A stretch of DNA of 64,000 bases. Source: Actinophytocola algeriensis (GTDB taxonomy: Bacteria > Actinomycetota > Actinomycetes > Mycobacteriales > Pseudonocardiaceae). The stretch spans positions 124,001 through 188,000 of the forward strand of contig NZ_JACHJQ010000012.1 in assembly GCF_014203735.1 (NCBI RefSeq). Reading direction: 5' to 3'. This document shows, piece by piece, positions 1 through 64,000 of the stretch; positions within the stretch are counted from its first letter, which is position 1; every line of letters starts with the position of its first letter. The position numbers and the translations under genes are program-made. Under the pieces are notes generated by a model. That model saw only the letters and a program-made list of their open reading frames with translations, made no database searches and was not told where the DNA came from.

Positions 1-311
1 GCGGCGTCCGGAGTGCCCGGAGTGCCCGCGGTGTCCGGAATGGACGCGTGGTCGCGCTGGTAGGCGAGCACGGCACCGATGCGGTGCCTGCAGATCCCGG
101 GCGCGCCGCACGTGCAGTCCGCCGTGTCCAGGCCGTGGCCGGGTGGCAGCGTCACCTTCGCGCCGTCGGCGAAACTCGCCTCGACCGTGCCGTCGCCGGC
201 CGACGTCACCGGTGGGACGCCGTCGAGGTCGCGGGTGGCGCGTTTGACCAGGCCGCGGTTCGCGAGGCCCGCGAGGGCGTCGGTCGTGAGCGCGAGCAGG
301 TCGGTCCTCAC
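1..311 (-). CDS. SWIM zinc-finger protein, N-terminal part (cut by window edge)
   Basis: The first 103 residues of a gene that runs off the left end of the window. A SWIM zinc-binding signature is visible: C66 and C68 (CTC), then C74 and H76 (CRH), matching CxC...CxH. SWIM domains bind zinc and usually mediate DNA or protein contacts. The start is the GTG at 309-311, which overlaps the TGA of the upstream VWA gene in a GTGA junction, so the two genes are translationally coupled. It is the last visible gene of the five-gene operon and corresponds in position and domain to E. coli yehQ. Its C-terminal part and any further downstream genes lie outside the window. The biochemical role of this family is not established. 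Confidence 0.8.
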   Translation of the reverse strand, partial: MRTDLLALTTDALAGLANRGLVKRATRDLDGVPPVTSAGDGTVEASFADGAKVTLPPGHGLDTADCTCGAPGICRHRIGAVLAYQRDHASIPDTAGTPGTPDA

Positions 312-1441
312 CGGCCGATCCTCTCCGCCACGAACTCGGCCAGGTGGCCCGGCGTCATCGCGCCGACGTGGGCGCCGACGTCGGCGAGCCGTTGCCCGAG
401 AACGCGGTCGTAGTCGGGGTTCGCGGTGTCGTCCAGTGCGGCGAGGCACAGCACGTGGGTGCCCTGCCCGACCAGCCCGGCCACGGTGCGCACCAGCGCG
501 CCGTCGTCCCCGCCCTCGTAGAAGTCGGACACGATGGCGACGATCGCCCGCCTCGGCGCGTCCACGAGGTCCGCGCCGTAGCGGACTGCCCGCGCGATGT
601 CGGTGCCGCCGCCGAGCTGCACCTTCATCAGCAGCTCCACCGGGTCGGTCACGTCTGAGGTCAGGTCGACGACGTTCGTGTCGAACGCGACGAGGTGGGT
701 GCGCAACCCCGGCACGCCCCACAGGCAGGCCGCGGTCACCGCCGAGTGGATCACCGAGTCCACCATCGAGCCCGACTGGTCGACCAGCAGCACCAGCTGC
801 CACGGCTGGGTGTGCCGCCGCCCGCGCGAGGTGAACCGCGGCCGCTCGATCAGCAACCGTTTCTGTTCCGGCTGGTAGTGCGCGAGGTTGGCGCGCACGG
901 TGCCGCGGAAGTCGAAGTCGCGTGCCTGCCGGAAGTTGCTCGGCGTGCGCAGCCGCGTGCCGGTCAGCCCGCGCCGCACCTCGGTCGCCAGGCGGGCCAT
1001 CAGCTCCCGCACGACCTCGGCGACGATCCGGCGCGCGAGCGCCAGCACGTCGGGGTTCATCAGGTGCTTGGTGCGCAGCACCGCCCGCAGCAGGGCGGGG
1101 TTCGGTTCGACCCGCGCCAGCACGTCCGGGTCGGTGACGATCTCGTGGATGTCGTAGCGCTCGACCGCGTCCCGTTCCAGCCGTTCGACGGTTTCCGTGG
1201 GGAACAGGCGGTGCACGTCGTCGAGCCAGTCGACCGGCGTGACGGACGAGTCCTCGCTGCCACCTGCGCGCACCCCGCGGCCGGCCAGTTCGGGATCGCG
1301 GCCGTACAGCCAGGACAGGGCCGCGTCCATGTCCGCCGCGTCGCCGTCGAGCCCGGTCATGCCCGCCGCGGGTGCGCCGAGCACCAGCCGCCAGCGCTCC
1401 AGGTCCGTCATGGGTGCGCTGTCCCCGGTTCCACTGTTCAC
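308..1441 (-). CDS. VWA-domain (CoxE/YehP-like) protein
   Basis: 377 residues. The C-terminal half (about 215-375) is a von Willebrand factor A domain with an intact MIDAS metal site: D221-x-S223-x-S225, and a later threonine and aspartates in GGGTD and VSDF. The helical N-terminal half has no recognised catalytic motif. VWA proteins of this type work with MoxR-class AAA+ ATPases, as in metallo-cofactor insertion and in complex remodelling. The GTG start at 1441 overlaps the DUF5682 stop (GTGA). An internal ATG ten codons later is a possible alternative, but the overlap favours the GTG. It has no signal peptide or membrane segment, so it should be cytoplasmic. It corresponds to yehP in the E. 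coli arrangement. Domain identity is clear; function is inferred only from partners. Confidence 0.85.
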   Translation of the reverse strand: MNSGTGDSAPMTDLERWRLVLGAPAAGMTGLDGDAADMDAALSWLYGRDPELAGRGVRAGGSEDSSVTPVDWLDDVHRLFPTETVERLERDAVERYDIHEIVTDPDVLARVEPNPALLRAVLRTKHLMNPDVLALARRIVAEVVRELMARLATEVRRGLTGTRLRTPSNFRQARDFDFRGTVRANLAHYQPEQKRLLIERPRFTSRGRRHTQPWQLVLLVDQSGSMVDSVIHSAVTAACLWGVPGLRTHLVAFDTNVVDLTSDVTDPVELLMKVQLGGGTDIARAVRYGADLVDAPRRAIVAIVSDFYEGGDDGALVRTVAGLVGQGTHVLCLAALDDTANPDYDRVLGQRLADVGAHVGAMTPGHLAEFVAERIGR

Positions 1442-3717
1442 AGGTCCGCCAACCCCGCCCGCGTGAGCATCTCGTCGATCGCCTCCTCGATGGCCGCGCC
1501 GCCGGCCACCAGCACCGGGTCGGTCCGCACCCGCAGCAGTGCGCGCCCGGACCCCTCGCCGCCGCGGCGTGCCACCAGCGCGGTCGCGAACCGCTCCCGT
1601 TCGGCGGGCGGGAAGAACTCGAACGCCTGCCGCAGCGCGGGCAGCGCCACCAGGAAGTCGTGCGCGGACAACGCGCTGACCAGCTCGTCGAGCACCGACG
1701 TGAGGCCGTCGTCGGCCAGCACCTCTTCGCGGGCCACCGCGAACAGCCCGGCGAGCCAGTCACCGAGCACCGATGGCGACCGTGGCACGGCGTCGGCTGC
1801 GGCCACCGGCTCGCCGAGCGCCCAGCACAGGCCGAGCCCGGCGCCACGCAGGTCCGGTGGCACGTCCTGGTTCGCGAACAGCCGGCCGCCGACACCGACA
1901 GCCGTCGCCCTGTCGAGGTCGAGCGCGGCACCACCGTCGCGGACCGCGTCGCGGACCGCGGCGAGCGCACGCAGCCGCGCCGGTTCTGCGGGGACGTCAC
2001 CGCCGCGTACGCCTTCGGCCAGCCACAGCGCGCGCGTGGTCGCGGTGGTGACGACCGCGCCCAGCAGCGGGCTGCCCGCGGTGCCGAGCAGCCGGTCGTG
2101 CCGCCACAGCCCGAGAGCGACCCGCAGCGCCGCACCGAGCGGTCCCAGCTCCCGCGCCGACCGCACCCCGGCGGCGACCCGTGTGGTCAGGTCACCGGCG
2201 AGGTCCGCGAGCCCGCACAGCGCCGCGTCGTAGAGCAGTCCGGCGAGTGCGCCCACGTCGTCGCGGCCATCGGCCAGGGCGGCGAGCGTGGCCGCGGCCG
2301 CGTCCGGCAGGGTGCCGCCGCGGGCGGCCGCCTCGATGAGCGCGGCCTCGCGGTGATCGGAGCCGGTGAGCTGCCAGCGCTCGGCCGCGGACGCGTCCCG
2401 GCCGGCCGACGGCCCGGACTTCCGTGCCACACCGGGGATGCCGAGCACCCGCAGCCGGTGCAGGACGCGGCTGCGGTACAGGTCGGTGCCGTCGGTGAGG
2501 TCGAGCCGGACGTCCCGGTCGCCGTCGAGGCCGAGCGCGGCCAGCTCCGCGGCGACCGCGCCGACCAGGGGCGGCGCCGGGGTGTCCGGGTGCAGGCGGC
2601 CCGTGCGGTCACCGGTCAGCGCGGCGACCATCTCCACCACGACCGGGTGCGCGCCCGCTGTGAGCGGGCCACGTGCCGACCACGGCAGCGGCTGCTCCAG
2701 CGCGTCCGACACGAGCGCGCTGACCAGCCCGTCCAGCACGTCGGTGCGGGCCGGGTGCGGGTGCCCGCGCAACGCGGCGAGCCCCACGCCGAGCGCCTTC
2801 GCCGAGATCAGGTCCGCTGTGGACACCGGCTGGCGGCGGGCCCGCAGCCGCGTCACCACGTCGGCGACGAGCCCGGTCGCCGCGTCCTCCTGGCCGGACT
2901 CCCAGAGCCTCTGGTAGTAGCCGGGGGAGGGCATCCCGGAGGCGTAGCCGGTGAACGCGTCGAGTCTGCGGTTGGAGTAGGGCACCAGGTAGCTGCCGAC
3001 CTCGGTGTCCGCAGGCACGTCCGGCACCTCGGGCCATGCCGGGTCCGGGGCGGCGGTCGCGAGCCTGGCCAGCAGGGCGGGGCGGTGGAAACCGCCGACC
3101 ACCGCGACGACCGGTCCGTCGTCCCGCGCGGCCGCCGCCGCGATCCACCGCGCCATGTACTCCTCGCGGGCGGTGTCCTCGCGTCCGGCGTCCGCTTCGC
3201 CACGCACCAGGTCGAAGTACGTGGCGAGCCGCTCCGCGAGCCCGTCGTGCGGGTGTGCCTCGACCAGGTGGTCCCACAGCACGTCGACGTTGTCCACCGC
3301 GAACGCGCGGCACAGCCGCTCCGACGCCTCGGCGTAGCGGCGTTCCGCGTCGGCGTAGACGTTCTCGGACTTCGCCCCGGTCTCGCTCGCACGCCAGCAG
3401 GGCAGGTCGATGAACCGCACGTCGGCGCCCGCCGCGTGCCCGTCGGTGAGCGCGATCCACTCGGGGGAGTAGTCGCAGAACGGGGCCCACGACAGCCGGT
3501 TGCGGGTGGCGTCGCGCACGTAGCTGAAGATCGCCACTGGCGGGGTGTGCCCGAGCAGCAGCTCGCCGATCCGGCCGGAGAAGTCGGCGGGACCCTCGAT
3601 CAGCACGTGCGCTGGCCGGTGCGCGGCGATCGTCTCGCGCACCAGCCGCGCACACGCCGGGCTGTGGTGCCGGACCCCGATGACGTGGACCGGAGCCGCG
3701 TGTACCGGTGCCGCCAT
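1438..3717 (-). CDS. DUF5682 family protein (YehM-like)
   Basis: 759 residues from an ATG that overlaps the MoxR stop in an ATGA junction. The N-terminus carries GVRHHSPAC (about residues 12-20) followed by IEGPADF, and further on VAVVGGFHRPAL. These conserved histidine, glutamate and GxxH-type positions suggest a metal-dependent hydrolase fold of the TraB/EreA/TIKI kind; that is my inference, not a demonstrated activity. The rest is alanine/leucine-rich and helical, without export signal or membrane span. The longer open frame reaching back to 4443 on this strand is an overprint of the MoxR gene and was not used. The protein is always met between a MoxR ATPase and a VWA protein, so it probably belongs to the same complex. 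Confidence 0.82.
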   Translation of the reverse strand: MAAPVHAAPVHVIGVRHHSPACARLVRETIAAHRPAHVLIEGPADFSGRIGELLLGHTPPVAIFSYVRDATRNRLSWAPFCDYSPEWIALTDGHAAGADVRFIDLPCWRASETGAKSENVYADAERRYAEASERLCRAFAVDNVDVLWDHLVEAHPHDGLAERLATYFDLVRGEADAGREDTAREEYMARWIAAAAARDDGPVVAVVGGFHRPALLARLATAAPDPAWPEVPDVPADTEVGSYLVPYSNRRLDAFTGYASGMPSPGYYQRLWESGQEDAATGLVADVVTRLRARRQPVSTADLISAKALGVGLAALRGHPHPARTDVLDGLVSALVSDALEQPLPWSARGPLTAGAHPVVVEMVAALTGDRTGRLHPDTPAPPLVGAVAAELAALGLDGDRDVRLDLTDGTDLYRSRVLHRLRVLGIPGVARKSGPSAGRDASAAERWQLTGSDHREAALIEAAARGGTLPDAAAATLAALADGRDDVGALAGLLYDAALCGLADLAGDLTTRVAAGVRSARELGPLGAALRVALGLWRHDRLLGTAGSPLLGAVVTTATTRALWLAEGVRGGDVPAEPARLRALAAVRDAVRDGGAALDLDRATAVGVGGRLFANQDVPPDLRGAGLGLCWALGEPVAAADAVPRSPSVLGDWLAGLFAVAREEVLADDGLTSVLDELVSALSAHDFLVALPALRQAFEFFPPAERERFATALVARRGGEGSGRALLRVRTDPVLVAGGAAIEEAIDEMLTRAGLADL

Positions 3718-4805
3718 CAGCCGGGCAGCCGCAGCCGGGCGCCGTGCAGGTCGGCCCACGCCTGCGTGTGCTTGCGGCGGGCCGCGTCGTGCTCCAGGTA
3801 GCGGCGCAGCTTCGCGAGGTCGTCCGGGCTGTCCTTCGCGGCCGTCCCGGCGAGGCACTCGACGATGTCCTCGGCCGACCCCGCCTCGCCGCGCAGGTAC
3901 CAGCCACGCAACCCGACGGCGTGCGCGACCGACACCGCCTCCGCCGTGCTGAGCACAGTGGACAGTCGTTCGCCGCCGCCGCGTCCGGTGCCCCCACGCA
4001 GCTCGCGGAACGTGGTGACCAGGACCTCGAGCACGTCCCTGCGTTGCGCGACCGGCACCCCGGAGCGGCGCAACAGCTCCGCCGACTCCGTCTCCACCAG
4101 CGCGAGCTCGGTGTCCAGGTCGGGAATCGGGAACACGGTCTCGAAGTTGAAGCGGCGCTTGAGCGCGGCGCTCATCTCGTTGACGCCCCGGTCGCGGGTG
4201 TTGGCGGTAGCGATGACGTTGAACCCGTCCTTGGCGAACACCATCGCGTCCGGCCCGGTCAGCTCCGGGATCGCCAGCACCCGGTCGGACAGCGGCGACA
4301 GCAGCGAGTCCTGCACTTCGAGCGGGCAGCGGGTGATCTCCTCGAACCGGATCACCTTGCCCTCGGACATGCCGCGCAGCAGCGGCGCGGGCACCAGTGA
4401 CCGGGTCGACGGCCCTTCCGCGACGAGCATCGCGTAGTTCCACGAGTAGCGGATCTGGTCCTCGGTGGTGGCCGCGCCGCCCTGGATGGTCAGCGTCGAC
4501 ACCCCGCTCACCGCGGTCGCGATCAGCTCCGACAGCAGCGACTTCGCCGTGCCCGGCTCACCGACGAGCAGCAGGCCGCGGCTGGTGGCGAGGGTGACCA
4601 GCGCACGGTCCACAAGGGACGGGTCGCCGACGAACTTGTTGCGCACGCCCAGCTTGGCGTCGCCGACCACGAACCGGCGGGCCGCGTCGAGGCTCAGCGC
4701 CCAGCCGGGCGGCCGGGGCGCGGTGTCCTGTTCCCGCAGCCGGGTCAGGTCGTCGGCGAACCGGACCTCAGCGGGCGGGCGCTGCAGGTCGTCCTTCGCG
4801 GTCAC
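3717..4805 (-). CDS. MoxR-type AAA+ ATPase (YehL-like)
   Basis: 362 residues. Walker A is GEPGTAKS at 82-89; further conserved AAA+ features are IRFEEI (Walker B-like), the sensor-1 region IATANT, and NEMSAALKRRF, where an arginine finger is expected. MoxR ATPases act as chaperones that use ATP to remodel or load partner proteins, usually with a VWA adaptor. The GTG start at 4805 sits in a GTGA overlap with the WGR gene stop, and the gene ends in an ATGA overlap with DUF5682, so all three are co-translated. The large upstream extension of the open frame (to 5462) is antisense-like overprint of the WGR gene. It is the only NTPase in the operon and so the likely motor of the putative complex. 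Confidence 0.88.
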   Translation of the reverse strand: MTAKDDLQRPPAEVRFADDLTRLREQDTAPRPPGWALSLDAARRFVVGDAKLGVRNKFVGDPSLVDRALVTLATSRGLLLVGEPGTAKSLLSELIATAVSGVSTLTIQGGAATTEDQIRYSWNYAMLVAEGPSTRSLVPAPLLRGMSEGKVIRFEEITRCPLEVQDSLLSPLSDRVLAIPELTGPDAMVFAKDGFNVIATANTRDRGVNEMSAALKRRFNFETVFPIPDLDTELALVETESAELLRRSGVPVAQRRDVLEVLVTTFRELRGGTGRGGGERLSTVLSTAEAVSVAHAVGLRGWYLRGEAGSAEDIVECLAGTAAKDSPDDLAKLRRYLEHDAARRKHTQAWADLHGARLRLPG

Positions 4806-7800
4806 TTGGCGCTCACCAGTTCGGTCAGGTCGGCCAGCAGCTCGCTCGCCGACACCGGGTCGAGCGTGCTGAACGGGGTGCGTTCCGTGCCCCACCAGCC
4901 GTCGTGGTCGGTGGACAGGAACACGCGCCGGATCTCCTGGTTCTCGCCGAGCATGGTGGGCTCGCCCGCGACGATGCCCTCCTCCAGCTCGATGACCCCG
5001 AACCAGCCGTCCGCGAGTGGCTTGACCACACCGGCCTCGACGCCACCGTCCTGTGGCGCGGTGCGTTCCCAGCCGCGTTTGGTGAGACCGAGGACGCGGC
5101 CGACGCTGACCGTGGTCTTGTCGAACCGCGCCAGCGTCAGCGCGGTGCGCTCCTCGTCGGTCAGCGCCAGGACGGGCCTGCCGAGCTGCGGGAACGGTTG
5201 CAGGATCTCGTAGTCGGCGAACACCTCCGCCCACGTGGCCAGCGCGTCGCCGAGGTGGATCGGGTGTGCGACGCCGACAGTCGTGCCCTCTGGCGGGGTG
5301 TAGGTGTCGTCGCCTGCGTCGGCGAGGGTGCGGTCCTCGGCCAGCCGGAACGCGCCGACGAGCGTGCCGTCGGTGTCGTAGACGCCCCACACGAGCCTGC
5401 GCACGACGTGCCAGAGCAGCGGGTGCCCGGAGAAGTAGGTGGCGAAGTCCTCGTGGCTCCACCGGCGCCCCGACACCATGGCCCGCTCCAGTCGCGTGAT
5501 CTGGTCGCTCGCGAGGGTGCGGACGTCCTTCTTCAGCCCGGCGAAGCGCTGGTAGGCGGCGGTCGCGAGGTCCTGGTCGTCCTTCGCGCCCGGCTTGGGC
5601 AGCGCCTTGCGGCGGGTGCCGTCCTCGTCGGACACGGTCGGCCGCAGCGCCTCGTCGAAGCCGACGACGAACTTCCTCGGGCCGTAGTCGAGGACCAGCG
5701 TGCCGTCCGCTGCCAGCCCGAGGTCGGGCACGAGCCGGTCGGCGAGCTGCTCCGCTGTCAGGCCGAGGTTGGCCGCGACCAGCTCGATCTTCTCCTTGGC
5801 GCGTTGCTTGAGCCCGGCGAACTTGACCTTCTGCGCGATGCCGTTGAGGTGCATGAGGGCCACGTCGGTGCCGATCTCGGCGAGGACGTCCAGGCCGGTG
5901 ACCGCGCGGGCGTGCCCGCCCTCACCCGGCCAGGCGCGGATGATCGGCGAGAGCCGCCGCACGGTCTCGTCGTCGCCCACCGCGGCCAGCGCGACGAGTG
6001 CCCAGCCGTCCTTGGACGGCATGCCCGCCTTGCGCCACGCCTCGAACACCGTCCACCCGAACTCGGCGAGCGACGCCGGATCGCACGCCTCGGCGACCTG
6101 TGCGACCCCACCGTAGGGCTCGTCGGGTTTGCCGAGCGCGAACATGGTCAGCACGTCGGCGGTCGAGGCGCGGGGGAGCGCGACCTCCTCGTCCCGCAGG
6201 CGGATCTGCGGGAGGGCGGCCGGGTCGGCCCAGGCGCCGGGGACCGGCAGTTTCCTCGGCAGCAGTTCGAGCGGGTCCGTGGCGAGGATCCGGGCCACCC
6301 CGTCCTCGGCCTCCTCACCGGCGAGCCGCTTCGTCTCGGCGACCACGTCGTCGGTGCCCTCGTGCGCGGCGAGCGCGCGCAGTGCCGTCTCCGCCACGTC
6401 GCGGGTCTTGCCCGCCTTGCCGAGCGCGGCGGGCAGCAGGTAGGGCAGTGTCGCGAGGCCGTGCCGCAGCAGCCAGGACCGCACGATCGGCCGGGCCGCC
6501 CGCCGCCGCACCAGCGCCGTCGCCATGATCGTCGCCACCTCGATGTCCAGCACCGGTACGAGCGCCTTGATGGCGTCCTGCCCGTTGCTCGTGGTCACCG
6601 CCGAGATGACCGAGGGGACGGCTTCGGCGTCGAACCGGGCCAGCAGGGCGGTACCCCACCCCTCGGCGTCGTAGATCAGCTTGGGTTGCCAGGTCTTGAG
6701 CACCGGCAGGGCCAGTTCGACCGGTGCGTGCAGCAGCACCGAGCGCATCACCCAGTCGTTCCGCGTGTACCGCTCCAGCTCGTCCACCCAGTCCGTGCCC
6801 GGCTCCGTGTGGCGGTCGAACGCGATCCGCGCCCGCAGCGCGAGGCCGTGTGCCTGTTCTCCGTCCGCCCACACGACGCGGGTCGGCGCGGGCACGGTCA
6901 GGCCGTTCAGCACCACCGGTGGCGCCGCCGTGCGCTCGCGGGTCCACGGCGGACTGGCCAGTACGGGAGGCAGCAGGTCAGCGGGTGCTTCGGGCAGCAG
7001 GACCACGCCCTCCTGGGTGGCGAGCGCGGCGTCCCTGGCCGCCTCGGGCAGCGACGGCACGATGTCGTCGAGCAGCTCGGGCCGTGCCAGCAGGTGGGCG
7101 CGCAGCAGTTCGACCGCCACCTGGTCGCCCTCGGCAGCGGCCTCGGCCAGCAGCCGGGTGGCGCGCACCGGGTAGCGCGGCACGGCCTCCTGCAGCGCGG
7201 CCCGGTACGGCGCCTTGCCGGCATGGGCGACCAGCGACCGGAACGCGTCGTCGGTCGGCATCGCGACGATCGCCGCGAGCAGGCGCTTGCGCACGTCGTT
7301 CTCGGCGTTCTCGGACCACCGCGCGAGGATCGGCGCGATCGGCGGGCCGATGGTGCGCACGAGCGTCGGCAGCGTCCTGGACTGGAACTGGATCGCGTGG
7401 CCTGCGAACGGGAGGTCGTCGAGCTGGTCCACGCGGTACACGGCGGACAGGTACAGCGAGGTCAGCACGCGGTCGAGGTGGTCGGCGTCGGCGGGCAGCT
7501 CGTCCACCCACGCGGTCTCGGTCGGTGCCAGGAACGCCGCGACGAGCCGGGTGTTGGCGTCCGTGCGGAGCGCACCGATCGTGGCGACGGCGCGCGCGTA
7601 CTCGTCGTCGGCCGCCGCCGCGAGCGCCGTGCGCATCTCGCCGAGCACGTCCGGCCCTGCCCAGCGCCACGGCAGGTGCTCGCTGTCGGTCGTGTGGCGC
7701 AGGTTGATGGCGCCCGACCTGGAGTTGGTGCTCCCGAAGGTGAACGTCGCCGTCCGCATCGACGCCTCGACCGCGAACAGCAGGCCGTGGTCGGCCAGCC

Positions 7801-8404
7801 ACTGTTGCCCGATCCGGACGACCTTGTCCCTGTCGTAGTAGCTGGTGTGCATGCCGACCATGAACAGCACGGCCGCGGCGCCCAGCGGGTCCGGCGTGCC
7901 GCCGAGGTGCGCGCGTGCGGCGGCGGCGATCCGCTCATCGGTGCCCGCCGCGTCGAGCACGAGGTCGATCCTGCTCCGGTACCTGTGCACCAGCTGGCCG
8001 GCCTCAGCATGGGCGTCCTCGGCCGGACGGTAGCGGGGTTTGCCCTGGTCACGTCGGGCGTACGCCATCCGGACCAGACCCGAGGGCGGGTCGAAGGTGT
8101 CCTCGTCGGGCCCCGTCCCCCCTGGTGCCGGTGCCGGTTTCCCCGCCGCCGGTGCCTCCGCCGCCGGTTCCCGGGCCGGGACAGCGGGCGCCGTGGCCGT
8201 GCCCGCGTCGGCGTAGCCCTTCTTGATCTTGTCGTCGGCCTGCTTGGCGAGGAACGCCGCCGCGGCCGCCGCGGACCCGAACTCCTTGCGCTTGGACTGC
8301 CCGTCGGTGCCTATCCGCCCCCAGGAAACGACCACGTCGTTGCCCTGCACCACCCCCTCCCAGAACTTCGCCGAGCCACCGCCGATGTACTCCAGACGCC
8401 GCAC
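4802..8404 (-). CDS. WGR and DUF4132 domain protein (MolR/YehI-like)
   Basis: 1,200 residues. The N-terminus (about 1-80) is a WGR domain: RRLEYIGGGSAKFWEG, VVVSWGRIGT and KEFGS with a lysine-rich end. WGR domains are best known from PARPs, where they bind nucleic acid or its breaks. A low-complexity Ala/Pro linker (about 85-125) follows, then a long HEAT-like helical region, then a C-terminal DUF4132 module (about 920-1,130; GRRWSHEDF, HPLLWHVVRRLVWG). The start is a GTG at 8404 preceded by AGGAGA at a suitable distance; upstream in-frame codons lack coding character. It is the promoter-proximal gene of the five-gene operon. In E. coli the homologue MolR/YehI has an unclear role. Nucleic-acid sensing by the WGR domain is a hypothesis from family knowledge. 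Confidence 0.87.
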   Translation of the reverse strand: MRRLEYIGGGSAKFWEGVVQGNDVVVSWGRIGTDGQSKRKEFGSAAAAAAFLAKQADDKIKKGYADAGTATAPAVPAREPAAEAPAAGKPAPAPGGTGPDEDTFDPPSGLVRMAYARRDQGKPRYRPAEDAHAEAGQLVHRYRSRIDLVLDAAGTDERIAAAARAHLGGTPDPLGAAAVLFMVGMHTSYYDRDKVVRIGQQWLADHGLLFAVEASMRTATFTFGSTNSRSGAINLRHTTDSEHLPWRWAGPDVLGEMRTALAAAADDEYARAVATIGALRTDANTRLVAAFLAPTETAWVDELPADADHLDRVLTSLYLSAVYRVDQLDDLPFAGHAIQFQSRTLPTLVRTIGPPIAPILARWSENAENDVRKRLLAAIVAMPTDDAFRSLVAHAGKAPYRAALQEAVPRYPVRATRLLAEAAAEGDQVAVELLRAHLLARPELLDDIVPSLPEAARDAALATQEGVVLLPEAPADLLPPVLASPPWTRERTAAPPVVLNGLTVPAPTRVVWADGEQAHGLALRARIAFDRHTEPGTDWVDELERYTRNDWVMRSVLLHAPVELALPVLKTWQPKLIYDAEGWGTALLARFDAEAVPSVISAVTTSNGQDAIKALVPVLDIEVATIMATALVRRRAARPIVRSWLLRHGLATLPYLLPAALGKAGKTRDVAETALRALAAHEGTDDVVAETKRLAGEEAEDGVARILATDPLELLPRKLPVPGAWADPAALPQIRLRDEEVALPRASTADVLTMFALGKPDEPYGGVAQVAEACDPASLAEFGWTVFEAWRKAGMPSKDGWALVALAAVGDDETVRRLSPIIRAWPGEGGHARAVTGLDVLAEIGTDVALMHLNGIAQKVKFAGLKQRAKEKIELVAANLGLTAEQLADRLVPDLGLAADGTLVLDYGPRKFVVGFDEALRPTVSDEDGTRRKALPKPGAKDDQDLATAAYQRFAGLKKDVRTLASDQITRLERAMVSGRRWSHEDFATYFSGHPLLWHVVRRLVWGVYDTDGTLVGAFRLAEDRTLADAGDDTYTPPEGTTVGVAHPIHLGDALATWAEVFADYEILQPFPQLGRPVLALTDEERTALTLARFDKTTVSVGRVLGLTKRGWERTAPQDGGVEAGVVKPLADGWFGVIELEEGIVAGEPTMLGENQEIRRVFLSTDHDGWWGTERTPFSTLDPVSASELLADLTELVSAK

Positions 8405-8868
8405 GTTCCACTCTCTCCTGCCGTACTTCCTCCGACCGCGGGCACACGGTAGCGGGGCGCACCGACAGATCCGGGGTGAATCGCGCCGCCCGTGAAGGTT
8501 CCGTGACCGTGTCCGGGCGTTTCGTGCTGTGGCGCGAAACGACTGTGTCGCAGGACATCGCGGCTGTTCGCGATGAGGGGCGTTCGGCCGACACGGCAGC
8601 ATGGTGGTCGGCTCTATGATCGCGCGCGCGACTCGACCGGGTTCGTCGGTCGCTTACGGGGGGAGTCGGGGTGTCCATCATGGACGGCGTGGGGCGCAGG
8701 TCGTCGTCGGTGGTCCGCCTGCCATCCCGTCGACTCACCACGTGCTGTCCCACCGGCTCGAAGGGGCCCCGGTGTGGCACTGTTGCCGGCTTCGGTCTTT
8801 TGGGGCCCCTGAACCGGTGTGTGATCGGGCTTCGCCCGGTCGACGGGATGGCAGGCGGCATTCAGTGT
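8405..8868. other. Intergenic region with no gene seen
   Basis: 464 bases between the start of the WGR operon and the end of the CsbD-like gene. The part next to the WGR start must hold the operon promoter, but I could not pick a convincing -35/-10 pair. The right half contains a 144-bp element bounded by a 20-bp inverted repeat, listed separately. No open frame here has coding character. Confidence 0.5.
8715..8858. repeat. 144-bp element bounded by 20-bp perfect inverted repeats
   Basis: Bases 8715-8734 (CCGCCTGCCATCCCGTCGAC) are the exact reverse complement of 8839-8858. The interior contains two GGGGCCCC-like palindromic stretches near 8763 and 8804. A 20-base perfect arm over 100 bases apart is far beyond chance even at this GC content. 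It may be a small non-autonomous transposon relic or a long hairpin that ends CsbD transcription, because the CsbD stop codon lies only 10 bases beyond the right arm. No transposase or target-site duplication was recognised. Confidence 0.6.
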
Positions 8869-9084
8869 TTAACGGTCGTCGCCTCGGAGGGTTTCGCGTG
8901 CGTCCTTCACCGCGCCGGCTGCCTTGTCCCGCAGGTCGTGTCCGGCTTCCTTGGCCTCGCCGCTGAGCTGGTCGCGCTTGCCCGCGTCTTCCATCTCCTG
9001 GTTGTCCGTCTCGCGGCCGACCCGCTCCTTGCCCTTGCCGACGAGTTGCTCGGCCTTGTCCTTCGCCTTGTCGAACGCGCCCAT
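8869..9084 (-). CDS. CsbD-like small stress protein
   Basis: 71 residues, highly charged and hydrophilic: [18 protein letters not shown] at the start, then [18 protein letters not shown] near the end. This repeated KAE/KDA pattern is typical of the CsbD family, small general-stress proteins of unknown biochemistry. The ATG at 9084 is preceded by GAGGAG at 6-7 nt, which decides against longer upstream starts. The gene diverges from the aldo/keto reductase gene; the 150-base space between them includes the MerR-type promoter of the latter. Actinobacterial members are often sigma-B/osmotic-stress induced, but no such promoter was identified here. Confidence 0.8.
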
Positions 9085-9197
9085 GGTGGGCTCCTCTCGT
9101 CCAGAACTCTGGTGGGAGGTGAATGCCCAGCCGGTGGCGACCGAAACTGAGCGCACCGTCATCTCGCGTCGCGGGTGTGGGCGGACGCGTTCGGCTC

Positions 9198-9228
9198 TTG
9201 AACTGGAGCGCGCTCCAGGGCCTAGCGT
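9198..9228 (+). promoter_or_regulatory. MerR-type promoter with 16-bp dyad in a 19-bp spacer
   Basis: TTGAAC at 9198-9203 and TAGCGT at 9223-9228 are separated by 19 bp, the overlong spacing characteristic of MerR-family activated promoters. The perfect palindrome CTGGAGCGCGCTCCAG (9203-9218) lies between them, where a MerR dimer would bind and untwist DNA. The ATG of the aldo/keto reductase begins 8 nt after the -10 box, so the transcript would be leaderless or nearly so. No MerR regulator is encoded in the window. Confidence 0.7.
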
Positions 9229-9235
9229 CGTCGCC

Positions 9236-10240
9236 ATGGACTATCGATTTCTCGGCAGGTCGGGCCTTCAGGTGAGCGAGTTGTGCCTCGGCACGATGAT
9301 GTTCGGCGAGCGGACCGACGAGGAGACGAGCCACCGGATCCTGGACACCTTCGCCGAGGCGGGCGGCAACTTCATCGACACCGCCGACGTCTACGGGCAG
9401 GGTCGTTCGGAGGAGATCCTGGGTGGTTGGCTGAAGACGCGCCGTCGCGACGACTACGTCATCGCGACGAAGACGTTCGGTGAGATGGGGCCGGGACCCA
9501 ACGAGCGTGGCCTGTCACGCAAGCACATCCTCGACGCGGTGCTGGCCAGCCTCCGCAGGCTCGGCACGGACCACATCGACCTGTACCAGTTGCATGTCTG
9601 GGACGACGGCACGCCGCTCGAAGAGTCGCTTTCCACCCTCGACGGGCTGGTGCGGGCCGGCACGGTCCGCTACCTCGGGGTCAGCAACTTCACCGGTTGG
9701 CAGCTGCAGAAAGCCGTCGACGTCTCGATGCTGCGTGGCTGGGAGCCGTTGGTGTGCCTGCAGCCGCTGTACAACCTGCTCGACCGGGAGGCCGAGTGGG
9801 AGCTGTTCCCCGTCTGCCGCGCGGAAGGCCTCGGCGTCATCCCGTGGTCGCCGCTGCGGGCCGGCTGGCTGTCCGGCGCACACCGGCGTGGCGCGACCGC
9901 CCCGGCGGAGGGCACGCGCGTCAAGGCGGCGGCCGAAGCCGGGTCGATCCCGTGGAGCGGCTACGCCACCGAACGCACCTGGCGCGTGATCGACGAGGTG
10001 TCCGCGATCGCCACCGAGACCGGACGCTCCGCGGCTCAGGTGTCGTTGCGCTGGCTGCTGCAACGCGCGCCGGTCACCGCGCCGATCGTCGGCCCGCGCA
10101 CCCTCGACCACGCCAGGGACAACCTCGCCATCGTCGACTGGGCCCTGACACCAGAACAGGCGGACCGCCTCACCGCGGCGAGCGAGACCGAAACGCTGCC
10201 CTACCCGTACGGTCTGCTGTCCCGCTTCGTTCGACGCTGA
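9236..10240 (+). CDS. Aldo/keto reductase
   Basis: 334 residues, the usual size for an AKR. NADPH-dependent reduction of an aldehyde or ketone is expected. The catalytic tetrad is visible: D48 (FIDTADVYG), Y53, K79 (YVIATKTFG) and H120 (LYQLHVWD); the phosphate-binding C-terminal part has [15 protein letters not shown]. The start [11 protein letters not shown] is at 9236, just downstream of the MerR-type promoter, with no Shine-Dalgarno sequence, consistent with a leaderless mRNA. The longer open frame to 8924 is not coding. It sits 118 bp upstream of the PKS on the same strand, but the promoter type suggests separate, stress- or drug-responsive control. MerR-controlled oxidoreductases of this kind are common in actinomycetes; the substrate is unknown. 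Confidence 0.9.
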
Positions 10241-10357
10241 GCACCAGACCGCATCGGACCGTGCCCGCGGTGGCCACGTACACCCGACGGGTTCGCAATT
10301 CGGGTGAATACCTTCTCGTGCGCTGAGAGATGCGGATCGCCGTTGGAAGATCGCCTG

Positions 10358-17634
<7,277 letters not shown>

Positions 17635-17638
<4 letters not shown>

Positions 17639-19236
17639 CACAGACGAGGACCACGGTCCGCCACTTCCCGCTCTACATCGGCGGCGAGCGGGTCGACACC
17701 GACGAGCGGACGTACGGCATGAGCGCCCGAGCCGTACTGGGACCCAGCGGTGCGGACACCGCGAACCTGTACCGCCTGCTTCGCGAAGGCACGGAAGAGG
17801 AAGTGCACGCGCACCCGCACGTGCTGTGCTCCGCGGCGTTGTCCACCCCGGAACAGGGGGATGCGGCACTGCGCGCGGCCGCGGCGGCCGCACCCCGGCT
17901 GCGCGCGATGTCGATCGACGAGCGTCTTGCCTTCGTGCAGGATCTCCACGAGGGCTTTCTGGCGCACCGCGACGAGCTGGCCCGGCTCCTGCACCTCGAG
18001 GGATGCCCACGGGTGCTGGCGAACGCCATCTTCACCGCGGTGCTGGACGTCCTCGGGCAGGACAGCCTGGACCTCGCCCGTTCGTTGCTGCGGCAGGAGA
18101 TCACCACGTCGCGGCACCGGATCGTGCTGCGTCGCCAGCCCGACGGTGTGGTGTGCGTCGACCCGTCGGCGAACGCGCCGCTGTTCGCCGTGATCGCCAT
18201 GCTCGTCATGCTGGCGGGGAACGCGGTGGTGATCCGGGTGCCGAGGAGTTGTGTGAGCTCGCTGAGCTATGTCCTGCACACCGTCGTCATCCCGGCGCTC
18301 GAGGCCCGCGGCGCACCCGCGGGCACACTCAACGTGCTGTGCGCAGACTACGAGAGCACGATGCGCCAGTGGCTCGACAGCCCGCTGGTCGACACCGTCT
18401 ACTACTTCGGTTCCACCGAGAACGGCCTCGCCCTGGAGCGCGAATGCGTGGCACGGGGCAAGAAACCCATTCTCGAACTGTCCGGCAACGACGGTGTGCT
18501 GGTGTGGCACGACGCCGATCTCGACCACGCCACCGCGGCGTTGACGGAGTGCTTCTACGGCTCGGGTCAGACGTGTTTCAGCCCGAAGTACGTCATCGCC
18601 CATCCGGCCATCGCCGACGAACTGCTCAGCCGCGTCGCGACGGCCGCCGAGGCGCTGCGGCCCGGTGACCCCGCCGAGACGGACACCGTCCTCAGCCCGG
18701 TCCTGCGCGCGACCGCCTTCCACCGGACGCTGACCGACGCACTCCAGGCCGGGGCGACGCGGGTGTGCGGTGGCGCCCGGTTGAACGTCGACGGCGAACC
18801 CGACCCGAACGGGATGTTCATCGCACCGACCGTGCTCCGCGTCGACGGTTTCGCCGACGCGGAGCGGATCTCCGCGGTGCGCGGCGAGGCGTTCTTCCCC
18901 ATGCTGTCCGTCGTCGTGCCGGCGGACGGCCCGCACCTGCTGGACAAGTGCCTGGCGTTCCTCGACGGCAACCCCTACGGCCTGCGGAACTCCCTGTGGG
19001 CGGCGGACACCGACGTGATCGACCGGTTCACCACCGAGGTCTCCAACGGCGCGCTGCTGAAGGTCAACGACTCACACATGGCGCAGGTCCCGGGACTGCC
19101 GATCGTCGGCGGCACAGGTAAGAGCGCGGGCATCCACGGCGAGGCCGCCTATCCGTTCCTGCGGGCAAGCCGCCTGCAGGCGGTGGCGGTCGCCACCACA
19201 CGCACCCATCCGTGGGCGGCCATCGGCAATTCCTAG
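17635..19236 (+). CDS. Aldehyde dehydrogenase-superfamily protein coupled to PKS
   Basis: 533 residues, beginning at an ATG inside the PKS stop (ATGA). The ALDH fold is clear: catalytic C314 in GSGQTCFSPKY and general base E281 in LELSGNDG, plus a C-terminal region with SNGALLKVND. The usual ELGGK is altered to ELSGN, and the N-terminus is about 40 residues longer than a typical ALDH. It could oxidise an aldehyde product, or work in reverse as a CoA/ACP-thioester reductase like the superfamily member LuxC. Since the PKS has no thioesterase, reductive or oxidative release of its product is the attractive inference. The stop codon TAG lies inside the left arm of an inverted-repeat element. Function beyond the superfamily is uncertain. 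Confidence 0.85.
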
Positions 19237-19411
19237 TGCTGTGTCCGCATTCGTTGGCCGGGTTGGGCAGGTCTCTGGGATGGCAGGCAGCCTCGGAGGT
19301 GGTGTGGGGCTGGCGCCCCCGCGCGCCTTTCGCGCCTTTGCGGCTAGGGCATCGTCAGGGGCTCCGCCATACCACTGAAGGACCCGGCGAACGTTGGTGG
19401 AGCCAGCACTA
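19234..19411. repeat. 178-bp element with TAGTGCTG terminal inverted repeats
   Basis: TAGTGCTG at 19234-19241 is repeated inverted as CAGCACTA at 19404-19411. The two convergent flanking genes both use the TAG of these ends as their stop codons. The interior is GC-rich with short self-complementary stretches (GGCGCCCC; CGCGCCTTTCGCGCC) and has no coding character. TA at both ends and the length suggest a MITE-like relic of an IS630/Tc1-type element, but this is inference; it may also end transcription from both sides. Confidence 0.45.
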
Positions 19412-20083
19412 ACCGATCGGCGAGGAGGGGAGCGGCCACGCGTTGCCCTCTCCCGACGACGTGAACACGACGTCGGTGAGGGCGAACAACGCGGTGCCGA
19501 ACGCCCCGGCGAACGCGTCCAGTCCTTCCTGGGTCGGGGTGAGCGGAATTCCGCTGCCCTTGATGACGGTGGGTTTGCCGGGTGTTCCCGGCAGGACGCT
19601 GAGTCGTACCGCGGCCGGGTCGCCGGTGTACATCGGCAGCTCACCCACCCACTGGTCGTTCACCTTCAGGAACGCGAAGATCCGGTTGTCCGGCAGGGAA
19701 CCACGGATGCCGGTGATCTCCATGCGTGCCGTGGGGGAGGTCAGCACGGCACCACCCAGGAGCCGTCCACTGCCCGAGCCGGGCTGTCCGGTCAGGGCGA
19801 TCGTTCCGTTGGCGTACTCGGGGGTCATCCGCACCCCGACCACCCTGGCGTCCGCGCCGGTGATCGGCACGGCGGGCTCGACCGCCTGGATCTCGATCCC
19901 CTCCGACGCGAGCCGGGTGAGCGCGAGCTCGGTGGCCTGCAACTCACTCAGCCCGTCGAGGAGGGTGAACGCCGGATCAGCCGCCGAACCCGTTGCGGCT
20001 GCCGCAGCCGCGGTACCGCCCATCTGTCCGAGGAGTGGCGCAGCTACCGCGCCGCTGACAAACAACCGTCGAGTCACCGCCAT
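19409..20083 (-). CDS. Exported protein of unknown function (Tat-like signal)
   Basis: 224 residues. The N-terminus MAVTRRLFVSGAVAAPLL has twin arginines followed by a hydrophobic stretch and an alanine-rich cleavage region near 28-32, suggesting Tat (or Sec) export. The mature part has no motif I recognise; it is rich in beta-type segments (GVRMTPEYANGTIALTG, RLLGGAVLTSP) and ends with a hydrophobic segment and WPLPSSPIG. There is one gene upstream in the same direction (the TetR gene, 110 bp away), but the exporter regulator need not control it. Its stop falls in the right arm of the 178-bp element. It could be a surface or peptidoglycan-associated protein; nothing more can be said. Confidence 0.7.
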   Translation of the reverse strand: MAVTRRLFVSGAVAAPLLGQMGGTAAAAAATGSAADPAFTLLDGLSELQATELALTRLASEGIEIQAVEPAVPITGADARVVGVRMTPEYANGTIALTGQPGSGSGRLLGGAVLTSPTARMEITGIRGSLPDNRIFAFLKVNDQWVGELPMYTGDPAAVRLSVLPGTPGKPTVIKGSGIPLTPTQEGLDAFAGAFGTALFALTDVVFTSSGEGNAWPLPSSPIG

Positions 20084-20193
20084 GATTCTCAGTACCAGGG
20101 AAAACGGGGCGGTATCACGGGTTCTAACTCGAAAGTAGGAACAGGACCATCCTTTTGATGCCGCCCGGGTGCGTCCGGGTGCCGAGAGGACGG

Positions 20194-20745
20194 TCAGCCG
20201 TGGTCGGCGCGGACGATCTCATCGGCGGACGGGGCCTGGTCGGGGTCGGTGAGCCACTGGAGGGCGACGCCGACCAGGAGTGAGTAGTAGTGGGCGCCGA
20301 CCGCGTGCACGTCCGCCGGATCGGAGTCGGGGCCCAGGCCGCCGAAGGCGTTGGCCAGTGCGGTCCGCGCCGTGCGCTGCGCCGCGGCGTTCATCATGCG
20401 GATCTGGTCGTCGTGCTGGAGGACCGCGACCGTCTCGAAGTTGACGAACCAGAGCTCGCGGTTCGTCTGGATCGACTCGATGATGCGCTGCCACCTGGCG
20501 ACCTGCGCCGCCTCCTCCCGCGCCTCTCCGGTGTCCTCCAGCGCCTCGAACAGGAAGCGGCCCCACTCCTCGTTCAGGTCGTAGACCGCCTGCGTGAGCA
20601 GTTGGTCCTTCGAACCGAAGTGGTAGTTGATCGACGCCTGGTTGGCGCCGGAAGCCGCGACGAGATCACGCACCGTCGTCCGCGCGTAGCCGTTGCGCAG
20701 GAGGCATTCGCGAGCGGCGGTGAGGAGGTTCTCTCGATGGCCCAT
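20194..20745 (-). CDS. TetR-family repressor
   Basis: 183 residues. The N-terminal helix-turn-helix is typical of TetR: TTVRDLVAASGANQASINYHFGSKDQLL (quoted in two parts here: TTVRDLVAASG, then SINYHFGSKDQLL), about residues 23-50. The C-terminal ligand-binding half is alpha-helical and diverse. It is divergent from the MacB-like exporter, and a 21-bp perfect palindrome lies between the two start codons, so it most likely represses both itself and the exporter and is released by an exported compound. The ATG at 20745 lies 22 nt from the palindrome edge. Confidence 0.9.
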   Translation of the reverse strand: MGHRENLLTAARECLLRNGYARTTVRDLVAASGANQASINYHFGSKDQLLTQAVYDLNEEWGRFLFEALEDTGEAREEAAQVARWQRIIESIQTNRELWFVNFETVAVLQHDDQIRMMNAAAQRTARTALANAFGGLGPDSDPADVHAVGAHYYSLLVGVALQWLTDPDQAPSADEIVRADHG

Positions 20746-20766
20746 GGCGTGTACCGTATCATGTAA

Positions 20767-20787
20767 ACGTTCGTTTCAAACGAACGT
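20767..20787. promoter_or_regulatory. 21-bp palindromic TetR operator
   Basis: ACGTTCGTTT, a central C, then AAACGAACGT: two perfect 10-base arms. It lies midway in the 64-bp space between the divergent TetR and exporter genes and has the length of a TetR dimer site, so it should control both promoters. It is markedly less GC-rich than its surroundings. Confidence 0.8.
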
Positions 20788-20809
20788 ACATATCGATAGG
20801 AGTCGCATC

Positions 20810-21574
20810 ATGAACGCCACACCAGTCCTGCGGATCCGTGGGCTGACCTGCCAGTACCCGGGCGATGCCGGCCCGGTCCACGCGCTGCGCGGCGTCGACC
20901 TCGACGTCGGCAGGGGGTCGTTCGTCGCGATCATGGGGCCGTCCGGCTCCGGCAAGACGACCCTGTTGCACTGCGCTGCGGGGCTGCAGCAGCCGACGTC
21001 CGGGCTCGTCGAGCTCGAGGGGCGCGACCTGACGCGGGCCGGGCAGGTGGAGCTCGCGCGGTTGCGCCGCCGCCAGGTCGGGTTCGTGTTCCAGTCGTTC
21101 AACCTCCTGTCCGCGCTGACCGCGGGGGAGAACGTCGAACTGCCGCTGCGGCTGGACGGTCGGCGCGCCGACCCGCGGCGCACCGCGGCCCTGCTCCAGG
21201 GCGTCGGTCTCGGCGAGCGCGCCGGGCACCGGCCCGACCAGCTCTCCGGCGGGCAGAAACAGCGCGTCGCCGTGGCGCGGGCGTTGATCACCGACCCCGA
21301 CGTCGTCTTCGCCGACGAGCCGACCGGCGCACTGGACATCCGCAGCGCCCGCGAAGTGCTCGCGCTGCTGCGCGGCCTGGCAGACCGCGGCCAGACGATC
21401 ATCATGGTCACGCACGACCCGGTCGCCGCGTCCTTCTCCGACCAGGTGCTGTTCCTCGCCGACGGCCGCATCGTCGACCGGCTGGCGCGACCGTCCGCAT
21501 CCGCGGTGGCCACCAGGATGGCGACGCTGGTCGAGTCCGCGGAGCGGGCCGCCAACGAAGCTGTGGTGGGCTGA
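20810..21574 (+). CDS. ABC exporter ATP-binding protein (MacB/LolD type)
   Basis: 254 residues. Walker A GPSGSGKTT near 44-52, Q-loop FVFQSFNLL, signature LSGGQKQRVAVARAL, Walker B DVVFADEPTGALD and the H-loop MVTHDP are all intact. The subfamily is that of mechanotransmission-type exporters (LolD, MacB, FtsE relatives). The ATG follows AGGAG at 7 nt. The permease begins 3 nt after the stop, so the two form one transcription unit under the TetR operator. Substrate is unknown; antibiotics, peptides or lipids are typical for the class. Confidence 0.92.
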   Translation: MNATPVLRIRGLTCQYPGDAGPVHALRGVDLDVGRGSFVAIMGPSGSGKTTLLHCAAGLQQPTSGLVELEGRDLTRAGQVELARLRRRQVGFVFQSFNLLSALTAGENVELPLRLDGRRADPRRTAALLQGVGLGERAGHRPDQLSGGQKQRVAVARALITDPDVVFADEPTGALDIRSAREVLALLRGLADRGQTIIMVTHDPVAASFSDQVLFLADGRIVDRLARPSASAVATRMATLVESAERAANEAVVG

Positions 21575-21577
21575 ACC

Positions 21578-22894
21578 GTGGTGACGCTCGCTTTGCGCTC
21601 GTTCGTCCACCACCGCTCGGCCGCGCTCGCGACCGCGCTGGTCTCGTTCGTCGGCATGCTGCTGGTGACCGCCATGGCGGCGCTGCTCGGCACCGGGCTG
21701 GCCCCGACGACCACGGCGGCCGACGCGCCGTTCCTCACCCAGTTCCCGCTGATCATGGGCGGGTGGGTGGTGGCGATCGTCCTGTTCGCCATGGTCTCGA
21801 CCATCGGCGTCACCCTCGCGGGGCGGCGGGGCGAGCTCGCGGGTCTCCAGCTGGTCGGTGCGACGCCGCGCCAGCTGCAGACCATGGTCGCCGTCGAGAC
21901 GTTCGTGCTGTCCGCCGTCGCCGCTGTGCCGGGTACCGCCTGCGGCTATCTCCTCGGGTGGCTCGTCATGGACCGGGTGCACGCCGCTGGGCTCATCGAC
22001 GCTGTCTCGGAGTTCGCACCCGGGTTCGCGCTGCCGTTGCTGGGCGCCGTGGTCGTGCTCGTCGCGAGCGTGGCGGCGGCCTGGCTCGGCAGCAGGCGGC
22101 TCACCGCGGCGAGCCCGGTCGGAGCGCCCGTCGCGACCGGGCGCACGAGCCGGGGCAGGGGACGGCGGATCGGCGCCGCGATCGCGCTCGTCGCCGGGCT
22201 CGGATCGGCGTCCTCGGTCGTCGGCCTCGACGCCGACAACGTCGCCACCACCGCCATGACCGGTCCCGCGTGCGTCCTCGTCGCGGTCGGGCTCGCGGTG
22301 CTCGCGCCGGAGCTGCTCGCGGTCGCGACCCGGGTCGTCCGGGTCGTCACGCGCACGACCGGCGGCGCCGCCGGTCACCTCGCGGCGATCAACATGACCG
22401 CCGCACCTGAGCGGGTGCGCCCGGTCGTCACGTTCCTGACGCTCTTCGTCGGTGTCGCCGCGGGCACGCTGTCCATGCAGGGAATCGAGAACGACTACAC
22501 GGCGGGCGGCGGCAGCACCGATCAGGTCCTCGCGTCGATCAACTACCTCGTGGTGGTGCTCATCGCGATCTTCATGGGGATCGCCCTCACCAACACCCTC
22601 GTCGCCTCGATCCACCAGCGCCGCACGGAGTTCGCGGTGATGTCGCTCGTCGGTTCGACGCACACGCAGACCCGCGGGATGCTCGTCGGCGAGGTCGTGG
22701 CCGCGACGGTGACGAGCGTCGTGGCGGGCGGGCTCGGTGCGGTCGTCTGCGTCATCCCGTTCGCCGTGGTGAAGCTCGGTGATCCGCTGATGGCGTTGGC
22801 GCCGGTGCCTTACCTGCTCGCGATCGTGGTGGGCGCGGCACTCGCGTTGGGTGTCACCGCGTTGGTCGGTACCCGCACCATCCGCACGGCCTGA
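21578..22894 (+). CDS. FtsX-like permease of the TetR-controlled exporter
   Basis: 438 residues with GTG start 3 nt after the ATPase stop. The topology is that of a double FtsX permease: an N-terminal membrane segment (ALATALVSFVGMLLVTAM), three-helix clusters in each half separated by polar loops, and conserved GRRGELAGLQLVG and RRTEFAVMSLVG sequences where each FtsX domain contacts the ATPase. The protein probably pairs with itself or works as a monomer with two FtsX repeats. Transcription likely ends at the strong hairpin that follows 49 bp after its stop. Confidence 0.9.
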   Translation: MVTLALRSFVHHRSAALATALVSFVGMLLVTAMAALLGTGLAPTTTAADAPFLTQFPLIMGGWVVAIVLFAMVSTIGVTLAGRRGELAGLQLVGATPRQLQTMVAVETFVLSAVAAVPGTACGYLLGWLVMDRVHAAGLIDAVSEFAPGFALPLLGAVVVLVASVAAAWLGSRRLTAASPVGAPVATGRTSRGRGRRIGAAIALVAGLGSASSVVGLDADNVATTAMTGPACVLVAVGLAVLAPELLAVATRVVRVVTRTTGGAAGHLAAINMTAAPERVRPVVTFLTLFVGVAAGTLSMQGIENDYTAGGGSTDQVLASINYLVVVLIAIFMGIALTNTLVASIHQRRTEFAVMSLVGSTHTQTRGMLVGEVVAATVTSVVAGGLGAVVCVIPFAVVKLGDPLMALAPVPYLLAIVVGAALALGVTALVGTRTIRTA

Positions 22895-22942
22895 CCACCG
22901 AGGTACTCCTGTTCGAGGAGAAGGCGCTGCTGCCACCACCGA

Positions 22943-22980
22943 TGCTCTGAGGCACCTTCCCCCGGAGGTGCCTCAGAGCA
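22943..22980. terminator. Bidirectional hairpin terminator
   Basis: TGCTCTGAGGCACCT at 22943-22957 pairs perfectly with 22966-22980 (15 bp stem, 8-nt loop). It lies between the convergent permease and TctC-like genes and can end transcription from both sides. There is no U-tract, as is usual in actinomycetes. Confidence 0.8.
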
Positions 22981-22995
22981 CGGGCACGACTGCCG

Positions 22996-23991
22996 TTACC
23001 TGCCTTCGATTTCCGCCATGTTCAGTCCCAGCCGGACGCTGCGCTGGAGCTTCCAGTAACGGGCGCGCTGCTCTCCCGCGCCGATCTGGTCCGCGGGCAC
23101 GAACTCGGCGCCGATGTCGCGCTGGACGTTGTCGGTGCTCAGACACCGGGAGAGCGCGGACGACAGTTCCGTGTACTTGGCGTCGCCGACGTAGTCCGGC
23201 GCGCTGAACGCCGTGTCGATGACGAGGTCCGGCATGGCGTCGAAGGACCGGTAGCCGACGGCTTCGTAGATGGTCGGCACCTCCGGCAGGTACGTCGGCT
23301 GCTGGAGGCCGCCGGAGGCGAGCAGCCTGACCTCCCCGGCCCTGATACCGGACAGGAGCTCCGGTGTGAGGGTGACCAGGCCGGCCGCGTAGTCGCCGGC
23401 GACGACACCGCGGAGGATCTCCGCGTCCGAGTCGACAGGTGCGGACTCGAGACGGGTCTCCGCCAGGAAGTTCAGGAGCCACAAGGTGTAGCCCTCGACT
23501 GTCTTGTCCCCACGGTTGGCGACCGTGACCGGTGGACTGCCTGCCTGTGCCGCCGCCAGCAGGCTTTCGGCGGAGTCCACGGGGCTGTCCGCGGCGGTGA
23601 ACAGGACGACGGGCGCGGAGCGCACGACACCGAGGAAGGAGAAGTCCTCGACGCGGTAGGTCCTCTCGGGAAGCAGCAACGGCGTCACCACCGTCGGGCT
23701 CACCGAGCTGATCATGAGCGTGTGCCCGTCGCGGTCCGCGTCGACGAGTGCCTGGTTGCCGAGCACACCGTTGTCGCCGGGCAGGTTCCGCACGACCACG
23801 TCGACCCGCAGCCGGTCGGCGAGGCACGGCGCGACGGCGCGGGCGACCGTGTCCGTGGGGTCCCCGGCCTCGGCGGGCACGATCAGGTCGACGTCACCGC
23901 CGGCAGACGGCCCTGATCCGTCCGAAGCCTGAACGCATCCCGCGGTCATGACGACAGCACCCATCACGAGCACAAACCGGCGAAGCCGCAC
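22996..23991 (-). CDS. TctC/Bug-type solute-binding lipoprotein
   Basis: 331 residues. A lipoprotein signal ends at the lipobox MTAGC (Cys near 19). The mature protein has the Bug/TctC pattern: DLIVPAEAGDPTDTVAR near the start, NLPGDNGVLGNQAL and later LASGGLQQPTYLPEVPTIYEAVG. Such proteins bind carboxylates for tripartite tricarboxylate transporters. No TctA or TctB membrane gene is adjacent, so it is either an orphan receptor, serves a distant transporter or has a sensing role. The two cysteines in the mature part (in APCLADR and RCLSTDN) could form a disulfide. The next gene upstream on the same strand is unrelated. Confidence 0.8.
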   Translation of the reverse strand: MRLRRFVLVMGAVVMTAGCVQASDGSGPSAGGDVDLIVPAEAGDPTDTVARAVAPCLADRLRVDVVVRNLPGDNGVLGNQALVDADRDGHTLMISSVSPTVVTPLLLPERTYRVEDFSFLGVVRSAPVVLFTAADSPVDSAESLLAAAQAGSPPVTVANRGDKTVEGYTLWLLNFLAETRLESAPVDSDAEILRGVVAGDYAAGLVTLTPELLSGIRAGEVRLLASGGLQQPTYLPEVPTIYEAVGYRSFDAMPDLVIDTAFSAPDYVGDAKYTELSSALSRCLSTDNVQRDIGAEFVPADQIGAGEQRARYWKLQRSVRLGLNMAEIEGR

Positions 23992-24174
23992 CCGATTCCC
24001 CCAATGTCCAGACCGGACATCAGCCTATGGGACAGCGGCAGTCCCCCCACACAGTTCGCTGTCAAGTTTCCGGAAAACTGCGTACGGGCACCGGCCGGCG
24101 CCGCGGTTGGAGGTTGCCGTGGCGCGTCCTTGCACCAGCGCGGCCGCACCGTACTACCGAGCCACGGGTAGGGC

Positions 24175-25215
24175 TCACGGCAGCAGCGCCTCCCAGGTGA
24201 GCTTGCCGACGATCCCGTCGTCGGTCAGGCCCCTGCTGCGCTGGAACGCCCTGACCGCCTCCTCGGTCAGCGGGCCGAAGTCGCTGTCGGGCTCACCGGG
24301 CTGGAAGCCGCGGTAGACCAGCAGTTCCTGGAGGTAGCGGATCTCGCCGGGGTTCCCGTGTCCGAGGCGCAGGAGGTGCCTGCCGGCCGCAGGGCCACCC
24401 CAGTCGTTCTCGTCGACCTGGCGCTGGACCGCGCCGCCCGCCCCGGCCGCGTCGGCCTCGTTCGACGGGTCGACGCCACTCTGGACGGTCACGAGTCCCA
24501 TCTTGTGCTCGTACCAGGTGAGCGCGGCGGTCGCCTCGGCGTTCGCCTCGTAGACCGGGTCGTCGGCGGCGAGGTTCGCGATAGTGAGGGGGAGCCAGGT
24601 CTTCTCGTGGATGCTGGGCCCGTCCATGCCGTACGCCCCCGCGAGCACCCGGGCGACCAGCCACCACTGCTCGGCGTGCCGGGCCTCGTGGTAGGGCGTG
24701 TCCATGTTGTACACCGGTTTGTAGACCGGGTCGTTCTCGTCGCCCGCCGCCCGGAACTTCACCTCGTCGATCGTCACCTCCCAGTCCCACCAACTGAAGG
24801 TGGCCCAGTTGCCCTCCGCGTCGCCGAACCGGAACGGCACGTAGGGCACGCCGGCCGCCGCCAACTGCTCGTTGGCCGCGGCCGCCACCGTCTCGAGTTG
24901 CTCGTGGGGCTCCTTGTCGCTGAGCACGACGTCCTCGTAGGTGTCGGAGACGTACTCCTCGATGCTCTCCTCGGACCGCAGGCCGTCGAGGTCGCCGAAC
25001 TGCGCCGCCAGCGCCGCCCAGGTGTTCACCCCGCAGACGCCGCGTTCGTCGCCGACCATGTGCTGTTCCTGGAAGTTGGCCAGCGCGGCGGCGGTGACGG
25101 GGCCGAAGTCCCCGTCGGGAGGATCGGTGAGGTAGTTCAGGTCGCGCAACATCCGCTGGAGCAGGCGCACATCGCTGTTGTCGTTGTCGCCCTCCGCAAG
25201 GGTGGGGCGGGTCAT
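24175..25215 (-). CDS. PG-binding / HExxH-core / PG-binding protein, copy B
   Basis: 346 residues. A peptidoglycan-binding_1 domain at 10-70 (DVRLLQRMLRDL, DGDFGPVTAAAL, CGVNTWAAL) and a second at 285-346 (IRYLQELLVYRG, DFGPLTEEAVRAFQ, VGKLTWEALLP) bracket a central region. That region contains YHEARHAEQWW with H176-E177-x-x-H180, a zincin-type HExxH motif, so a metallopeptidase-like role is possible. There is no signal peptide or membrane segment, unusual for a wall-binding protein. The ATG overlaps the stop of its paralogue (ATGA), so the pair is co-translated. The two copies share architecture and many motifs (FGDLDGLRSEESI, NEQL, AAGVPYVP) and arose by tandem duplication. Confidence 0.75.
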   Translation of the reverse strand: MTRPTLAEGDNDNSDVRLLQRMLRDLNYLTDPPDGDFGPVTAAALANFQEQHMVGDERGVCGVNTWAALAAQFGDLDGLRSEESIEEYVSDTYEDVVLSDKEPHEQLETVAAAANEQLAAAGVPYVPFRFGDAEGNWATFSWWDWEVTIDEVKFRAAGDENDPVYKPVYNMDTPYHEARHAEQWWLVARVLAGAYGMDGPSIHEKTWLPLTIANLAADDPVYEANAEATAALTWYEHKMGLVTVQSGVDPSNEADAAGAGGAVQRQVDENDWGGPAAGRHLLRLGHGNPGEIRYLQELLVYRGFQPGEPDSDFGPLTEEAVRAFQRSRGLTDDGIVGKLTWEALLP

Positions 25216-26237
25216 GGCAGCAGCGCCTCCCACGTGAGCCGGCCGACCAGTCCGTCGTCCTCGAGGCCCTGGCTCGCCTGGAACGCCTTCACCGCGGCCT
25301 CGGTCTTCGGGCCGAAGTCGCCGTCCACCGCGCCCGGCGTGACGCCGCGGTAGATCAGCAGTTCCTGGAGGTAGCGGATCTCGCTCGCGTCCTGGTCGTC
25401 ACGGCGCAGGATCCGCCGTCCCGTCGCCGGCCCGCCCTCGACGTACTCCTTCACCTGCCGCTTGACGCTGCCGCCCGTGGCGCCCGCGTCGGCCTCCCGG
25501 GGCGGGTCGACGCCCGCCGGGACGGGGGAGACGCCGAAGTTCTGCTCGTACCAGGCGATCGCCGCCATCGTCTTGGTGTTCGACTGCAGGATCGGGTCGG
25601 CGACGGCCAGATTGGCGATGTCGAGGTTCAGCCCGGTGCGGGCGTTGATGGCGGCCCCGTCCATGTCGTACAGCCCGGCGAGCAGGCGCGCGATCGTCCA
25701 CCACTGCTCGCTGTGGCGCGACTCGTGGTAGATGGTGTCCATGTTCTCGACGGCCTCGCCGCTGTCCTGCGCCTTGACGTACAGGTCGCGGTTGACGGTG
25801 ACGGCCCACGGCCGCCAGTCGAAGACGGCCCAGTTCGTCCCGGCGTCGCCGAAGGCGATCGGCACGTAGGGCACCCCGGCGGCGGTGAGCTGCTCGTTGG
25901 CGGCGACGGCCAGCGCGTCGAGCTGCTCCTGGGGATCCATCGAACTGTGCGCCGTGCCGTAGGTGTCGTCGACGTAGTCGGCGATGCTCTCCTCGGACCG
26001 CAGCCCGTCGAGGTCCCCGAACTGCGTCTCCAGCGCGGCCCACGTGTTCACCCCGCACACGCCCTCGGGATCACCGATCATGTGGTCCTTCTGGTACGCG
26101 ATGAGCGCGGCCTCGGTGATGGGGCCGAAGTCCCCGTCGATGTTGCCGACGGGGTAGTGCATGTCGCGCAACATCTGCTGCAGCAGCCGGACGTCGTTGT
26201 TGTCGAAGTCGCCCTGCTGGACAGTCGGTCGGGTCAT
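25212..26237 (-). CDS. PG-binding / HExxH-core / PG-binding protein, copy A
   Basis: 341 residues, beginning at MTRPTVQQGD; the open frame upstream to 26381 has no support. The layout is as in copy B: PG-binding_1 at about 10-70, central core with YHESRHSEQWW (H171-E-S-R-H175), and a second PG-binding_1 domain at about 280-341 ending in LTWEALLP. No export signal is visible. It may be a cytoplasmic or non-classically released protein; PG-binding-like repeats are also found in proteins of extracellular contractile injection systems, but no such genes lie here. The HExxH core resembles zincins only by motif, and activity is unproven. Confidence 0.75.
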   Translation of the reverse strand: MTRPTVQQGDFDNNDVRLLQQMLRDMHYPVGNIDGDFGPITEAALIAYQKDHMIGDPEGVCGVNTWAALETQFGDLDGLRSEESIADYVDDTYGTAHSSMDPQEQLDALAVAANEQLTAAGVPYVPIAFGDAGTNWAVFDWRPWAVTVNRDLYVKAQDSGEAVENMDTIYHESRHSEQWWTIARLLAGLYDMDGAAINARTGLNLDIANLAVADPILQSNTKTMAAIAWYEQNFGVSPVPAGVDPPREADAGATGGSVKRQVKEYVEGGPATGRRILRRDDQDASEIRYLQELLIYRGVTPGAVDGDFGPKTEAAVKAFQASQGLEDDGLVGRLTWEALLP

Positions 26238-26442
26238 GGCCACGCCCTTCGTCGATTTCGTCAACGGTGACCTGCGTGCCCGGTCCGTGTCCGTCCCGAA
26301 AGGGCAGCCTTCCGGGACGGCGCGGCCCCCACTTCCGGGCCGGTTCGCCGCGGAGCGCGTTGACCAGCAGAGTTGTGGCATCTCGTGGCCGGGGCCCCAA
26401 CCGCGGCACCTGGCACGGCGGGACCCGGAGCTCCGGCTCAGC

Positions 26443-26895
26443 TCACCGCGTGGAGATCTTGTGGACGGTGGTGTCGTCGGGGTTCATCCGTCGCCCGTCC
26501 GAGGACAGCACTTCCAGTGGCCGCAGGCGATGCCCTCGTCTGCGGTCGACCAACTGCGAGTGTTCCTCGCCGGGGGCGAAGAAGTTCTGTTCGCCCCACT
26601 GCCGCAGTGCCACGATGACGGGGAAGAGCGACTTCCCCTTCGGAGTCAGTACGTACTCGCGGTAGGCGCTGCCGTCCGAGGCGGGGACGGATTCGAGGAC
26701 ACCGCCTGCGACCAGGGTGCGCAGCCGCGCGGTGAGGATGTTCTTCGCCACGCCGAGGCTGCGCTGGAACTCCCCGAAGCGCCTGCTTCCGTCGAAGGCG
26801 TCCCGCACGATCAGCAGGGACCACCAGTCGCCGATCGCGTCCACCGACCGGGCGACGGGACATTCGCTGTCGTCGAAGCGCTTCCTGGTCACCAT
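26443..26895 (-). CDS. HxlR-family transcriptional regulator
   Basis: 150 residues. The winged-helix signature of HxlR/MarR-like regulators is plain: CPVARSVDAIGDWWSLLIVRDA at the start (C12), RFGEFQRSLGVAKNILTARL, then YVLTPKGKSLFPV. The single N-terminal cysteine in SECPVAR is where some HxlR proteins sense aldehydes or disulfide stress. It is divergent from the MFS exporter, with an 18-bp imperfect inverted repeat between them, so it likely controls that gene and itself. The C-terminal extension of about 45 residues past the wing is longer than in minimal family members. Confidence 0.9.
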   Translation of the reverse strand: MVTRKRFDDSECPVARSVDAIGDWWSLLIVRDAFDGSRRFGEFQRSLGVAKNILTARLRTLVAGGVLESVPASDGSAYREYVLTPKGKSLFPVIVALRQWGEQNFFAPGEEHSQLVDRRRGHRLRPLEVLSSDGRRMNPDDTTVHKISTR

Positions 26896-26917
26896 GGCGT
26901 CCTCACTCTCTCACGAT

Positions 26918-26971
26918 GGTTGCAACATGCTACCAAAATAGCTACCGTGTCATTGGTAGCAAGATGCAACC
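26918..26971. promoter_or_regulatory. HxlR operator: 18-bp imperfect inverted repeats
   Basis: GGTTGCAACATGCTACCA (26918-26935) and TGGTAGCAAGATGCAACC (26954-26971) match as reverse complements at 16 of 18 positions, with an 18-bp AT-richer spacer that also contains a GCTACC half-site. It fills most of the divergent HxlR-MFS space, and the MFS ribosome site starts 7 nt beyond. Two dimers binding cooperatively is plausible. Confidence 0.75.
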
Positions 26972-26989
26972 AGATGTGGAGGAGTGCTG

Positions 26990-28276
26990 ATGCCCGGCGA
27001 CGGTGGGACTGTGACACGGGTCGACGCCCCAAGCCGGGAGGGTTCCGGGCTCGTCCTGTCCCGTGGCGTCGTCATGCTGTTCGCCGTCGCCTGCGGGACC
27101 GCGGTGGCCAACGTCTACTTCTCCCAGCCGCTCCTGGTGACCATGGGCCACGACCTCGCCATGAGCCCGGCACTTGTCGGCGGCGTGGTCACCCTCACGC
27201 ATGTCGGGTACGGGCTGGGGCTCTTCTTCCTCGTGCCGCTGGGCGACGTGGCCGACCGCAGACGGCTCATCGTGGCCCAGTTGCTGCTCCTGGTGATGGC
27301 GCTGGCCGTGGTGGCCACCGCCCACACGGCGGCGATCCTGCTCGCGGGGATGGCCGCGATGGGGCTGCTCGCGGTCGTCACGCAGACGCTGGTGGCCTTC
27401 GCGGCATCACTGGCCGCTCCCGCCGGGCGCGGACGGGTCGTGGGTCTGGTCACCAGCGGCGTGGTCATCGGCATCCTGCTCGCCCGCACCGCGTCCGGCC
27501 TCATGGCGGATCTCGCGGGCTGGCGCTCCGTCTACCTCGCCTCGGCGGCGCTCACCGCTCTGCTCGCCCTGCTCCTGTACCGCGTGCTGCCGCGCCACGG
27601 TGCCGCTCCGGCAACAACCCTGCGCTACGGACAGCTCTTGCGCTCCACCATCACCCTGTTCGCACGGGAACGACTGCTGCGGCTCCGGGCCGCGTTCGGT
27701 CTGCTGGTCTTCGCCGCCTTCAGCACGTTGTGGAGCAGCGTCGCGCTGCCGCTCAGCGAAGCCCCGCACTTCCTGTCCCACAGCGCGATCGGGGCGCTGG
27801 GGCTGATCGGTGTGGCAGGCGCCCTGGCCGCGACCGTGGCAGGCCGCCTGAACGACCGAGGACTCTCCCGGCGGACCACCGGCATCGCCATGGCACTGCT
27901 CGCGCTCTCGTGGCTGCCGTTGGCCTTCACCCGCGGTTCGCTCTGGGCCCTGGTCGTCGGGGTGGTCCTGCTCGACCTCGCCGTGCAGGCGGTCCATGTC
28001 ACCAACCAGACCCTGATCCACGCACTGCACCCGGACGCGGGCAGCAGACTGATCGGCGGCTACATGGTCTTCTACTCGATCGGCAGCGCCACCGGCGCCA
28101 TCGCCGCGACCTCGCTCTACACGGTGGCCGGCTGGGGCGCCGTGTGCGCGCTGGGTGCCGCGTTCAGCTGTCTCGGGCTCGTGCTGTGGGTGTTCACCCG
28201 CCACGGCGTCCCGGACCCCGCTGCCAGGGTGACCCCGCGCGACGAAGCCCGGGCGCTCTCACCGGACGTCGAGTAG
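26990..28276 (+). CDS. MFS efflux transporter
   Basis: 428 residues with about 12 hydrophobic segments. The loop 2-3 MFS motif is seen as GDVADRRRLI, and NVYFSQPLLVTM near residue 40 is typical of drug:H+ antiporter family members close to YfcJ/SotB-like sugar or drug exporters. The ATG at 26990 is chosen because GGAGGAG lies 5 nt upstream; the GTG at 26984 is inside that ribosome site. Expression should be controlled by the divergent HxlR protein, which usually represses a detoxification gene. The substrate is unknown. The stop is 5 nt from the stop of a converging SDR remnant. Confidence 0.88.
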   Translation: MPGDGGTVTRVDAPSREGSGLVLSRGVVMLFAVACGTAVANVYFSQPLLVTMGHDLAMSPALVGGVVTLTHVGYGLGLFFLVPLGDVADRRRLIVAQLLLLVMALAVVATAHTAAILLAGMAAMGLLAVVTQTLVAFAASLAAPAGRGRVVGLVTSGVVIGILLARTASGLMADLAGWRSVYLASAALTALLALLLYRVLPRHGAAPATTLRYGQLLRSTITLFARERLLRLRAAFGLLVFAAFSTLWSSVALPLSEAPHFLSHSAIGALGLIGVAGALAATVAGRLNDRGLSRRTTGIAMALLALSWLPLAFTRGSLWALVVGVVLLDLAVQAVHVTNQTLIHALHPDAGSRLIGGYMVFYSIGSATGAIAATSLYTVAGWGAVCALGAAFSCLGLVLWVFTRHGVPDPAARVTPRDEARALSPDVE

Positions 28277-28281
28277 CCGGC

Positions 28282-28569
28282 TCACCCCGCCTTGGTGTGG
28301 CGCTGCAGGTGTTGTGCGTACTCGGCGAAGTCGGTGGCCAGTTGTGCCGGGGTCCAGCCGCCGTCCCGGTGGGTCACCAAGGACTCGGCCGGGTGGGCCC
28401 AGATCGCGAAGCGGTCGCCGACGAAGCTGAAGTACTGGCCGGTGATGGCGGCCGACTCCGCGGCGCTCAGGTAGACCACGAGCGGGGTGACGTCCTCGAC
28501 GGTGCCGGTGCCCTGCCTGCGGAGCTCGGTGCGGGCGCGGTACGGGCAGCGGACTGCCAGCGGCAGGGC
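28282..28569 (-). pseudogene. C-terminal remnant of a short-chain dehydrogenase
   Basis: About 95 residues remain: GTVEDVTPLVVYLSAAES and ITGQYFSFVGDRFAIWAHP are the C-terminal cofactor/dimer region of an SDR of the multifunctional fatty-acid type, followed by a normal tail DGGWTPAQLATDF. The nucleotide-binding GxxxGxG and the YxxxK catalytic motif are absent, and an in-frame stop precedes the fragment at 28570-28572. The remaining stretch is a truncated gene, abutting the MFS stop, so insertion or deletion removed the rest. Confidence 0.7.
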
Positions 28570-28700
28570 CTACCATGCCCTGACCCCGCCCGGAGGTCCA
28601 TTATGGACTTTCGGGTCGGCCCGGTGACCATTGTGCACGGAGGCGGTTACCGGTAAGACATTGGCGAGTACGGACACGCTGCGCCACGAAAGAGGTCGGT

Positions 28701-30500
28701 ATGCGAACACGCCGGATCGGATCGGCACTATCGGTGGGGCTCCTGCTCGCCGCGGCACTCACGACCGGTATCGCCCCGGCGGGCGCCGAAAGAGCGGGCG
28801 AGCAGCCGTTGGCGGTCGGCCGGGGTGGCGCGGTCGTGTCCGACACGCTCGAGTCGACCGAGGCTGGGATCGAGGTGCTGCGCCGAGGCGGGACGGCGAC
28901 CGACGCGGCGGTCGCGGTCGCGGCGACGCTCGGCGTCACGGACCCGTTCGTGGCCGGTCTCGGCGGTGGTGGCTTCTTCGTGCACTACAACGCGCGCACC
29001 CGCGAGGTCTCGACCATCGACGGCCGCGAGACCAATCCGATGGCCGGCGACGAGACGATGTTCATCGACCCGGAGACCGGTGCGCCCTATCCGTTCGGCA
29101 CCGCCGTGACCAGCGGTCTGTCGGTCGGTGTGCCCGGCATGCTGGCGACGTGGGAGCGTGCGCTGCAGCGGTGGGGCACCCGCGATCTCGGCGAGTTGCT
29201 CCGGCCCGCGATCCGGGTCGCCGAGGACGGCTTCCCGCTCGATGCCGCCGTTCGCGGCCAGATCGCCTCGAACGCCGACCGGCTCGCCCAGTTCACGTCC
29301 AGTGCCGAGCTGTTCCTGCCCGGCGGTGCGGTGCCCGAGGTCGGCACGCTGATGCGCAACCCGGACCTGGCCGACACCTACCGGGAGATCGCGGCACACG
29401 GCACCGACGCCTTCTACTCCGGTCCGGTCGGCCGCGACATGGTCGCGGCGGTGCGGACGCCGCCGCTCGCGCCGGACGCCACCATCGACCCGCCCGCCGG
29501 TCTGATGACCGAAGCCGACGTCGAGGCCTACCGCGCGATCGACCGCGCCCCGACGCACGTGCGCTACCACGGCTACGACGTCTACGGCATGGCGCCGCCG
29601 TCCAGCGGCGGCATCACGGTGGGGGAGGCGCTGAACATCCTCGAGCGGTTCGACCTGTCCGACATGGACCGCGCGCAGGCCCTGCACCACTACCTGGAGG
29701 CCAGCAGGCTCGCCTTCGCCGACCGGAACCGCTACATCGGCGACGCGGACCACGTGGACGTGCCGCAGCGGCAGCTGCTCTCGGACCGCTTCGCGCGGCA
29801 GCGCGCCTGCGAGATCGACCCGGCCGCGGCGGGCGTCAGCCCGGTCGCACCGGGTGACCCGTTCGGCGGCGCTGCGTGCCGGCAGGCCGGGGTGGCCACG
29901 CCGAGCAAGCCGGAGGGCACGCACACCAACCACTTCGTGGTCAGTGACCGGTGGGGCAACGTCGTCTCCTACACCAACACGATCGAGCAGCTCGGCGGCA
30001 GCGGGATCGTCGTGCCGGGCCGCGGGTTCCTGCTCAACAACGAGCTGACCGACTTCAACTTCGCGCCAACCCAGGGCGACGCGCCCGACCCGAACCTGCC
30101 CGCGCCCGGCAAGCGGCCGCGGTCGAGCATGTCGCCGACGATCGTGCTCCACCACGGCAAGCCGTTCCTCGCGGTCGGCTCGCCGGGCGGGTCGACGATC
30201 ATCACCACCGTCCTGCAGATCCTGGTCAACCGCCTCGACTTCGGGATGAGCCTCCAGGAGGCGATCGCCGCACCACGCGCCACCCAGCGCAACACGCCGA
30301 CGACCCTGGCCGAGGCCGGGTTCATCGACTCGCCGACCGGCACGCGGTTGGCGGCGCTGGGGCACAGCTTCGACAGGAGTACGGGGATCGGCATCGCGGC
30401 GGGCCTGGAGTTCGGGCCTCGGGGGCTGGTCACCGCGGTCGGCGAACCGACCCGCCGCGGCGGCACCTCCGCGGCGGTCCTACTGCCCACCCGCCGCTGA
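28701..30500 (+). CDS. ggt: Secreted gamma-glutamyltransferase (glutathione hydrolase)
   Basis: 599 residues, the usual GGT size. A signal peptide (MRTRRIGSALSVGLLLAAAL, cleavage near APAGA) directs export. The single precursor should self-cleave before T407 (in EGTHTNHFVVSD), the N-terminal nucleophile of the small subunit. Other conserved features are GRETNPMAG, the PPSSGGIT loop, RSSMSPTIV (SSMxP, substrate binding) and GSPGGSTIITTVLQ (oxyanion loop). It would hydrolyse or transfer the gamma-glutamyl group of glutathione-like compounds outside the cell. In an actinomycete that uses mycothiol, the natural substrate may be other gamma-glutamyl peptides. It stands alone as a transcription unit. 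Confidence 0.9.
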   Translation: MRTRRIGSALSVGLLLAAALTTGIAPAGAERAGEQPLAVGRGGAVVSDTLESTEAGIEVLRRGGTATDAAVAVAATLGVTDPFVAGLGGGGFFVHYNARTREVSTIDGRETNPMAGDETMFIDPETGAPYPFGTAVTSGLSVGVPGMLATWERALQRWGTRDLGELLRPAIRVAEDGFPLDAAVRGQIASNADRLAQFTSSAELFLPGGAVPEVGTLMRNPDLADTYREIAAHGTDAFYSGPVGRDMVAAVRTPPLAPDATIDPPAGLMTEADVEAYRAIDRAPTHVRYHGYDVYGMAPPSSGGITVGEALNILERFDLSDMDRAQALHHYLEASRLAFADRNRYIGDADHVDVPQRQLLSDRFARQRACEIDPAAAGVSPVAPGDPFGGAACRQAGVATPSKPEGTHTNHFVVSDRWGNVVSYTNTIEQLGGSGIVVPGRGFLLNNELTDFNFAPTQGDAPDPNLPAPGKRPRSSMSPTIVLHHGKPFLAVGSPGGSTIITTVLQILVNRLDFGMSLQEAIAAPRATQRNTPTTLAEAGFIDSPTGTRLAALGHSFDRSTGIGIAAGLEFGPRGLVTAVGEPTRRGGTSAAVLLPTRR

Positions 30501-30846
30501 CGGTGACACTTCACGAAATTCGTGGGTCGTCGACGTCGGCAAGGCCGTAACGCAGGTGGCGACCTGGCCCGGAATTGCCGAGGAACTCGGTTTCGCGGCA
30601 GTACCGGGCCAGGTCGCCCGCGGTGATCATTCTTTGTTCTCGATAAGGTTCCGTCGACTGTGAAGTTTGGTGACGTCCGGCGGCGGTGGGTCCGGTGTTG
30701 TTTGCCGGGCTGAGTAACAAGTTCACATCTTCGGGTGGTGTCCCTGCCGCAGATGGACATCGTGTTGTCACGGTCTGCTTCGGCCGCCCGTCGCAGGGTT
30801 TGCACGGTGGTGGACAAAGCACCTCGCCGGATTAGTTTGAGGTGTC
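30501..30846. other. Intergenic region upstream of the molybdoenzyme operon
   Basis: 346 bases without a convincing gene. A short minus-strand frame here has no family resemblance or ribosome site and was not accepted. The region is clearly less GC-rich than its surroundings in its middle (30,640-30,740), as expected of promoter DNA for the operon that starts at 30847, but no consensus promoter with normal spacing was found. Confidence 0.4.
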
Positions 30847-33800
30847 GTGACCGACACCGTTTCCTTTTACCTGAACGGCGAGCGGGTGACGCTGGAGAAC
30901 CCGGCGCCTGATCTGCTCCTCATCGACTACCTCAGATCGCCCGACGTGGGGTTGACCGGCGCCAAGAAGGGATGCGGTCAGGGCGGCTGCGGTGCGTGCA
31001 CCGTCATCCTGTCCACGCGCGACGCCGGCACGGGCGAGTTCACCCACCGCTCGATCAACTCCTGCCTGCGGCCGGTGTGCTCACTCGACGGGCTGGCGCT
31101 GACCACGATCGAGGGCACCGGCGAGACCGTGCGGCCGGCACCCGAGCACCTCGCCCACCAGCTGGCGTACTCGCGCACCGCAGCACCCGCCGTGTACGTC
31201 ACCAGCCGCGAGGCGGACGCCGCGAAGGCCGCGAGCCAGAGCCGTGCCGAGGCACGCACCGCCACGGCGCGCGCACTCGACGACGTGTCGCCGGAAGGCG
31301 AGCTGACCGGCATGAACCCGGTCGCGTACCGGCTCGCTGCCAACAACGGCACCCAGTGCGGCTACTGCACCACGGGCTTCGTGATGAACATGTGCGCCCT
31401 GCTCGACCGGCAGCCGAGCCCGACCAAGCGCCAGATCGAGGACGCCTTCGACGGCAACCTGTGCCGGTGCACCGGATACCGGCCGATCCTGACCGGGCTG
31501 GAGACCTTCGCCGACGACTGGACACCGGTGGACGAGGAGCACCGGATGAAGTGCCTCACCGAGGAGGCGTTGTCGGCCATGACACCCGCCGCCGGTGCGC
31601 GGATCCCGCTGCCGCCGGACGACGGTCCCGCGCCGGGACCGCACCGGCTCGTCTCGGGCGGCCGGGTGTGGGTTCGCCCGGCGACGTTGGCCGAGCTGGG
31701 TGCGCTCCTGCGGGAGTTCGACGACATGCCGACCAGGATGGTCAACGGCAACACCTCCTACGGCGTGTACCCCGACGAGGTCCGTGCCGCCGAAGTGCTG
31801 ATCGACATCCAGCTCGTCCCGGAGCTGCTCGGGCACACGGTGGGCGAACAGTGGGCCGACGTCGGTGCCGCCACCACGTACAGCGAGCTGATCGAGCTGC
31901 TCGACCGGGTCCGCTCGGACCGGGACCTGGCCGAGAACACCGCCGTCGGCGCCATGTGGCTGATGTCCCGCCGCACCGCGGGCACGATCGTGCGCAACGC
32001 GGCCACGCTCGCAGGCAACACGATGCTGGTGCTGGCGCACGTCGAGGACGGTGAGCCGTTCCCCTCCGACCTGCTCACCACGCTCGTCGCGGTCGGCGCG
32101 GAGGTCACGGTGTGGCAGGCGCTGACCGACGGCGAGCCACGCAGGCTGCCGCTGGCCGAGCTGGTCGGTGAGGTGCTCGCCGACCCGGCCTGCCTGCGCG
32201 GTCTGGTGATCCTGCGTTACCACCTGCCGCTCGTCGCGGACGATGACGAGGCGGTCTTCGCGCAGAAGGTCGCGCTGCGTGACGTGAACGCACACTCCCT
32301 GGTCAACGTCACCACCGCACTGCGCCTGGACGGCACCGTCGTCGAGGCGGCGACGGTCGTGTTCGGCGGCATCGCGCCCGTCCCGTGGCACGCCGAGGCC
32401 ACCGAGGAGCGACTGCGGTCCGGGCCGCTGTCCCTCGACGACTTCCCGCTCCTCGCGGCGACGCTCCGCGACGAAGTGCGCGCCGAGCTGTCCCGCTGGC
32501 GCGACCGGATGGCTTCGGTGCCGTGGGAGGGCATCACCGACACCTACCGCGTCGACCTCGCGGTCTCCTTCCTCTACAAGGCGATCGTCAACGCGCTGGT
32601 CGCGTTCTCGCCGGAGTCGGTGCCACCCCGGGACTGGTCGGCGGGTGTGAGCACGTGGGGGCGCTGGCCACTGTCGGGCGGCCGCCAGAGCTACGTGATC
32701 CAGGACTGGAAAGCACCGGTCTCCCAGCCCTACATCAAATTGATGGCGTTCTACCAGGCGACCGGCAAGGTGACGTACACCCATGAGACCCCGGTGTCGC
32801 CTCGCGCGGTCAACGCGGCGTTCGTGCAGAGCCGGATGCCGCTCGCGGACTACCACTTCCGGCTGCCGCACTCCGAAGACCCGGTCGACCGCGCCGTGCT
32901 CGCCGAGTTCCTGACCGCGCACCGGCCGGGGTTCGTCGCGCTGGTCGGCCACGAGGAGCTGCCCGACCACGGCATCAACCTGCAGGGCATGGGCGGTGAC
33001 CAGCCGCTGTTGGCCCAGCGCCGGGTCAGCTACGTCGGCCAGGCCATCGCGCTCGTGGTCGCCGAGACCGAGCAGCAGGCACACGACATCGCCGCGTACG
33101 TCACCGAACGCTGCGTCGGCTACGCCGCCGTCGACGACTGGCCACCGGAATGGCGTGACCCGGTGCTGAGCATCGAACAGGCCATCGAGCTGGGCAGCGT
33201 CTTCCCCGACTACCCGAAGTCCGCGAGCTTCAACTCGCACATCTGGCGGATCACCCGGCCCGACTCCGACCTGTCCTGGTCCGAGCTCGACGACCCGCTG
33301 GACCGCGCGGTGACCGTTCGCTCGGTGACAGTCGACGGCATCGAGTGCGTCGTGGTCGGCAACACCCAGAGCACCGGCGGCCAGGCACACTTCTACCTGG
33401 AGACGCAGGCGTGCGTGGTCGAGCCGATGGACGGCGACCGGTGGCGGGTCGTCCCCTCCACGCAGAGCCCGATGGAGATGCACCAGACCGCCGCGATGGC
33501 GCTCGGTGTCGAGTACCACCGCGTCGAGGTCGACGTGCCGCAGGTCGGCGGCGGGTACGGCGGCAAGACCGAACAGGCGCGGTTCGTGGTGGGGCCCGCG
33601 CTGGTGGCCGCGAACGCGCTGGACCGCCCGGTGCGCCTGGTGTTGCCCCGCGACGCCGACACCGCGATGATCGGCAAGCGGCACGCCGTGTACGGCCGGT
33701 ACCAGGTCGCGATCGACCGGACCGGTCTGCTGCACGGACTGGACACGGCGATGTGGGCCGACGGCGGCGCCTTCTACGACTGCTCGTTCATCGTCACCAA

Positions 33801-35334
33801 CTGCCTGCAGCTGCGGGCGGACAACGCCTACCAGGTCGCCAACTTCCGCAACCAGATCGACGTCTGCCGCACCAACAAGGCGCCGAGCACCGCGTTCCGC
33901 TCGTTCGGTGACGTCCAGGGCAAGCTGATCACCGAGAACGCGATCGACGACGCGGCGTTCGCCGCCGGTCTCGACCCGGTCGACGTGCGGGAGAAGAACC
34001 TGTACAAGCGCGGGGACGTCACTCCGTTCGGGCAGAGCCTGACCTACTGCTACATGCGTGAGGTCTGGTCGTACCTGCGGGAGAAGAGCCGCTACGACGA
34101 GCGCAGGGCGCGGGTCGCCACGTTCAACCGGGAGAACCGGTGGCGCAAGCAGGGCATCGCGATGATGCCGGTGAAGTACGGCTCCGGCTACAACCTGGTC
34201 CAGCTCGAACAGGCGGCCGTGCACGTCGCGGTGTACGCGGGTGACGGCAGCGTGGTGATCCACCAGGGCGGCGTCGAGATGGGGCAGGGCCTCACCACCC
34301 GGGTCGAGCAGGTCGCCTCCTACGTGCTGAACGTGCCGTTCGACCTGCTGCGGATCGAGCTGCCGAACACCGGGGTGGTCCCGAACCCGACCAGCACGGG
34401 CGCCTCCACCGGCACGTCCTACAGCGCCGAGGCGGTCAAGCAGGCGTGTGAACGGCTGCGCGGGCGGCTCGTCGAGTTCGGCTACCGGATGCTGGAGGAG
34501 AACGGTCCGGACTGGTGCTGTGCCAACCAGATCGACTTCTGGAACTACGGCAAGCAGGGCTGGGCCACGCCGTTGACCAACCCGGTCACCAACACCACCC
34601 GGTTGATCTGGCAGAACCTCGTCCAGGTCGCCTACCAGCAGCGCGTCGACCTGGTCGTGTCGGGCACCGTCCCCATGACCGGGGGCGAGGACCCGGTGCC
34701 CGCCCTGACCTACAAGCCGATGGCCGAGCAGCACGACATCCCGGGCGTCGAGGTCGATCGCACGGCACGGCCGGGCGGGGCGGTCGACCAGTTCTGCGAT
34801 TTCACCTACTCCGCCGCGTGCGCCACGGTCGAGGTCGACATCCTCACCGGCGAAGTGAAGGTGCTCAGCGCCGACATCGCCTACGACATCGGCTGGAGCC
34901 TCAACCCCGCGCTGGACATCGGCCAGGTGGAGGGCGCGTTCGTGCAGGGCATCGGCTACGTGCTGACCGAGGACCTCGTGTTCCAGCCTGCGGGCACGCC
35001 AGGCGAAGGCCGGCTCAACACGGTCAACACCTGGCGGTACAAGCCGCCCGCGGTGACCACGATCCCACTGGAGTTCAACACCCACCTGTTCCCGCGCGAC
35101 CTCGCGGCCGACGTGCCGGAGAACCCGGCGAACGTGTTGTCCGCCAAGGAGGTCGGCGAACCGCCGCTGGTCCTCGCGACCAGTGTGTTCCTCGCGGTCA
35201 AGGACGCGGTGCGGGCCTCGCGGCTCGAACGCGGTCTCGACGGTCTGTTCCGGATGGACGCGCCCGCGACGGTGCAGGAGGTCCGTCGCGCGTGTGCTGT
35301 CGACCTGTCACTGAACCAGGAGCGTGTGTCATGA
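30847..35334 (+). CDS. Fused molybdenum hydroxylase (xanthine dehydrogenase family)
   Basis: 1,495 residues holding all three parts of a xanthine-oxidase-family enzyme in one chain. Plant-type [2Fe-2S]: C43, C48, C51, C73. Second [2Fe-2S]: CGYC at 171-174 and CRCTGYRPI; between the two is an extra segment of about 50 residues rich in Ala/Arg/Glu (about 105-155). FAD domain: NAATLAGN near 390. Moco domain: QVGGGYGGKTEQ, TAFRSFGDVQGK, QGGVEMGQG and the active-site Glu in KEVGEPPLVLA. Substrate-pocket positions differ from xanthine dehydrogenase (TAFRGFGGPQ is replaced, GGKET reads GGKTE), so hypoxanthine/xanthine should not be assumed. No Moco chaperone (XdhC) is nearby. It overlaps the DyP-GRE gene by ATGA, so the two are made together. 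Confidence 0.85.
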   Translation: MTDTVSFYLNGERVTLENPAPDLLLIDYLRSPDVGLTGAKKGCGQGGCGACTVILSTRDAGTGEFTHRSINSCLRPVCSLDGLALTTIEGTGETVRPAPEHLAHQLAYSRTAAPAVYVTSREADAAKAASQSRAEARTATARALDDVSPEGELTGMNPVAYRLAANNGTQCGYCTTGFVMNMCALLDRQPSPTKRQIEDAFDGNLCRCTGYRPILTGLETFADDWTPVDEEHRMKCLTEEALSAMTPAAGARIPLPPDDGPAPGPHRLVSGGRVWVRPATLAELGALLREFDDMPTRMVNGNTSYGVYPDEVRAAEVLIDIQLVPELLGHTVGEQWADVGAATTYSELIELLDRVRSDRDLAENTAVGAMWLMSRRTAGTIVRNAATLAGNTMLVLAHVEDGEPFPSDLLTTLVAVGAEVTVWQALTDGEPRRLPLAELVGEVLADPACLRGLVILRYHLPLVADDDEAVFAQKVALRDVNAHSLVNVTTALRLDGTVVEAATVVFGGIAPVPWHAEATEERLRSGPLSLDDFPLLAATLRDEVRAELSRWRDRMASVPWEGITDTYRVDLAVSFLYKAIVNALVAFSPESVPPRDWSAGVSTWGRWPLSGGRQSYVIQDWKAPVSQPYIKLMAFYQATGKVTYTHETPVSPRAVNAAFVQSRMPLADYHFRLPHSEDPVDRAVLAEFLTAHRPGFVALVGHEELPDHGINLQGMGGDQPLLAQRRVSYVGQAIALVVAETEQQAHDIAAYVTERCVGYAAVDDWPPEWRDPVLSIEQAIELGSVFPDYPKSASFNSHIWRITRPDSDLSWSELDDPLDRAVTVRSVTVDGIECVVVGNTQSTGGQAHFYLETQACVVEPMDGDRWRVVPSTQSPMEMHQTAAMALGVEYHRVEVDVPQVGGGYGGKTEQARFVVGPALVAANALDRPVRLVLPRDADTAMIGKRHAVYGRYQVAIDRTGLLHGLDTAMWADGGAFYDCSFIVTNCLQLRADNAYQVANFRNQIDVCRTNKAPSTAFRSFGDVQGKLITENAIDDAAFAAGLDPVDVREKNLYKRGDVTPFGQSLTYCYMREVWSYLREKSRYDERRARVATFNRENRWRKQGIAMMPVKYGSGYNLVQLEQAAVHVAVYAGDGSVVIHQGGVEMGQGLTTRVEQVASYVLNVPFDLLRIELPNTGVVPNPTSTGASTGTSYSAEAVKQACERLRGRLVEFGYRMLEENGPDWCCANQIDFWNYGKQGWATPLTNPVTNTTRLIWQNLVQVAYQQRVDLVVSGTVPMTGGEDPVPALTYKPMAEQHDIPGVEVDRTARPGGAVDQFCDFTYSAACATVEVDILTGEVKVLSADIAYDIGWSLNPALDIGQVEGAFVQGIGYVLTEDLVFQPAGTPGEGRLNTVNTWRYKPPAVTTIPLEFNTHLFPRDLAADVPENPANVLSAKEVGEPPLVLATSVFLAVKDAVRASRLERGLDGLFRMDAPATVQEVRRACAVDLSLNQERVS

Positions 35335-38300
35335 CGGAATCCGTGCTGCGGGAACAGACGGTCGCCGCGGCCGACGAACAGAGCCACGACATCTGGTCGC
35401 ACGTGCAGCGGGGGCTGGTCTACCCGGCGCCACACGCGCTGTTCGCCACGTTCTGGGCGGACGAGAGCGGCAGGCCGCTGACCCGCGCCGTGCTGCGGCG
35501 AACGGTGGCGCGGCTACGCCTGCGCATCCACGAACAGCACGGCAGCTCCAACACCACGGCGGTCGCGGGTGTCGGGTTCCGGCGGTGGGTGCACTGGTGC
35601 GCGGAGGACGGGTCCGCGTTGCCCGCCGGGATGCGGGTGTTGTTCCCGTCCTCCGGCGAGCCGGAGGTCTCGACGGTGTTCGAGCGCTCCTCCGGCACGT
35701 TCACCGACTCCGGGGCCGACCTGTGGTTCCACATCAAGTCCGACGTGGCGAAGCACTGCCGCGCGGTGTTCGACCACCTGGCCGAACTGCTCGAACGGGA
35801 AGGGTGCGTCGACGCGCGGCGCACCGTGTACCAGGAGGCGGCCACCAAGTCGCTGCGCCCCGACGGGCGCGGCGGCAAGGTCGTCGGCAGCCGGTTCTCC
35901 GAGAACCTCAACAACCCGACGGATCCGGTGACGCTGCGCAGGCACGTGATCGTCGGCGAGGAGGACCCGGCCCACCTCGGTGGGTCGTTCGCGCTCGCGC
36001 AGCGGTTCACGATCAACTGGGAGCGGGTGCTCGACCACCCGCCCCAGGGCATCGAGGACATGGTCGGCCGCACCACCTCGGACACCTTCATCCCGTCCAA
36101 AGAGGACCGGAGTCACATCAAACGGGCCCGGGTACAGGACGAGCAGGGCGACTCGACTCCGGTGCTGCGGCTGAGCCTGCCGTTCGGGCAGTCCCGGGCG
36201 GTGACCGACGACGCGATGCGGGAGAAGGGCGCGAGCCTGCGCGACGAGGCCGGGGTGTACTTCGCGGCGTTCAGCCGCAGCACACACGTGCTGGAAACCA
36301 TCATGAACCAGCAGATCGGGGGCGAGCCGGGGTACATGGCCGACCGGCTGCTCGCCAACGTGCACTCCGATCTCGGTGGCTTCTACTACGTGCCGAGCCA
36401 GGACGAGCTGGGGCTCGACCCACTGGAGATCGCCGACCTGGACGAGACCGACTGGAAGCGTTTCCCCGGGGTGGACTGGCGCAGGCTCGACCGGCACTTC
36501 AACCAGCGGTCGGCCAACGGCTACATGTACTACAACCACAAGGACTACCTGTTCCGGATGGCCACGATGACCGGCCCGGACCGGGACAAGTACCTGCCGC
36601 CGTCGCGCCGTGTGCTGGAGTTGCTGGCCACCACGTTCTCGCGCTGGCAGGACAACTGGTACTTCGACCACCGCCAGCAGGAGCCGCACCACCTCGAGCA
36701 CTACCTGCGGAACAGGTTCGCCGACGGCGACCCGGACGCCGAGGTCGAACGGATCATGGCGCTGCCCGTGGCGGAACGGATGGGCTGGGCGATCAAGGTC
36801 GGTCTCGGTGAGGTGTTCGCCGGGACGGACTACGGGTTCCGGGGCAGGCGGCGCGACCAGGACGGCAACTGGGTCAACGGCGCGGACACCTACCGGATCA
36901 GCCCCCAGGAGCTGATCGTCGGCGCGATGCCGAACCTGAGCCTCGGCCAGGGCCGGTACGTCATCGACTACGCGCGGGAGGACGAGCAGCTGCCCAACTT
37001 CATCCTCGGGCTGAGCTCGTCCTCGGGCGTCGGTCACGTCGTGCCCGGCTTCCAGCGTGCGCTGGAGCTGGGCATCGGGGGACTTGCCGAGTGGGTGTCG
37101 TCGCGGCTGAACGCGTGCGGGCCGGCAGAGGAGGAGAAGGCATCGTTCCTGCGGGGTGTGCTGCTGGCGCTGGAGGGGGTGGCCGAGTACTGCCGGTCCT
37201 ACGCGCGGCTCGCCAGGGAACTCGCGGACCGGCCGGGACAGACCGAGACCGACAACCTGCTCGCCATCGCGGACCGGATGGACCGGCTGGCGACCGAGCG
37301 GCCCGCCTCGATGCTCGAGGCCGCCCAGCTCGTGTTCACCCTGCACTCGTGCCTGCACCTGGTCGGCGAACCCACCGCGGTCGGCCGCCTCGACCAGCTG
37401 CTGTACCCGTTCTACCGGTCCGAGGTGGACGCGGGGACCCTCGACCGGGACCGGGCGCAGGAGATCATCGACTGTTTCTGGATCAAGCTGGGCGAGAAGG
37501 TGCAGCCAAACCGGTTGTTCCTCGATGACCACCAGCCCTGGGGCAACCTGGCCATGGGCGGGATGAGCGGCAACTACCCGCAGGGCGGGTCGAACAACCA
37601 GTGGATCCAGCAGGTCACCGTCGGCGGCACCGTCGCAGACGACAGCCCGGGTGCCGGTGCACCCGCGTACAACGACATCACCCTGCTGTGCCTGCGCGCG
37701 GCGCGACGGCTGCCGCTCAACGCCCCGTGCCTTTCGCTGCGCACCCGGCCGGACATGCCGGTGAACTACGCCGAGGAGGCGGCACTCGCGCTGCTGTCCG
37801 GTGGCGCGCACCCCATCCTGCTCAACGACGACAAGGTGATCCCCGGTCTGATGGACAGCGGGGAACGGATCGGCGCGGGGGCACAGGTCGCGGACAAGGC
37901 CGGTGCGCGCTGGCGCAGCAAGGTCGACATCGTCGCCGCCCGCGACTACGCCTGCGACGGCTGCTACGAGCCGCAGTTCACCGGGCGGAACTGGTTCACC
38001 CTCGGTGGCGTAATCACCCTCCAGGCCCTGGAGGCCGCGCTCAACCGCGGCAAGTCGTGGGCGACGGCGGGCCCCATGTACTTCCGGGGTCAGAAGGTCT
38101 CGTTCATGTCCGAGGACCCGGCGCAGATCACCACCTACGCGCGGCTGGAGGAGCTGTTCATCGGGCACCTGCGGTGGATGTACGCGCGGCAGACCGACCA
38201 GCTGCTCGGCGTGTTCGGGCAGATGAGCGCCGTGTGCCCGTCGCCGCTGCTGTCGTGTTTCATCGACGACTGCGTCGACAAGGGCATGGACTACTACGCG

Positions 38301-39230
38301 GGCGGCGCGCGGTACAACGTGGTCGGCCCGTGCTTCACCGCGCTCGCCAACACGATCGACTCGCTGTGGGCCATCCGCCACATGGTGTTCGACCCCCGCA
38401 CGGCGGTGACCTCGCTGCCCGAGCTGGCCGAGGCACTCATTTGCGACTGGGGCGAGTCGATGACCGAACCGTTCGTGAGCACGCTGGCCGGTCCGGCCAG
38501 GATCGCGGCCAGGGCCGACCGGTTCCGGCGGCTGCGCGCGGTGGCGATGAGCCTGCCCAAGTACGGCCGGGGCGACGTCGAAGTCGACCGGTTCGGCGAC
38601 GCGCTGCTGTCCCGCGTCGCGGCAGCGGCGGTGTCGGTCTACACCGACCCGGTCGAACCGACCGCACGGAAGATGGTGTCGCTCGCGCAGCGGTACGGCA
38701 CGGCCGAGCACCCGTTCGGCCTGCAGATCCAGCCGGGCACCGGCACGTTCGAGAGCTACCTCGAGTTCGGCGCGATGTGCGGCGCGTCGGCCGACGGCAG
38801 GCGCAGCGGGCAGCCACTCGCGTCGGACCTCAGCCCCGCCCCGGGGTATGCCGACCAGCCGGTGGCCGGGCGGGAGGAGCCGATGCTCACGACGCTCGCC
38901 GGGTTCACCGGCGACGGCACCGCCGCCATGTGGAACGTGGCACCGACCGACTACAACATCGGCGAGGACTTCCCGGCCGACGCACTGTCCGAGGTGATCA
39001 GGGCCTTCGCCTCGGGCGTCGGCTCGAACCTGCTGACCGTCACCTGTGCCGACCGGGAGACCTTCGACGGTGCGTGCCGTGACCCGGAGCGCTACGACCT
39101 GGTGCGCGCCAGGATGGGCGGCTGGTCGGAGTTCTTCGTCGCGATGTTCCCCGCGCACCAGCAACAGCACCTGCGCCGCCCGGTCAGCGTCCCGGACGCG
39201 CCGACGCCGGAGCCGAGGACCGGCGACTGA
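35331..39230 (+). CDS. DyP-type peroxidase / glycyl radical enzyme fusion
   Basis: 1,299 residues, uninterrupted, with AGGAG 8 nt before the ATG, which overlaps the upstream stop. Residues about 70-350 resemble a dye-decolorizing peroxidase: IxSK-EDRSHI with H262 as the likely haem ligand, LRLSLPFGQSR and GVYFAAFSRS. The distal GxxDG is replaced by GSRFSENLNNP (186-196), so the usual catalytic Asp is missing. From about 420 to the end is a PFL/diol-dehydratase-type glycyl radical enzyme: QELIVG near 526-531, thiyl C878 with E880 in CDGCYEP, and the radical loop RMGGWS with G1264, where the canonical RVxGY has Trp for Tyr. No activating radical-SAM enzyme is in the window. Reaction unknown; each half is separately convincing, and I know of no characterised protein with this fusion. 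Confidence 0.82.
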   Translation: MTESVLREQTVAAADEQSHDIWSHVQRGLVYPAPHALFATFWADESGRPLTRAVLRRTVARLRLRIHEQHGSSNTTAVAGVGFRRWVHWCAEDGSALPAGMRVLFPSSGEPEVSTVFERSSGTFTDSGADLWFHIKSDVAKHCRAVFDHLAELLEREGCVDARRTVYQEAATKSLRPDGRGGKVVGSRFSENLNNPTDPVTLRRHVIVGEEDPAHLGGSFALAQRFTINWERVLDHPPQGIEDMVGRTTSDTFIPSKEDRSHIKRARVQDEQGDSTPVLRLSLPFGQSRAVTDDAMREKGASLRDEAGVYFAAFSRSTHVLETIMNQQIGGEPGYMADRLLANVHSDLGGFYYVPSQDELGLDPLEIADLDETDWKRFPGVDWRRLDRHFNQRSANGYMYYNHKDYLFRMATMTGPDRDKYLPPSRRVLELLATTFSRWQDNWYFDHRQQEPHHLEHYLRNRFADGDPDAEVERIMALPVAERMGWAIKVGLGEVFAGTDYGFRGRRRDQDGNWVNGADTYRISPQELIVGAMPNLSLGQGRYVIDYAREDEQLPNFILGLSSSSGVGHVVPGFQRALELGIGGLAEWVSSRLNACGPAEEEKASFLRGVLLALEGVAEYCRSYARLARELADRPGQTETDNLLAIADRMDRLATERPASMLEAAQLVFTLHSCLHLVGEPTAVGRLDQLLYPFYRSEVDAGTLDRDRAQEIIDCFWIKLGEKVQPNRLFLDDHQPWGNLAMGGMSGNYPQGGSNNQWIQQVTVGGTVADDSPGAGAPAYNDITLLCLRAARRLPLNAPCLSLRTRPDMPVNYAEEAALALLSGGAHPILLNDDKVIPGLMDSGERIGAGAQVADKAGARWRSKVDIVAARDYACDGCYEPQFTGRNWFTLGGVITLQALEAALNRGKSWATAGPMYFRGQKVSFMSEDPAQITTYARLEELFIGHLRWMYARQTDQLLGVFGQMSAVCPSPLLSCFIDDCVDKGMDYYAGGARYNVVGPCFTALANTIDSLWAIRHMVFDPRTAVTSLPELAEALICDWGESMTEPFVSTLAGPARIAARADRFRRLRAVAMSLPKYGRGDVEVDRFGDALLSRVAAAAVSVYTDPVEPTARKMVSLAQRYGTAEHPFGLQIQPGTGTFESYLEFGAMCGASADGRRSGQPLASDLSPAPGYADQPVAGREEPMLTTLAGFTGDGTAAMWNVAPTDYNIGEDFPADALSEVIRAFASGVGSNLLTVTCADRETFDGACRDPERYDLVRARMGGWSEFFVAMFPAHQQQHLRRPVSVPDAPTPEPRTGD

Positions 39231-39413
39231 CCGAGCCGCCCGATCTCGAGCAGGACCCGGCGCGGCTCGGTGGCGAACATCAGCTGATCGGTGGAGTTCG
39301 CAGTAGCCGCGACACGATCGGGTCGTCTTGCGGCCACAACTGTAGTTGATCTTGATTCGCCGGTTGGGAACTGCTGAAGTGTGCGCTTCCCAACCAGGAA
39401 AGGCAAAGTACAC

Positions 39414-39695
39414 ATGACTCGCACTCGCATGACTGTCGCCGCGGCGGCACTGGCTTTTCTTGGGGTGCTCGCCACCCCCGCTTTCGCCAGCGCGGAGCTG
39501 TCCGGCAACGCCCCCATCGCGAGCAGTGCCGACTCGCGCGCGACCAGCGACCTTCCGCTCGTCGGCGGCCTGCTTGGTGGAAGTGGTGCCGGTGGCCTGA
39601 CCGACGGCCTTCCGCTTGTCGGCGGCCTGCTTGGTGGAAGTGGTGCCGGTGGCCTGACCGACGGCCTTCCGCTCGTCGGCGGCCTGCTCGGTTAG
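39414..39695 (+). CDS. Small exported Gly/Leu-repeat protein
   Basis: 93 residues. A clear Sec signal peptide (MTVAAAALAFLGVLA, cleavage after ATPAFASA near 27) is followed by a short linker and the repeat LPLVGGLLGGSGAGGLTDG at 47-65 and 66-84, with a half unit at 85-93. The ATG at 39414 follows AGGAAAGG. Such hydrophobic Gly/Leu secreted peptides are widespread in actinomycetes, where they are unannotated or compared with chaplin-like surface proteins; I infer a cell-surface or aerial-growth role with low certainty. It stands alone and ends at a strong terminator. Confidence 0.7.
   Translation: MTRTRMTVAAAALAFLGVLATPAFASAELSGNAPIASSADSRATSDLPLVGGLLGGSGAGGLTDGLPLVGGLLGGSGAGGLTDGLPLVGGLLG
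39552..39692 (+). repeat. 57-bp in-gene tandem repeat, 2.5 copies
   Basis: Units at 39552-39608 and 39609-39665 differ at a single synonymous position (CTC versus CTT in the codon for leucine), followed by a partial unit at 39666-39692. The near-identity at the DNA level points to recent duplication or gene conversion, and makes copy number prone to change. Confidence 0.85.
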
Positions 39696-39711
39696 GCGTC
39701 CGCCGAGGGCG

Positions 39712-39747
39712 ACTGCCCGCCATCCCAGGGACGGGATGGCGGGCAGT
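39712..39747. terminator. Bidirectional hairpin terminator
   Basis: ACTGCCCGCCATCCC (39712-39726) pairs perfectly with 39733-39747 across the loop AGGGAC. It lies between the convergent small exported protein gene and the LAL regulator gene. A 15-bp GC-rich stem with short loop is a strong terminator in both directions. Confidence 0.85.
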
Positions 39748-39810
39748 GTCACGAAGGGTCCGACCTGGCGCGCACCGGCGTGGTTCCAGACTGGTGTGGC
39801 CAGTAGGCGG

Positions 39811-42519
39811 TCAACCCTGTTCCGGCAGGTGGGTCGCCAGCTCCGCTCGTGATCTGACGCCGAGCTTGGCATAGACCTTGCGCAGGTGGTATTCGACGGT
39901 CTTCGGGCTCAGGAACAGCGCTGCGGCCACCTCCCTGGTGGTCCTGCCCTCCGACAGCAGCAGCGCGACCTGAAGTTCCTGTGGGGTCAGGGTTTGCGCG
40001 CCGCTCGGTGCGCGTCGCCGGACTGTTTCGCCGGTTGCGGCCAGTTCGGTGGCGGCTCGGTCCGCCCATGGTGTGGCACCCAGTTCCTCGAACGTCGCCA
40101 GTGCGACGCGCAACTGGGGCCGGGCCGCGATCCTCCTGCGGGCCCGGCGCAGCCGGGTGCCGTAGGCCAGCCTGGTACGCGCGGTCTCGAAGTCGTCCAG
40201 TGTCCTCGCGTGGAACTCGAGGGCTCTCGTGAAATGCGTGTCGAGGTCGGCCTCCGCGCCGAGCATGCCCAGCGTGCGTTCGGCGCGAGCCAGTGCCCAC
40301 GGCTGGTCCTTGGTCGCCGCGGCGGCTCGGTAGTGGTGCGCGATCGGCTCGGCTTTGGCGCGCATTCCCAGCCGTAGCAAGGCGTCCGCACGTTCCGGGG
40401 CCGGTGACAGGTCCGGGTCGGTCACTCCGAGCGTGCCGAGAAGCGCATCGAGCTCGTCGAGGTGCGTGAGGGCCTTGCGTGGGTCGCCGAGTCCCAACTC
40501 CAGCTCGCCCAACGCGAACAGCGACCAGATCCGGCCGATGTGGATCTCGCGGGCGCGGCAGATCGGCAACGCCTCCGCGACGAGCGTGCGGCACTGCGGC
40601 TCGTGGCCCAGCCGCGCCCGGAGCCACGCGAGCCCGGCGAGCGACATCGCCAGCTCCGTGTTCTGCCCGGTCTCCCGTGCCAGCCGGATCGCCTCGTCGT
40701 AGGTGGCCGCGGCACGCACCCACTGGTTGGTGGTGGCCTCGTCCCGCGCGACGTGGAACAGCAGCGACGGCAGCGAGCCGACCGCGGTGTCCGCGCGGCT
40801 CTCGTGGACGATCCGCCGCAACTCGGCACCGGTGGTCGAGTCCCGCAGGTACAGCGGCCCGGTCATCAGCCAGAACCGCCTGCGCTGGTCGTCGCGCAGC
40901 CCGCCGGATGCCGTGAGCGACTCGACCGCCGCCCGCAGCTGGTCCGCGCCTCCCCGGTTGGCCATGACCAGCGCCGCGCCGGCGGCGATCTGCCCCAGGC
41001 CGCGCGCCTTCGGCGTCGTCACCCGCGCGAGCAGGTCCTCGATCTCCCCGGCGATGCCGACCGCGGTCGCGGTGTCGCAGAGGTAGAAGCAGGCACTGAT
41101 GGCGTCCGCGAGCAGCACGACCCGGTCGTCCGCGTCCGGCGTCTCGGCCGCGGCGGTCCGCAACGTGTCCCGCGACGCGGTGAGCGATCCGGTTCGTGTC
41201 GCGATCGCACCGCGCAGCTCCAGTGCCAGCAACCGGACCTCCGGCACGGTCAGCTCACCGGCCTCGTCGAGCAGCCCGGTGGCGCGGGACGCGGTGCCTG
41301 CCAGCCACGCCGACTCCGCGGCCGCGACGCAGAACCGTGCGTGCCCTTCGGTGTCCGGGCAGAGGCGGGCGGCCCGCTCGAAGGCCGCCGCGGCGATGTC
41401 GTGCGCGCTTCTGGCGTGTGCCCGCGCCGCAGCCCGGCTCAGCAGCTCGGCCACCCGGTGATCGGGTCCGATCGCGGCCTCCGCGAGGTGCCACGCGTGC
41501 CGGTCCGGCTCCTGCGGGCCGAGCGCGTCGGCGACCGCCCGGTGCACCGTCCGCCGGTGCTCCGGCGCCGCGTCGCCGTACACCGCGGCGCGGACCAGCG
41601 GGTGGCGGAACTCGACCCGGCCGTCGCCGATCCTGATCAGCCCGGCGTCCTCCGCCTCGCCCAGCGCCTCGACGCCGACGTCGAGAAGCTGGCACGCACG
41701 GCTGATCACCCGTAGGTCCGTGCCCACGACGGCGGCGACGGTCAGTGCGGCGCGCCCGTGCCTGCCGAGACTCCGCGCGCGGGCGGCGAACGCGTCCGCG
41801 AGTGCGGCCGGCACCGGCAGCGGTGCCGCGGGGGAGGCGTCCGGTGCCGCGCCCGCCAACTCGACGAGGGCGAGCGGATTCCCCGCGGTCGCGCGGTGCA
41901 ACCGCGCGACCCGTTCGGGTGACACCGGGACCGCGGAGTGACTTGAGACCAGCTCGCCCGCCGCGGTCAGGTCGATGCCCGCGAGCGGCAACTGGGGGAG
42001 CTGGTCGCGGACGTCGGGCGCGTCGGACGTCCGCGAGGTGGCCAGCAGCACGATCGGGTCGGCGACGAGCCTGCGTGCCGTGAACGTCAGCGCCGCGGCC
42101 GACGGCCGGTCGAACAGCGGGAGGTCGTCGAGGAGGATCGCGAGCGGCTGGTCCTCGGCGAACCGGCAGAGCAGGCTCAACGTGGCCGCCCCGACGGCGA
42201 ACCGGTCGCCGGTCGTGCCCGGCCGCAACGCGAGCGCGGCCGACAACGCCTGCGCCTGCGGCGCCGGGATCTCGTCGATCCGGTCGAGGGTGGGCCGCAG
42301 CACCTGGTGCAGAGCGCCGAACGGGATCTCCCGCTCCGGTTCGCTACCGGCCGCGCGCAGCACCCTCATCCCCGCGGCGCACGCGGCCGCGTGGTCGAGC
42401 AACGTGGTCTTGCCGATCCCGGGCTCGCCCGTGATGACGAGGACCCCGCCCTGCCCGTTCCGCGCCCCCGCGACGAGCCCTTCGATCATCCGGCGCTCGG
42501 CATCGCGCCCAATCAACAC
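39811..42519 (-). CDS. LAL-type LuxR transcriptional regulator
   Basis: 902 residues, the typical size of LAL regulators. An N-terminal AAA/NACHT-like ATPase has Walker A GEPGIGKTT at 31-39 and Walker B LAILLDDLP near 150; a long helical, TPR-like middle follows; a C-terminal LuxR helix-turn-helix is at about 840-895 (LTPQELQVALLLSEGRTTRE, then SPKTVEYHLRKVYAKLGV). Such proteins are often pathway-specific activators next to secondary-metabolite genes. It diverges from the methyltransferase/glycosyltransferase genes, so it may activate them. The GTG start is preceded by CTCCGGGGGT, a weak ribosome site, and a start a few codons further in cannot be excluded. Confidence 0.88.
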   Translation of the reverse strand: MLIGRDAERRMIEGLVAGARNGQGGVLVITGEPGIGKTTLLDHAAACAAGMRVLRAAGSEPEREIPFGALHQVLRPTLDRIDEIPAPQAQALSAALALRPGTTGDRFAVGAATLSLLCRFAEDQPLAILLDDLPLFDRPSAAALTFTARRLVADPIVLLATSRTSDAPDVRDQLPQLPLAGIDLTAAGELVSSHSAVPVSPERVARLHRATAGNPLALVELAGAAPDASPAAPLPVPAALADAFAARARSLGRHGRAALTVAAVVGTDLRVISRACQLLDVGVEALGEAEDAGLIRIGDGRVEFRHPLVRAAVYGDAAPEHRRTVHRAVADALGPQEPDRHAWHLAEAAIGPDHRVAELLSRAAARAHARSAHDIAAAAFERAARLCPDTEGHARFCVAAAESAWLAGTASRATGLLDEAGELTVPEVRLLALELRGAIATRTGSLTASRDTLRTAAAETPDADDRVVLLADAISACFYLCDTATAVGIAGEIEDLLARVTTPKARGLGQIAAGAALVMANRGGADQLRAAVESLTASGGLRDDQRRRFWLMTGPLYLRDSTTGAELRRIVHESRADTAVGSLPSLLFHVARDEATTNQWVRAAATYDEAIRLARETGQNTELAMSLAGLAWLRARLGHEPQCRTLVAEALPICRAREIHIGRIWSLFALGELELGLGDPRKALTHLDELDALLGTLGVTDPDLSPAPERADALLRLGMRAKAEPIAHHYRAAAATKDQPWALARAERTLGMLGAEADLDTHFTRALEFHARTLDDFETARTRLAYGTRLRRARRRIAARPQLRVALATFEELGATPWADRAATELAATGETVRRRAPSGAQTLTPQELQVALLLSEGRTTREVAAALFLSPKTVEYHLRKVYAKLGVRSRAELATHLPEQG

Positions 42520-42578
42520 CCCCGGAGTGTAGGTACGCGCGAGACACTAGGTGGGGCACCTGATGCGGATACCTCCCT

Positions 42579-42610
42579 TTCGTTCGTAGTTTCCAACCCT
42601 CGCGAACGAA
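42579..42610. promoter_or_regulatory. 8-bp inverted repeat in the LAL-methyltransferase intergenic space
   Basis: TTCGTTCG (42579-42586) and CGAACGAA (42603-42610) are perfect reverse complements 16 bp apart, directly upstream of the methyltransferase ribosome site GAAGAAGGG. Their spacing of about two helical turns suits a regulator dimer, possibly the divergent LAL protein. This is inference from position only. Confidence 0.35.
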
Positions 42611-42625
42611 GAAGGGACTTGTGCG

Positions 42626-43708
42626 ATGACGACAACCCAACCGGCGGCCCAGGCCCAGGTGGATCCCGACAAGCTCATGCGGTTCGTCTTCCGCGCCGTC
42701 GAGGAGGTCGGGGCCACGCTGAACACCGCACTCGTCGTGATGGGCGACAAGCTCGGCTACTACCGCATCATGGCGGCGGACGCGGTCACCCCCAGGGAGC
42801 TGGCCGAGCGCAGCGGCACCGCGGAGCCGTACGCACGGGAGTGGCTCGGCGCTCAGGCAGCGGGCGAGTACGTCGCCTACGATCCCGGCACGGGGCGCTA
42901 CTCGCTGCCACCGGAGCAGGTGGCGGCCTTCACCGACGAGGACAGCCCCGCGTTCCTCCCGGGGATGTTCCAGATCGCGCTCGGCACGCTGCAGGGCGCC
43001 GAACGGGTGCTGGACGCGGCCCGCAACGGCGCGGGCGTCGGGTGGCACGAGCACCACGCCGACGTGCATGCCGGTTGTGAGCGGTTCTTCCGGCCGTCCT
43101 ACCACGCGTACCTGGTCGACAGCTGGCTGCCCGCGCTGGACGGGGTGGTGGCGAAGCTGCGGACCGGGGCGAAGGTCGCCGATGTCGGCTGCGGGCACGG
43201 CGCGTCGACGGTTCTGATGGCGCAGACGTTCCCCGCCTCGGAATATGTCGGGTCCGACTACCACCCGGAGTCCGTCGAGATCGCCAGGAGCCGGGCGCAG
43301 GCAGCCGGTCTCGGCGCGGCGGTCCGCTTCGAGCAGGCGCAGGCGAGCGAGTTCAGCGGGAGCGGCTACGACCTCGTGACCATGTTCGACTGCCTGCACG
43401 ACATGGGTGACCCGGTCGGCGCCGCCCGGCGGGTACGGGACGCGCTGGCCCCCGACGGCACCTGGATGATCGTCGAGCCGCTCGCCGGTGACCGGGTCGA
43501 GGACAACCTCAACCCGGTCGGCCGCGCCTACTACGGCTTCTCCACGCTGCTGTGCACGCCCGGATCGCTGTCCCAGGACGTCGGTCTCGCCCTGGGCACC
43601 CAGGCCGGGCCGAAGCGGCTCCGGGACGTGGCCGTCGCGGCCGGGTTCAGCCGGTTCGCCAAGGTCGCGGAGACGCCGTTCCACCAGGTTCTCGAAGTCC
43701 GGCCATGA
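42626..43708 (+). CDS. SAM-dependent methyltransferase with winged-helix N-domain
   Basis: 360 residues. Residues about 15-100 form a winged-helix region (KLGYYRIMAADAVTPRELAE, GTAEPYAREWL), and the C-terminal part is a class I methyltransferase with motif I ADVGCGHGAST near 188-198, an acidic loop-2 residue in YVGSDYHPE and MFDCLHDMGDP. This layout is like the rv2258c-type or O-methyltransferase group often found near natural-product genes. Its stop overlaps the start of the fusion protein (ATGA). The substrate is unknown. Confidence 0.85.
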   Translation: MTTTQPAAQAQVDPDKLMRFVFRAVEEVGATLNTALVVMGDKLGYYRIMAADAVTPRELAERSGTAEPYAREWLGAQAAGEYVAYDPGTGRYSLPPEQVAAFTDEDSPAFLPGMFQIALGTLQGAERVLDAARNGAGVGWHEHHADVHAGCERFFRPSYHAYLVDSWLPALDGVVAKLRTGAKVADVGCGHGASTVLMAQTFPASEYVGSDYHPESVEIARSRAQAAGLGAAVRFEQAQASEFSGSGYDLVTMFDCLHDMGDPVGAARRVRDALAPDGTWMIVEPLAGDRVEDNLNPVGRAYYGFSTLLCTPGSLSQDVGLALGTQAGPKRLRDVAVAAGFSRFAKVAETPFHQVLEVRP

Positions 43709-45810
43709 GCACCGCCGGGGTCGCGACGCGGGCCGGGGTGCGGCTCGCGTACCAGGTCCACGAGAACCCCGGCCGGCCGACGGTGCTGCTCATGCCGACC
43801 TGGTCGATCGTCCCTTCCCGGTTCTGGAAGGCACAGGTGCCGTACCTGGCGCGGCATTTCCGGGTGGTGACGTTCGACGGCCGCGGCTCCGGCGCTTCGG
43901 ACCGGCCTGCCGGCGCGGCGTCCTATTCGGACAGCGAGTACGCCGAGGACGCGATCGCGGTCCTGGACGCGACGGCGACCGACCGTGCCGTGCTGGTGGG
44001 GTTGTCGAGCGGGGTGACCTGGTCGCTGCACGTCGCGGCCGATCACCCGGACCGGGTCGCGGGCCTGGTGGCGATCGCACCGGCGTGCGGGTTCCCCGGC
44101 GTCCAGCAGGACCGGGACGAGTTCCCGTGGCATGAACGGCACGCGACCGCCGAGGGCTGGGCGAAGTACAACCGGCACCACTGGCTCGCCGGTGGGTACG
44201 ACGACTTCGTCGAGTGGTTCTTCGCCAGGATGTTCCCCGAACCGCACTCCACCAAGCAGATCGAGGACTGCGTGCGGTGGGCGCACGAGATCGAGCCCGC
44301 CACGCTCGCCGACGCCACGGCGGGCAGGCTCGGTGACGACGGCGCGGTGCGCGTGCCGGTGACGGAGGTCTGTGCGCGGGTGCGGTGCCCGGTCCTGGTG
44401 ATCCACGGGACGGACGACCGGATCCGCCCGCACACGATCGGTGCGCGGCTCGCCGAGCTGACCGGCGGTTCGCTGGTGCTGCTCGACGGCGCGGGGCACG
44501 GACCGGCCGGACGGCACCCGGTGGCCGTCAACCTGCTGGTCAAGCAGTTCGTCGACCGGGTCCATCCGCCGGTCGAGAAGAGCACGCGGCCGGTGTCGTC
44601 CCGCAGGCCGCCGAGGGTGCTGTACCTGAGCTCGCCGATCGGGCTCGGGCACGCCCGGCGGGACCACGCGATCGCCACCGAGCTGCGGAAGTCGCGGCCG
44701 GAGCTGCGGATCGACTGGCTGGCCCAGCACCCGGTCACCGCGATGCTCGAGGCGGCGGGGGAGCGGATCCACCCGGCGTCCGCGTGGCTCGGCAACGAGT
44801 CGTCCCATGTGGAGAGTGCGGCAGGGGAGCACGATCTCCACGTGTTCGAGGCGATCCGGGACATGGATGCCCTGCTGGTGCGGAACTTCCTGGTGTTCAA
44901 CGAGGTCGTCGAGGCGGAGCGCTACGACCTCGTGATCGGCGACGAGGCCTGGGAGGTCGACTACTTCCTCCACGAGAACCCCGAGCTGAAGCGGTTCGGC
45001 TTCGCGTGGCTGACCGATTTCGTCGGCTGGCTGCCGATGCCGGACGGCGGCGCCCGGGAGGAGCGGCTGATCGCCGACTACAACGCCGAGATGATCGAGC
45101 AGCGGGCACGCCTGCGGCGGGTGCGGGACCGGTCGGTGTTCGTCGGCGATCCGGACGACGTCGTCGATCTCACGTTCGGTCCCGGCCTGCCCACGATCCG
45201 CGAGTGGACGGAGCAGAACTTCGACTTCTGCGGCTACGTCACGGGGTTCGACCCGCCGGACGACCGCGAGCGCGCGCGGCTGCGCAGACAGGCCGGTGTG
45301 GGACCGGACGAGCTGCTGTGCGTGGTCACCGCGGGTGGCTCCGGAGTCGGAAACTCCTTGCTGCGGCGGGTGCTCGCCGCGGTGCCCACGACGCGGCGGC
45401 TCGTGCCGTCGCTGCGGTTCCTCGTGGTGACCGGGCCACGTGTCGACCCGGATGGCCTGCCCCGGCACGACGGCGCGACGATCCGTGGCTACGTCCCGGA
45501 CCTGCACCGGCTGCTCGCCGCGTGCGACGTCGCGGTGGTCCACGGCGGGCTGACCACGTCCATGGAGCTGACCGCGAACCGGCGGCCGTTCCTCTACGTG
45601 CCGCTGCGCCACCACTTCGAGCAGAACTTCCATGTGCGGCACCGGCTCGCCCGCTACGGCGCAGGCCGGTGCACGACCTACGACGAGCTCGGCGACCCGG
45701 ACGTCCTCGCCGCCGCGATCGCGGCGGAGCTGGGACGCGAGGTCGGCTACCGGCCGGTCGAGACCGGCGGTGCCGCCCGCGCCGCCGCTCTGCTCGCCGA
45801 CCTGATCTGA
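43705..45810 (+). CDS. Alpha/beta hydrolase - glycosyltransferase fusion
   Basis: 701 residues. Residues 1-285 are an alpha/beta hydrolase with nucleophile S101 in GLSSG, an acid in HGTDDRIRP and a final histidine in GHGPAGRHP. A proline-rich linker near 290-305 leads to a GT-B glycosyltransferase (about 310-700) of the MGT/MurG-like kind: LSSPIGLGHARRDHAIATEL at its N-terminus, then VTAGGSGVGNSLLRRVL and CDVAVVHGGLTTSMEL, where HGG is the expected donor-binding site. The two activities may modify the same molecule, for instance deacylation followed by glycosylation. Fusion of these folds is uncommon. Coupled by ATGA to the methyltransferase; no membrane segment. Confidence 0.83.
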   Translation: MSTAGVATRAGVRLAYQVHENPGRPTVLLMPTWSIVPSRFWKAQVPYLARHFRVVTFDGRGSGASDRPAGAASYSDSEYAEDAIAVLDATATDRAVLVGLSSGVTWSLHVAADHPDRVAGLVAIAPACGFPGVQQDRDEFPWHERHATAEGWAKYNRHHWLAGGYDDFVEWFFARMFPEPHSTKQIEDCVRWAHEIEPATLADATAGRLGDDGAVRVPVTEVCARVRCPVLVIHGTDDRIRPHTIGARLAELTGGSLVLLDGAGHGPAGRHPVAVNLLVKQFVDRVHPPVEKSTRPVSSRRPPRVLYLSSPIGLGHARRDHAIATELRKSRPELRIDWLAQHPVTAMLEAAGERIHPASAWLGNESSHVESAAGEHDLHVFEAIRDMDALLVRNFLVFNEVVEAERYDLVIGDEAWEVDYFLHENPELKRFGFAWLTDFVGWLPMPDGGAREERLIADYNAEMIEQRARLRRVRDRSVFVGDPDDVVDLTFGPGLPTIREWTEQNFDFCGYVTGFDPPDDRERARLRRQAGVGPDELLCVVTAGGSGVGNSLLRRVLAAVPTTRRLVPSLRFLVVTGPRVDPDGLPRHDGATIRGYVPDLHRLLAACDVAVVHGGLTTSMELTANRRPFLYVPLRHHFEQNFHVRHRLARYGAGRCTTYDELGDPDVLAAAIAAELGREVGYRPVETGGAARAAALLADLI

Positions 45811-45826
45811 CTGGGGAGACAAGAAC

Positions 45827-46584
45827 ATGACCGTCATCGATCTCGGCGCCTCGCCGTACGACGTCATCGTCGACAAGGACGAGCCGCAGGTCGCCCTGGA
45901 CAACGCGGCCGCGATCAACCGGGCGATCGAGGAGCACCCGGTGGACACGCGGTTCGTGTTGCCCGCGGGTGACATCTTCGTCGCGCGCGACCTCGGCGCC
46001 TCGGGGGACCACCGGTTCGCGGCCATCCGCATCGCCGGGGACCGGCACGGGCTCGTGCTGTGCGGGCAGGGGCCGGGCGTGACCCGCCTCGTCCTCACGG
46101 GCTCACAGGGCGGCGGGCTGAGCCAGATCATCCAGGTGGCCGACGGGCCGACCCGGATCACGTTGTGCGACTTCGCGATCGAGCACGGGCAGAACGTGAC
46201 GAACATCGACCAGACCGGTCTGCAGAACCACCAGATCGAGCTCAACGCGGTCAAGGCCGACGTAGCCGACGTCGAGATCCGCGACGTCCACTTCGGCGCG
46301 TGTGTCGGCGACGGGATCAGGCTGGCGGGCGGCGAGGGCGCCACCACGTCCACCCTCCTGCGGAACACCACCATCCAGCACATCGTCATGCGGCTCGGCA
46401 AGCACAACGAGGCGCAGGACGGCTGCCGGAGCGGGGTGTCGTTCCAGAAGGGGATCCAGGACCTGCTGCTGAGCGACTTCTACATCGAGGGCCCGAAGAA
46501 CTCCTGCGGCAGAACGGGAACACCGCGGAACTGTGGTGGAAGGCCAGCGGCACCGGCGCCACCGGCTGGACGAAGCTGGCCTGA
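45827..46584 (+). pseudogene. Broken right-handed beta-helix (pectate-lyase-like) gene
   Basis: About 225 residues of a beta-helix protein read in one frame from ATG 45827 (DLGASPYDVIV, FVLPAGDIFVARDLG, LVLCGQGPGVTRLVL) up to YIEGPKN near 46500. The natural-looking C-terminal tail NGNTAELWWKASGTGATGW-TKLA is found in the +2-shifted frame ending at 46584. Reading on in the first frame gives an Arg/Pro-rich junk tail that would run over the convergent anti-sigma gene. So the gene has suffered a frame-changing deletion between about 46,490 and 46,515, or the sequence has an error there. The domain is shorter than usual for the fold. It follows the hydrolase-GT gene by 16 bp. Confidence 0.6.
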
Positions 46585-46605
46585 CCGAAGAGAGGGCGCC
46601 GTCGG

Positions 46606-46657
46606 ACCCGCCCGGGATCGCGCCGGAGATCGCCACCGGCGGCCGCCCCGGGCGGGT
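46606..46657. terminator. Hairpin at a convergent junction
   Basis: ACCCGCCCGGG (46606-46616) pairs exactly with CCCGGGCGGGT (46647-46657), with 30 nt between the arms. It ends at the very stop codon of the MEDS-HATPase gene and lies just after the tail of the broken beta-helix gene; it can act as a terminator for both. Confidence 0.6.
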
Positions 46658-47629
46658 TCAGATGTGGAAGTAGGTGCGGATGACCGTGCCGCCGCTGTCG
46701 GTGTGCAGGCGGACCAGGTCGGCGATCTGGTTGACGAGCAGCAGGCCTCGACCGCGGGGGTGGCCGGGCCGGGCAGGCCGGCGTCCGGCCAGCGGGTCGG
46801 CGAGCGTGCCGCGATCGCGGACCTCGCACACGAAGCGACCGCCGTCGAGCCAGATGTGTAGTGTGCCGGTGCCTCCGCCGTGGTCGAGGCTGTTGGTGAG
46901 CAGCTCGGTCACGGCCAGTTCGACGTCGGCGACGCGGGACGCGGGCAGTCCGGCGCCTGCGGCCCGCGCACCGGCAAGGCGCCTGGCCTTGGGGATGTCA
47001 GTGGCGGCGGCGGCCTCGACGGCCTCGACCGGCACGGCCGGCTCGGGCAGGGGCTGGTTGTAGGTGGCGACGACCCGGTCGGGGGCGTAGGCGGGACTGT
47101 TCCGGTGACCTGTGGTGTCGATGACGACCGGGTGGGTCGCCTCGGCGTCGGCCAGCACATCCGAGGTGAGGCGATCAGCGTCGTACGGGCACAGGATCGT
47201 CACGTCCCGGCCGGTGAACGCCAGGTTGATGAGCGCCTCGTGCTGGGCGCACGCCGGGTACTCCAGCTCAGAACGACTCGGCCAGATCGGCTCACCGATG
47301 ATCCGCACCGGCGTCCCGCGGTGCGCGTCGGCGAACGCCCGCAACACGCCCGGGATGATCCGCCCCGGGTTGCGGCCCGCCTCGCCCATGTCCAGCAACC
47401 GCACCCGCTCGGCATCCGCGCCCAGCTCGGCACGCAACAACGCCAGGTTGCCCGCGGGCACCGCGACCGCGACCGGCTCACCCGCGGCCAGCCCGTCCAG
47501 CACGAACGGCACCGTGCCTGCCAGGTACTCCGCCTCGCCCCGGTAGAACAACGCCGGGTGCACGAACGGATCGGCAGAGGATTCCGAGGACTTGGGGGAC
47601 TCCGAGGCCTCGTCGACGGTGGTACTCAT
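46658..47629 (-). CDS. MEDS sensory domain - HATPase anti-sigma-type protein
   Basis: 323 residues. Residues about 20-175 match a MEDS domain (HPALFYRGEAEYLAGTVPFV; later HEALINLAF), first noted in DcmR-like sensors of one-carbon metabolism. Residues about 210-323 form a GHKL-type ATPase with ELAVTELLTNSLDHGGGTG (N box) and GRGLLLVNQIAD (G-box-like), close to RsbW/SpoIIAB anti-sigma kinases. The overlap with the STAS gene (ATGA) predicts a partner-switching pair: this kinase would bind a sigma factor or phosphorylate the STAS protein. The MEDS domain should supply signal input. The sigma factor is not in the window. Confidence 0.85.
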   Translation of the reverse strand: MSTTVDEASESPKSSESSADPFVHPALFYRGEAEYLAGTVPFVLDGLAAGEPVAVAVPAGNLALLRAELGADAERVRLLDMGEAGRNPGRIIPGVLRAFADAHRGTPVRIIGEPIWPSRSELEYPACAQHEALINLAFTGRDVTILCPYDADRLTSDVLADAEATHPVVIDTTGHRNSPAYAPDRVVATYNQPLPEPAVPVEAVEAAAATDIPKARRLAGARAAGAGLPASRVADVELAVTELLTNSLDHGGGTGTLHIWLDGGRFVCEVRDRGTLADPLAGRRPARPGHPRGRGLLLVNQIADLVRLHTDSGGTVIRTYFHI

Positions 47630-47976
47630 TCCGCCTCCTCGTCCTCGATCACGACGTGGTCCATCTCATCGGTCCACACCACCTCCAGGGTGCGTCGCAG
47701 GCACATCGGCGGCCGGTACAGGCTCAGCTGCCCGGACGGCAGCCGCCGAGCGGTTTCCACCAGCGACGCTACTCCCCGAACGTCGATGAACGACAAGCCG
47801 GACAGGTCCAGCCGCCCAGGAGCATCGGTGGTCCGCAGGGCAGCCAGCACCTGAGCCCACTCGTCGGAGGTCGACACGTCGACCTCGCCGGAAACCCGTA
47901 GTCCAGCGCGTCCAGGCAGCCGCTCCACCGTCAGCACCGTGTCCGCGATCTGGTCCAGTCGACCGACCGTCTCCAT
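47626..47976 (-). CDS. STAS-domain anti-anti-sigma factor
   Basis: 116 residues, a single STAS domain: GLRVSGEVDVSTSDEW near 28-43 and DLSGLSFIDVRGVASL near 57-72, containing the conserved serine (DLSGLSF) that anti-sigma kinases phosphorylate. The partner kinase is the overlapping MEDS-HATPase gene, so the two form a partner switch controlling an unseen sigma factor. The C-terminus is acidic (VIEDEEAE). Confidence 0.85.
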   Translation of the reverse strand: METVGRLDQIADTVLTVERLPGRAGLRVSGEVDVSTSDEWAQVLAALRTTDAPGRLDLSGLSFIDVRGVASLVETARRLPSGQLSLYRPPMCLRRTLEVVWTDEMDHVVIEDEEAE

Positions 47977-48063
47977 CTCCGCCCGTCGCCTCCCGAACCG
48001 AGTCCGCAGGGCAACACGGTCAACCGACTGCCCGTGCCCACCGCAGACGGTACTCCAACTGCC

Positions 48064-48315
48064 TCACACCGGTTCGGCGACGCTGCCAACCACCGTGACC
48101 AGGGTCCGCTCGGCGTCGACGGTGAGCAGGGCGAGGTAGGTCGTCTTCGTCTCCGGTGACGGGTCAACGCTGGCCCGCGCGTCCAGTCCGGCGTCCGCCA
48201 GCGCGCCCAACCGGCGTGTCTGCGCTGATTCCTGGCGAGTACCCGCGGCTGGGGATTCAGTCTTAGTCGGGCCCGTTGACATGCACCGGGTTGAGCACCC
48301 GGGACAGGAACGCAC
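48064..48315 (-). CDS. Short hypothetical frame, doubtful
   Basis: 83 codons on the minus strand overlapping the last part of the ABC ATPase gene. The C-terminal half ([26 protein letters not shown]) has coding-like composition and might be a fragment of a larger lost gene, but there is no ribosome site and no family resemblance. Kept only because it fills an otherwise gene-free 286-bp space between the ABC ATPase and STAS genes. Confidence 0.2.
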
Positions 48316-49042
48316 GCGTGCGTTCCTCCTGCGGGTCGCCGATGACCTCTTCGGACAGACCCTCCTCGACGATGACGCCGCCGTCCATGAACAACACCCG
48401 GTCCGCCACCTCGCGAGCGAACTGCATCTCGTGTGTGACGACGAGCATCGTCATGCCCTCGTCGGCCAGTCGCCGCATCACGGCGAGCACGTCTCCGACC
48501 AGCTCGGGGTCGAGCGCGGACGTCGGCTCGTCGAACAGCATCACGTCCGGGTTCATCGACAACGCCCTGGCGATCGCCACTCGCTGCTGCTGCCCGCCGG
48601 AGAGCTCACTCGGCATCGCGGTCCCACGGCCCGTGAGCCCGACCCGCTCGAGGTTCGCGAGCGCGGTCCGCTCCGCCTCGGCCTTGCCGCGCTTGAGCAC
48701 CTTGATCTGCGCGACGGTGATGTTGTTCAGCACGTTCAGGTGGGAGAACAGGTTGAACGACTGGAAGACCATGCCGATCTTCGTCCTGGCGGCGTCGATG
48801 TCGACGTCCGGGTCGGTCAGTTCGACCTCGTTCACGACGACCGAGCCGGCGGTCGGCTCCTCCAGCAGGTTCACGCAGCGCAACAACGTGGACTTCCCGG
48901 ACCCGGAAGGTCCGATGATGCACACCACCTCGCCGCGCTTGACCTGCATGTCGATCCCGCGCAGCACCTCGACGGGGCCGAACGACTTGTGCAGGCCCGC
49001 GATGTCGACCGCGAGGCCGGGAGTCTCTGCCGCGGTACTCAT
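48263..49042 (-). CDS. Polar amino-acid ABC transporter ATPase
   Basis: 259 residues, full length for a GlnQ/HisP-type ATPase. Walker [14 protein letters not shown]-loop [13 protein letters not shown], signature [15 protein letters not shown], Walker [16 protein letters not shown] and H-loop VVTHEM are intact. The ATG overlaps the permease stop (ATGA). With the next two genes it forms a complete PAAT transporter in the order binding protein - permease - ATPase from the promoter side. Larger upstream reading frame to 49585 is an overprint of the permease. Confidence 0.93.
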
Positions 49043-49857
49043 GCCTTCACCTCGGTCGACTCGGGCGTGCCGAGCTTCCTGCCGCCGGTTCGCCGCTCCA
49101 GGTACCTGGACAGGTAGGAGAGGGGAATCGTGATGATCAGGTAGCAGATGCCGGCCACCAGCACCGGCGTGAGACTGCGGGACTCGTTCAAGGCCACCCG
49201 GCCGAACTGGGTCAGCTCGTACTCGGACACGGAGGCGCCGAGGAACAGCGCCAGCGACGAGTCCTTGGTGAGGAGGATCAGTTCGTTGGTCAGCGGCGGC
49301 AGGATGATCTTGAACGCCTGGGGGATGACGATGGTGACCATCGTGCGGCCCGGTGACATGCCCAGCGAGCGGGCCGCCTCGACCTGGCCGCGTGGCACCG
49401 CCTGGATACCGGCCCGCAGGGTTTCGGCCATGTAGGCGGAGGCGACGATGCCGAGCGCGATCATCAACGCGACGTACTTGTCGAGGAACGTGCCGAACGC
49501 CAGCGGGATGCCGGTGCCGACGGCCAGGATGACCAGCAGGGCGGGCAGGCCGCGGAAGAACTCGATGTAGATGCCCGCGATCCACCGGTTGACCCGCACG
49601 ACCGACAGGCGCATCAGCGCGAGCACGAGTGCGAGCCCCAACCCGAACCCGAAGCCCAGCGCGGTGTACACGACCGTGTTGAACAGGCCGACCGTGATGA
49701 CCTCGGGGAACATGTCCCCGGCGACCTCGAGGTCGAAGAACGTGGTGCGGATCTTGGTCCAGTTGGCCGTCAGGGCCACGACCAGGATGACCGCGACCAG
49801 GATGCCGTACTGCACACCGCGGACGACTCGCGCCCGCTTTCGTTTGGACATGGCCAT
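49039..49857 (-). CDS. Polar amino-acid ABC transporter permease
   Basis: 272 residues with about five membrane segments and a basic cytoplasmic N-terminus ([10 protein letters not shown]). The ATPase-contact EAA loop is seen as [21 protein letters not shown] near 155-180, and [11 protein letters not shown] is typical of His/Glu/Gln permeases. Only one permease gene is present, so it should work as a homodimer. It lies between the binding protein and the ATPase genes with 63 bp to the first and a 4-nt overlap to the second. Confidence 0.93.
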
Positions 49858-49920
49858 GCGAAGGCGACTCCTCGAGAGCTCGGATCTACCGAGAGCAGGG
49901 GCCCGCGCGGGCCCACTCCG

Positions 49921-50730
49921 CTAGTTGGCGGACGGCTTCGTGCCGAACCACTTCTCGTAGATCCGGTCGTACTCGCCGCTCGACCTGGCCTCGGCCAGCA
50001 CCTCGTTGACCACGTCCAGCAGAGCGGTGTTGCCCTTGCGGACGCCCATGCCGTACTGCTCGCCGGTGTCGAACTCCTTGACGACCTCGAAGTCGGTCTT
50101 CTCCTTGACCCAGTCGTAGAGCACGCCGTTGTCGTTGATGCCGGCGTCGACCTGGCCGGACTCCACCGCGGTCAGCAGCAGGCCGAGGTCCTCGAAGTTG
50201 ATGATCTCCGCGCCCTTGGCGTTCTCGTTGGCGTAGTCGAAGCCGGTCGTCGAGTTCTGGGCGCCCAGCTTCTTGCCGTCGAGCTGGGTGATGTCCCCGA
50301 TGCCCGACCCCTTCTTCGTGACCAGCGCCTGGGTGGCGTCGAAGTACGGGTCGGAGAAGTCGATGTTCTGCTTGCGCTTGTCGTTGATCGTCATACCGGC
50401 GGCCGATATGTCGCATTTGCCCGAGTTGAAGTCCGCGCCGGACTGGATACCGTCGAACGGGGTGTCGATGATCTCCTGCTCGACCCCCAGCTTGTCGGCG
50501 ATGAGGTCGACGAGCTCGACGTCGAAGCCGATGACCTCGCCGTTCTCCTCGTACTCGAACGGCTTGTACGGCAGCCCGGTGCAGTTGGTCAGCTTGCCCT
50601 CGTTCACCAGCTCCGGGCCTCCGCTGCCGGCCGCACCGCCGCCGTCGCCCCCGTCGTCTCCGCAACCAGCGAGCACCAGGGCCAGCGCAGGCACGAGGGC
50701 CCAAACTCTCAGCGTGGGTCGACGCGTCAC
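49921..50730 (-). CDS. Polar amino-acid binding lipoprotein
   Basis: 269 residues. The lipobox LAGC (Cys 23) follows a short signal; a flexible Gly/Ser/Asp stretch (25-40) leads to a family-3 binding domain: LPYKPFEYEENGEVIGFDVEL, TPFDGIQSGADFNSGKCDIS, MTINDKRKQNIDFSDPYF and GVRKGNTALLDVVNEVL. The arginine/aspartate positions for binding the alpha-amino and carboxylate groups of an amino acid are kept. Start is GTG 50730 with AGGAG 6 nt before. The exact amino acid cannot be told. Confidence 0.92.
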   Translation of the reverse strand: MTRRPTLRVWALVPALALVLAGCGDDGGDGGGAAGSGGPELVNEGKLTNCTGLPYKPFEYEENGEVIGFDVELVDLIADKLGVEQEIIDTPFDGIQSGADFNSGKCDISAAGMTINDKRKQNIDFSDPYFDATQALVTKKGSGIGDITQLDGKKLGAQNSTTGFDYANENAKGAEIINFEDLGLLLTAVESGQVDAGINDNGVLYDWVKEKTDFEVVKEFDTGEQYGMGVRKGNTALLDVVNEVLAEARSSGEYDRIYEKWFGTKPSAN

Positions 50731-50980
50731 GGTTGACTCCTAGTCACTCGGGCGGGCTTTGGGTGAAGCGCATACTGCCATCCCGCACCGACAACGCCTG
50801 GGGTCCGACGGTCATTGTTGCGCGCTCTTAACTGTTGGTCGCCCGAGGAGTCGGCGGTGCCACGGCGCCGGTACATCACGGCTGTGTCACGACGCGGTCC
50901 GGAGGCAACGCGTGTTCGTGGTCGTGCGTGTTCGGACCGTCAGCATCGGGGTCGGGGGCGCAGCAGTGGGGGAGTGTCGG

Positions 50981-52459
50981 ATGAGAACCGCGATCAGGGT
51001 GCGTGGCGTCGTCGTCGTGGCGGCGGTGGTGTCGTCGCTGCTCGGCGGGTTGCCGGTCGCTCCGGCCGGCGCCGAGGGTGAACTCCGGGTGAGCGCGTCG
51101 GTGGCCGGTGGACCGTTCCTGGTCGGCGGCGAGGAGCCGATCCCGGTGACCATGACCGTCACCAACGGCGGTATCGAGGAACGGCGGCTGTGGGGCCGGG
51201 TGAGCAATGTCGAGGGCTCACCGTTCCACGTCGAAGGTGCCGGCTGGCGCGACCTGGACCCCTACGGTGACGGGGCGGTGTTCGCTCCCGGGGAGACCAG
51301 GACCTACGACCTGATCGGCCATGTCACCGAATGGGCAGGTCAACCGCGGATCAGGATCGGGGTGTGGCGGCCGACGCCCAACATCCCGGAGATCGCGGAG
51401 ACCGAGTTGACGTTCGAGGTCGTCCCCGGTGATCTGACCGACACGGTCGGCGGACTGGTGTTCACCGACGCCAACGAGAACAGCGTGGCCGACCCCGGTG
51501 AGGAACTGGCCGGGCTCACGGTGCGGTTGGCCAAGGACTACTCGCCGATCCGGGAAGCGGTCAGTGGCGCGGACGGACGGTTCTCCTTCGCGGACGTCCC
51601 GGTCGGGTTCTACCAGCTGCTGTACGAACCGCTCCCCGATGGCTGGCTGCTCCCGTACAGCGTGTCGGTGCGGGCGGACGGCACGGGCAGCGCGGCGGAC
51701 GTCATGGTCCGGGCGCGGCGGCCGATCTCCGAGAGCTTGCGGGCGTCGGTCGCGCTGGACCGGAAGATCTACACGGCGGGCAGCCCCGCCCGGCTGACCG
51801 TGACCCTCACCAACTCGGGCCGGCGCCCGTTGACCGGGCTGCGCGCCGGCTGCGACCGGCTCGGGACGCTGTTTCACCTGCTGGTGACCCAGGAGGCGTG
51901 GGGCGAACTGGCTTACGAAGGCCCCGGCGCGACCGTCCAGCCCGGCCAGACGAGGACGTTCTCGGTCGCGGGCACCGTGCCGGAACACGCGGTCGCCTTC
52001 GGTGTGCTGTCCGTGGTCTGCGACGTCGGCGACGACGACCTGTACCTCGACGGGGCAGCGGACGCGCCGCCGCTCTACACCAAGGTGCGGAGCAACAAGA
52101 CCGCCGACACCGAAGGCGTGGTCTTCCACGACAGGGACGACGACTACGTCGTGGACGACGGCGAGGCCGTGACCAACACTCGGATCGGCCTGCGGAACGT
52201 GACGACGGGCCGCGTGACGGCGGACGCCACCACCGACGCCGCGGGGTATGTCACCTACACCGACGTACCCGTCGGCCGGTACCACGCGGAGATCTTCGGC
52301 CCCTGGGCACCGCTCAACGGTGTCATCGCGATCGCTTCGGATCCGTACACGGTTCCGTTCGGCACCTTGCGGGTCTCGCCGACGGATGGGACGAGCGGCA
52401 CGCAGCAGCCCGCCGTTCGGTCCACTGTGACCGGCCAGGACGGTCAGCCGGGGGCGTAG
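50981..52459 (+). CDS. Secreted SdrD-B-like repeat protein
   Basis: 492 residues. A signal peptide (GVVVVAAVVSSLLGGLPVA, cleavage near APAGA) begins it. Then come two copies of an arrangement of a CARDB-like beta domain (VTMTVTNGGIEERRLWG; LTVTLTNSGRRPLTGLRAG) followed by an SdrD-B-like/carboxypeptidase-regulatory-like domain (GLVFTDANENSVADPGEELAG; GVVFHDRDDDYVVDDGEAV), both with Asp-rich loops that should bind calcium. No LPxTG or membrane anchor is seen. It is probably a structural or adhesive extracellular protein. ATG 50981 follows GGGGGAG. Confidence 0.8.
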   Translation: MRTAIRVRGVVVVAAVVSSLLGGLPVAPAGAEGELRVSASVAGGPFLVGGEEPIPVTMTVTNGGIEERRLWGRVSNVEGSPFHVEGAGWRDLDPYGDGAVFAPGETRTYDLIGHVTEWAGQPRIRIGVWRPTPNIPEIAETELTFEVVPGDLTDTVGGLVFTDANENSVADPGEELAGLTVRLAKDYSPIREAVSGADGRFSFADVPVGFYQLLYEPLPDGWLLPYSVSVRADGTGSAADVMVRARRPISESLRASVALDRKIYTAGSPARLTVTLTNSGRRPLTGLRAGCDRLGTLFHLLVTQEAWGELAYEGPGATVQPGQTRTFSVAGTVPEHAVAFGVLSVVCDVGDDDLYLDGAADAPPLYTKVRSNKTADTEGVVFHDRDDDYVVDDGEAVTNTRIGLRNVTTGRVTADATTDAAGYVTYTDVPVGRYHAEIFGPWAPLNGVIAIASDPYTVPFGTLRVSPTDGTSGTQQPAVRSTVTGQDGQPGA

Positions 52460-52519
52460 CCGGGCAAGACGAGCGCCGGGTGGGCAGGCTGTCTGGTTTC
52501 CCGCCACAGGGAGATCCGG

Positions 52520-52780
52520 CGGCCGGCGCGGCAGTCAGCCGATCCGACGGTGTTGTTCGTCGGCCGCCTCGACGAGGAGAAGCGGGTCGGCGAACTGCTC
52601 CGTGCGCTGCCCATGGTGCCGGGCCTGCGCGCGGAGATCATCGGTGACGGGTCGTGCCGCGTCGCGTGGGAGGCGCTCGCGGCACGCCTGCACGTGACCG
52701 ACCGGGTGCCCTTCCGCGGTTTCGTGAGCGAGGACGGCAGACCGGTGGTGCTCGCGAACGCCATGGCACTGCCGCACCTG
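52520..52780 (+). pseudogene. Remnant of a GT4 glycosyltransferase
   Basis: About 85 codons preserve the central part of a family-4 glycosyltransferase: TVLFVGRLDEEKRVGELLRA, RAEIIGDGSC and FRGFVSEDGRPVVLANA. The N-terminal acceptor domain and the C-terminal E-x7-E motif are missing, and the sequence continues into unrelated codons. There is no start codon in a sensible place. It is the leftover of a deletion next to the SdrD-B-like gene. Confidence 0.65.
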
Positions 52781-53336
52781 TGCCTGCCGGGCCGGAACGG
52801 GAGTCGCCTGTGGACAGTGCCGTGGTGCCGGGGCAGATCCTGCCGCGGTTCCATTGTGTTCGGCTTTCGCTGGCGCATTCCCGGCTGGCTCGCGGTGTCA
52901 ATCGTCCTTCTCGTCATCTGGACATTTCAGGACAGTGATGCCGTGTTGCTGGATCGCCCCGGAAGTTTCGAAACGTGCTCCTCGGGAGGTCGCGCCTGTG
53001 TGGTGTGGCTTAGACTGAGCACGCTCACATGATCGAACATGTTCCCGGCCGTCTCGATGAGTCTCATCTGTGCCTATGGACCCCATAGTGCCAGCATAGA
53101 CGCTAGATGAGGAAGTAGAGAAGGGATCGGAGGGTGTTGGAGCGCCAGGTTAGCGTTCACATTGAGTCGTGTTCGATCGTTGACTTGGCGTGCGCGGGCT
53201 CGCTACATTCGTTTCGGCGACGTCGCTGAATGGTTGCGGTGACGAGTTACGCGATGGCGCCTTCTTCTGGGCTTCTTTGCCTGACGCATGCCGTCGGGAA
53301 ATCAATCCTGCGGACAATGATGTCGGAGGATGCGCA
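52781..53336. other. Gene-free stretch upstream of the GH43 gene
   Basis: About 550 bases with noticeably lower GC than the rest of the window, particularly from 52,880 to 53,340. I see no gene; a probable promoter lies at 53180-53209. The drop in GC suggests either regulatory DNA or material left by the event that truncated the neighbouring glycosyltransferase. Confidence 0.5.
53180..53209 (+). promoter_or_regulatory. Predicted promoter of the GH43-GH127 operon
   Basis: TTGACT (53180-53185) and TACATT (53204-53209) with an 18-bp spacer are close to the housekeeping consensus. Transcription would begin near 53216, leaving a 5' leader of about 120 nt before the GH43 start at 53337. Confidence 0.5.
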
Positions 53337-55451
53337 ATGGTGCGTGTTCGGGTACGAGCGCTACTGAACGGGTCGACAGCAGCCACCAGTACATACCGGC
53401 TGCGTCGTGCCTGGCGGACGAGATTGGTGTCGGTGCTGGTCGCCGTCCTCGCGTGCGGCGTGGTGACGGTCGTGAACCCGGCGCCTGGTGTCGCCGCGAC
53501 AGTCGACACCAGCGCGTGGTACGTGCTGGTGAACCGCAACAGCGGCAAAGCCTTGGACGTCTACGACTTCGCGACGAACGACGGTGCGCGGACCACGCAG
53601 TGGGCCAGGAGTGACGGTGCGAACCAGCAGTGGCAGTTCGTCGACTCCGGCGGTGGCTACTACCGCCTGAAGTCCCGGCACTCCGGGAAAGTGCTCGATG
53701 TCCACAACTTCTCGACCGCCGACGGTGGCGCGGTCGTGCAGTGGGCGGACGGGAACGGGACGAACCAGCAGTTCCGCCTTGCCGACTCGGACGGCGGCCA
53801 CGTCCGGCTGATCAACCGCAACAGCGGCAAGGCGGTCGAGGTGCAGAACGCGTCGACGGCCGACGGCGCGAACATCGTGCAGTACCGGGACTGGGGTGGC
53901 GCGAACCAGCAGTGGCAGCTCGTCCGCGTCGACGGCGGCCAGCAGCCGGGCGACCAGTTCACCAACCCGGTGGTCTGGCAGGACTTCGCCGACGTCGAGG
54001 TGATCCGGGTCGGCGACACCTACTACATGACCTCGTCCACCATGCACTACTCGCCGGGTGCGCCGATCCTGCGCTCCTACGACCTGGTGAACTGGGAGTT
54101 CGCTGGGCATGCCGTGCCGTCGCTGGACTTCGGGTCGAAGTACGACCTCAACGGCGGCCGCGCTTACGTCGACGGCATCTGGGCGTCGACCCTCGGCCAC
54201 CGGCAGAGCAACGGAACCTTCTACTGGGCGGGCTGCATCGACTTCAACGACACCCACATCTACACCGCCACCAGCGTCGAGGGACCGTGGTCGCGCCACG
54301 CCACCATCGACAACTGCTACTACGACGCGGGCCTGCTGGTCGACACCGACGACACGATGTACGTCGCCTACGGCAACACGACCATCAGCGTCGCGCAGCT
54401 GTCGGCCGACGGTCGCACCCAGGTCCGGTCCCAGCAGGTGTTCAGCACCCCGTCCAACGTGGGCACCCTCGAAGGCGCCCGCTTCTACAAGCGGGGCAAC
54501 AGCTACTACATCTGGCTGACCCGCCCTGCCAACGGCCAGTACGTCCTCAAGTCGGACAACGGCCCGTTCGGCCCGTACACGATGCGCCAGGTCCTCCTCG
54601 ACCTGCCGGGTCCGATCTCCGGCGGCGGTGTGCCGCACCAGGGTGGCCTCGTCCAGACGCAGAACGGCCAGTGGTACTACATGGCGTTCGTCGACGCCTA
54701 CCCCGGCGGTCGCGTGCCCGCGCTGGCGCCGATCACGTGGACCTCCGACGGGTGGCCGGTGCTGCAGACCGTCAACGGCGCCTGGGGCGTCAACTACCCG
54801 TACCCGAACGTGCCGACGCCCCCGAGAACGGTGAAACCGCTGATCGGCTCGGACACGTTCGCCGGCACGACGCTGGGACCGCAGTGGGAGTGGAACCACG
54901 ACCCGGACACCAGCAGGTACTCGGTGAACAACGGGCTGCGGCTGCAGACGGCGACGGTCACGAACGACCTGTACTCGGCGCGCAACACCCTGACCCACCG
55001 CATCCAGGGACCGTCGTCCACGGCGACCATCGAACTGGACTACAGCGCGATGCGCGACGGCGATCGCACCGGCCTCGCCATGCTGCGCCAGACCTCGGCG
55101 TGGATCGGGGTCAAACGCGACAACGGCACCACCCGCGTCGTGATGACGAACGGCCTGACCATGGACAGCAACTGGAACACCACCGGCACCGGCTCGGAGG
55201 TCGCGGGCGCCGCGGTGAGCGGCGGCCGGATCTGGTTGCGCGCCAACGCCGACATCCGGCCCGGGTCGAACCGGCAGGCCCGGTTCTCCTACAGCACGGA
55301 CGGGACCACGTTCATCCCGCTCGGCAACACACTGACCCTGAACAACACCTGGCAGTTCTTCATGGGCTACCGATTCGGGATCTTCAACCACGCGACACAA
55401 GCCCTCGGCGGCGCGGTCACTGTGCGCCGGTTCGACCTGACCACACCGTGA
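53337..55451 (+). CDS. Secreted GH43 glycosidase with ricin-type lectin domain
   Basis: 704 residues from the ATG preceded by GGAGGATGCGC. A signal peptide with basic start (YRLRRAWRTRLVSVLVAVLA) is followed by a ricin-B/CBM13-like module (about 58-200, three units with GxNQQW), a five-bladed GH43 domain (about 212-500) and a C-terminal beta-sandwich (about 510-704) as in GH43 xylosidases. Expected catalytic residues are visible: base Asp in DFADVEVIRVG, acid Glu in LEGARFYKRG and the pKa-modulating Asp in YYDAGLLVDTDD. Activity should be alpha-L-arabinofuranosidase or beta-xylosidase on plant polysaccharide. The next enzyme gene follows after 14 bp. Confidence 0.87.
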   Translation: MVRVRVRALLNGSTAATSTYRLRRAWRTRLVSVLVAVLACGVVTVVNPAPGVAATVDTSAWYVLVNRNSGKALDVYDFATNDGARTTQWARSDGANQQWQFVDSGGGYYRLKSRHSGKVLDVHNFSTADGGAVVQWADGNGTNQQFRLADSDGGHVRLINRNSGKAVEVQNASTADGANIVQYRDWGGANQQWQLVRVDGGQQPGDQFTNPVVWQDFADVEVIRVGDTYYMTSSTMHYSPGAPILRSYDLVNWEFAGHAVPSLDFGSKYDLNGGRAYVDGIWASTLGHRQSNGTFYWAGCIDFNDTHIYTATSVEGPWSRHATIDNCYYDAGLLVDTDDTMYVAYGNTTISVAQLSADGRTQVRSQQVFSTPSNVGTLEGARFYKRGNSYYIWLTRPANGQYVLKSDNGPFGPYTMRQVLLDLPGPISGGGVPHQGGLVQTQNGQWYYMAFVDAYPGGRVPALAPITWTSDGWPVLQTVNGAWGVNYPYPNVPTPPRTVKPLIGSDTFAGTTLGPQWEWNHDPDTSRYSVNNGLRLQTATVTNDLYSARNTLTHRIQGPSSTATIELDYSAMRDGDRTGLAMLRQTSAWIGVKRDNGTTRVVMTNGLTMDSNWNTTGTGSEVAGAAVSGGRIWLRANADIRPGSNRQARFSYSTDGTTFIPLGNTLTLNNTWQFFMGYRFGIFNHATQALGGAVTVRRFDLTTP

Positions 55452-55465
55452 GGCAGGAAAACGTC

Positions 55466-58195
55466 ATGTCTTCTTTCAGTCGTCGCCGGATGTTCCAGGC
55501 CGCGGGTGTCGCGGCCGCCGCGACCGCCATGCCCACCCTGCTCAGCGGCGTCGCCGGCGCGGTGGTCGCGCCGGTGCGCCAGGACATCGGGGTGTCCGCG
55601 TACCCCTTCGACCTCGGGCAGGTACGCCTGACCGCGGGCAGGTGGCTGGACAACCAGAACAGGACGCTGTCCTACCTGCGGTTCGTCAACGTCGACCGGC
55701 TGCTGTACAACTTCCGCGCCAACCACCGGCTCTCCACGAACGGTGCGGCCGCGCTCGGTGGCTGGGAGGCGCCCGACTTCCCGTTCCGCACGCACAGCCA
55801 GGGGCACTTCCTGACCGCGTGGGCGCAGGCCTACGCGGTGCTGGGCGACACCACCTGCCGCGACCGGGCCGGCCAGATGGTGGCCGAGCTGGTCAGGTGC
55901 CAGGCGAACAACGCGGCCGCCGGGTTCAACACCGGCTACCTGTCCGGTTTCCCGGAGTCCGACTTCGACGCGATGGAGGCAGGCAGCCCGCGGTCGGTGT
56001 CGTGGTACTCGCTGCACAAGACCCTGGCCGGGCTGCTGGACGTGTGGCGGTACACCGGCAGCACCCAGGCCCGCGACGTGCTGCTGCGGTTCGCGGGCTG
56101 GGTCGACTGGCGCACCGGGCGGCTGTCCTACAGCACGATGCAGCGGGTGCTGGGCACCGAGTTCGGCGGGATGAACGCCGTGCTCACCGATCTGTACCAG
56201 CAGACGGGTGAAACCCGGTGGCTCACCGCGGCGCAGCGGTTCGACCACGCCGCCGTCTTCGACCCCCTCGCGTCCGGGCAGGACCGGCTGAACGGGTTGC
56301 ACGCCAACACCCAGGTGCCCAAGTGGGTGGGCGCGGCCCGCGAGTACAAGGCCACCGGCACCACCCGCTACCGCGACATCGCCGTCAACGCGTGGGACCT
56401 CACGGTCGGCGCGCACACCTACGTCATCGGCGGCAACAGCCAGGCCGAGCACTTCCGCGCACCGAACGCCATCGCGGCGTACCTGAACACCGACACCGCC
56501 GAGGCCTGCAACACCTACAACATGCTCAAGCTGACCCGCGAGCTGTGGCTGCTCGACCCGGCGCGGGCGTCCTACTTCGACTACTACGAACGCGCACTGC
56601 TCAACCACCTGATCGGCCAGCAGAACCCGGCCGACGGCCACGGGCACATCTGCTACTTCACCGGGCTCAACCCCGGCCACCGCCGCGGCGACACCGGTCC
56701 CGCGTGGGGCGGCGGGCACTGGAGCACCGACTACACCACGTTCTGGTGCTGCCAGGGCACCGGGCTCGAGACGAACACCAAGCTGGCCGACTCGATCTAC
56801 TTCCACAACGGCACCACCCTGACGGTGAACCTGTACACGCCGTCGGTGCTGACCTGGGCGGCGCGGGGGATCACGGTCACGCAGACCACCACCTACCCGG
56901 CCTCGGACACCACCACGCTGACCGTCACCGGCAACGCCGGCGGCTCGTGGACCATGCGGCTGCGCATCCCCGAGTGGACCACCGGCGCCACCGTGAGCGT
57001 CAACGGCGTGAACCAGAACCTGACCACGACCCCCGGCAGCTACGCCGCGCTGACCCGGTCGTGGACGTCCGGCGACACCGTCACCCTCCGGCTGCCGATG
57101 CGCGTGATCATGCGGGCCGCCAACGACAACCCCGGGGTACAGGCCATCACCTTCGGGCCCGCGGTCCTGGCGGGCAACTACGGCAACACCGCGCTCTCCG
57201 CGCTGCCGTCGCTCAACGTCGACTCCATCACCAGGACCAGCACGTCCTCGCTCGCGTTCACCGCGACCGCCAACGGCACCACCGTCAACCTCGGCCCGTT
57301 CCACGACGCCCACGGCCACAACTACACCGTCTACTGGAACACCGGGGGAGGAGGCGGCGGAACGGACTCCGGGTACCGGCTGGTCAACGCCGCCAGCGGG
57401 CTGGTGCTCGGTGTGCAGAACATGTCCACAGCGGACGGTGGGCTCGCCGTGCAGTGGGGTGACACCGGGACCGCCGACCACAACTGGCAGGTGGTCCCCG
57501 ACAGCGGCGCCGTGAAGCTCCGCAACCTCAACAGCGGCAAGGTCCTCGGCGTGGAGAACATGTCCACGGCGGACAACGCACGCGTGCTGCAGTGGAGCGA
57601 CACCGGCACCGCCGACCACCGGTGGACGGTCGTCGACAACGGCGACGGGACGCACAAGCTCCGCAACGCCAACAGCTCCAAGGTGCTCGGCATCCTCGAC
57701 GGTGCCACCGCGGCAGGCGCCCAGGCCGTGCAGGACGCGGACAACGGCACCACCGACAACAGGTGGCGGTTCGTGCCCGCCGGTGCCCACCGGATCCAGA
57801 ACCTGGCCAGTGGCCTGGTCATCGGCGTGCAGAACATGTCAACCGCGGACGGTGGCCTGGCGGTCACCTGGGACGACAGCGGTACCGCCGACCACCTGTG
57901 GACCGCACTTCCCGACCCTGACGGCTACTTCCGGCTCCGCAACAGCAACAGCGGCAAGGTGCTCGGCGTGGAGAACGGCGCCAACAGCAACGGCGCCAGG
58001 GTGCTGCAGTGGGCGGACAACGGCACCACCGACCACAAGTGGCGCCTACGGCACGCGGCCGACGGCTACTTCCGCATCCAGTGCGCCAACGGCGGCCGGG
58101 TCCTCGGCGTCAACGGCGCGTCCACCACCCGCGGCGCCCAACTCGTCCTCTGGGAGGACAACGGCTCCGGCGACCAGCGGTGGAGGTTCATCTAG
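55466..58195 (+). CDS. Tat-exported GH127 beta-L-arabinofuranosidase-like enzyme with lectin repeats
   Basis: 909 residues. The N-terminus has a Tat signal (SRRRMFQAAG then a hydrophobic Ala-rich stretch), which agrees with a metal-loaded enzyme. The catalytic domain (about 40-620) keeps the GH127 zinc-cysteine site: E346 and C348 (EACNTYNML) and C428-C429 (FWCCQGTG), equivalent to E338, C340, C417 and C418 of HypBA1, where one cysteine is the nucleophile. After a Gly-rich linker two ricin-B-like trefoils with about six GxxLGVxN / NxW units (about 635-909) bind sugar. Activity on beta-L-arabinofuranosides is the family expectation. The stop TAG is supplied by the inverted-repeat element that follows. 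Confidence 0.88.
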   Translation: MSSFSRRRMFQAAGVAAAATAMPTLLSGVAGAVVAPVRQDIGVSAYPFDLGQVRLTAGRWLDNQNRTLSYLRFVNVDRLLYNFRANHRLSTNGAAALGGWEAPDFPFRTHSQGHFLTAWAQAYAVLGDTTCRDRAGQMVAELVRCQANNAAAGFNTGYLSGFPESDFDAMEAGSPRSVSWYSLHKTLAGLLDVWRYTGSTQARDVLLRFAGWVDWRTGRLSYSTMQRVLGTEFGGMNAVLTDLYQQTGETRWLTAAQRFDHAAVFDPLASGQDRLNGLHANTQVPKWVGAAREYKATGTTRYRDIAVNAWDLTVGAHTYVIGGNSQAEHFRAPNAIAAYLNTDTAEACNTYNMLKLTRELWLLDPARASYFDYYERALLNHLIGQQNPADGHGHICYFTGLNPGHRRGDTGPAWGGGHWSTDYTTFWCCQGTGLETNTKLADSIYFHNGTTLTVNLYTPSVLTWAARGITVTQTTTYPASDTTTLTVTGNAGGSWTMRLRIPEWTTGATVSVNGVNQNLTTTPGSYAALTRSWTSGDTVTLRLPMRVIMRAANDNPGVQAITFGPAVLAGNYGNTALSALPSLNVDSITRTSTSSLAFTATANGTTVNLGPFHDAHGHNYTVYWNTGGGGGGTDSGYRLVNAASGLVLGVQNMSTADGGLAVQWGDTGTADHNWQVVPDSGAVKLRNLNSGKVLGVENMSTADNARVLQWSDTGTADHRWTVVDNGDGTHKLRNANSSKVLGILDGATAAGAQAVQDADNGTTDNRWRFVPAGAHRIQNLASGLVIGVQNMSTADGGLAVTWDDSGTADHLWTALPDPDGYFRLRNSNSGKVLGVENGANSNGARVLQWADNGTTDHKWRLRHAADGYFRIQCANGGRVLGVNGASTTRGAQLVLWEDNGSGDQRWRFI

Positions 58196-58272
58196 TGTCC
58201 CGCGCCGGAAATCAGGCAACTAATCCGGTGGCCCAGCGACTTAGTCACCGCATTTCCGGCGCGGGACACTAG
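58192..58272. repeat. 79-bp element with perfect 20-21-bp terminal inverted repeats
   Basis: TAGTGTCCCGCGCCGGAAAT (58193-58212) is the exact reverse complement of 58252-58271, and the flanking C and G extend the match to 21 bp with CTAG at each end. Forty bases, less GC-rich, lie between. It supplies the stop codon of the GH127 gene and ends 24 bp from the stop of the facing enolase-family gene. It has the look of a MITE of an IS630-like element (TA target, TAGTG ends) and can also act as a bidirectional terminator. Confidence 0.75.
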
Positions 58273-58295
58273 CGATGGCGCCGCCGGGTGCGCGG

Positions 58296-59564
58296 TCACG
58301 TCCGGTCCGGCAAGGGACGGGCGTGCCCGTCGAGGTCGTGCCGTGCGTGTCCGTCATCCGCAGGCCGGAGGGAAGGTGGTTGCCGGGCCCCCGGGCGGTG
58401 CCGGAATGGGACGGGGGCACCGTCCGTCACGAACAGCCGGCGCCCGGCGGACTCCGGCCGCACGTTCGGGCCTGCGCCGGCCGTTGCACCACGTCGGTGC
58501 GTGGCGGCCCGGATCGCGTCCTCGTCGATCCGGATGCCGATGCCTGCCGCGTCGCCGAGGACGAACTCGCCTGCCTCGACGTGCACGTCGATGGCCACGC
58601 CGTGTGGTGCGGTGAGGTCCTGCAGTTCGCTGACGAGGTGGTTCGGTATCGAGGTGGCGGCGTGCAGCAGGCCGACGGGGGTGTTGCCGACCGGGCTGAC
58701 CGGCAGGTCGTGCGCGTTGGCCAGCGTGGCGACCCGCAGGAAGTGGGTGATGCCCCAGACCGCGCTCGTCTGGACGATGTCGATCGCGCCCGCGGTGAGC
58801 AGGGGCCGGAACTGTTCGAGGCCGGAGAGGTTTTCCCCACTGGCCACGGAGGCCCGGATGCCTCTGCCGACGACGGCCATCCCTTCGACGTCCCAGCGCC
58901 GGACCGGTTCCTCGACCCAGGTGAGGTCGATGGCGCGCTCGAGCTCGCACACGTGGCGAACGGCCTGCTTGCGCGACCACGCCTCGTTCGCGTCGAGCAT
59001 CAGCGCGGGTCGCGGCCCGCGCGCGGCGTCGGCCAGGATGTCGCGCACCAGGGTCAGCCTGCGCCGGTCCTGCTCGACGTCCAGGCCGCCCTTGAGCTTG
59101 GCGGCGCGCAGCCCGTGCGCCGCGTAGTCCTGGTACACCGCCACGAGCTCGTCGTCGGTGAGGCCGATGTCCAGGCCGGACGCGTACGCGGGCACCCGCC
59201 GGTCGCGACCGCCCAGCAGCCGCCACAGCGGTTCCCCGGCGGCCTGGGCCTTGATGTCCCACAGCGCCGTGTCGAACGCGCCGATGGTGCCGAACACCGC
59301 GCCGGTGTGACCGGCCTTGAACGTCTGCCGCAGCATGCGGTCGTAGAGTGCCGTGACCGCGCGCGGGTCCTCGCCGTCGATGGCGGCGAAGACCGTCCCG
59401 GCGTCGGCGTGCGGCCCGAGACCGACGCCGGTGATCCCCTCGTCGGTCTCCACCAGGACGATCGGCACGGGAACGACCCCGTCGGCGAAGACGCCGTTGG
59501 CGTCACCGACCGGTCGCCCCCACTCCTGGACCGTGTCGAGGGTTCGGTACCCGGTGATCCGCAT
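58296..59564 (-). CDS. Enolase-superfamily sugar-acid dehydratase-like enzyme
   Basis: 422 residues of the mandelate racemase/muconate lactonizing group. Seen are the K-x-K pair K156 and K158 (AAKLKGG), metal ligands D191 (MLDANEAW), E218 (WVEEPV) and E244 (ASGENL), then DIVQTSAVWGITHFLRVA. The position normally held by a His in the mandelate racemase subgroup reads PVGNTP, so the exact subgroup is unclear. The C-terminal tail past about 370 is Arg/Pro-rich and unlike the family, as if the original end was lost and reading continues to the first stop near the inverted-repeat element. It follows the sugar permease by 2 bp, so it probably dehydrates an aldonic acid made from the imported sugar. 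Confidence 0.83.
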   Translation of the reverse strand: MRITGYRTLDTVQEWGRPVGDANGVFADGVVPVPIVLVETDEGITGVGLGPHADAGTVFAAIDGEDPRAVTALYDRMLRQTFKAGHTGAVFGTIGAFDTALWDIKAQAAGEPLWRLLGGRDRRVPAYASGLDIGLTDDELVAVYQDYAAHGLRAAKLKGGLDVEQDRRRLTLVRDILADAARGPRPALMLDANEAWSRKQAVRHVCELERAIDLTWVEEPVRRWDVEGMAVVGRGIRASVASGENLSGLEQFRPLLTAGAIDIVQTSAVWGITHFLRVATLANAHDLPVSPVGNTPVGLLHAATSIPNHLVSELQDLTAPHGVAIDVHVEAGEFVLGDAAGIGIRIDEDAIRAATHRRGATAGAGPNVRPESAGRRLFVTDGAPVPFRHRPGARQPPSLRPADDGHARHDLDGHARPLPDRT

Positions 59565-59566
59565 GG

Positions 59567-60394
59567 TCAGCCCTTCGTCGAACCGGCGGTGACGCCTTCT
59601 GCGATGTGGCGCTGGAAGAAGAGGTAGATCATCAGCACGGGCACGGCGGCGATCAGGACGCCTGCGGCGAACGTCGGGATGTCGTCCGAGTACTGCCCGC
59701 GGAGCGAGGTGACCCCGACCATCAGGGTGCGGTTCCGCGCCGACGGCATCATCAGCAGGGCGATGAGCACGTCGTTCCAGCAGAACAGCGCGTTCAGGAT
59801 GCCGACCGAGATCAGTGCCGGGGTGCCGAGCGGCAGCATGATCCGCCGGTAGACGCCGAACAGGGTGTTGCCGTCGATCCTGGCCGCGTCGACGATCTCG
59901 GTCGGGACGTGCGCGTAGTAGCTCGCCATCAGGAAGATCGTGAACGGGAGGAACTGCGCGACGTAGGCGAGGACCAGCCCGGGATGGGTGTCGATCAGAC
60001 CGAGGGTGGTCATCGTCCTGGCGAGCGGCACCATGATGACCTGGAACGGGACGAACAGCGCCGCGAGGCAGCCGAGGAAGAGCACCCGGGAGCCACGGAA
60101 CCGCAGTCTGCCCAGTGCGAAGCCCGCCATCGAACCGATCACCAGCAGCAGTGCGACCGCGCATGTCACGACGATGAGCGAGTTGGCGAAGTAGCGCGCC
60201 ATCCCGACGCTGTGCCACGCCGTGGCGAGGTTGTCCAACCGGGGGGAGCCGGCGGGGGAGAGGCGGTCGAGGACGTACTCGTGCCGCGTCTTCAGCGCCA
60301 CGTTCGTGGTGAACACCAGCGGGTAGATCGTGGCCACCGCGAGCGCCGCCATCGGAACGGCGACCACCCACCTGCTCACCCTGGACACGGACAT
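59567..60394 (-). CDS. CUT1 sugar ABC permease (MalG-like)
   Basis: 275 residues with six membrane segments. The EAA loop appears as VDAARIDGNTLFGVYRRIMLP near 185-205, and FVPFQVIMVPLARTMTTLGL is characteristic of MalG-type permeases. Its ATG overlaps the other permease stop by one base (TGATG). No ATPase gene is close; actinomycetes commonly energise such systems with a shared MsiK-type ATPase encoded elsewhere. Confidence 0.92.
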   Translation of the reverse strand: MSVSRVSRWVVAVPMAALAVATIYPLVFTTNVALKTRHEYVLDRLSPAGSPRLDNLATAWHSVGMARYFANSLIVVTCAVALLLVIGSMAGFALGRLRFRGSRVLFLGCLAALFVPFQVIMVPLARTMTTLGLIDTHPGLVLAYVAQFLPFTIFLMASYYAHVPTEIVDAARIDGNTLFGVYRRIMLPLGTPALISVGILNALFCWNDVLIALLMMPSARNRTLMVGVTSLRGQYSDDIPTFAAGVLIAAVPVLMIYLFFQRHIAEGVTAGSTKG

Positions 60395-61266
60395 CAGTCC
60401 GCCCTGCCGGACCGGCGGAGCACGCTGATCTGCAGCAGTCCCACCACCACCATGACGAGAAAGAGGACGGTGGACGCGGCCGAGGCGAGTGCCGGCCGGT
60501 TCATCTGGCCCTGCTGGATCCAGATGTAGTACTCCGGCAGGTAGGTCGTGCCGCCCGGGCCGCCGCCGGTCATCACGTAGAGCAGCCCGAACATCGACGT
60601 CAGCATCCCGATCATCGTGGTCACGACGACGAACTGGATGGTGCGGGACAGGCCTGGGACGATCACGTGCCAGATCACCCTCGGCAGGGACGCGCCGTCG
60701 ATCCGCGCGGCGTCCAGCAGCGAGGAGTCCAGGGTGGCGAACCCGGCGAGGAACACCACCAGCGCCATCCCGAAGGTCGCCCACACGTGGACACCGACGA
60801 CCGCGTAGATCGCGACGTCCGGGTCGCCGAGCCAGTCGACCGGGCCGAGGCCGACGGTGCCGAGAACGGCGTTGACGGGACCGTCGAAGGCCAGCAGCAG
60901 GTTGAAGACCGCACCGACGATCACCGGTGACAGCACGGCGGGGAAGAAGTAGGCGCCGCGGAAGAACCGGTGGCCCGGTACGCGCAGGTAGATGAACGTC
61001 GCGAGCAGCCCGGGGATGGCGACCGCCACCGGGAGCAACAGCACCAGCAGCCCCACGTTGCGCAGCGCGCCGAGGAAGAGCGGGTCGCCGAAGAGGACCG
61101 CGTAGTTGTCCAGGCCGACGGCGGTTCCGTCGCGTTCCCCGTCTCCGGTGAAGGAGAAGTTGACGCCGAGCACGAGTGGGTACAGCCGCAACACGACGAT
61201 GATCAGCACGGCGGGAGCGACCAGTGCGTACGGCGCCAGGCGTTCCGCGGTCGTGCGGCGGAACAC
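60394..61266 (-). CDS. CUT1 sugar ABC permease (MalF-like)
   Basis: 290 residues with six membrane segments (first: APYALVAPAVLIIVVLRLYP). The EAA loop is LDAARIDGASLPRVIWHVIVP near 180-200 and MTGGGPGGTTYLPEYYIW is typical of sugar permeases near the C-terminus. It lies 4 bp after the binding-protein gene and forms the heterodimer with the MalG-like subunit. Confidence 0.92.
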   Translation of the reverse strand: MFRRTTAERLAPYALVAPAVLIIVVLRLYPLVLGVNFSFTGDGERDGTAVGLDNYAVLFGDPLFLGALRNVGLLVLLLPVAVAIPGLLATFIYLRVPGHRFFRGAYFFPAVLSPVIVGAVFNLLLAFDGPVNAVLGTVGLGPVDWLGDPDVAIYAVVGVHVWATFGMALVVFLAGFATLDSSLLDAARIDGASLPRVIWHVIVPGLSRTIQFVVVTTMIGMLTSMFGLLYVMTGGGPGGTTYLPEYYIWIQQGQMNRPALASAASTVLFLVMVVVGLLQISVLRRSGRAD

Positions 61267-61270
61267 CCGC

Positions 61271-62536
61271 TCAGCCCTCCCGGTCCGAGGCGGCCAGTTG
61301 TCTCAGCGCCTCGTCGACGGTGACCGAGCCGCTGAGCAGCTGCTGGGACAGCCGGCCCATCAGGTCGAGGGTCTGCGAGGACAGTGCCACGTGCAGGGCC
61401 GGTTTCCCGGTCTCGATCCCGGCGACGATCTCGGTGACGGCCGGGCCCGCCTTCGACACGTCGATGGTGGTGTCGGCGGCGATCGCGCCCGCGTCGGCGT
61501 GGAACACCGCCAGCGCGTCCCGTGCGGTCAGCGAGCGGACCAGGTCGGCGGCGAGTGCGGGATCAGCGGTCCACCTGGCGACCGCGTACCCGATGCCACC
61601 GTCGTAGGGCAGGCTCGGTGTCGCCCCTGGAGTGATGACCGGTGCCCGCATCACCCCGATGTCGCCGGGGTCGAGGAACTCGCCGAAGTCCTTCCAGTGC
61701 CCGACGTCCGACATCAGCCCGATGACGTGGGCGGCCTTGCCGGAGGAGAAGAGGGCGAAGGAGTCGTTGAACATCGCCGTCGAGTTGGCCGCATCGTTGT
61801 TGAGGCCCGCGCCGTCGGTCTCCGTCCACAGCTCGAAGATCCGCTGCACGTCCGGGGAGGTCCAGTCCCGCTTGCCTGCGATCCAGTCGTCGTACTCCTG
61901 GCCGGTGAGCGCGCCGGAACCCAGGCCGGACAGGAAGAACTGGATGCCGATGCCCTCCTTGTTGCCGAGCGCCAGGCACTTCGTGCCGGTCTTGGCCATG
62001 ATCGTGGCGCACCCGCCGACGAAGTCGCTCCAGGTCGCCGGCGGACTGTCCGGATCGAGGCCCGCTCGTTCGTACAGCTTCCTGTTGTAGTAGATCGGGT
62101 GGCCCTGCAACGTGACCGGCGCGGCGTAGGTCCTGCCGTCCTTGCTGAACGCGTCCCAGCCCACGAGCCGGTCCCGGTCCTCGGCGACGTGGGAGTCCAG
62201 CGGCACGAGGGCGTCGACCCGGTCGCGGAGCTGGCCGCCGCCGTTGAACAGCATGACGTCCGGGCCTTTGCCTGCCTGGATGGCCGCGCCGAGCAGGGTG
62301 TAGTACTGGTCGAACGGCTGGGCCACGAACTCGACGGTGATGTCCGGGTGCTTCTCCGCGAAGTCGGCCTTCGCCGCCTCGACGTAGGCGGCCGCGGCGT
62401 CGTCCCCCGACTTCCAGTCCCAGACCACCAGCGAGTCGGCGCCGCCACCGGACGACGATCCCGGTCCCGAGGCACTGCCGCACCCCGCCAACGTCAGTGC
62501 CGAGGCCAGGACGACCGTCCACAGTGCTCGCCTCAT
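61271..62536 (-). CDS. CUT1 sugar-binding lipoprotein
   Basis: 421 residues. Lipobox LAGC (Cys near 19) after a short signal, then a Gly/Ser linker and a family-1 solute-binding fold: VVWDWKSGDDAAAAYVEAA, DVMLFNGGGQLRD, YAAPVTLQGHPIYYNRKLYE and FALFSSGKAAHVIGLMSDVG. Its ATG overlaps the stop of the beta-helix/lectin gene (ATGA), an unusual direct coupling of a surface enzyme to a binding protein, which suggests the enzyme makes the transported sugar. Confidence 0.9.
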   Translation of the reverse strand: MRRALWTVVLASALTLAGCGSASGPGSSSGGGADSLVVWDWKSGDDAAAAYVEAAKADFAEKHPDITVEFVAQPFDQYYTLLGAAIQAGKGPDVMLFNGGGQLRDRVDALVPLDSHVAEDRDRLVGWDAFSKDGRTYAAPVTLQGHPIYYNRKLYERAGLDPDSPPATWSDFVGGCATIMAKTGTKCLALGNKEGIGIQFFLSGLGSGALTGQEYDDWIAGKRDWTSPDVQRIFELWTETDGAGLNNDAANSTAMFNDSFALFSSGKAAHVIGLMSDVGHWKDFGEFLDPGDIGVMRAPVITPGATPSLPYDGGIGYAVARWTADPALAADLVRSLTARDALAVFHADAGAIAADTTIDVSKAGPAVTEIVAGIETGKPALHVALSSQTLDLMGRLSQQLLSGSVTVDEALRQLAASDREG

Positions 62537-64000
62537 CGCAGGCTCCACTGCTGGTTCGCCCCGCCGTGGCACGACCAGAGGTGAACGAGAGTGCCGTTCG
62601 CGGTCCCGTTGCCGCTCGCGTCGAGGCACAGCCCGGACTGCACGCCCGTGACCGTCCCGTTGGCGTTGAGGTTCCACTGCTGGTTCGTGCCACCGTGGCA
62701 GTCCCAGATGATCGCCGCGGTGCCGTTGGCGGTGCCCTGCCCGGACGCGTCGAGACACTTGTTGCCGTACACGACGAGCTGCTTGGCGGCGGTGTAGGTC
62801 CACCGCTGGCCTGCGGTGCCGTTGCAGTCCCACAGCCGCGTCCCGGCGCCGTTGGCCGTGCTCCCCCCGTTGACCTCGGCACAGCGACCCGACTGGGCAC
62901 CCACGATCGTGCCCGCTTGGGGGTCAGCGCCGCCGTCGGGCCCGGCGTTCGCCATCACGGCCTGGGCACCGGACGGCCAGTTCCCGCCGGTGACCGTCAC
63001 GTTGCTGTGGACGACGTTGCCGCGGTCGCCGTTGGTCACGTTGGTGCTGCCGTTGGTCGACCAGTTGCCGGTGACCGTCCAGTTGCCCATGTTCTCGCCA
63101 CCCCAGTAGTTGGCGGTGGCCCAGGTGCCGGTGGCGGAGAAGACGTTGCCGGTGGCGGAGTAGTACCGCGAGCCCTCGTCGAAGTAGACGCCGAAGTAGC
63201 CGCCTGTCCGCAGGCAGTAGTTGCCGCTGATCACCGCGCTCGGGTTCCACCCCAGCGTGTAGATGCAGCCGCCGTCGTTCATCTGCTGCATGACGTCGTG
63301 GATGTAGTTGCCGACGAGCCGGTTGCCGGACGCGGTGGTGGGTGTGGAGTACCGCGGCTGGTAGTCGTACAGGCCGCGGCCCGCGTAGTGGTCGCTGCCG
63401 CCCGCGTCGTTGCTGCCCCAGCCGTAGCCGATCGACATGCCGGAGTACGGCATGTTGTAGACCTCGTTGTGGGACACGTCGGTCGTCGTGACGTAGGTGG
63501 TCAGTACCGAGACGTTGCCCCGGTACTCCACGCCGAGGTCGTGGATGCGGTTGTCGCTGATGGTGATGTTCCGGTTGACCATCCGCTGGTCGCCGGGGTG
63601 GTGCGCGTCCGCGCGGACGCCGCCGACCACGACGCCGCCCGCGGAGCTGCGGGCGATCTCGGAGCCGGTGACCGTGATGTCGCTTGCCCCGAGGCCGACC
63701 CCGCTGGCGTGGGCGTTGGCGTCGTTGCCGATGCCGATGGCCGTCTGTCCCAGGTTGACGAACGCGGAGTCGCCGAAGGTGATGCCGCGCGCGGCGGAGA
63801 CCTGCACGGCGGCGGGCATCTGGTACCAGTGCGGCCGGGCCGCCTCGAACTGCCGGCAGCCGTTCTGGCACGACGTCAGCCGGTCGGCTGGCCAGTTCCA
63901 GTTGCCCGCGAGGTAGGCGCCGGTCTGCTGGTCCGCGTACCCCTGGTTGCTGCTGGGGCCGAGCCAGCTCGTGCCGGTGAAGGTGATCCCGCTGAACTCG
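62533..64000 (-). CDS. Right-handed beta-helix glycosidase-like protein with ricin-B lectin (N-terminus beyond window)
   Basis: At least 488 residues, with the start outside the right edge. The visible part is a right-handed parallel beta-helix with many short N-x-I/V-x-x-N turns (ITVTGSEIARSSAGG, NITISDNRIHDLGVEYRG, VSHNEVYNMPYSGMSIGYGW, MNDGGCIYTLGW). It resembles GH141-like or related polysaccharide-acting enzymes; the Glu/Asp-Asp residues in MNDGGCIY and YFDEGSRYY are where catalytic residues of such enzymes could be. The last about 130 residues are a ricin-B trefoil with three QxW units (GQRWTY, NQQWNL, NQQWSL). It is the upstream gene of the sugar transporter operon, so a role in releasing an imported plant-wall sugar is likely. 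Confidence 0.82.
   Translation of the reverse strand, partial: EFSGITFTGTSWLGPSSNQGYADQQTGAYLAGNWNWPADRLTSCQNGCRQFEAARPHWYQMPAAVQVSAARGITFGDSAFVNLGQTAIGIGNDANAHASGVGLGASDITVTGSEIARSSAGGVVVGGVRADAHHPGDQRMVNRNITISDNRIHDLGVEYRGNVSVLTTYVTTTDVSHNEVYNMPYSGMSIGYGWGSNDAGGSDHYAGRGLYDYQPRYSTPTTASGNRLVGNYIHDVMQQMNDGGCIYTLGWNPSAVISGNYCLRTGGYFGVYFDEGSRYYSATGNVFSATGTWATANYWGGENMGNWTVTGNWSTNGSTNVTNGDRGNVVHSNVTVTGGNWPSGAQAVMANAGPDGGADPQAGTIVGAQSGRCAEVNGGSTANGAGTRLWDCNGTAGQRWTYTAAKQLVVYGNKCLDASGQGTANGTAAIIWDCHGGTNQQWNLNANGTVTGVQSGLCLDASGNGTANGTLVHLWSCHGGANQQWSLR

Follow-up and report, generated by a model that had tools for sequence, protein, structure and literature searches.

How does a glycyl radical enzyme (GRE) obtain its radical when it is fused to a haem peroxidase? 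GREs perform hard C-H chemistry and are regarded as dependent on anoxic conditions and on a radical-SAM activase. In the window (the whole stretch of 64,000 nucleotides analysed here), one gene encodes a DyP-type peroxidase domain followed by a GRE domain.

At the gene level, we confirmed with profile matches and full-length relatives that a single stop-free frame joins both domains, as the earlier note had claimed (Table 1). Its ATG shares four bases with the stop of the upstream gene. A first search found full-length fusions with 61-78% identity in three of 99 other genomes. A single scan retrieved 17 loci from five phyla (Actinomycetota, Myxococcota, Cyanobacteriota, Pseudomonadota, and Bacteroidota); the frame was open across the fusion in 16 of them and broken in the other one (L032). 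In the four pairs tested, dN/dS was at most 0.41 for the DyP, linker, and GRE parts alike. Thus, the DyP-GRE fusion is real, and purifying selection acts on each half. A frameshift joining two genes, which the earlier note had named as one finding that would undo its reading, is ruled out together with mis-assembly: the whole fusion recurs in many independent assemblies and evolves under constraint. Since it is present in five phyla with purifying selection on both halves, it is not a frameshift artefact.

Table 1. Features of the fusion gene and of the genes upstream, in positions of the window (aa, amino acids)
Feature	Position	Strand	Basis
DyP-GRE fusion gene, 1,299 aa	35331..39230	+	open frame; Pfam and NCBIfam; full-length relatives
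DyP haem-peroxidase domain, residues about 22-360	35394..36410	+	TIGR01413, Dyp_perox_C, alignment with 12 stand-alone DyPs
E191, at the DyP distal Asp position	35901..35903	+	alignment with 12 stand-alone DyPs
H262, predicted proximal haem ligand	36114..36116	+	invariant in 18/18; matches conserved His of 12 DyPs
R280, predicted distal Arg	36168..36170	+	invariant in 18/18; alignment with 12 DyPs
Glycyl-radical-enzyme domain, residues about 424-1299	36600..39227	+	PFL-like, TIGR01774, Foldseek to 5i2a and other GREs
C875-D-G-C878-Y-E880, thiyl cysteine loop	37953..37970	+	alignments; main-clade conservation
R1261-M-G-G1264-W1265, glycyl radical loop	39111..39125	+	aligned with RVAGY of 5i2a and 1r8w
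Xanthine dehydrogenase/aldehyde oxidase-like molybdoenzyme, one chain, 1,495 aa	30847..35334	+	4-base overlap with fusion gene
Gamma-glutamyltransferase-like gene, upstream	28734..30500 (start may be 28701)	+	same strand as fusion

For the peroxidase half, TIGR01413 (NCBIfam) scored 114.4 bits against a cut-off of 100.5 over residues 117-360, and Dyp_perox_C (Pfam) matched residues 194-358 at 6.8e-16. Conservation among the aligned fusions starts at W22. We take B-type to be the DyP label for this domain. Besides the domain itself, the proximal His and the distal Arg expected of a DyP were found: H262, already picked out from the sequence alone, aligns with the conserved DyP His that is presumably the proximal ligand, and R280 aligns with the Arg that we assume to be the distal one. 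The distal Asp in GXXDG is absent from the window's protein. In its place, E191 of FSENLNNP aligns with the distal Asp of FVDGTENP; this position is Glu in 17 of the 18 aligned fusions and Asp in the remaining one. The earlier note was right that the Asp motif is replaced, but the acid is conservatively kept, and the alignment rules out its total loss. An Asp to Glu change is known among DyPs, where it is reported to lower the activity (PMC7611857). The fusions resemble B-type DyPs in the proximal His, the distal Arg, and the IGR motif, and the window's domain also in its TIGR01413 score above the cut-off. The fusions differ in having Glu for the distal Asp (17/18) and Ser, Gly, or Thr instead of Asn two residues after the distal Arg, and in the window's protein the DyP is followed by some 870 residues of GRE domain.

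For the radical-enzyme half, PFL-like (Pfam) matched residues 559-1101 at 1.6e-104, and TIGR01774 aligned at 563-1283 with 8.3e-69, which is under its own cut-off. The structure models gave a partial answer to the check that the earlier note had suggested. The GRE barrel core was found in the model, with Foldseek matches to 5i2a (2.8e-30, TM 0.67 on target) and other GREs. The haem-binding part of the DyP had a pLDDT below 50 in both models, as had the Gly loop, and no DyP was among the 50 matches listed per Foldseek search.

The assignment of C878, E880, and G1264 as GRE residues was borne out by alignment with known GREs. In 5i2a and 1r8w, the counterparts of C878 and G1264 are the Cys of GC(V)E and the Gly of RVAGY, which we take to be the radical residues of these two enzymes. 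C878, E880, and G1264, together with H262 and R280, are invariant in all 18 aligned fusions. The PFL-like barrel domain comes with the mid-chain thiyl Cys expected of a GRE. Among main-clade fusions, C878, Y879, and W1265 were present in 27/27, as was the extra cysteine C969; the other extra cysteine, C875, was present in 26/27. The loop reads R-[MTQ]-G-G-W in all fusions but L117, and RVGGW in both L117 and its DyP-less relative L116. The published C-terminal fingerprint of GREs is RVXG[FWY] (PMC11528403): the Gly and Trp of RMGGW fit it, and the Val position is Met (Thr or Gln in some relatives). The Trp in place of Tyr, which the earlier note had singled out, is present but less odd than was stated, since it fits this fingerprint and occurs in L116, which bears an activase. 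For the same reason, W1265 is no mark of haem activation, and its role as a relay specific to such activation is weakened.

When compared to diol/glycerol dehydratase and choline lyase GREs (5i2a, 1r8w, and CutC), the window's domain has the same barrel, thiyl Cys-x-Glu, and C-terminal Gly loop at about 20% identity. In an alignment read by eye, H281 and D447 of 1r8w, presumably substrate residues, correspond to E680 and T890, whereas H164 is kept as H569. Six conventional GREs have I, V, or L after the Cys and Tyr after the Gly; the fusions have an aromatic residue and Trp, respectively. Unlike these dehydratases and lyases, the fusions carry an N-terminal DyP, and most of their hosts lack an activase over the cut-off.

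The statement that no activase lies nearby holds, and it extends genome-wide for the families searched (TIGR02494, TIGR02493, and Fer4_12). We analysed 30 bacterial fusion genomes (19 plus 11 more), including G109, G459, G484, and G485 with broken or partial fusion copies only; these are not 30 independent cases, because close relatives are included. A radical-SAM GRE activase over the TIGR02494 cut-off, the usual partner of a GRE, was absent from 27 of the 30, the window's genome among them. The three exceptions (2/19 and 1/11) have the activase adjoining a conventional RVSGY-type pyruvate formate-lyase (PFL) gene. In the 19-genome set, TIGR02493 exceeded its cut-off in the same two genomes and gave only sub-cut-off matches in the other 17. 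Fer4_12 matched in all 19, strongly in seven, where the proteins are perhaps NrdG-like; no match above about 41 bits was found in the other 12, including the window's genome. This genome presented no TIGR02494 match, a best TIGR02493 score of 25.7 bits, and a best Fer4_12 score of 28.3 bits, and its single PFL-like gene is the fusion gene. Six-frame phmmer searches of 32 loci (31 distinct places) detected activases at two places only, at L116 and next to the conventional PFL gene in Chromobacterium. With a distance of only some 7.5 kb between the latter activase and the fusion, cross-activation is possible in Chromobacterium.

Some relatives swap or re-pair the partners. L116 is the only DyP-less member of the 30-row GRE clade (SH-aLRT 100), in a quick tree where L116 and L117 are long branches. 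Its GRE gene is overlapped by an activase gene that scored 183.8 bits, over the TIGR02494 cut-off. Profiles built with and without L117 and the Hymenobacter gene detected no DyP among the 155 frames of its locus, even with E values as high as 10 allowed. In L117 (Bacteroidota), a GRE that is sister to that of L116 (support 98) carries a fused DyP of a distant type, which we assume to be C-type. The best solved relative of this DyP is Alr1585 (5c2i, 1.5e-75), and it has no BLASTP similarity to the window's DyP. In Hymenobacter (Bacteroidota), GRE and DyP are separate adjoining genes, both with broken frames. Judged from these sequences, DyP and activase look interchangeable, with a single DyP-less member bearing an activase (L116), and GREs of one clade have apparently been paired with different DyP types more than once.

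Regarding the genomic neighbourhood, no gene besides the fusion was common to most of 19 loci. Xanthine dehydrogenase was rejected as a partner of the fusions in general: in the loci examined, it was found only in the window and in G035, where the C-terminal part of a similar molybdoenzyme gene lies upstream of an apparent fusion remnant. Of the 28 loci for which genes had been called or annotated, eight (L023, L024, L027, L029, L031, L036, L111, and L118) have a phosphoester or nucleotide hydrolase (5'-nucleotidase, nuclease, or phospholipase) adjoining the GRE or DyP gene or one gene off; this is a hint, from family scans that covered part of the neighbours. As for a defence-system reading, P0001 had no PADLOC match at E 0.001.

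At the mechanistic level, we consider it somewhat probable that the radical is generated by the haem domain, from peroxide or oxygen, and handed to the GRE site. Hydrogen peroxide (or oxygen together with an electron source) would convert the DyP haem into a ferryl species, and the hole would reach the GRE domain via Trp or Tyr residues. The radical would form on G1264 or straight on C878, and the C878 thiyl would take a hydrogen atom from the substrate, as other GREs do. In this way, a thiyl radical could be made aerobically without S-adenosylmethionine or an iron-sulphur activase. Hole transfer from the haem to Trp or Tyr is described for DyPs (PMC10646903), and the oxygen-dependent cofactor of class I ribonucleotide reductase yields a thiyl radical over a long range (PMC8463856). 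Among the points that speak against haem activation are the putative activase reported in a fungus with the fusion (PMC5041501), the activity loss reported for the Asp to Glu change (PMC7611857), and the other radical-SAM proteins present in each of the 19 genomes.

Replacement of the activase and protection of the radical had both been put forward before, as speculation. Replacement is favoured over protection because 27/30 genomes lack the activase, L116 has one adjacent, and L117 carries a DyP of a second, distant type on a sister GRE; the putative activase reported in a fungus counts against it. In the protective role, the DyP would clear peroxide or oxygen around the GRE, shielding a radical made otherwise; the fusion hosts that are named, which we take to be mostly aerobes, would suit this role. 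The stability of the glycyl radical under strictly anoxic conditions (PMC11528403) and the peroxide induction of the fungal fusion gene (PMC5041501) would fit too. However, shielding still requires an activator, and the same 27 genomes have none over the TIGR02494 cut-off, whereas DyP-less L116 does have one; we regard it as unlikely.

Alternatively, the GRE domain could be activated by an uncharacterised or NrdG-like radical-SAM protein whose gene lies elsewhere, with the DyP performing a separate or coupled reaction. The Fer4_12 matches in all 19 genomes (strong in seven), the sub-cut-off TIGR02493 matches in 17, and the putative PFL activase of a fungus with the fusion (PMC5041501) are consistent with this. 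However, Fer4_12 matches did not exceed about 41 bits in 12 of the 19 genomes, the window's included, and the flanks examined contained no activase except that of a conventional PFL, which makes a separate activase improbable in our judgement. The GRE barrel may also have been reused without a radical, serving haem chemistry as a scaffold for substrate binding or redox reactions. The R-[MTQ]-G-G-W loop of the fusions other than L117 points in this direction, and the conserved extra C875 and C969 would suit thiol chemistry. Yet C878, E880, and G1264 are invariant in 18/18, and the sister GREs L116 and L117 retain RVGGW, the former with its activase, so we give radical-free reuse little credence.

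If radical generation by the haem domain holds, the fusion would be like class I ribonucleotide reductase in using an oxygen-derived metal oxidant from which a radical travels a long distance to a Cys of the active site (PMC8463856). It differs in having haem, one chain instead of two subunits, and no ribonucleotide reductase domain among the Pfam matches. Aminoacyl radical enzymes are likewise a recently found departure inside the GRE superfamily (PMC11528403); they have an altered radical residue and keep the radical-SAM activase, whereas the fusion keeps the Gly and has apparently replaced the activase. The chances seem even that the fusions represent a new class of glycyl/thiyl radical enzymes, reached apparently more than once, in which a haem peroxidase and not a radical-SAM activase makes the radical aerobically.

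The fusion cannot be regarded as unreported. A DyP-PFL fusion was published in 2016 with its function described as 'elusive' (PMC5041501), and this was the only paper on it that we found in the open-licence PubMed Central literature, from the parts of the texts consulted. According to it, fused DyP B-PFL proteins occur in distantly related prokaryotes and eukaryotes, with transfer between bacteria and fungi. The window's protein shares the architecture of these fused proteins of Chaetomium and bacteria, with an N-terminal DyP and a C-terminal PFL domain. One host, the fungus Chaetomium cochliodes, is reported to have a putative PFL activase, which the paper pairs with the fusion as the two required parts; the fungal fusion gene responded to hydrogen peroxide with a 3-fold and to peroxyacetic acid with an 18.5-fold induction (PMC5041501). 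This induction is compatible with peroxide use and also with protection. That paper presumes a separate PFL activase, and the bacterial absence of activases, the DyP-less relative with an activase, and the second DyP type do not appear in its consulted parts. In titles and abstract openings of the open-licence PubMed Central literature, we found neither haem-driven GRE activation nor DyP/activase interchange. Thus, what is new here is the activase absence in 27/30 genomes, the DyP-less activase relative, and the second DyP type; the fusion itself was already known.

Finally, if the proposal is true, haem-driven GRE chemistry would take place in air in cyanobacteria, myxobacteria, and actinomycetes, carried out by an enzyme of one chain whose activation does not depend on anaerobic conditions. 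The evolutionary change of radical source would become testable. The fusions would then stand to pyruvate formate-lyase-like enzymes as class I stands to class III among ribonucleotide reductases.

The frame at 35331-39230 of the window translates into a single 1,299-residue protein. The earlier note had read it as a DyP-type haem peroxidase domain and a glycyl radical enzyme (GRE) domain in one chain, and this reading stands, with both halves matched by profiles: TIGR01413 (residues 117-360, above cut-off) and Dyp_perox_C in the N-terminal third, and PFL-like (1.6e-104) and TIGR01774 (563-1283) in the remainder. The solved GREs nearest in sequence are propanediol dehydratase (5i2a), glycerol dehydratase (1r8w), and choline lyases. 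At the structural level, we ran AlphaFold2 on window residues 100-1299 (mean pLDDT 62.7, without the first 99 residues) and on the Alteromonadaceae copy L036 (1,188 aa; 60.8). The proposed GRE fold was confirmed for its core, which was confident in both models and matched GREs in the PDB. With the 17-row alignments used, two regions scored a pLDDT below 50 in both models: the part of DyP that binds haem and the C-terminal segment that carries the Gly loop.

H262, R280, C875, C878, Y879, E880, G1263, G1264, and W1265 were invariant in an 18-row alignment. Across 27 main-clade fusions, C878, Y879, C969, W758, and W1265 were invariant, and C875 was Ala in Asticcacaulis. Alignment with 12 stand-alone DyPs placed H262 as the proximal His, R280 as the distal Arg, and E191 at the distal Asp place; DyPs with Glu there are described, with lower activity (PMC7611857). 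In six conventional GREs, the Gly is followed by Tyr and the Cys by I, V or L; in the sister GREs L116 (without DyP) and L117 (fused to a distant DyP type), Trp occupies both positions. Thus, the two motif oddities stressed earlier (distal Asp, Trp after Gly) are weaker than they had been put, since E191 aligns at the former and L116 and L117 share the latter.

The fusion is rare. A full-length match was found in 4 of 100 genomes searched, including the window's own. A single scan across named genomes yielded 17 loci, two of which (L021 and L026) are in genomes already in the 100-genome search. Hosts in the scan were Actinophytocola, Actinoalloteichus, Saccharopolyspora (broken frame), Corallococcus, Archangium, Polyangium, Anabaena, Amazonocrinis, Reyranella, Hahella, Chromobacterium, Fluviicola, and others. 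At E 1e-150, the fusion was present in 5/348 genomes of the window's order, 11/195 of the phylum of Corallococcus, 1/292 of the phylum of Anabaena, and 2/293 of the order of Hahella. In the phylum of Fluviicola, 3/375 matched the Hymenobacter GRE piece (E 1e-50): two fusions and the DyP-less L116. The Asticcacaulis fusion and the separate Hymenobacter GRE and DyP genes are on plasmids. Phyla are intermixed in the GRE tree, which suggests horizontal transfer. Archangium (G111) carries, besides the main type, a second fusion (L060, 8287-11928; 38% identity to the first) that groups with the copies of G526, G461, G948, and L036. Remnant-like pieces were seen in two relatives of the window's genome; the one in G035 lies beside the C-terminal 449 residues of a xanthine dehydrogenase-like gene.

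Putative fusion remnants in the two related genomes
Genome	Location	Part of the fusion	Length
G035	L006, match 1501-1605	N-terminal	35 residues
G003	G003:C10:158683-158787	C-terminal	35 residues

In the window, the fusion gene shares a 4-base overlap with a single-chain xanthine dehydrogenase or aldehyde oxidase-like gene. A gamma-glutamyltransferase gene lies farther upstream, and a LuxR-family regulator gene with an AAA domain is downstream and convergent. Directly downstream is also a small, secreted-looking open frame with LVGGLLGGSGAGGLTDGLP repeats (39381-39695). Elsewhere, the stretch 10436-19236 holds the gene of a reducing polyketide synthase of ~2,400 aa (KS-AT-DH-MT-ER-KR-ACP by Pfam) and, next to and overlapping it, an aldehyde dehydrogenase-family gene. 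At 8/28 loci, a phosphoester or nucleotide hydrolase gene is a neighbour, a hint of nucleotide or phospholipid products; FGE-like genes lie just upstream (adjacent or one gene off) at 2/28. Near other copies, two genomes from the Corallococcus phylum have TPR-CHAT protease-like genes (L084, 4604-7480; L085, 14086-16944), and in G471 a lantibiotic dehydratase gene (L083, 11996-15229) converges on the fusion. The Hymenobacter GRE and DyP genes (L111) have a PLD gene downstream; divergent from them, at 2905-7190, are genes for a trypsin-like protease, a STAND-like ATPase, and hypothetical proteins. In glycerol dehydratase, H164, H281, and D447 are substrate residues. Aligned by eye, H569 matches H164; the H281 and D447 positions differ in the fusion, so diol dehydratase activity is not assumed.

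The radical-SAM activase that switches GREs on is mostly missing in fusion genomes, and the genome-wide check proposed earlier bore this out. TIGR02494 was above cut-off in only 2 of 19 fusion genomes, the same two as for TIGR02493; G109, among these 19, has a broken copy of the fusion. Of 14 further handles, 11 were fusion genomes (G485, G459, and G484 with fusion pieces alone) and one of these passed the TIGR02494 cut-off; close relatives are present among the 30. In the three exceptions, the activase adjoins a conventional gene with an RVSGY loop (G948 judged on the motif alone); in Chromobacterium it is ~7.5 kb away from the fusion. Of 14 known control genomes, 3 passed the TIGR02494 cut-off and 3 had a PFL-like gene. 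The fusion was the sole PFL-like locus in 16/19 genomes; a conventional PFL is additionally present in G002 and G110, and the second fusion in Archangium. Fer4_12 gave strong matches (at least 70 bits) in 7/19 genomes, while the remaining 12 had none above 41 bits. When 32 loci (31 distinct places, varied flank lengths) were searched in six frames, no activase was retrieved except those of L116 and the Chromobacterium PFL.

The GRE tree, built from 38 rows by a quick method, placed L116, L117, and the Hymenobacter GRE together with the fusions in one 30-row group (SH-aLRT 100). L116 and L117 paired at 98, both being long, with a long-branch warning from the program. Within this group, DyP and GRE are joined in three arrangements: the main fusions, the L117 fusion to another DyP, and the separate Hymenobacter genes, with DyP downstream of GRE and each gene split over two frames in that record. 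The L117 partner (residues 14-460) matches Alr1585 of Anabaena (1.5e-75), has the distal Asp motif intact, and by BLASTP shows no similarity to the DyP of the window. The single DyP-less member found, L116, has an activase gene that overlaps its GRE gene. The queries of a first phmmer search of L116 for DyP also missed the Hymenobacter DyP; therefore, we repeated it with two profiles, one including the Hymenobacter gene and L117, and no DyP was found in the 19.9-kb locus up to E = 10.

A dedicated radical-SAM activase is described as supplying GREs with their radical, which persists under strictly anoxic conditions (PMC11528403; PMC11574389). In DyPs, a hole can move from the ferryl species to Trp or Tyr, at ~1 V (PMC10646903). 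Among ribonucleotide reductases, class III uses an activase and class I an oxygen-built cofactor with long-range transfer (PMC8463856). The DyP domain may likewise be the activator of the GRE domain.

According to a 2016 article (PMC5041501), the fungus Chaetomium cochliodes encodes a fused DyP B-PFL protein as well as a putative PFL activase. The article reported the fusion in distantly related prokaryotes and eukaryotes, inferred its transfer from bacteria, and termed its significance elusive; the Chaetomium gene responded to hydrogen peroxide with a 3-fold induction and to peroxyacetic acid with an 18.5-fold one. The architecture is already known; what is new, with no report of it found, is the bacterial evidence for DyP and activase as alternatives.
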